Shown: one piece after another, positions 1-25,669 of the stretch
Numbering within the stretch: the stretch's first letter is position 1
How the letters are laid out: each line of letters opens with the position of its first letter
Made by a program: the position numbers and the translations under genes
Source of the DNA: a virus
Direction: 5' to 3' (one strand)
DNA length: 25,669 bases
Virus record (IMG/VR): IMGVR_UViG_3300037322_000154
Span: 1 to 25,669 of that record
Notes under the pieces: model-generated
Databases searched by the model: none
What the model was told of the DNA's origin: nothing
Seen by the model: only the letters and a program-made list of their open reading frames with translations

Positions 1-2720
1 GTCTCAAGAGCAGACTTCTGCAATGGCCCAAGAGGCTCACCGAGGAATGGACGACCAGCATCTCTAACATTTCTAATCATCTCAGAAAGAAGTCTCATTG
101 ACATGTTTCTGGTGAAGTCAGAACTGGGTAGAGCGGCAGTTGGTCCATCTACTACTACTGTATTGCCTAGGTTGTCCTGGGTAAGAACAACATAGCGGGC
201 TCCTGAAAGAGCATTGACCTTAGCCTTCCCGATAACAGTGGGGACTCTAGCGCCACCGCGACCAATTGACTTCTGAGTTGTTGCACTCCAAGGGGCAAGA
301 GAGTTTGCAAGCCCAGCATACAGAGGAGCAGCAGAAGTCTTGCGACCAACTCGGCTGGCCTGTGATGCAGTCCAAGCATTTGTTACGATAACCCAGCTTG
401 ACACGATGCTAATGTGCTTGCCAAGGTCCACCTCGAACTCATTGGGGTCTAGAACAACAACTTCGTCATCAAGCTCGCCACTAACGGTCTGCTTGAAGCC
501 AGGAGAGAACTGGCTCGCAACATCAAAGTTACCATCTAGTCCACGGCCTGCAATGAACTTGTTACCAAGAAGACCAGTGCCGTTTCGAACTACATTGCCT
601 TCCTGGTCATATAGAGGAGCATTGCCAATCCAAGAATCAACGTCCTTCTTGCGAAAGAGGTTTGTTGGCTCGCGTACGCCAATGTAGCCCAAGACAGGAG
701 TCTCTGATTCGGTCAGTGAGTGGCAAACAGCACCAAGTCTGTATGCGAAGTTGACTTCATGAAACTGGTTGCCTTCTGGATCATACTTAGAGGTGTACCA
801 ACAGTGCTTAACAACACCATCCTTGAGAAAGTTCCGGTAGAAGAACAGGAGGCTACTATTGTAGATACTGAATGAAGGGCTATTGGAGCCCTCCACTAGA
901 CCAGAAGCGTAACCACTAAAGGTGACATCTCTGTCAAAATGCAGTAGTAGTTTTGGTTCTGTTCCGACTGTGACGGTTGCCACTGCAAATCCAGAAGTTC
1001 CAGCGTCCACTGCCACAACATTGGCGACATCAGAGTTTGTGATGGTCAGCACGGCACCCAAAACTGTGACGTCCACCTTGGCAGGAGAAGCAAGGATGGC
1101 TAGGCGAGTAGCTGTTGCCACTGCTGGAGCAAGAGCCCCTTCTGCAATAGAAACCTCAATCCCAGTGTGAGCTGCAACTGCGGGGTCTACGTCTCCGATT
1201 GTCTGATACCAGACATAGTAGGCGTTAGTACCATCATCGAACCTAAAGTTCTGCGCTCCTAGATTTCCTGCTACATCTGCTACGGCAGTCACAGTAGAAA
1301 CCTCAGCATCACCAACATTTTCCCAGTTTAAGATTCTGGCGGTGCGGACAATTTCATCGGTTTCGACATCAGAGGCAAATGCAGCTCCCTTGGGCTCGTC
1401 AAAGACAATCCAAGAGGAGCCACGACCAGCAACCAGAAGGCCACTTGATAGTACAACTCGTTCAGCCTGAGTCGAAGTTTCGATAGCTACTCGATCAGCT
1501 GAGCCGAGAACAGTGGCTGAGGTTAGCTCTGTAACTAGGGCGTCTCCACCAATGCTCTCGCCAAGAAGCCCGGTATCTCCATCAATGGGAAGTGCAGTTT
1601 CTCCTACGGTCTGTCCATCAAGACCTGGGCTGTCGGCAAAGACGTCTAGAACAACCAGAGCATCAATTCTTGCAGACTCGAGTACATCCTGTGCCTCAAT
1701 AAGAGCTTCGTACTTATTCATTGCGTGAGGCTCTACCTCAGGCAGTGAAGAATCTACGCGAACACCAGAGGCATTAGTCACAAGTGGAAGGCCATTGAAG
1801 TCAGAACCTGGAGAGACCAGCAGCTCAGGGCCACTATTGGCCCCAAGGGCAAGGCGGCCAAGAAGAACCTTATCCAGTCGCTCTGCCTGATAGAGAGAGA
1901 CAAAGCGTACTGAGTGCTCACGAGCACCATCATCCTCTGAGTCATCACCCCATGCGCCATCAATGGCAGGGCTAAGAGTTACAACTCCAGTAGTTACGTT
2001 AACTCCAGCAACTCTGCTCTCAGCAAGAGCATCACCGTCTTCGTTTAGAAGCTGGACGGCAATAGGAGTCTGAGCACCAAGATAACCTAGGCGGCCAATG
2101 TTTAGGCCAACGGCAGCGACTAGAGCGATGGTTGCGCCTCCAGCAGCCAGAGTTGCCTTCTGTAGGGTTTCATCAGGAAGTACTGGGATTCGCTTTCCGA
2201 TTGAACCGAAAAGCTGAGCGTCGCCGTCTGCGTTCTCTCCAGAACCATAGACGATTACCTCACCAAGATCTAGGTCAACCAAGTCTCCGGTCTTGTCTAG
2301 GACTAAGGCTCCAGAAGAGACATTGAAGACTCTTAGGCGGTCAGTCTGTGAAGAGTAAATTGCAGAGTACTGAGAAAGAGAGTCTGAGCCCTCTACGGTG
2401 GTCTCCAGAGTTAGGCCAAATGCACCAGAGACGTCTCCGATATGCTCGATCTTTCCGGCAGTCGAGAACATTCTCACACCTACAGTGTTTGAAGTTCCTC
2501 CCTGAAATACCTCAGAAAGACCACGAGCCAATGAGCCCTGGTTGCCGAATCTAGTTAGGCCTGCGCTTTCGCTTAGTACTGCGGAAGTTACCCGCGAAGG
2601 GCCTCTAATAGCAGAGCCGACTACAGCTACTACAGCACCCTGAGGACGTACATCAGGAAACAGGTTTCCATCTACAAATTCTGTGGGGGTGTTTGGGATA
2701 TTTGGGAATCTATCAGCCAT
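1..2720 (-). CDS. Contractile tail sheath protein (3' end cut by window edge)
   Basis: Forms the contractile outer tube of the tail. The frame is open from an ATG at 2720 (MADRFPNIPNT) to base 1, giving at least 906 residues with no stop. AGGAG lies 8 bases before the start. Residues 1-90 match a sheath N-terminus: a VVAVVGSAIRGPS strand and turn, then TRFG and LARGLSEVFQGG, ending in a VGVRMF-type strand. The last visible stretch (about residues 820-906: SGARYVVLTQDN, then MRLLSEMIRNVRDAGRPFLGEPLG) resembles the conserved sheath C-terminal domain. Around residues 488-588 sits a Thr/Val/Ala-rich module starting AYYVWYQTIGDVDP, like an Ig-like or surface module seen in other phage structural proteins. 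Sheath proteins are commonly about 450-700 residues, so this one is large. The family call is firm; the insert assignment is inference. Confidence 0.88.
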   Translation of the reverse strand, partial: MADRFPNIPNTPTEFVDGNLFPDVRPQGAVVAVVGSAIRGPSRVTSAVLSESAGLTRFGNQGSLARGLSEVFQGGTSNTVGVRMFSTAGKIEHIGDVSGAFGLTLETTVEGSDSLSQYSAIYSSQTDRLRVFNVSSGALVLDKTGDLVDLDLGEVIVYGSGENADGDAQLFGSIGKRIPVLPDETLQKATLAAGGATIALVAAVGLNIGRLGYLGAQTPIAVQLLNEDGDALAESRVAGVNVTTGVVTLSPAIDGAWGDDSEDDGAREHSVRFVSLYQAERLDKVLLGRLALGANSGPELLVSPGSDFNGLPLVTNASGVRVDSSLPEVEPHAMNKYEALIEAQDVLESARIDALVVLDVFADSPGLDGQTVGETALPIDGDTGLLGESIGGDALVTELTSATVLGSADRVAIETSTQAERVVLSSGLLVAGRGSSWIVFDEPKGAAFASDVETDEIVRTARILNWENVGDAEVSTVTAVADVAGNLGAQNFRFDDGTNAYYVWYQTIGDVDPAVAAHTGIEVSIAEGALAPAVATATRLAILASPAKVDVTVLGAVLTITNSDVANVVAVDAGTSGFAVATVTVGTEPKLLLHFDRDVTFSGYASGLVEGSNSPSFSIYNSSLLFFYRNFLKDGVVKHCWYTSKYDPEGNQFHEVNFAYRLGAVCHSLTESETPVLGYIGVREPTNLFRKKDVDSWIGNAPLYDQEGNVVRNGTGLLGNKFIAGRGLDGNFDVASQFSPGFKQTVSGELDDEVVVLDPNEFEVDLGKHISIVSSWVIVTNAWTASQASRVGRKTSAAPLYAGLANSLAPWSATTQKSIGRGGARVPTVIGKAKVNALSGARYVVLTQDNLGNTVVVDGPTAALPSSDFTRNMSMRLLSEMIRNVRDAGRPFLGEPLGPLQKSALE

Positions 2721-2732
2721 TACTGACTCCTT

Positions 2733-3407
2733 TTAAAGTGAACCATTGATTGCAATCTCTCTCAAGGCCGCTTCTCTAATTATGGTTATTTTTTCAGTTC
2801 TTATAAAATACCTAAATGGTCTTCCAACTACTTTTCTGTTTTCTGGAGAGAGTCTAATATCCATTCCTCTTTCTTCAAAAGAAACCATCTTTATGCCAGA
2901 AACCTCAAAGTACCATCTCCATTCTTCCATGAGGTTTTCAAACCAAACAGCTCTATCATTTGCAACCTTGTTTGTTCTGGCCCAAACTATGAAATTCACA
3001 AAGTTATCATAGTCTTGGCCATAGATATGAATCATCAGGCCAGGATTATCAGGATCTGGGATTATCTCCCTTAGGATCGCTTTTCTGTTTCTGGTTCTTC
3101 TTTCGTTTGAGGCCAAACTTTGATTAACTTGCTCGAAAACACCAGGAAGTCTTCTGTGAAGACTGTAAGTGATTCTTTCTCCGCTAATATTGTCATCAAT
3201 ATCTGGCATCTCTTCGGTCAGCAATATTGGCTCAACAATGCCGTCTTGGCTTTGCTGTAATCTCATTACTTCTGCTAGTAGTGGAAAGAACTCGTTTAAG
3301 TCTTTTGCTGGATAAGGAGTTCTCAATCTTTCGCTATCACCAGGTTGTTCAAGCCTAAGCCTATTAACATGTGCGCTAATCTGGAATCTTAAGAGTTCTT
3401 TATCCAT
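2733..3407 (-). CDS. Unrecognised neck/tail-completion candidate, 224 aa
   Basis: The ATG at 3407 has GGAG 5 bases upstream. The protein is charged and soluble-looking, without signal peptide or membrane segment. Features are an N-terminal helix (LLRFQISAHVNRLRLE), a central IHIYGQDYDNFVNFIVWARTN stretch rich in aromatics, then WFENLMEEWRWYF and a basic C-terminal region ending in IREAALREIAINGSL. It lies between the zinc-ribbon protein and the tail sheath, where contractile-tail phages usually encode neck, tail-terminator or head-completion proteins. That role is inferred from position only. Codons look more A/T-ending than in the sheath or capsid genes. Confidence 0.72.
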   Translation of the reverse strand: MDKELLRFQISAHVNRLRLEQPGDSERLRTPYPAKDLNEFFPLLAEVMRLQQSQDGIVEPILLTEEMPDIDDNISGERITYSLHRRLPGVFEQVNQSLASNERRTRNRKAILREIIPDPDNPGLMIHIYGQDYDNFVNFIVWARTNKVANDRAVWFENLMEEWRWYFEVSGIKMVSFEERGMDIRLSPENRKVVGRPFRYFIRTEKITIIREAALREIAINGSL

Positions 3408-3434
3408 ATAATCTCCAATAACAAATATGGGTTT

Positions 3435-4007
3435 TTAGTCTGTGAAACAAGCTAATCTCCAATATTCTGTTCTTCCTCTATCAGACCTAAATTCTTCAGC
3501 CATGTGAATGTTGTGGGTATGAAGAATGGACATGGGGCTTATAACCCTACCCTCTAGATCATGTAGGGGTTCTATGATTTTATCGAATCTGCTTATGTTC
3601 TTGTAGTACTCAACATAAAAGAAAGACATTGAGATTATGTTCCTACCCCAAGGCTTATTTCTTTCTGTATCTGTGTATTCAAACTTATTCGTTTTGTAGG
3701 CTGTTACCATCTCATCATCGAAGAGGTAGCCTTCACCAGCACACTGGGGGCACGGATAGTCTTTATTGGGCTCATGGTGTAAGGTTTCTGTTACACATTC
3801 ACAAAGCACTAGGTCTCTGCTCGATGTTGGCATCTTATACATGCCATTAGGAAGGAGTAGACTCTCCTTTCTTTGCATTCTTCTTAGGATATTCATTGAG
3901 CCCTTTGGAATTTCATCGCCAGCCCCAAAGAAGGTTCTATTCAGCTCCTTTCTTAAGTCTATCTCTACAGAGCCGCCAGCAAGGGGGAATGGGTTATACT
4001 TGGCCAT
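3435..4007 (-). CDS. Zinc-ribbon virion protein, probably neck-associated, 190 aa
   Basis: The ATG at 4007 overlaps the TAA of the preceding gene as TAATG, which suggests coupled translation. The visible signature is a four-cysteine knuckle: C69-x-C71 followed by C86-P-Q-C89 and GEGYLFDDE, a DnaJ-like CxxCxGxG form expected to bind one zinc ion. The N-terminal part (KELNRTFFGAGDEIPKG) and the C-terminal part (WGRNIISMSFFYVEYYKNISRFD region, then a MSILHTHNIHM segment) have no family I recognise. Because it is a lone small zinc module in a run of neck genes just before the sheath, a structural, stabilising zinc is more likely than DNA binding. The product's exact job is unknown. Confidence 0.72.
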   Translation of the reverse strand: MAKYNPFPLAGGSVEIDLRKELNRTFFGAGDEIPKGSMNILRRMQRKESLLLPNGMYKMPTSSRDLVLCECVTETLHHEPNKDYPCPQCAGEGYLFDDEMVTAYKTNKFEYTDTERNKPWGRNIISMSFFYVEYYKNISRFDKIIEPLHDLEGRVISPMSILHTHNIHMAEEFRSDRGRTEYWRLACFTD

Positions 4008-4732
4008 TAAAAGCCACCCCTATTGCTGAAGCCTGGGCCTGATCTATCCTTGAAGGTTTTCTTTGGCGCCCTCTGTACTTGCCCGTCACCTCTTCTGAAA
4101 GTGCCTCTTGAATTGGCTCCTGGTATTGGAGAGATGTCATATCCATCCTCATTCGCCCACAGCCTTCCTATTACTGGACGGTCAGGATGTAGGTCTGCCT
4201 TTACAGCAACCTCCATTCTTCTTCCCCATTTGCCACCATCCTCCAAGATCTCTCCTAGCTTCTCTAATTCTCTGTGCATATTGCCAAGCAATTCTTTGGC
4301 TGCCCCATCTCTGAGCACAGACAAGTCTCCTAGCCTCTTTTGCATACGAGCATTAATCGAGGTTCCAGAAATCAAAGTTACTACTACTGCTGCTGTTACC
4401 CATCTCATTCTGTATGACTTATATCTTGCCGGATATTCTTCTGCTGCACATGGACTAAGATTCTTATGGTCGGCTTCTTTTGAGTAGAACCAAATCAACT
4501 GGTTTATAGCGTCGTCAGGAACATCAGACAAAAACTGTCCAGCTATCAATCTTACTCTAGTAGCAGATGAGTAGAATGGATTGAAACTTGTTGTATAGAA
4601 GAAGTCTACTTGCCCATTAAATACTGAGCCGTCTAATGCTATTACATTGGAGACTAGTATATTGATAAGCCTATTCTCTACTGGTCTAGCTGGAAAAAGA
4701 TTGACCTCTGTGCTCAGGGCAAGTTCAGGCAT
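4007..4732 (-). CDS. Unrecognised neck/connector candidate with hydrophobic segment, 241 aa
   Basis: I start this at the ATG at 4732 rather than the TTG at 4738. GAGG sits 7 bases before the ATG but only about 1 base before the TTG, and the ATG forms a TAATG overlap with the upstream stop. The N-terminal half (LALSTEVNLFPARP, LDGSVFNGQVDFFYTT) looks beta-rich. Residues 111-122 (WVTAAVVVTLIS) form a short hydrophobic stretch that could be one membrane-like or buried helix. A helical segment (LLGNMHRELEKLGEIL) follows. The tail is Gly/Arg/Lys-rich (GTFRRGDGQVQRAPKKTF to SNRGGF), which may bind DNA or be disordered. Position suggests a head-tail connector; family unknown. Confidence 0.7.
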   Translation of the reverse strand: MPELALSTEVNLFPARPVENRLINILVSNVIALDGSVFNGQVDFFYTTSFNPFYSSATRVRLIAGQFLSDVPDDAINQLIWFYSKEADHKNLSPCAAEEYPARYKSYRMRWVTAAVVVTLISGTSINARMQKRLGDLSVLRDGAAKELLGNMHRELEKLGEILEDGGKWGRRMEVAVKADLHPDRPVIGRLWANEDGYDISPIPGANSRGTFRRGDGQVQRAPKKTFKDRSGPGFSNRGGF

Positions 4733-5103
4733 TACCAATCCTCTCTATGAAACTTTCTGTCATGTGTAAATACAACCGTGTCTGGATAGGCAAAACAGAA
4801 GATTGACTGTCCGTCCTTTACTGCCTCAATCACAGGTATGGTCTTATCTCTTCTTGTGGCCATATCCAGCTCTCTTCTGCGGAAGACTTTCTTTAGTTCA
4901 TAAGACTCTAGATTTAAGGCGTGAATTGGTTCCATGTCTTCTAGTCTATAAAGAATTGCTACAGTTAGGTTCTTCTTGTTAGTTTCGCAGACTTCCTTGA
5001 AGTCCGGCTCAGATTCATTGATCACTATAATCTCTGGTGCTATCTGACTCTCCAATGAAAGATCGTGACTAAATGATATCTGCCAGATGTAGTCTCCAAT
5101 CAT
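4732..5103 (-). CDS. Unrecognised small virion-block protein, 123 aa
   Basis: The ATG at 5103 (MIGDYIWQISFSHDLS) overlaps the upstream TGA as ATGA. The alternative GTG at 5115 has no convincing ribosome site, so I prefer the ATG. The protein is compact, mixed alpha/beta, without membrane segments. Strand-like stretches (PEIIVINESEPDF, LTVAILYRL, SIFCFAYPDTVVF) surround a basic helix (YELKKVFRRRELDMATRR). The C-terminus HDRKFHREDW is followed directly by the next gene's start. Its place among neck genes suggests a head-completion or connector role, but I recognise no family. Confidence 0.68.
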   Translation of the reverse strand: MIGDYIWQISFSHDLSLESQIAPEIIVINESEPDFKEVCETNKKNLTVAILYRLEDMEPIHALNLESYELKKVFRRRELDMATRRDKTIPVIEAVKDGQSIFCFAYPDTVVFTHDRKFHREDW

Positions 5104-5630
5104 GACTCGTCCCACCTTAGAAATAGGGATCTTGTAGGCGTCGCAGTTATCGTTGCAGAGGGATAAACCTCCAGCTGAAGGACCAAGAAATCGCCTACTG
5201 TCGCCAGGACGGTATCAAATGGGCCTACGCCTAGGACAAGAGGATTGTCAGAGGTGTGAGAGGACAAGTTGGTCTTTCCACCGATCATCGCTCCACCAGG
5301 AGATCTGCCACCTGAGAGAGGGGTTGCATAGTCCTCCTCGACCTTAGAGAAGACGGCCACGCCAGAAGGAGAGCCTCCACCTGCGTGGAATACTTCTAGA
5401 TTAGATATGGCAGTAGCACCCTCCAAACTCTCTAAGTAAACTCTAAGATACTTCTCTACTGATCTATTTACTCCAGCATTTGGCTTAGTGAGAGGGGCGG
5501 TAGCAGTAGCATAGTCTTCCACCGCAGGGGAGTCTTCACTCTTGAACTGCACGGCCTCCATTTGCTTTGAGGTAGCAACCTCTTCCCCCTGTTCTCCATT
5601 CCATTCTTCAAAATATAAAATTGCAGACAT
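5100..5630 (-). CDS. Beta-rich virion structural protein, 176 aa
   Basis: The ATG at 5630 follows AGGAT 6 bases upstream and starts just after the stop of the Ig-like protein gene. The protein looks like a beta-sandwich surface or neck protein. It has RSVEKYLRVYLESLEGATAI then a HAGGGSPSGV turn, DYATPLSGGRSPGG, NPLVLGVGPFDT, and a final strand pair LVLQLEVYPSATITATP ending RSLFLRWDES. The order of a conserved LRV strand, a YATP loop and a closing L-Q-L-V-P-A strand resembles other uncharacterised phage structural proteins, from general knowledge rather than a named family. The stop overlaps the next start by ATGA. The function is inferred as head-tail interface or decoration. Confidence 0.72.
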   Translation of the reverse strand: MSAILYFEEWNGEQGEEVATSKQMEAVQFKSEDSPAVEDYATATAPLTKPNAGVNRSVEKYLRVYLESLEGATAISNLEVFHAGGGSPSGVAVFSKVEEDYATPLSGGRSPGGAMIGGKTNLSSHTSDNPLVLGVGPFDTVLATVGDFLVLQLEVYPSATITATPTRSLFLRWDES

Positions 5631-5633
5631 ATT

Positions 5634-6635
5634 TTATCCTATAAAGGTGAGGACTAGTTTATTCCCCACCACTCGAGAAGAAACCTCTAGCTCTACAGAA
5701 TTCATTAGCTCTGCATCAATCGGTAAGCTCTCCATCATTACTTTAATAGAGGCCTCATCGATTCTGTCCGGGTCGAGTTCCTTGCTGAAGGTTAATGTTA
5801 TGGTTCTAGTATTCAGGCTCACAGCAGTCGCTTTGCTTTCTGGCAGTGTTTCAATTAGACCAAAGCTAGAGCTGCCACTAGAGGCAATTCCATCTATTCG
5901 ACTAATTCCATTTATCTGAGACTTTGTAATATTTATGCTTGGAGCTTCTGTTGGTACTTGAATAAATGTTGCTGAGCCGGTGGTAAAGCTGAATTCATTA
6001 ATCTCTTCTAATGAGGAGGGTTCAAAAACCTCAATGGTCCAAGAATCTCCAATGTCATAAACACCTGCCAAGAATCTTAGAGATAAGCCGTGTTCGATCA
6101 GGATATTTCTATCTGTTGTCAACGGATCTGGAAATGTGAAGCTGTCAGACTCCCTGGTGACCGAGAAGCGGGCTGCACCTAAAGCTCCGGCACCAACTAT
6201 CTCTATGACGTAGGTGTTGTCTGGACCCGCATAGGGGCCTCTAGCAACGAAGTCTCCAGTGCCGGTATTAGCAATATCAGGAGTAGACTCCCCTACCGTC
6301 TTGGTGGTAACACCTTTGCCGACCAATATAGTGTATTCTCTATTTGGCTCTAGCTGGGTTTTCGGGGTTAAAGTGACTGTCAACAAGTCGTCTGAGGAGA
6401 TTTTGCTTTCTACAATCCCAGTAAAGCTTCCTGAACTAAGAATTAGCTTATTCTCAATCCCAAACTCTTCAAATCCAGGGCCTCTCTTGGCTAGTTTTGA
6501 GGCTGAGGTAATTAATAGAATCCCGCCCTTGGAGACGCTTTTAATATCTATCTCTTCGTCAAATACTATTTGGACTTGTGTATTGAGAGGTAGGTTCTCT
6601 GAACCATTGGCGGGTGAGGCGCTTACTATTTCCAT
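5634..6635 (-). CDS. Virion protein with SbsA-type Ig-like (Big_5) domains, 333 aa
   Basis: The N-terminus reads VSASPANGSENLPLNTQVQI then VFDEEIDIKSV, and continues to VTLTPKTQLEPNREYTILVG. This is the signature of the SbsA Ig-like fold (Big_5): sPa.G......t.i.i.Fse.ld, later a tL.PnT.Y strand. A second, degenerate copy is at the C-terminus (LNTRTITLTFSKELDPDRID ... NKLVLTFIG). Between them is a beta-rich region (residues about 130-230, with YVIEIVGAGALGAARFSVTR and SWTIEVFEPSS). Such domains on phage particles are known as exposed adhesive or decorating modules. The ATG at 6635 overlaps the upstream stop (TAATG), with no separate strong Shine-Dalgarno, so translation is probably coupled. 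Attachment to host polysaccharide is inference. Confidence 0.75.
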   Translation of the reverse strand: MEIVSASPANGSENLPLNTQVQIVFDEEIDIKSVSKGGILLITSASKLAKRGPGFEEFGIENKLILSSGSFTGIVESKISSDDLLTVTLTPKTQLEPNREYTILVGKGVTTKTVGESTPDIANTGTGDFVARGPYAGPDNTYVIEIVGAGALGAARFSVTRESDSFTFPDPLTTDRNILIEHGLSLRFLAGVYDIGDSWTIEVFEPSSLEEINEFSFTTGSATFIQVPTEAPSINITKSQINGISRIDGIASSGSSSFGLIETLPESKATAVSLNTRTITLTFSKELDPDRIDEASIKVMMESLPIDAELMNSVELEVSSRVVGNKLVLTFIG

Positions 6636-7225
6636 TAGACGGCTACTAGTCCACTAAAGAATGTTTCCAGGCCTCTCTTTTTGTTGATGACAACAAGTGT
6701 GACTGGTCCTGGCATAGCTGACTTATAGCGCTCTTTGCTGCTTAAGTGGACGGTCACAACAATTTCTGCATCACCACCCTCAGGGTCATCCAGGTCAGAA
6801 GATGAGACAACAGTGCATGAATACTTCACATCGAATAGAGGCTTGCCATTATAGGTCGCAGGAGCTGTGGGAATGGCGTAGATGATTACATCTTCGACAT
6901 CTGCCCCGAAAGAGTAACCAGTAATTTCTATTGTGGTTAAAGCGTCTAATGGTATTTGAGTGTTTGTGGTGTAGTCTGTTGTAGCAGTGACTATGGTTGG
7001 ATAATTTGATACCTGAGCAGTAGTTCTAGAAAGCTTGTCTCTAGCTGCGTTGTACTCAATTGTTCTCTCCAGCATTATCTTAGAGTCTTCATCTCCATCA
7101 ATAGAATAGAATCCATAAGACTCAACTACTGTTTCGTCAACGACAGCATCGCTGAATCCATCAGTAGTGAGGGCTGGCTCTTGAAGCATAGAGAATAGGT
7201 GGGGATTCGCTTTTAGTATTTTCAT
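6635..7225 (-). CDS. Unrecognised virion protein, possible IPT/Ig-like C-terminal half, 196 aa
   Basis: The ATG at 7225 overlaps the previous TGA (ATGA). Residues 1-80 are mainly helical and charged (LFSMLQEPALTTDG, KIMLERTIEYNAARDKLSR). From about residue 85 the sequence becomes beta-rich: TTIEITGYSFGADVEDVII, a SCTVVSSSDLDD turn, EIVVTVHLSS, then PGPVTLVVINKKRG. The spacing of ITG-x-x-F, a V-V-strand and a final g-x-v-x-l-v-v-x-N strand is reminiscent of IPT/TIG Ig-like domains, though this is a weak match by eye. It sits directly before the Big_5 protein, so both may be parts of one neck or head surface assembly. Confidence 0.68.
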   Translation of the reverse strand: MKILKANPHLFSMLQEPALTTDGFSDAVVDETVVESYGFYSIDGDEDSKIMLERTIEYNAARDKLSRTTAQVSNYPTIVTATTDYTTNTQIPLDALTTIEITGYSFGADVEDVIIYAIPTAPATYNGKPLFDVKYSCTVVSSSDLDDPEGGDAEIVVTVHLSSKERYKSAMPGPVTLVVINKKRGLETFFSGLVAV

Positions 7226-7743
7226 CGTTGTACCGTAAATCCTAGTAGATCGTTTTCGTCAAAATCTTCAAACTCATCGTCCTCTTCATCTGGAAGAGAC
7301 TTGAGCTTAGCGGCTAAGCCAATAGCAATAGAGTCTCGCTCTCTCTTAAAGATTCTCTCCATCGCTAGGTCAATCATCTTAATAACATCTTCTCTTGGAG
7401 AATCTCTATTAGACTCTGCTGATTTAATTGACTCAAGACCTTCAATATCCTTAGAAACTACCAAGGGCCCGATATAGCCCTTCTGGATTTCAGAGATACT
7501 CTTGCTTACTATGAATTCTGCTGGTGTCTTCTTCTTAATGTCATTAAGGAATTCTTCCTTGATTCTTACAATAGTCCCAACTGCTAGGCTGTCATTAATC
7601 ATCTTGAATTGCTCATTGGTCAGACCTGCTTGGTCTTCATCAGTAAGAGTAATCCAGGGATGCTGTCGAGAAAGTCTGATCTCTGTATTAGGAATCGACC
7701 AGAATGTTTTTCCTTGGTTTAAGAATAGGTGTGCAATAGCCAT
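7222..7743 (-). CDS. Unrecognised acidic-tailed protein, first gene of the neck/tail unit, 173 aa
   Basis: I start at the ATG at 7743, with GGAGG 5 bases upstream. The TTG at 7755 would use the same sequence as its own first codons and lacks a ribosome site. The protein is largely helical after a short beta N-terminus (IAHLFLNQGKTFWSIP). It holds PAEFIVSKSISEIQKGYIG, a charged helix (REDVIKMIDLAMERIFKRER), and a very acidic stretch near the end (LPDEEDDEFEDFDENDLLGF). The acidic tail could mimic nucleic acid or bind basic partners. It is the first gene after a terminator and a candidate promoter, so it likely opens a transcription unit leading to the sheath. No family recognised. Confidence 0.7.
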   Translation of the reverse strand: MAIAHLFLNQGKTFWSIPNTEIRLSRQHPWITLTDEDQAGLTNEQFKMINDSLAVGTIVRIKEEFLNDIKKKTPAEFIVSKSISEIQKGYIGPLVVSKDIEGLESIKSAESNRDSPREDVIKMIDLAMERIFKRERDSIAIGLAAKLKSLPDEEDDEFEDFDENDLLGFTVQR

Positions 7744-7760
7744 AGTAACCTCCAATGTGT

Positions 7761-7791
7761 ATTATCTAAATTACCACATTTCTTTACACAA
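7761..7791 (-). promoter_or_regulatory. Candidate sigma-70-type promoter for the neck/tail unit
   Basis: On the minus strand, GATAAT (7766-7761, five of six to TATAAT) follows a TTGTGT (7791-7786) with a 19-base gap. The 19-base gap and poor -35 make it a weak promoter by consensus. Support comes from position: it lies between the terminator at 7796-7822 and the GGAGG of the next gene, in the longest non-coding gap of the window. Confidence 0.35.
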
Positions 7792-7795
7792 GTAT

Positions 7796-7822
7796 AAAAA
7801 AAGGAGCCGAAGCTCCCTTTTT
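7796..7822 (-). terminator. Rho-independent terminator with C(UUCG)G tetraloop
   Basis: Read on the minus strand, GGAGC-TTCG-GCTCC (7816-7803) is a perfect five-pair GC-rich stem closed by a C(UUCG)G tetraloop and followed by seven T residues (7802-7796). It lies just after the last decoration-like gene (stop at 7839). A run of five T on the other side (7818-7822) means it could also stop plus-strand transcription. It ends the capsid transcription unit. Confidence 0.88.
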
Positions 7823-7838
7823 GCAATCTCTATTTTCT

Positions 7839-8201
7839 TTAGCTAACTGCCATACCATTAGTGGACTCGCCAAAAGCAAGCCCGGCTCCAGTTGGGGTAA
7901 TAGTTACTGCATCTGCAAGTACTGTTACGACTACATCTAGTTCGGCTAAGTCAATAGAGGTCTTTACTCTTACAGCCATTGCGCTACCATCTACCCCGCC
8001 ACCAGTATCAACTGCATCAGCATCAGTGCCCGTGCCGCCAAAGTTCTTAGTCCCAAATGACTTAATGGTAGTACCGTCGAATAGAGTGAAAGAACTTCCA
8101 GTATTCCAGCTAGTACTATCCCCACAGGTGATAGTAACAGGATCTTGACTAAGCCCTGCGCCCCCACCATCTTGTGCTACGGGTAAAGTTGAGTAACCCA
8201 T
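7839..8201 (-). CDS. Small capsid decoration-like protein, 120 aa
   Basis: The ATG at 8201 overlaps the TAA of the upstream gene (TAATG). The protein is rich in Gly, Thr, Ser and Asp and almost free of charge clusters: SSFTLFDGTTIKSFGT, DTGGGVDGSAMAVRVKTSID, then VVVTVLADAVTITPTGAGLA and a terminal NGMAVS. The order of a strand with DGT, an A-rich helix ending in a KT-x-I motif, a V-V-V-x-V strand and a G-x-G...N end resembles a small module repeated in many phage surface proteins. Here it stands as a free protein downstream of the capsid gene. I infer a decoration or cement role. A soluble scaffold function is unlikely given composition. Confidence 0.72.
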   Translation of the reverse strand: MGYSTLPVAQDGGGAGLSQDPVTITCGDSTSWNTGSSFTLFDGTTIKSFGTKNFGGTGTDADAVDTGGGVDGSAMAVRVKTSIDLAELDVVVTVLADAVTITPTGAGLAFGESTNGMAVS

Positions 8202-8587
8202 TATAGCAACTGGCCTCTCTGGTTTACGAAGATTGCTTCGGTTGCAGATAGCGCAATGAACAAGGGCTTAGAGACACTGCCTTCATCGACGGGGGCATCG
8301 ACAACGAACTCTCCTGCATCTGCATCGCTCAAGAAGTAGCACTGACCAGGGGTTAGTGCAGTCAGGCCCTTGATCATGCCCATATGACAAACGGTAAGTT
8401 TATCAGCGCCATGAGTCTTCTGGACCCAACCGACTACTTCGGCGGTCTCAACTGCGTCAGCAAGAGCCTTTACATACTCTGCATCTCCGTTGACATAAAC
8501 AAAATCGAATTCGGCCAGACCATGGCCCGTCTGGACCACTGTTCTAGAGGCGCTCAGGCCTTCGGGCGAAAGATCTAATTGTGGCAT
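8201..8587 (-). CDS. Capsid decoration/head-fiber-like protein, 128 aa
   Basis: I start at the ATG at 8587, with GGAG 6 bases upstream; a TTG at 8599 is possible but would lie before that ribosome site. Sequence: MPQLDLSPEGLSASRTVVQ, then LAEFDFVYVN, VVGWVQKTHGADKLTVC, and the diagnostic end LTPGQCYFLSDADAGEFVVD, PLFIALSATEAIFVN. The LTPGQxYFLSD...G........PLFIALSAT pattern is common in phage decoration and head-fiber proteins encoded beside the major capsid gene. It binds the outer shell in that model. Expression is probably reduced relative to the capsid protein by the hairpin at 8598-8623. Confidence 0.78.
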   Translation of the reverse strand: MPQLDLSPEGLSASRTVVQTGHGLAEFDFVYVNGDAEYVKALADAVETAEVVGWVQKTHGADKLTVCHMGMIKGLTALTPGQCYFLSDADAGEFVVDAPVDEGSVSKPLFIALSATEAIFVNQRGQLL

Positions 8588-8597
8588 TTTCTTCTCC

Positions 8598-8623
8598 AAA
8601 AAGAAAAGGCCCCGAAGGGCCTT
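8598..8623 (-). terminator. Terminator/attenuator with C(UUCG)G tetraloop after the capsid gene
   Basis: On the minus strand, AAGGCCC-TTCG-GGGCCTT (8623-8606) forms a seven-pair stem with a C(UUCG)G tetraloop, followed by TTCTTTTT (8605-8598). It starts 15 bases past the stop of the major capsid gene and directly precedes the GGAG used by the decoration gene. Full termination would leave the decoration genes without a visible promoter, so partial read-through (attenuation) or protection of the capsid mRNA 3' end is likely. Confidence 0.85.
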
Positions 8624-8638
8624 CTAGGGTGGGGTTGG

Positions 8639-9934
8639 TTAGATCGCTACGTCTCTAACTAGAGGATCAATGCTGCCAGCGACATTGATGATTGACTGGG
8701 CGGGGAGCATGATCTGGTTGCTTCCGATGTGAACATTCTTAGCAACTACGAGGCCCATACCACGGTTCTTGGGGCGGATCGAATAACGCTCCTTGAGGCG
8801 GATATGCAAGATATCATTCTCAGGAGAAGTCCACTCCTTAACCCCAAGGCCTTCCTCTACAAGCATGAAGCCAAGCTCGTTAGAGTCAGCCATTAGAATT
8901 GTAGTGGTGTTGTCTACGGCGTTGTAAGGCACGAAAGGACTTACGACAATGCGCATTGGGATACCAAGGTAGCCGGGAAGCACAGGAGCAACATTTAGGT
9001 TCTGGCTGTAATCATCTGGACCACTTGGAAGAGGATTGCCATCACCATCATTACCTACGGCATAGGTTGAGTGGCCTCTGCGAGCCTGACCAGGAATACC
9101 CTGTCCACCCTGCATCGACTGGTAATCGTTCTTTGAAGGACTTCCTGTCCACTGACCACCGAACCAAGGACTATTAGTAGTCTGGGCAAAGTGGCGTAGG
9201 TAGGGGTCCTGGATGAAAGTCAACCAAGTCAAGGGGTGAACGAACATGACATCAGGAGTGAAACCGTTGTGCTGTAGGGTAACCCACATCTCAAAGATGT
9301 CTTCCATGGTGATAGTACCGTTCTGGGCACCAGTCATATCACGACCAGAAGTTGTGCCATGGGCAGAGTTCTGAGGTGAGTCATTGTCGTGGCTAGGTTC
9401 TGCAATCTTGTAGAGCATGTGGAAGACCTTCTCTTCCTTGTAGCGGGCCAAAGCCTTTGCAGCCTGAGACATGTAGGTATCAACAATGGGGAAGGTTAGG
9501 TACTTGATGGCTTCTTCAGTGAAAGAAACCTGTAGACCCTGCTTTCCGATGCTGCTGATTGCAGTCCCTGGGCCGTAGGCAACGCGGAAGGTTGGGTAAC
9601 TTTCCTCTTCGCCTACTTCATACTCGCCACTAGCAGCTCCCATTACAACAGGCATGTCTACCTGCATCCCCTGTACGAAGGGAAGAGTCTGTAGAAACTT
9701 GGTTACAACAAGCATGGGCTCAATAGCCTCTTGTACGCTCATGTTGATAACCTTGGGCAAGAATAGGGGGTAGTCGTTCATTGTGATGGCGTCTTTGAAG
9801 TCTAGCTTCTCACCATCAGCGAATACGCCATTGTTCTTGCATGCATATAAGAAGTCCTTGAACTTACGGCCAGCCTTGGCCTTATCGTCAGCTTCTCTGA
9901 AATCCTTAAAATTCCACTTCTTTCCGCTTGCCAT
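8639..9934 (-). CDS. Major capsid protein (HK97-type fold predicted), 431 aa
   Basis: Builds the icosahedral head shell. It has a strong AAGGAG 9 bases before ATG 9934. The N-terminal arm (residues 1-50) is charged and helical. Then come MSVQEAIEPMLVVTKFLQTLPF and VDMPVVMGAASGEYEVGEEE, followed by GKQGLQVSFTEEAIKYLT, the long spine-helix-like segment MSQAAKALARYKEEKVF, and a late LGIPMRIVVSPFVPY, TILMADSNELGF, RLKERYSIRPKNRG stretch. This order (N-arm, E-loop-like, T-E-E helix, spine helix, P-domain strands) is that of HK97-fold capsid proteins. Its place after portal and protease-scaffold genes agrees. The terminator right after it fits high-level expression. The N-terminal processing site is unknown. 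Confidence 0.85.
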   Translation of the reverse strand: MASGKKWNFKDFREADDKAKAGRKFKDFLYACKNNGVFADGEKLDFKDAITMNDYPLFLPKVINMSVQEAIEPMLVVTKFLQTLPFVQGMQVDMPVVMGAASGEYEVGEEESYPTFRVAYGPGTAISSIGKQGLQVSFTEEAIKYLTFPIVDTYMSQAAKALARYKEEKVFHMLYKIAEPSHDNDSPQNSAHGTTSGRDMTGAQNGTITMEDIFEMWVTLQHNGFTPDVMFVHPLTWLTFIQDPYLRHFAQTTNSPWFGGQWTGSPSKNDYQSMQGGQGIPGQARRGHSTYAVGNDGDGNPLPSGPDDYSQNLNVAPVLPGYLGIPMRIVVSPFVPYNAVDNTTTILMADSNELGFMLVEEGLGVKEWTSPENDILHIRLKERYSIRPKNRGMGLVVAKNVHIGSNQIMLPAQSIINVAGSIDPLVRDVAI

Positions 9935-9947
9935 TATTGTAAGCTCC

Positions 9948-11102
9948 TTATCTCATTAGGGGAGAAATCTGGATCTCACCAAGAGTAGTTCCAGAAATGT
10001 ATGTGTTATAGTTCAGGCCTTCAGTTGCTGAGCCGGGCATGCGATCAAGGGGGAGGAAGCCTGGGACGTTGGCGGGCCAGCGACTAGAGACCTTATTTAG
10101 GAAGGCCTTCACTGGCTGAGAAGCCAGACTATCACGGCGAATTACCTGGCCAACAATGGCTTCTGTCACTGCTAGAGCATTTAGGGCGCCGTTGACAGTA
10201 ATGTTATCAGCATCGGCATCATCAACAGTGGTTAGAGCCCAAGCTAGAGTCGTGCCATTTGCAGGGACGATATCAGAGTCGGCATTGTAAGTGACCTTTG
10301 ACCCGAGAGGGAAAGAGGTCATGGCAGCACCAATGGCTACAGCCTGTCCTGTGAAAAGGATTGAGCTTCTGTTGGGGACAACTGGATACATGAAGGTCTG
10401 AGCAGCTACTAGAACGGTAAAGTTCTGTAGTCCTAGCTCCCAGCTTTCCTGGCGGTTCTGAGTGGCATCTAGTGACCGACGAGCGTCAGCGCCAGTTGCG
10501 GCAGCACGGAACTCATCAGCATCACGAGACATGGCATCAGAAGAGGTGCGGAAGGCGGCAGCAGTCTGAAAGCCAATGTGGTTGCCCACGTCATGAGCTA
10601 GAGTAACAGTATTGCCATTTCCGATCACAATGGCAGTAGAGGTGTTAGCAACTGCTGCGTTGTACTGGGCTAGGTAGACTCCCTGTAGCTGAATGAATGA
10701 ATGGACAACTGGCTCACCCAAGCGAGCTAGCTGGCCACGAGAGTTTACTACAGCATTGTCTACGTCCACCTGAGTATATCGGGTTAAGGTGGATAGGGCT
10801 CCGTTGGCAGCAGAAGCGTTAATATTACCACCACCGGCAGCAACGGCTAGCATTGCATTCTGGAGGACTCTTGCCTGGATCCGAAGACCAGCAGGAACTA
10901 GAAAGCCCATCTGGTCTAGGGCAACTACCTTGCCAGTCTGAATAACCTGATACTCATCAAAGCGCTCCTGCTCCATGCCTAGTGGCAAGTAAGGGGCGAT
11001 TGTAGTATTTAGGAAAGGGCGCTCAGACTCACTAAAACGTGGGTTGGGGGGTGCTACACCTAGGCCTTTGGCGTAACGTCTTGCTGATGGGTTGTAACTC
11101 AT
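9948..11102 (-). CDS. Capsid-associated structural protein between protease-scaffold and MCP, 384 aa
   Basis: AAGGAG lies 8 bases before the ATG at 11102, so it should be well translated. Composition is Ala/Thr/Val/Asn-rich with almost no long charged helices, as in surface proteins. The N-terminus contains FDEYQVIQTGKVVALDQMGF then LVPAGLRIQAR, a pattern of head surface proteins (VV..D..G.LVPAG). The C-terminus has LDRMPGSATEGLNYNTYISG and a closing GEIQISPLMR strand. The PGSAT-G-L motif is, to my knowledge, a recurrent end of uncharacterised phage capsid decoration proteins. The stop overlaps the region of the capsid gene's ribosome site. The exact position in the head is unknown. Confidence 0.7.
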   Translation of the reverse strand: MSYNPSARRYAKGLGVAPPNPRFSESERPFLNTTIAPYLPLGMEQERFDEYQVIQTGKVVALDQMGFLVPAGLRIQARVLQNAMLAVAAGGGNINASAANGALSTLTRYTQVDVDNAVVNSRGQLARLGEPVVHSFIQLQGVYLAQYNAAVANTSTAIVIGNGNTVTLAHDVGNHIGFQTAAAFRTSSDAMSRDADEFRAAATGADARRSLDATQNRQESWELGLQNFTVLVAAQTFMYPVVPNRSSILFTGQAVAIGAAMTSFPLGSKVTYNADSDIVPANGTTLAWALTTVDDADADNITVNGALNALAVTEAIVGQVIRRDSLASQPVKAFLNKVSSRWPANVPGFLPLDRMPGSATEGLNYNTYISGTTLGEIQISPLMR

Positions 11103-11114
11103 TCCTGGGTCTCC

Positions 11115-11999
11115 TTAAAATTTGACCGAGTCAGGAATGAAGCCCTGGCTCTTTTGTTCGTTTAGGAATTGCTTTGCAGCAGACTCGCCCTGCGAGTATC
11201 TAACATCTAAGAATCTCTCATAGATGTTGGTATATTTTGAAATATCTACAGACTCATCACTGTCTCTTTCTGAAGGAGGGGTCTCTCTGGTCACCTGGAC
11301 TCCACTAGTTCCTAGACTAGGAGTGGGTAGATCAGAAATCTCCTTAATCGAGTCTTCAATGGAGCTTAGTGAGCGGTCCTGGTACTTGGCGGTTTCGGCC
11401 TTACGGTCCTGAAACTTTAGCCCTCTAGAAGCCTTGGAGTCCAACAGCTTCTCTACGAGGTTGTCTCGCAGCTTCTTGGTCATGGCCTCATTCAAAGAGA
11501 CCTGTGAACGATAGTCCTTCTGGACATCATCCATTCTCTTCTTCAGGAGGCTCTTCTCAAGCTCTAGTTCCTCAACTCTCTCAGTACTATCTCGTAGCTT
11601 CTCTGTAAGCTCAGCAACAGTCTTGCTCAGGTCCACCTCTGGGGCTTCCTCTGAAGGGCTATTGTCCTTCTCCCCTTGCTCATTAGACTCAGGAACCTCA
11701 GCTTCTACTGGGGCAGAAGAATCTTCTTCCTTAGGGGTTAGCTGAGTAACCTTGGAACCTAGTGACTCTAAAAGAGCGCCCTTAAGGTCGCAATCTTCGC
11801 AAGATTCTAGGAGAGCCTTCACTGCGTCAGCTTCGACCATATCAGTAACCTTTAGGGTCCGATCTGGGCCAACAAAGTCAGCTTCCTCTAGCTTGGCCAG
11901 GTCTTCATCAGAAGTCTTTACATAACCTTCTGGAAGGAACTCTGCCATCTTCTTTTCTAAAGCAGCAGCGTCTTTCAAAAGACGTGATAATTTATTCAT
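11115..11999 (-). CDS. Putative nested scaffold protein from an internal start, 294 aa
   Basis: Within the protease-scaffold gene, an in-frame ATG at 11999 (residue 323: MNKLSRLLKDAAALEKKMAE) follows GAGGA (12011-12007) with a 7-base gap, as good as the sites of true starts here. It lies exactly at the junction between a low-complexity linker (ETNTKGKPEESK) and the helical scaffold. Phage lambda C/Nu3 makes scaffold this way, so a free scaffold without the protease is plausible. It would share its stop and all residues with the longer protein. No transcript evidence is available, so this is inference. Confidence 0.6.
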   Translation of the reverse strand: MNKLSRLLKDAAALEKKMAEFLPEGYVKTSDEDLAKLEEADFVGPDRTLKVTDMVEADAVKALLESCEDCDLKGALLESLGSKVTQLTPKEEDSSAPVEAEVPESNEQGEKDNSPSEEAPEVDLSKTVAELTEKLRDSTERVEELELEKSLLKKRMDDVQKDYRSQVSLNEAMTKKLRDNLVEKLLDSKASRGLKFQDRKAETAKYQDRSLSSIEDSIKEISDLPTPSLGTSGVQVTRETPPSERDSDESVDISKYTNIYERFLDVRYSQGESAAKQFLNEQKSQGFIPDSVKF

Positions 12000-12965
12000 C
12001 TTTGATTCCTCGGGTTTCCCCTTTGTATTAGTTTCAATTACACTAGTTTGTTTTTCAGGATTTGTTTCATTGTAGAAATCTTTAAAACTTGTTGGGAACT
12101 TGCAAGTTTTACTATCTGAAAACCTTACAGAAGAGTCTTCCTCTAGTGCTACAAAATCAATTATATCAATGCTTGGTCTTTTTAGTACAGAACTTTTAGC
12201 GACTGAATCAGAAAAGCTTAAGTTCTCTCCAATCTCCATGATTGTGGCATTTCTAGCTGCTGGAGTGTTAACTGGTGAGACTTCGTCATAGTTGAACCCG
12301 AATGGTACTGCTAGACATTTTAGGCCATCGTAATATTGGCCTCTTTCGTGCTCACACTCATCTTTCCGCCAGTCAGTAATCATGTCCTCCCTGGCACACT
12401 GTGAGCAGTAAGCTCCTTTTGGAGTGAATGCAGTAGAGACAGTTAAATAGCGCTTGTCGATTATCTTCTGGACTGCATCGGCATCAGAAACATCCCACAA
12501 TCCATCAATGCGTCCTACGCCCTCAAAATTCTCAATAGCAGCATCTGCTTCTTGGAATATGGCTACTGTTTTTAGTCTAGCTAAAGTTGTTGAGCGAGGG
12601 TTGTGAAAAACAGCCATTGCTTGTGCCAGTTTTGGGAACTTGCTAATAGCGTCTACAGACGTGTCTACATATCTTGCGTCTTTTACTCTTCCGATTGGGT
12701 CTACCAGATCTTTGTGATGGACTTGAATGGGCCGCTCATAAGGAATGGTCCAGGATCTAGTACCGTTGTACATCTCATCTGGAAGATAGATCGCTGCATT
12801 CCCAGTTACGGCTCCCGCGAATGTCATCTTTACAATGGCTGCGATTTTGGAAACCTTTTTATCTGATGTCGTAGAAGACCTTTCTAGGGGGATATTATGT
12901 TCTCCTCCTACAATGAAGTCCTCTAGTGGGATATTTTGCTTCCATCCACTTGTGGTTTTACTCAT
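11115..12965 (-). CDS. Capsid maturation protease fused to scaffold, 616 aa
   Basis: Two parts are visible. Residues about 40-245 are protease-like: GAVTGNAAIYLPDEM, YERPIQVHHKDLVDPIGRV (candidate catalytic His83/84), RYLTVSTAF (candidate Ser177), then DEVSPVNTPAA, matching prohead proteases related to the HK97/herpes assemblin group. Between them is a likely zinc site, C187-x2-C190 and C204-x-H206 in ECEHERG, known in some phage proteases. Residues 323-616 are scaffold-like: acidic, Glu/Lys/Ser-rich, with a coiled-coil (VAELTEKLRDSTERVEELEL) and a C-terminal SKYTNIYERFLDVRYSQG segment. GGAG lies 5 bases before ATG 12965. It removes scaffold and capsid arms after assembly; the catalytic residues are inference. 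Confidence 0.8.
   Translation of the reverse strand: MSKTTSGWKQNIPLEDFIVGGEHNIPLERSSTTSDKKVSKIAAIVKMTFAGAVTGNAAIYLPDEMYNGTRSWTIPYERPIQVHHKDLVDPIGRVKDARYVDTSVDAISKFPKLAQAMAVFHNPRSTTLARLKTVAIFQEADAAIENFEGVGRIDGLWDVSDADAVQKIIDKRYLTVSTAFTPKGAYCSQCAREDMITDWRKDECEHERGQYYDGLKCLAVPFGFNYDEVSPVNTPAARNATIMEIGENLSFSDSVAKSSVLKRPSIDIIDFVALEEDSSVRFSDSKTCKFPTSFKDFYNETNPEKQTSVIETNTKGKPEESKMNKLSRLLKDAAALEKKMAEFLPEGYVKTSDEDLAKLEEADFVGPDRTLKVTDMVEADAVKALLESCEDCDLKGALLESLGSKVTQLTPKEEDSSAPVEAEVPESNEQGEKDNSPSEEAPEVDLSKTVAELTEKLRDSTERVEELELEKSLLKKRMDDVQKDYRSQVSLNEAMTKKLRDNLVEKLLDSKASRGLKFQDRKAETAKYQDRSLSSIEDSIKEISDLPTPSLGTSGVQVTRETPPSERDSDESVDISKYTNIYERFLDVRYSQGESAAKQFLNEQKSQGFIPDSVKF
12007..12011 (-). promoter_or_regulatory. 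Internal Shine-Dalgarno site for nested scaffold
   Basis: GAGGA on the minus strand, 7 bases before the in-frame ATG at 11999 and inside the coding region of the protease-scaffold fusion. It codes for part of the linker between the two domains, and it decides the call for the nested scaffold product. Confidence 0.6.
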
Positions 12966-12967
12966 CT

Positions 12968-15058
12968 TTACTCCGTAAATGGATTTATTTCACATCTGCA
13001 ATTGGAATGGAAAGGGGGCAACTGGTCATCTTCAATAGATAAAAGGTCAATAACCAAACCATTGAATTTTGAATAGTGCTGACCATTAGGGTCAGAGCTG
13101 ATTACTCCCTTCTTTATCCCAATTGCCTTCATTACTCTTACTCTGGAAGTGTTGTATGCAAAAGCAGATACCGAATTCATGATAGAGGATATTCTGTATT
13201 CCATTACGTCTAAGGTATCTCTTATTGGTCTTCCCAGTGAGATTTTAGACATTGATCTTGCAGATCCTTCTGATATCAATCTTCTTACGTCTTCTCTTGC
13301 TTTGGCCTTTGCTAGCTTCTCTCCATTCTTTATTGCATCAGAAGTTGCTTTGTTGAATTCAAAGCCTCTTAGAGCTTCTATAGAGGCATCTTCAACTACT
13401 GAGTTAATGTGGTTTAGTATCTTTGATTCTACTGAAAGGAATAGCTGTCTCACAAAGGATAGCTCTATGTTGTTTGGGTTATATCTGCTTAGATCATGGG
13501 AGAGGGCTTGGAAAGCTTCTCTTGCTGTAACTCTATCCTTCTCTTGTGAGGACCGGGCTTTTGTGGGGCCTAAGAGAGTGCCATGCTGGTTACTTGGCTG
13601 TTGGCGCGCGCGAGCAGATCCTCCTGAGCCTATTGGGGATGAAGCATCTGGCGCTGCTGCTCTGATGCTCGCAGACTTCTCTGCGGCCCTTGCGGTAATG
13701 AGGGCGGGGTTCTCTTTGATATCCTCATTCTGATCATCTCTTAGGGCCTGATATCCAGATGCATTGCGAGCTTCAGTTAAGGTCATCATTCCGGCTTCAT
13801 AAAGTAGGGAGAAGTGATTCTGCACAGTAATCTGAGTAGTTGTATCCACCTCTTTGAAGGAGAACTTGACATTGTGTTCCTCTACTAAAGGGTTGAAGCC
13901 GAATTTGCCTTCCAGTAGAAGCTCTCTAATCATGTAGAAATTAAGTCTGTCAGCAACTATGTTCTGGTAGAACTTTACATTACCAATGCCTAGCCTGGAG
14001 AGAGAATCGGAGGTTGAGCGGTTTGCCATTTCTCCATCACCAAAGTCTAGGGATGACATTCCTGTGCCAGTGACTACCCTCTTCTTGAAGTGGTCTAGGT
14101 ATGGCTCGACTCTTAATGCTTGGCTCTCAGAGCCTAGTACTTCTATGTCGTGTCTATAGGGGACAACTACCATTCCACTTGATGGCATTCTGTCCACTCG
14201 GAACTTCACATAGTCAATCTCAGTTGAGCCATCTTCGTACTTCTGGACTGGCTCCTTTTCTGTGCCAACCTTGTACACAAATAGGGGATGTATGTGCTGA
14301 TAAACTAAGTTTTCTACACTCTCTTCAATGCGACGTAGGGCTTCAATATCCTCTAGTGCTGGATGCCAAGGAGGAGTGGGTGCAAGGAAGTGAGGCCGCT
14401 TATTGATCGTGATATAGATCACGTCCTCAGCCTTAAAGATCTTCTCTCTGCCATCTGGCATAGAATGCTTGAAGTGGGTAATTCTATTACCCCCACCCAC
14501 CTTTACCTTCATTGTGTTGATAGAGATCACAAAGTATGCAGCAACAGGCTCTAGGTATTTCCCGTCGCCTACCTTCCGGGTGTTTCCACCTGAGTTTTTA
14601 GCATTTCTGGATTTCACTATACAAACAGCATGGTACTTAAAGAGTTCAGACATTATCTCTTCTATAAAGTTGCTAAAGGTCTGATCCTGGGCAACCTCTA
14701 GTTGCTGCAACCGTTCTTTAACGTACTTTATAGTGTCTACGTTTTCGCCAACGAAACTAAACCCTTCTTTGATAGCAAGAGCTTGCTTCTTCAGTAGAGC
14801 TTGGAAGACATAGGTTTCCGTGTCCTCTGCTGCACTTATATCCAAGAGAGGGTATTCAAAGTCTACGAATCCGGCATCATCCTTCCCCCTGGTAGATGAA
14901 GGCCTTACATAGGTCTTGGAAGTTCTCTTCTCAGAGCCTAGCTGGGACTGGATTAACACCACATGGCTCTTTTTCTTATCTTCTGAGTCTCTAACCTTGT
15001 TTTCAAGGAAGGATTCAGAAAAGGCGATGTCCTCTATGCTTATGTCCTTATTGGTCAT
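12968..15058 (-). CDS. Portal protein with C-terminal Mu gpF-like (MuF) domain, 696 aa
   Basis: Residues 1-480 are portal-like: VFQALLKKQALAIKEGFSF, EVAQDQTFSNFIEEIMSEL, EPVAAYFVISINTMKVKV, EDIEALRRIEESVENLV, VVVPYRHDIEVLG and VEPYLDHFKKRVVTGTGM, then a MIRELLLEG and YEAGMMTLTEARNASGY stretch. This is the dodecameric ring at the head vertex through which DNA enters. After a Ser/Gly/Arg linker (ASSPIGSGGSARARQQPS), the C-terminus reads AYNTSRVRVMKAIGIKKG, LVIDLLSIEDDQL, then PPFHSNCRCEINP: the hallmark of the MuF/SPP1 gp7-like minor head protein domain, with H684, C687 and C689. Fusion of portal and MuF is less common than separate genes. ATGA overlap with the upstream gene. Confidence 0.85.
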   Translation of the reverse strand: MTNKDISIEDIAFSESFLENKVRDSEDKKKSHVVLIQSQLGSEKRTSKTYVRPSSTRGKDDAGFVDFEYPLLDISAAEDTETYVFQALLKKQALAIKEGFSFVGENVDTIKYVKERLQQLEVAQDQTFSNFIEEIMSELFKYHAVCIVKSRNAKNSGGNTRKVGDGKYLEPVAAYFVISINTMKVKVGGGNRITHFKHSMPDGREKIFKAEDVIYITINKRPHFLAPTPPWHPALEDIEALRRIEESVENLVYQHIHPLFVYKVGTEKEPVQKYEDGSTEIDYVKFRVDRMPSSGMVVVPYRHDIEVLGSESQALRVEPYLDHFKKRVVTGTGMSSLDFGDGEMANRSTSDSLSRLGIGNVKFYQNIVADRLNFYMIRELLLEGKFGFNPLVEEHNVKFSFKEVDTTTQITVQNHFSLLYEAGMMTLTEARNASGYQALRDDQNEDIKENPALITARAAEKSASIRAAAPDASSPIGSGGSARARQQPSNQHGTLLGPTKARSSQEKDRVTAREAFQALSHDLSRYNPNNIELSFVRQLFLSVESKILNHINSVVEDASIEALRGFEFNKATSDAIKNGEKLAKAKAREDVRRLISEGSARSMSKISLGRPIRDTLDVMEYRISSIMNSVSAFAYNTSRVRVMKAIGIKKGVISSDPNGQHYSKFNGLVIDLLSIEDDQLPPFHSNCRCEINPFTE

Positions 15059-16521
15059 GATAGCTCACTCTCCCACCTACTCATCATCTCCCTAGCTACA
15101 CTACCGTCATCTTTTAAGCATTTATGAATAGAGAAGCTTATGTTTCTGGTGGCAGAGGTCGGAGCATTAGAGGATTGATTATTCTGTTGATTAGAGCTTC
15201 TGCCGCCTTCATTCCCATTTGGGGCGCTTCCCCCGCTGCCTGTTGAAGGAGTTTCGCTCCCAGGTGGCGTGAATGGATTGCTTCCCGATGGCGAAGGCTG
15301 GCCAAGATCCTCTATTACTATAACATCTGGATTCCTATCGTTCAGGATATCAATCACTTTCTTTATATTGTCTTCACTACAAAGTTCTTTTCCTGCGCCC
15401 AAGTCCATGACAATTCTCATAATCTGAATGATTGTAGAGATGGCTCTTTTGGTTTGCAGTAGTCCGATATTGTTGCGAGTGACTAGCCATTCTCCACCTA
15501 AGAATTCTATGACTGTATCTTGCAGATCTTTAACCCACTTCTCTACAACGCTTGTCGCTATCTTGATTTTGCTTATCAACCAAGCGGGGACGTCTATGAC
15601 CAAAGCCTTAATGGCCTCTCTTGGCTTATGAGCTAAGAAGTTTTGGGTGTACTTAATCCCATCAACTACATTTTGAGCGTCATCTTTTGTCTTTTCTCCA
15701 AAGATGTCAACATTGAACTTAATCGCATCAGGACCTAGATCATTGCTAATATTTGCGTCTCTGATGGCTTCTGCTGAAACCTGCAATGCATTGAGTACAC
15801 AATTGATTTGGCTTATGATGAATTGGATGTAAGCAGTTAGAAAGTCCTCTAAGCCTTCAATGTAGGGCTTTAGGATCATTCCTAGAATATCCTTTAGAAT
15901 ACCCTCAAAGTTAAACTTAAGCCCAGCAATCAGGTTTGAAATGTAAGCGATTAGTAGTGTAATCAATGCAGCCAAGTCTTGAGGGCATATTCCCTTAAAA
16001 AGAGCCAAGATGCTACATAGTCCTTCTAAGACAAAGTTCTCATCTAGCAGTTTTTCCCAGTCTAGTAGCCAAGAGAACCTAGTCTCTAGGTCCAACTTGA
16101 GAATGTCTTTTAATCTATCCCAGTCAAAATCTGGCCACTCCCAAAGGTGGTTGCAAGGTATGCAGTCCTTTAGGTTTCTAAATAAGGAATCTGAAGGGGT
16201 TCTTGGAGGCCCAGGATAAGTCGTAGGACCTATGCCACTAATGCCGCTGATTCCATTTACAGAGAGAGCTTGTGATTGACTGACTATTCCTCCTGCCTGA
16301 GCTTCTGTTGCTGTTTTATTTTGTGTGACAATCTTGTCTACGCGCTTTACGGACACCTCTGACATGCCGACAGTTCTTACAGCATCTCTAGCGTTTAGGG
16401 CTTCGGTAGATACAATTGCCTTAGGTCCTGCATTTCTGATCTCTTTGTAGAGGAAGGCCTCATAAGCATCTATAACTACTCTGAGGCGAGCCTTTGTGTC
16501 TAAAGCTAAGGCAACATTCAT
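15055..16521 (-). CDS. Unrecognised helical structural protein with hydrophobic core, 488 aa
   Basis: The ATG at 16521 is coupled to the upstream stop (ATGA), with no clear separate ribosome site. Residues about 115-130 hold a Cys/Trp-rich motif, LKDCIPCNHLWEWPDFDWD. Residues 164-247 contain several hydrophobic, membrane-like or buried helices (LEGLCSILALFKGICPQDL, ALITLLIAYISNLIAGL, ILGMILKPYI, LTAYIQFIISQINCVLNAL). A second helical block is at 303-345. From about 407 to 460 there is a Ser/Gly/Pro/Asn low-complexity linker, then a folded-looking tail ending in SRWESELS. Lying between TerL and portal, it is probably a virion protein. The hydrophobic cluster could insert in a membrane or line a channel. 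Family unknown. Confidence 0.7.
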   Translation of the reverse strand: MNVALALDTKARLRVVIDAYEAFLYKEIRNAGPKAIVSTEALNARDAVRTVGMSEVSVKRVDKIVTQNKTATEAQAGGIVSQSQALSVNGISGISGIGPTTYPGPPRTPSDSLFRNLKDCIPCNHLWEWPDFDWDRLKDILKLDLETRFSWLLDWEKLLDENFVLEGLCSILALFKGICPQDLAALITLLIAYISNLIAGLKFNFEGILKDILGMILKPYIEGLEDFLTAYIQFIISQINCVLNALQVSAEAIRDANISNDLGPDAIKFNVDIFGEKTKDDAQNVVDGIKYTQNFLAHKPREAIKALVIDVPAWLISKIKIATSVVEKWVKDLQDTVIEFLGGEWLVTRNNIGLLQTKRAISTIIQIMRIVMDLGAGKELCSEDNIKKVIDILNDRNPDVIVIEDLGQPSPSGSNPFTPPGSETPSTGSGGSAPNGNEGGRSSNQQNNQSSNAPTSATRNISFSIHKCLKDDGSVAREMMSRWESELS

Positions 16522-16970
16522 AGTATTAGCTCAGTTGGGTCTAGGGGATTAATTGGAGGAATAGCAATTGCGTCAAGAGGCCCTCCAATGGGGAATCTTG
16601 ACGGTTGTAGTGATATTTCTCCAGATAATGGCTGAGGTACTAGTCCTGGCAATACAAACGATGCTGCAATGGCCTCTGTGGCCACTACAGAGGGGCTGGC
16701 TGGTGGTACTGGGGTTATGGTGGGGGCTGCTACCTGTGGCAGCCCTGGGGCTGTGGCAGGGCTTACAGGATGAACGTGAGTCTGAAGCAAAAGCTTGATT
16801 TGTTGTAGCTCTGAGTAGATTGTTGCCGTAGCCAGCCTGACGTCTTCTTTGTGAGCAAAGTCTATAATCAGATATGGATATAATCTGTAATATAGCTTTC
16901 CAAATTGCTCTAGAGCCACAGTGCCAGGACTTCTTGTGAGAAGGCTCATTACTTTATCTGAGATTGCCAA
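16518..16970 (-). CDS. Proline-rich unrecognised protein using a TTG start, 150 aa
   Basis: The start is a TTG at 16970. GGAGG lies 6 bases before it, while the first ATG inside (16949) has no ribosome site. The gene overlaps the upstream gene by 17 bases. Residues 1-60 look helical (EQFGKLYYRLYPYLIIDFAH, TATIYSELQQIKLLLQTHV). From residue about 65 it is Pro/Ala/Val-rich (HPVSPATAPGLPQVAAPTIT, later PVPPASPS and PLDAIAIPPINP), possibly an extended or disordered arm that threads along another virion protein. No catalytic motif is seen. Its position between TerL and portal suggests a minor structural role. Confidence 0.65.
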   Translation of the reverse strand: MAISDKVMSLLTRSPGTVALEQFGKLYYRLYPYLIIDFAHKEDVRLATATIYSELQQIKLLLQTHVHPVSPATAPGLPQVAAPTITPVPPASPSVVATEAIAASFVLPGLVPQPLSGEISLQPSRFPIGGPLDAIAIPPINPLDPTELIL

Positions 16971-17394
16971 CTTGAGCCTCCGCTATTGCTACCGAGATGT
17001 TCTTTTCAAGTCTTAATGCAGATAGGTACATCGAGAAGGTGATCTTGTCGCTTACGCCTTGGTATAAAGATGCCACTGTCGTTGCTAGGGCTGGTTCCAG
17101 ATCTTGATCGATATATCGAGTGTGCTCTCCCACCCTTTCTTCTAATAGCCCTAAGAAGTTGTTTGTCCTGGCTATAAGCTCCTTGTAGCCCTCACCTATC
17201 TCCTCTAGGGTTAACTCATCAACTGGACTTTCTACTGGGGCTACTTCTGCTCTTATTAGAGAGCCAGCTTCCTTAGGCTTAGTAGATGCCATATCAGGCT
17301 TTCTCAGTATATTCCGCTTCTCTTCCCTTGATATTCCATCAAATGGAACGGGAGAGGCTACCGAAATTTCTAAATCAAATAGTGTAATAGCCAT
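16954..17394 (-). CDS. Unrecognised small helical protein, 146 aa
   Basis: The ATG at 17394 shares TAATG with the upstream stop. After a short beta-like N-terminus (AITLFDLEISVASPVPFDG), the protein is charged and helical: REEKRNILRKPDMAST, DELTLEEIGEGYKELIARTN, FLGLLEERVGEHTRYID, and a C-terminal helix YLSALRLEKNISVAIAEAQV. No Cys, no membrane segment and no recognised motif. It sits in a tight run of three small genes between TerL and a hydrophobic 488-residue protein. Its size and helical character would suit a small-terminase-like or connector protein, but I see no helix-turn-helix, so I leave the function open. Confidence 0.65.
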   Translation of the reverse strand: MAITLFDLEISVASPVPFDGISREEKRNILRKPDMASTKPKEAGSLIRAEVAPVESPVDELTLEEIGEGYKELIARTNNFLGLLEERVGEHTRYIDQDLEPALATTVASLYQGVSDKITFSMYLSALRLEKNISVAIAEAQVGNLR

Positions 17395-17858
17395 TAGATA
17401 GTATTCTCTGTATATGTAATAGAGAGGGAGAATCTTGCTGGTCCGATTGGAAGTGCTTTAGTTCCTTCTACTCTAATCCAGAATGGATAGTACTTTATGT
17501 CTGGTCCATCTGCTGTTCCTAGTTCTGGGATTCTTGTGGTTCTGTTAACTCCTTCAACAGGGGAAGAAAGAATAGAAAGGGAGTTGGTGGGCGCGGCTGC
17601 CCACTGAGATTCCTTGGGCTTAGAGTCTCCACTGATAAGCTTGATGGAAACACTGCCATTAGAGATGTCTCCTCCAACAATTGTTACCGGCTTTACCTCA
17701 ATATCTTCATACCAGAAGTTTGAGTCATCATTTCTAATGAAGAGCTTCTTTACGAAAGCTCTTCCAGCAGGAGTTATCTGCATACTTACGGGGTCATCAA
17801 ATGTCCCAGCAGATATTGCTTGAAATGAAGAGTCAGTAATTTGATAAATGTTAATCAT
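17394..17858 (-). CDS. Beta-rich virion protein, 154 aa
   Basis: The ATG at 17858 overlaps the TerL stop by 8 bases; ribosome binding is weak, so translation is probably coupled. Sequence suggests a beta-sandwich: INIYQITDSSFQAIS, VKKLFIRNDDSNFWYEDIEV, SVSIKLISGDSKPKESQW, a DIKYYPFWIRVEG strand, and the terminal RFSLSITYTENTI. The R-N-D-D-S-x-F-W-Y-x-D-I followed later by PFWIRV and I-x-Y-x-E pattern occurs, to my recollection, in uncharacterised structural proteins encoded beside TerL. A neck or capsid vertex component is possible. No enzyme motif. Confidence 0.68.
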   Translation of the reverse strand: MINIYQITDSSFQAISAGTFDDPVSMQITPAGRAFVKKLFIRNDDSNFWYEDIEVKPVTIVGGDISNGSVSIKLISGDSKPKESQWAAAPTNSLSILSSPVEGVNRTTRIPELGTADGPDIKYYPFWIRVEGTKALPIGPARFSLSITYTENTI

Positions 17859-19749
17859 GTCTGTTTTTAATACCTTTTCTTGAAATTGGGGCCCTAGATG
17901 GACGATTGCCAGAGTCAGCTTTCTCTTTTGTTTGGTTCCACCATTCTCTCACAAAAGAAGAACTATGCACACTATTATGCTCATTAGTCATATGTCCTTC
18001 AACTGGTGATTTAAGGTTGCTTGTTACAAATGAGCGAGACTTGGCTTTCTGAGGGGCTTTTCCGCCAAAGTCGTTAATGAACCCAACTCTTCCAACAACC
18101 TCTGGATGACCAAATGGAGTTAACTCCATAGTAAATGCAAATAGGCTCAATACGAAGGCATCCAAAGCATGGTCTTGAAGGTCTTCCGTAACCATTCCAT
18201 AAACAGGTCTATTGCCGTTGATCTTCTTAACTATAAAGCCTCTTAGTTGCTTTTCTAGTTCTGGATCTGACTTAGAAAGCCCGATTACTCCTGCCTCAAA
18301 GAATCTAATGGCCGCTTCTACTATTGCAGGCTTAGCATAGGTCTTGGTCATGAGGTTTGTCGAAGGGTCATTAATCTCTATCTTAGAACCAAAGTCTATT
18401 GCCTCAATTATGTGTTCTAGGTTCGAATCGACCGATCCTCTAGGTGATCTTTTGCCAAACTCCTTCAATAGTTGTACTTGGGTGGCACCTGCGCCTATAT
18501 CTGCATTAATCTTAGAGGGAATCCACTTTCTATTGAGTCTTATGATCTCACTCATTGAGTCAATCTGGGTTGCGCCTTCTCGAAAGACTATGGACTTCTC
18601 AACAGGCCTCATGAAGCCGTCATCTGGATCTATTCCAGTAACATATACTTCTGTTCCGTTTACTGGGTTCCAGTCAACTCCAAATGTATAAATCCAGTCG
18701 TCTTGTCTTTTATGGTCTCCGTAGACATAGTTGCCACATCTTTCTAGCGCCTCATCAATATCATCGAGTTGGAATACACCTTCTGCAATTTCGGTGAAAT
18801 TCGCCAACACCTCTCTATCATATTTAGCTCCAGGGTTCTCCTTTCTCTGCTCAAACTCCATGTCTTGGGTCCACTTAGGACGACACATAGAGGGGAAATG
18901 GAATGCTCTAAACTGAGGGTCGTGATTCCAATCATAAAACTTAGAGTGAGCGCCTGATGGAGTTGATGCAGCCAACAGTATACTGTCTGTAAATTCTGAA
19001 AGGATTGCCATAACAGCAGAGAAATCTGAAGCCTTCACATGGTCAGCCTCGTCTATCACTATCAGCTTGGCAGACTGCCCACGGACCATATCAGAACCAG
19101 CAATGAATCCTCTCATTTGAGAGCCATTGGGCAATTCTAATTCTCTGGGAGGGGACTTCTTGGATCTGAAATTTGTATGCTTTAGGGTGGGGGATGTATG
19201 GATGAAGTCTTCTGCGGCTTCAAATAGGATGTCTACTTGAGCTAGGTTGGGGGCTATTGCTATGACACTGAAGTTGGGCTCCGTGAACATCTTGTGCAGT
19301 ATTCTGGCTACTATTGTCCAAGTTTTTCCGCTACGCCTACCAATTCTGAACACCTGTCTAGTAGCAGTACACCTAGTCATAATCTCTTGATACCATTTAG
19401 ACATGGGATCTAAGTTGTATAGCTCTATGTTTTCATCAGTAGCTTCTTGGGTTGTCCAGGGCATCTTCTTCTGAGTATCTGGGTCTGTTATCATCAAGTT
19501 ATCTGTCGCCCAGAGCATAGGGTCCTTAAGGCGAGCCATAGACCTTATCTCGTCCTCTCCCATGATCTCTATGATCTTTCTAGGAGTGATTTGAACAAGT
19601 GCTTCTTCTGGATCTAATAGTATGCCAGAACAATTGATAGCAAACTCACCTTTGCGTCTTACAACTCTCTTGGTGGCCTTATCAATTATGTCCTTCTTGG
19701 CGACATTGACCTTTCTACACTCTATGCATGCTGGGTGAAGATTTTGCAT
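17851..19749 (-). CDS. terL: Terminase large subunit (ATPase-nuclease), 632 aa
   Basis: The DNA packaging motor. N-terminal ATPase: Walker A GRRSGKT (137-143), Walker B LIVIDEAD (229-236) and the coupling motif AASTPSG (260-266). C-terminal RNase H-like nuclease: three acidic clusters, D359 in FGVDWNP, D417 in NADIGAGA and the DHALDAF helix (526-532), which carry the metals that cut concatemers. Start is the ATG at 19749; ribosome site weak. Before the ATPase lies a Cys group, H5, C8, C11, C40 (HPACIECRK ... FAINCSG), which could be a partial zinc site not usual in TerL. The C-terminal 85 residues are Ser/Lys-rich and probably flexible, which may bind the portal. Confidence in the TerL call is very high. 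Confidence 0.95.
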   Translation of the reverse strand: MQNLHPACIECRKVNVAKKDIIDKATKRVVRRKGEFAINCSGILLDPEEALVQITPRKIIEIMGEDEIRSMARLKDPMLWATDNLMITDPDTQKKMPWTTQEATDENIELYNLDPMSKWYQEIMTRCTATRQVFRIGRRSGKTWTIVARILHKMFTEPNFSVIAIAPNLAQVDILFEAAEDFIHTSPTLKHTNFRSKKSPPRELELPNGSQMRGFIAGSDMVRGQSAKLIVIDEADHVKASDFSAVMAILSEFTDSILLAASTPSGAHSKFYDWNHDPQFRAFHFPSMCRPKWTQDMEFEQRKENPGAKYDREVLANFTEIAEGVFQLDDIDEALERCGNYVYGDHKRQDDWIYTFGVDWNPVNGTEVYVTGIDPDDGFMRPVEKSIVFREGATQIDSMSEIIRLNRKWIPSKINADIGAGATQVQLLKEFGKRSPRGSVDSNLEHIIEAIDFGSKIEINDPSTNLMTKTYAKPAIVEAAIRFFEAGVIGLSKSDPELEKQLRGFIVKKINGNRPVYGMVTEDLQDHALDAFVLSLFAFTMELTPFGHPEVVGRVGFINDFGGKAPQKAKSRSFVTSNLKSPVEGHMTNEHNSVHSSSFVREWWNQTKEKADSGNRPSRAPISRKGIKNRHD

Positions 19750-19756
19750 AAATTAT

Positions 19757-20632
19757 TTAGAAGTTCCACAAATTCTCTTCAAGTGACGGCCATCGAGCTC
19801 TTTCTGCCGCTCTTCTAGTGCCAGCAGAGTCTATAGCGGGCCCAGTCCCATTCAAAAAATTCTTTTCAAGTGGCGAGCCTCTTCTTGCTCTTTCTGCCGC
19901 TCTTCTCTCTAAGATAGCCTCGCCTTGAGGTCTGCGCATGCCTCGATAATGGTTTCTTGGACCATTGATCAGCATGTCCATTCTTTTTTTTGGAGAAAAT
20001 CTAGCTAATACTTCATCTCTAAATGCGGTAGTCCAAGCAAGTGTTGCATCATCTTCCATCCAATCTAACGAATTTCTCTGAAGGTTTCCAATAGTGCCAG
20101 ATGCCTCTTCATTCATTCTCGCTACACTACCCATCTCTTTGCCAATCTGGGCTCTTTGCCCCAATGTCCCATAACCAGCGACAGGTTGATGATGCTCCAT
20201 TGTCTTTAATCTTTGGGCCATACTTTCGACGGGCTTGCCGCCCTTCGCAGCATTCGCTACCCTTCCGTCTCTGACTGCGGCTATGCCTGCCGTTGCTCCT
20301 CTGCGGCTAGCCCGACTGCCTCTGGCAGAAAGCCTTGATGTTGGTTGGCCGCTTAGCCTTCCAATTCCATAATAGCCACCCTCAGCAGCTCCAGAGCCAC
20401 GTCTTAGTGCGCCAGATAAGGTGCCATTGGCCGCCTTGCCTCCCGCTGATCCCGCCTTAATCCCAGCCTTAATAGCGTCACTGGCTGCACCGATGGCTCT
20501 ACCAGCACTTCTGCTAGCCATTCTCATGCCGCCAGCAATACCTAGAGCTGCTAGTCCATAGCCAGCAATTGTGCCCCAGCCAATGCCCTCTTGCTCATTG
20601 TAGGCTCCATTCATTTGGTTAAAACCTGGCAT
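19757..20632 (-). CDS. Gly/Ala/Arg-rich protein with internal repeat, 291 aa
   Basis: AAGGAG lies 6 bases before ATG 20632, with a TAATG overlap to the HNH gene. The N-terminus has a hydrophobic, glycine-rich stretch (WGTIAGYGLAALGIAGGMRM, about residues 19-38), then Gly/Ala/Ser/Arg-rich sequence (AGRAIGAASDAIKAGIKAG, then RLSARGSRASRRGATAG) that is very basic. The middle holds an ETIGNLQRNS-like helix region; the end carries two in-frame copies of RRAAERAR (about 247-254 and 273-280), each followed by a SPLEKN/PSLEEN motif. Composition resembles internal virion proteins that coat or follow DNA, or small pore-like proteins. A DNA-binding or ejection function is inference. Confidence 0.68.
   Translation of the reverse strand: MPGFNQMNGAYNEQEGIGWGTIAGYGLAALGIAGGMRMASRSAGRAIGAASDAIKAGIKAGSAGGKAANGTLSGALRRGSGAAEGGYYGIGRLSGQPTSRLSARGSRASRRGATAGIAAVRDGRVANAAKGGKPVESMAQRLKTMEHHQPVAGYGTLGQRAQIGKEMGSVARMNEEASGTIGNLQRNSLDWMEDDATLAWTTAFRDEVLARFSPKKRMDMLINGPRNHYRGMRRPQGEAILERRAAERARRGSPLEKNFLNGTGPAIDSAGTRRAAERARWPSLEENLWNF
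19771..19906 (-). repeat. In-frame tandem duplication in the C-terminus of the Gly/Ala/Arg-rich gene
   Basis: Segments 19771-19816 and 19858-19906 are similar along their length (46 and 49 bases, differing by a 3-base gap and some substitutions). Bases 19797-19816 and 19887-19906 are identical, 90 bases apart, so the phase is kept. Each copy encodes RRAAERAR plus SPLEKN or PSLEEN. The spacing in whole codons suggests a recent internal duplication under protein constraint. Confidence 0.8.
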
Positions 20633-21063
20633 TATCTACTCCTTGTATTCCATTTGACTACTTTATCGAAAATGAAGAAAAACCTAGCTTCATAATTGGT
20701 TACTCTTGTTTGGTGGCAAAGCTGACAGAGAACAACCCCATTTGTTGATTCTAGGGTTAAATGAGGGAAGTTTTTCTTCGGACGAATATGATGAACCTCT
20801 AATGCTCCACCTACTTTACCACAGAGCTGGCACTGATGCCCATCTCTCAGAAATATGATTTGTCTCCACTCATTATACTCTTTTGTATTGTAAAGATCCT
20901 TAGCTTCTTTATAGGTTTGGGGTGCATTTCCTGCTTTTTTAACAGATTGCGTAAACTTGATTGAAGAGGGCAATTCTATAAGGCTCGTGGAGCCTTTTCT
21001 TAGGGCTCTCTCCTTTCTTCTGTTTTCAATCTCTTTTATTTCTTGCTCAAGCGACTTTGACAT
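20632..21063 (-). CDS. HNH endonuclease beside TerL, 143 aa
   Basis: Residues 66-120 form a clear HNH motif: C78-Q-L-C81 and C113-Q-L-C116-H as the structural zinc cysteines, H91-H92 in VHHIRP, N108 in ESTNGVV, then H117. The protein hydrolyses DNA with one metal ion. The N-terminal half is charged (QEIKEIENRRKERALRKG). HNH proteins encoded next to TerL are known to act in genome packaging in HK97-like phages, supporting a packaging or cos-cleavage role rather than a mobile homing enzyme. It overlaps the upstream gene by 17 bases (start ATG 21063), arguing against a free-standing insertion. Confidence 0.85.
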   Translation of the reverse strand: MSKSLEQEIKEIENRRKERALRKGSTSLIELPSSIKFTQSVKKAGNAPQTYKEAKDLYNTKEYNEWRQIIFLRDGHQCQLCGKVGGALEVHHIRPKKNFPHLTLESTNGVVLCQLCHQTRVTNYEARFFFIFDKVVKWNTRSR

Positions 21064-21610
21064 ATTTAATTAACCTTAGAGTATCAGAAACTTCACAATA
21101 TGCCTTTACTTTTCCAAATTTAGCAGATGCAAAGAACTTACTGACTTCATCGAGATTATAGAAGCCTTTATTTAAGCCCCAATTGCATAAAGTGCCCAAC
21201 TTGGTTAAACCGTTTACATCCTTATACTCGAATACGCAGGTGTTGTGGCCTTCCACTTTGCCTTTAGAAACCCACCTAATAGTTAAAACTCTGGGATTAA
21301 ATGTGTTGTAAGTACCTTCTAGAATTCTGCAAGCGAACATAGCAAATTCATCACAATCAGTGTCAGGCAAAAGACCCTTCTTTAGCTTGTACTCAACATA
21401 TTCAGGAGGTCTCATCCAATTTGACTTTACGCCAAATATTCGGTCCTCCTTATAAGTCAAATTCCTTAGCCTTTCTCTGGCATCAAAAATATGTGCTGAA
21501 GCCTTTGGAGAAGAATTATACTTGCCAGTGAGGTTGACTATAAAGTTCAATACTCGGCTGAACACATAGGTAAGCCAAAAGGCAAATTTAGATGTGGCAA
21601 ATTTATTCAT
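21047..21610 (-). CDS. Transglutaminase-like cysteine protein, 187 aa
   Basis: GAGGAG lies 6 bases before ATG 21610. The motif DTDCDEFAMFACRILEG (C86 between two Asp) followed by GHNTCVFEYKD (H122) and GTLCNWG (N143) matches a transglutaminase/papain-like fold: GDCDDFA with a catalytic Cys, an H-x-x-C strand, and a third residue that is Asn rather than Asp here. The N-terminal region (FAFWLTYVFSRVLNFIVN) is hydrophobic or amphipathic, possibly a membrane anchor or a buried helix. Substrate unknown; protease, transamidase and deamidase activities are all possible for the fold. It sits between a glycine-rich membrane-like protein and HNH, suggesting a virion or head-maturation function. Confidence 0.78.
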   Translation of the reverse strand: MNKFATSKFAFWLTYVFSRVLNFIVNLTGKYNSSPKASAHIFDARERLRNLTYKEDRIFGVKSNWMRPPEYVEYKLKKGLLPDTDCDEFAMFACRILEGTYNTFNPRVLTIRWVSKGKVEGHNTCVFEYKDVNGLTKLGTLCNWGLNKGFYNLDEVSKFFASAKFGKVKAYCEVSDTLRLIKYVKVA

Positions 21611-21621
21611 TGGTTTCTCCT

Positions 21622-22548
21622 CTAGCTGTGAAAGGCAGCACTTTCTTGACCCAATGAGGATCTCACTGCAAATTGGCTTCTATTGATGGACTCCATTGCT
21701 CTCTGCCTCATGGTAAGAGCCGCTTCTGAATCTTGAAATGTACTCTTTCTAGTTATGGCCATCCTTCCATGCTTAGTGCCAAATGCACTAATATCATTTA
21801 CCTTGTCAACCAGCCCCATACCAGCCATGGCGCCAAGCATCATTCCAGTGCCAGCTCCTATTGCAACACCTAGTGTGCCTGAGGGGACCATTCTCTTGGC
21901 TAAGGCTGCACCAACGCCCATCCCACCCATAGCCCCTAATTCGCCAGTGACACCAGCAGCAAAGTGATGAGCCACACCATCGCGAGGGTCAAATACATCA
22001 TCACCAGAGGAGACGCCAGCGATTAGAGAGTTAATGCCGATAGACGTAGGACTTAGAGGGCCCATGAAGAGCATGTTTCTGCCCATCTTATTGAGGTGGC
22101 CCAGGCTGCTTCTGTTCCCGAATGCGCGTTGGTTGTGGGCCGGGTCTGCCCACCTCAGGCCTTTTCTGTAGTTAGATTGCTGCTTTTTATAGCCCCCTAC
22201 GTCTCCTACATTTCTGTCCAAGCTGACCCTGCCAGCATCAGCCAACTGCCTTCTTTGTAGCTCTAAGCCCCTCTCCTCGCTAGCCCACTTCCCATAGCCA
22301 CCACCACCAGCAAAACCAGCACTTAGTCCATTTGCTAATAGGCTACCGGCAAAGGGAATCATCATTGCAGCACCAGAAGCTACTGCACGGATGCCCATGT
22401 TCATGACAGAGCCTACGTCTCTGCCTGCCATAGTTGGTATGGTCCTATTGTTAAAGTGCCTTCCAAAGCCAAGGAGCCCTCCCGCAAAGCCAAAAGCAGC
22501 TTTACCTGCTCCGGCTGCTATCGCTCTCTGATGGGCTCCCGTCAGCAT
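21622..22548 (-). CDS. Glycine-zipper membrane-like protein, 308 aa
   Basis: The ATG at 22548 overlaps the upstream stop (TAATG). Hydrophobic, Gly/Ala-rich segments lie at about 11-28 (GKAAFGFAGGLLGFG region), 51-80 (GIRAVASGAAMMIPFAGSLL and on), 196-214 and 225-247 (GVAIGAGTGMMLGAMAGMGL), the last a regular GxxxG-type zipper. A charged loop follows residue 83. The C-terminus (TMRQRAMESINRSQFAVRSS, LGQE) is a helix seen, from memory, at the end of other uncharacterised phage proteins. Such composition suits an ejected pore or membrane-interacting protein; its closeness to the multidomain enzyme makes delivery factor plausible. Not proven. Confidence 0.68.
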   Translation of the reverse strand: MLTGAHQRAIAAGAGKAAFGFAGGLLGFGRHFNNRTIPTMAGRDVGSVMNMGIRAVASGAAMMIPFAGSLLANGLSAGFAGGGGYGKWASEERGLELQRRQLADAGRVSLDRNVGDVGGYKKQQSNYRKGLRWADPAHNQRAFGNRSSLGHLNKMGRNMLFMGPLSPTSIGINSLIAGVSSGDDVFDPRDGVAHHFAAGVTGELGAMGGMGVGAALAKRMVPSGTLGVAIGAGTGMMLGAMAGMGLVDKVNDISAFGTKHGRMAITRKSTFQDSEAALTMRQRAMESINRSQFAVRSSLGQESAAFHS

Positions 22549-23042
22549 TAATCATTCCATCCTGGACTAAAGGGGTTTAGGAAGTCAGCAGCACCATATG
22601 CAACGCCGGCTCTTAAGGCTCCACCAGCATATGACCAGTTGCCATACCCCTTTTCGAGCAAGTCGGTTCCCATAAAATAATCTGCGGCAGAACCAGCTCG
22701 CTCTAAAGCTGCATCTGGAAGACCATCAAAGTATCCAGGGCCCTTCTCAAAACCCTCATCTCCCTTCTTAAGGCCAGCGAGAGTATTTCTTTCACCCACT
22801 GCTTTTCTTTCGGCTCTAGCGCCTTTCATGTGATCTCTGGCGTCTCTAATCGTGCTCTTTACTGCTGTAGGACCACCACCAGCAATGTCTGCCGCCGTAT
22901 TAGGACGGGATGCTCTTAGGGCCTTGCCTGAGTCAACGATGGGGTCTATGGCCCCCGTCATGACCGCATTCTTAACCTTTATTCCATTTCTCGTTCCGAA
23001 TTCGAAGAAGCTCTTTAATCCCTGAACTAAATTGCCTGCCAT
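22548..23042 (-). CDS. Gly/Ala-rich unrecognised protein, 164 aa
   Basis: TAGGAG lies 6 bases before ATG 23042, directly after the stop of the large multidomain gene. The sequence is moderately basic with Gly/Ala runs: ASRPNTAADIAGGGPTAVKS, a charged segment DARDHMKGARAERKAVGERN, DAALERAGSAADYFMGTDL, and a C-terminal WSYAGGALRAGVAYGAADF, ending in NPFSPGWND. The last segment could be a short amphipathic membrane-seeking helix. It shares composition and gene position with the 308- and 291-residue proteins, forming a cluster of small Gly/Ala-rich virion candidates. Function unknown. Confidence 0.66.
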   Translation of the reverse strand: MAGNLVQGLKSFFEFGTRNGIKVKNAVMTGAIDPIVDSGKALRASRPNTAADIAGGGPTAVKSTIRDARDHMKGARAERKAVGERNTLAGLKKGDEGFEKGPGYFDGLPDAALERAGSAADYFMGTDLLEKGYGNWSYAGGALRAGVAYGAADFLNPFSPGWND

Positions 23043-23044
23043 AA

Positions 23045-25669
23045 TTAACTCCTATGATGTCCTATATGATTTTCGTTGTCGAACATGCTCTTAACATAAG
23101 ACCTTGCATTGTTATTAGCATTCATTAGCTTTGCCTTAACAGCAAAGCTTCTTGCAGGCCTCTTCACTACCTTGTCAATGACATAGCCTGAGCCGAAGTC
23201 TCCTATGTCAGCCCTACGATTAGCATTGGCCCAACCATGGTTTAATCCTTCGTGAATGTTGAAGTCATCCTTACCACCTGCCGCCATCATTCCTGATAGA
23301 GAAGCATCTGGATTCCTCATCCTATGTAGTACTGCTGCTGCTCTAAAGTTCTGATAGATGTCTTGTGGGTCTGAGAGAGTATTGTGCGTCATCCTTCTCT
23401 TGGTGCCCATGGCATTCTGTGCTGCTTGCCATTCGCCCATCCCCCACATCCCTTCCCCTGATTCTTGGGCTTGGGCTTGGGCTTTAGTAAACTCTCCTGT
23501 ACTATATATTCTGTCACTAGAAGGCCCATAAGGTAGTGCAGCTGCTGCTCCTGCTCTTACTAGTTCTAGGTTTACGTTAGTACCATCTTCAGCGACTATT
23601 AGGCCGGCAGTACGTCCATAAGTTTGAGAACTATCAGGGGAGAAGAGAACTTTCATGTCTCCCTGTGCTGCCATTAGCTCTTCTAGTCTACTCGTGGCTT
23701 CTTGGCCATATGGTTGATCTTGTAGAGGGTTATAAGCGAATCCTTCGTGAGTTGTTTCTGGCGCGTCTATGCCTGCCAGACGAAGACTCATCTCTCCTCC
23801 GCCCTGGAGCATTAGCTTAACAGTGTCTGCGTCCTCTACTGCATATGAGCGAATACCTATTTGGGCTACTTGCCTGTCATCACTCTCTCTCTTAGAGATA
23901 CCATCATTAGCTCCTGTGCCTCTAGCTATTGATGACTGGTTCATTATTCCAAGAGTGCGCTTTATGTCATTTGCAGCACCTTGCCATGGAGAAGCAAACG
24001 CAGTATTCTTGGGTCTGGTGGTTCCGGCAATACCTGAGTGAGGGAATCCCTCAATAGTATTGTAAGCATCATCAAAGCCATGAATAATCTTATACGGCTC
24101 ATTCATTCCTGGGATTTCACCACGAGTGGTTGTTAATCCGGGGAAATCCGATTCTCTTTTAGCTATTCTCTGAGAGGCTCTCCCTGAGTCAGAATTATCA
24201 AGATATCTTTGTCTACCCGCGAGGATATCTTCTGCTGCACCCTTTGTGAAGATCAGATTCTCTGAGCCATCTCCGCCGACTCTTATAACCGCTTGGTTTA
24301 GGGAAGAGTCTGTTGTTGGGAAAAAGTGTTCGAGTGTTGAGGTTGTTTCAACATCGAAAAATGCCTGTCGGCCCTCCATTGCTCCATAAATTTTATCTGT
24401 TGGGATACCACCTGTGACAAGCAGGTCTATGTCTTTAGATTCCTTTGCCCACTCTGGCCTAATCTTCCCTACTAGTCTGTTTCTTGCTACACCTCCCTTG
24501 ATGTGGAGCTGACCACCCATCGCCTCTATGTCTTTGGCTAAGCCGAAGACACTCTCCATAACTCCACGCTTAGCAGGATCGGAAAATCCGAGAGCCTCTG
24601 CATTGCTGAAGGCCAAAGAAGCACCATGCTCTTCTTTGACCAACTTGGTGGGGCGGCCCATGTGATTAGGGTTATAATCGTGAGCAACTACGTCATCAAC
24701 TACAAAGTATTTATTCCTATTAACCGTAGACAGGTCGACTGTTGGAGTACTTTTGAAATAATTTCTGAATGCTTCAGTAGTTGATCTTGGTTGTATCTCC
24801 TCTAGTGCTTTTTGATAATTGTTGGATGAGCTGATGAAATTGTCCATCGAACTCCAACTACTATCTCCACCCCCTTCAAGTCTTGAAAGGCTCTTTTCGT
24901 ATGAACTCTTTGTCGCTGAAAATGAAGCATTTTTTTGTCGTATTATGCTAGCGTCTGTATGTATTTGAGCGCTTAATGGGGCTTGCTTCCCCATTCTACT
25001 CGGAGCGTTTCCGCTGATATTCCTAACACCAAATAGCTCTAGAGATTGGTTTCTAGTTATTTCATGCCCACTATCTCCGTAGGCGGGAGAAAATACTGCG
25101 TCTGAATTTTTCGTGTTTTTAATGAAAAAGGTGTTTTTCCCATAACCCCCAGAAGTCGCTGGTGCTGCCCTCAGATCTGCACGACCACTCTTCAGCATGC
25201 TCGCATAGACTCCTACTCCATCTGCATGCTGAACATTTGTACTTCCAGGCAAGAGTCTCTTTGTTGCAAGAATGGCCTCCAGACCTTGATCACTAGTTGA
25301 GTGCGCGCGATACCCAACTAGATCTGGGGCGTCAGGACTAAAGGCGTCGTATTTGCCTTGGGCTATTTTTTTTTCGTAGGAGCTTACTATTCCTTCTATT
25401 CTTCGATAGCCCAAATCCTCAACATCTCTATTTTTCCCTTCGAGAGTCGTTTTTACTCTATGCTCTATATGTGCTTTGTCTACTGGTTCAAACTTAGGCT
25501 TATTATGCTCTAACTTAAAATAAGCTTTAGCCTGAGCTCTTACATCTCTTACTCCCATTTCTTTCAGTTTTTCAGCTGAGAAATCTCCGCGCTCGACAGA
25601 GGTTAGAAGCTTCTTGTTCTCTTTACTTGTTCTTCGGGAGTCACCTAGTCGCCGTATGGATTCTGGTTC
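23045..25669 (-). CDS. Large multidomain virion/effector protein: ART-like, NTase-like and SNase domains (5' end cut)
   Basis: The frame is open from 23045 to the window edge. The first Met (25558) has 37 in-frame codons before it, no stop and no ribosome site, so the true start lies outside; 874 residues are visible. Numbering from that Met: residues 79-180 may be ADP-ribosyltransferase-like (YRAHS at 83-87, a GLEAILATKRLLPG helix, GVGVY ending at Y118, then SLELFGV), a weak H-Y-E fit. Residues 349-384 read GGQLHIKGGVARNRLVG then KDIDLLVTGG, the head of a poly(A)-polymerase/CCA-type nucleotidyltransferase. Residues 570-705 are a complete staphylococcal-nuclease domain: DADT (576-579), RLAGIDAPE (593-601) and YGR (647-649), with the R-D-E-R catalytic set. 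Inferred: packaged enzyme released into the host. Confidence 0.82.
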   Translation of the reverse strand, partial: EPESIRRLGDSRRTSKENKKLLTSVERGDFSAEKLKEMGVRDVRAQAKAYFKLEHNKPKFEPVDKAHIEHRVKTTLEGKNRDVEDLGYRRIEGIVSSYEKKIAQGKYDAFSPDAPDLVGYRAHSTSDQGLEAILATKRLLPGSTNVQHADGVGVYASMLKSGRADLRAAPATSGGYGKNTFFIKNTKNSDAVFSPAYGDSGHEITRNQSLELFGVRNISGNAPSRMGKQAPLSAQIHTDASIIRQKNASFSATKSSYEKSLSRLEGGGDSSWSSMDNFISSSNNYQKALEEIQPRSTTEAFRNYFKSTPTVDLSTVNRNKYFVVDDVVAHDYNPNHMGRPTKLVKEEHGASLAFSNAEALGFSDPAKRGVMESVFGLAKDIEAMGGQLHIKGGVARNRLVGKIRPEWAKESKDIDLLVTGGIPTDKIYGAMEGRQAFFDVETTSTLEHFFPTTDSSLNQAVIRVGGDGSENLIFTKGAAEDILAGRQRYLDNSDSGRASQRIAKRESDFPGLTTTRGEIPGMNEPYKIIHGFDDAYNTIEGFPHSGIAGTTRPKNTAFASPWQGAANDIKRTLGIMNQSSIARGTGANDGISKRESDDRQVAQIGIRSYAVEDADTVKLMLQGGGEMSLRLAGIDAPETTHEGFAYNPLQDQPYGQEATSRLEELMAAQGDMKVLFSPDSSQTYGRTAGLIVAEDGTNVNLELVRAGAAAALPYGPSSDRIYSTGEFTKAQAQAQESGEGMWGMGEWQAAQNAMGTKRRMTHNTLSDPQDIYQNFRAAAVLHRMRNPDASLSGMMAAGGKDDFNIHEGLNHGWANANRRADIGDFGSGYVIDKVVKRPARSFAVKAKLMNANNNARSYVKSMFDNENHIGHHRS

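Follow-up and report, generated by a model that had tools for sequence, protein, structure and literature searches.

Protease and scaffold genes in previously described viruses

In phage lambda, the scaffold Nu3 is in frame with the protease C and is started internally. According to Shaw & Murialdo (1980, cited in PMC8508860), the lambda scaffold gene overlaps its protease gene in the 3' part of the latter, and for the UL26/UL26.5 genes of HSV, the scaffold from the fusion accounts for about 10% of the total (PMC12474303). A gene of the Bacillus thuringiensis phage 0305phi8-36 is labeled "protease with nested scaffold gene" in a figure legend (PMC2147016), and gpO of phage P2 is a single chain with the protease N-terminal and the scaffold C-terminal (PMC7552001). 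Nested arrangements of protease and scaffold are a kind already known from lambda C/Nu3, UL26/UL26.5, and 0305phi8-36.

Here we analyzed a 25,669-base virus record (IMGVR_UViG_3300037322_000154, positions 1 to 25,669), referred to below as the window. A preliminary description of this sequence had proposed that one of its genes encodes a protease-scaffold fusion with a nested, internally started scaffold, and had compared it with lambda C/Nu3. The comparison is apt. The shared feature is a scaffold gene that overlaps the 3' part of a protease gene, but lambda C is an S49/ClpP-like protease and differs in class from the protease of the window, which is predicted to have the T4 gp21/herpesvirus assemblin fold. 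Herpesvirus UL26/UL26.5 and 0305phi8-36 are closer parallels. UL26.5 differs in belonging to a eukaryotic virus and in being expressed from its own transcript, whereas the window has a predicted bacterial internal ribosome-binding site. What the herpesvirus genes have in common with the window is an assemblin-fold protease fused to a scaffold, with a nested shorter gene that has the same C-terminus (PMC12474303). In 0305phi8-36, the nested protease/scaffold gene lies beside a putative head decoration gene in the same order as in the window, a likeness drawn from the figure-legend label (PMC2147016). The protease and scaffold chain of P2 gpO is also alike, but the description in PMC7552001 includes no nested scaffold start.

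The head-gene locus

Based on the open reading frame list and profile matches, the head genes of the window are co-directional on the minus strand and comprise a terminase gene, the portal gene, the fusion gene, a 384-aa gene, and the capsid gene. The features immediately around the fusion are as follows:

12968..15058, minus strand: portal protein (PHROG 9232, E 6.4e-37)
11115..12965, minus strand: protease-linker-scaffold fusion, full length, 616 aa and 68.8 kDa (ATG start and open frame; same architecture in relatives)
9948..11102, minus strand: putative head decoration protein, gene between fusion and capsid (same position as "h.d." in 0305phi8-36, PMC2147016)
8639..9934, minus strand: major capsid protein (PHROG 3922, E 4.6e-19; Pfam PF25209)

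The C-terminal residues 585-695 of the portal gene product (12968-15058, minus strand) weakly match minor head and head morphogenesis families (phrog_115, E 1.8e-4; phrog_4728, E 4.7e-4), which suggests a portal-MuF-like fusion. Elsewhere in the window, an 837-aa protein (23045-25558, minus strand) contains a domain resembling staphylococcal nuclease (residues 592-705; PF00565, E 4.3e-16), and a 906-aa frame (3-2720, minus strand) that lies downstream of the head genes and runs off the contig end may, judging from its position, encode a tail sheath protein.

Predicted protease and scaffold halves of the fusion

The fusion gene can be divided into the following parts:

12192..12866, minus strand: predicted prohead protease domain, residues about 34-258 (AlphaFold model and fold matches)
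12000..12209, minus strand: disordered linker, residues 253-322, carrying the predicted internal ribosome-binding site (pLDDT under 50)
12007..12011, minus strand: internal Shine-Dalgarno (SD) sequence GAGGA (from the sequence; an SD is found here in relatives too, mostly stronger)
11997..11999, minus strand: internal start ATG, codon 323 (in-frame; aligns with ATG/TTG/GTG of relatives)
11115..11999, minus strand: nested scaffold frame, 294 aa, 32.9 kDa predicted (internal ATG and codon-usage change)
11427..11636, minus strand: long helix, residues 444-513, coiled-coil-like scaffold core (AlphaFold, pLDDT mostly 80-90)
11148..11243, minus strand: C-terminal helix, residues 575-606 (AlphaFold, low-to-moderate confidence)

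The gene had been described as having 616 residues and a prohead-protease-like N-terminus, and our analysis confirmed the open frame and recovered fold matches to T4 gp21 and the assemblins. The full-length AlphaFold model, built with 19 aligned relatives, had a pLDDT mostly above 80 across the protease (residues about 40-250), and the protease domain modeled alone reached a mean pLDDT of 95.2. When this protease model was compared with known structures using VIA-align, the top 27 rows were all capsid proteases, among them the varicella-zoster protease (Z 10.1, rmsd 3.0, 122 aligned), T4 gp21 (Z 10.0, rmsd 3.0, 123 aligned), and other herpesvirus assemblins (herpesvirus matches at Z 7-10), while the first unrelated row had a Z of 4.6. 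Foldseek gave only a weak match against the PDB (E 0.06), and the top match among predicted viral proteins in BFVD was a prohead protease (E 4e-19). The N-terminal part of the fusion is a predicted capsid maturation protease with the prohead/assemblin fold, as judged from these models. In an HMM alignment, S177 was present in 55/55 proteins and H84 in 54/55, and these two residues likely form the predicted catalytic pair.

A CxxC...CxH motif at residues 187-206 (12347-12410, minus strand) is invariant in 55/55 aligned protease domains and is possibly zinc-binding. The HMM alignment was used because a regular expression with fixed spacing for this motif lost many relatives.

Searches that started from the window protein itself were less informative than those that started from alignments. 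No confident match was found in Pfam or PHROGs with the fusion protein, and in PDB sequences an HMM recovered coiled-coil matches only. The single window protein recovered no relatives from viral contigs, whereas alignment queries did find them; a profile search of genome contigs with the alignment A3 also returned none, and another alignment, A2, contained no region conserved well enough to be used as a query.

The C-terminal half is largely helical in the AlphaFold model, in agreement with the coiled-coil scaffold proposed earlier, and its first helix spans residues 321-343. That this half is a scaffold is suggested by its position, its helix content, and precedent in other viruses. By the same analogy, the helix at residues 575-606 is a possible capsid-binding end of the scaffold.

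A candidate internal start at the linker-scaffold junction

The internal site is as it had been described, with GAGGA at 12011-12007 separated by 7 nt from the in-frame ATG at 11999. Its placement at the junction between linker and scaffold also agrees with the model, in which the pLDDT is below 50 over residues 253-323 and helix 321-343 begins the scaffold. The nested product would be 32.9 kDa, close to the earlier estimate of ~32 kDa.

Judged alone, the internal site of the window is unremarkable. GAGGA forms only four contiguous pairs with the anti-SD (duplex -5.9 kcal/mol), its strength is about the median of gene starts in the window, and the ATG at 11999 ranks 17th of the 154 internal in-frame ATGs of the window's genes, 16 of which score better. 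A protein-preserving synonymous shuffle of the window's fusion gene gave no significance for the site (p=0.64), and local mRNA structure there is only mildly reduced (62nd percentile). The case that the site exceeds chance comes only from the relatives and the codon-usage step, both presented below.

These properties would fit a gene from which only the fusion is translated, with any free scaffold arising by self-cleavage in the linker and the GAGGA-ATG being incidental. SD-like motifs arise readily from Glu-Glu codons, P2 gpO is an example of a single protease and scaffold chain that cuts itself (PMC7552001), and the window site is no better than its synonymous shuffles. We nevertheless give this explanation little chance, as it would have to accommodate an SD and start at the junction in nearly all independently gathered genes under a protein-fixed shuffle control, a start codon kept in the matching alignment column by the window and its clade, and a codon-usage step at the internal start.

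Within the fusion gene, a 7-pair stem-loop (11968-11985, minus strand) begins ~12 nt 3' of the internal ATG; similar elements occur at chance level.

Relatives of the fusion gene

Homologs of the fusion were found in 26 IMG/VR loci, to which a second scan added further loci, and in three named phages. The latter encode a homologous protease that lies, as in the window, between the portal and capsid genes. Their annotation names a hypothetical protein or a prohead protease and lists no second product:

Acinetobacter phage ME3 gene 20, between portal and capsid: junction site AAGGA..ATG224
Bacillus phage KLEB27-3 gp014, between portal and capsid: junction site GAGGAGG..GTG256
Moorella phage MTATph1 CDS0006, between portal and capsid: weak candidate GTG307 only, no codon step

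The capsid, terminase, and protease of ME3 match those of the window, and the ME3 annotation cites homologs in 0305phi8-36; in terms of homology, the window is connected to 0305phi8-36 only by way of ME3. We also gathered loci independently of the fusion by means of the capsid gene, which has 317 relatives in total; of the 80 capsid-linked loci that were examined, 77 contain the fusion. PHROG 16951, a family of unknown function, matches 14/19 members of the fusion family and could be annotated as prohead protease-scaffold. Four loci (L005, L007, L008, and L014) and their relatives have extra scaffold inserts, with fusions reaching 937 aa, and these inserts share the motif FCGPxRSFPVPDCAHVTAA or FCGPAGGAPKGSYPVNT.

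In a phylogenetic tree, the window groups with L057, L058, L061, and L062 (local support 97). Loss of the internal SD or start in close relatives would speak against internal initiation, but all four retain both: in a MAFFT alignment, the column of M323 holds ATG360, ATG331, TTG307, and GTG356, and every one of these codons has an SD. The aligned codon in the five clade members is ATG, ATG, ATG, TTG, and GTG, a start codon throughout. This column is kept while the surrounding linker is only 12-28% identical to that of the window and has long gaps, compared to 43-53% identity in the protease, which matches the expectation in the preliminary description that the site would be conserved as the linker varied.

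Conservation of the internal start

To assess the wider family, we compared the best internal SD and start of each gene with synonymous shuffles. With the junction defined as the 90 codons after the protease, 18 of the 22 non-redundant genes had their best site there (8.5 expected; z -6.6), a test that is partly post hoc because the pattern came from listing starts in the first relatives. All 7 of the additional distinct genes that the second scan supplied showed the same. As an independent sample, taken after the pattern had been noticed in the 22 others, we used 54 non-redundant capsid-linked genes, a junction of 110 codons, and a shuffle that keeps the protein fixed; here the best site lay in the junction in 51/54 (20 expected; shuffle z -11.8). 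As these genes share ancestry, counts over relatives are not fully independent. L079, L092, and L124 are without a good junction site, and a clear junction start was not found in gp17 of the distantly related Rhodococcus phage Finch. The typical site is AAGGAGG followed by ATG.

Outside the junction, strong SD and start combinations in the 54 relatives are rarer than in synonymous shuffles, both in the protease part (z +2.8) and in the later scaffold part (z +3.4), as if spurious internal starts were avoided there.

An SD-like sequence at a domain boundary could instead act as a pause site, slowing ribosomes so that the protease folds first, with no initiation taking place. The location of the motif, after the protease domain and at the end of the disordered linker, would suit such a role. 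Pausing would not call for a start codon, but in 66/83 genes an in-frame start lies at initiation spacing downstream of the top SD-like motif in the junction. The same holds for 11/162 (7%) of the top motifs outside the junction, and chance would give about 11%. The window is among the 17/83 genes that fail this test, as a stronger SD-like motif in its junction has the wrong spacing. At the aligned column, M, L, and V are exchanged only as ATG, TTG, and GTG, and pausing would leave the codon-usage step unexplained. Taking these points together, we see scarcely any chance that the motif acts by pausing.

Of the junction start codons in 77 genes, 58 are ATG, 10 are TTG, and 9 are GTG, and the codon has changed at least 15 times along the tree. 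By itself this count is no test because most sites were picked as start codons; the real tests are the motif-then-start count and the alignment of the window with its clade. All eight sequences of one closer clade share the SD codons GAG GAG GTT, while only 21% of the degenerate codons that encode invariant amino acids are equally invariant. In 70/78 genes, the mRNA at the junction has less structure than most other parts of the gene, which may be partly due to the base composition of the linker.

A codon-usage step at the internal start

We scored codons by their preference in the capsid gene versus that in low-expression genes, using the capsid gene and the 9948..11102 gene as the high-expression reference. 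In the window's fusion gene, the change is best placed at codon 328, five codons past the predicted start at 323 (p 0.0015), and lysine codons AAA/AAG shift from 16/9 before the change to 4/26 after it, compared to 1/22 in the capsid gene. The step remains when amino acids are held fixed (z 4.47). GC3 alone places the change point at codon 429, away from the start, so only the measure of capsid versus low-expression codons marks it.

Across 19 genes, the step has a Stouffer z of 8.6, with a mean z of -0.46 in 33 control genes, and 41 further loci gave a Stouffer z of 6.6 with controls averaging -0.45. Change points in these 41 loci scatter widely. Change point and start codon agree closely in ME3 (229/224), L016 (279/282), L025 (273/274), and L030 (240/237). 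We looked for the step without finding it in L001, L013, L017, and MTATph1, although L013 and L017 do have the site. Because starts were picked by SD and not by codon usage, the two signals are separate. Together, they are consistent with the scaffold half being translated more than the protease half.

Both signals are also compatible with a scaffold that has its own transcript, made from a promoter within the protease part as for UL26.5, in which case the SD would serve the shorter message. A promoter-like match does end at 12069 (minus strand), ~70 nt upstream of the ATG. Such matches occur at chance (3 versus 3.1 expected) in a scan that covers promoters of the sigma-70 type, and the tightly packed, co-directional head genes suggest a single long message. 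We consider a separate transcript to be quite improbable.

Proposed expression and assembly

Given the computed domains and protease fold, where the internal start lies and how widely it is conserved, and the codon-usage step, we believe it highly probable that one frame gives rise to two proteins, the fusion and an internally initiated free scaffold, which would co-assemble so that the protease is carried into the prohead. The earlier reading of a nested, internally started scaffold is supported. Initiation at 12965 would yield the 68.8 kDa prohead protease-linker-scaffold fusion, while GAGGA in the unstructured linker would aid internal initiation at the ATG at 11999, and it is very likely, judging from sequence, that the predicted free scaffold of 294 aa (32.9 kDa), with a C-terminus common to the fusion, arises in this way. 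Free scaffold would be present in excess of the fusion. The two would co-assemble within the capsid shell, and the protease would enter the prohead because the fusion co-assembles with the free scaffold; it would then cleave the scaffold, itself, and other head proteins, leading to head maturation.

Implications

These results add a predicted, unannotated second product to a large phage family in which the head-assembly genes are mostly "hypothetical". They also indicate that a nested protease/scaffold arrangement has been kept over a broad and deeply diverged group of phages with a protease fold of the herpesvirus type. The breadth of conservation, the codon step, and the placement within the herpesvirus-type fold are new here as far as our search of the open literature extends, and earlier reports are possible. 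An internal SD and start together with a codon step in one gene provide a simple way to test computationally for nested products in other genes. A more speculative idea, which we regard as rather unlikely, is that control through the internal start is ancient and lineage-wide. The ratio of protease to scaffold would then be set by SD strength and by whether ATG, GTG, or TTG is used, possibly matched to head size, with the codon usage of one gene split between a low- and a high-expression half. If this is true, SD and codon steps could expose unannotated nested proteins in other phages.
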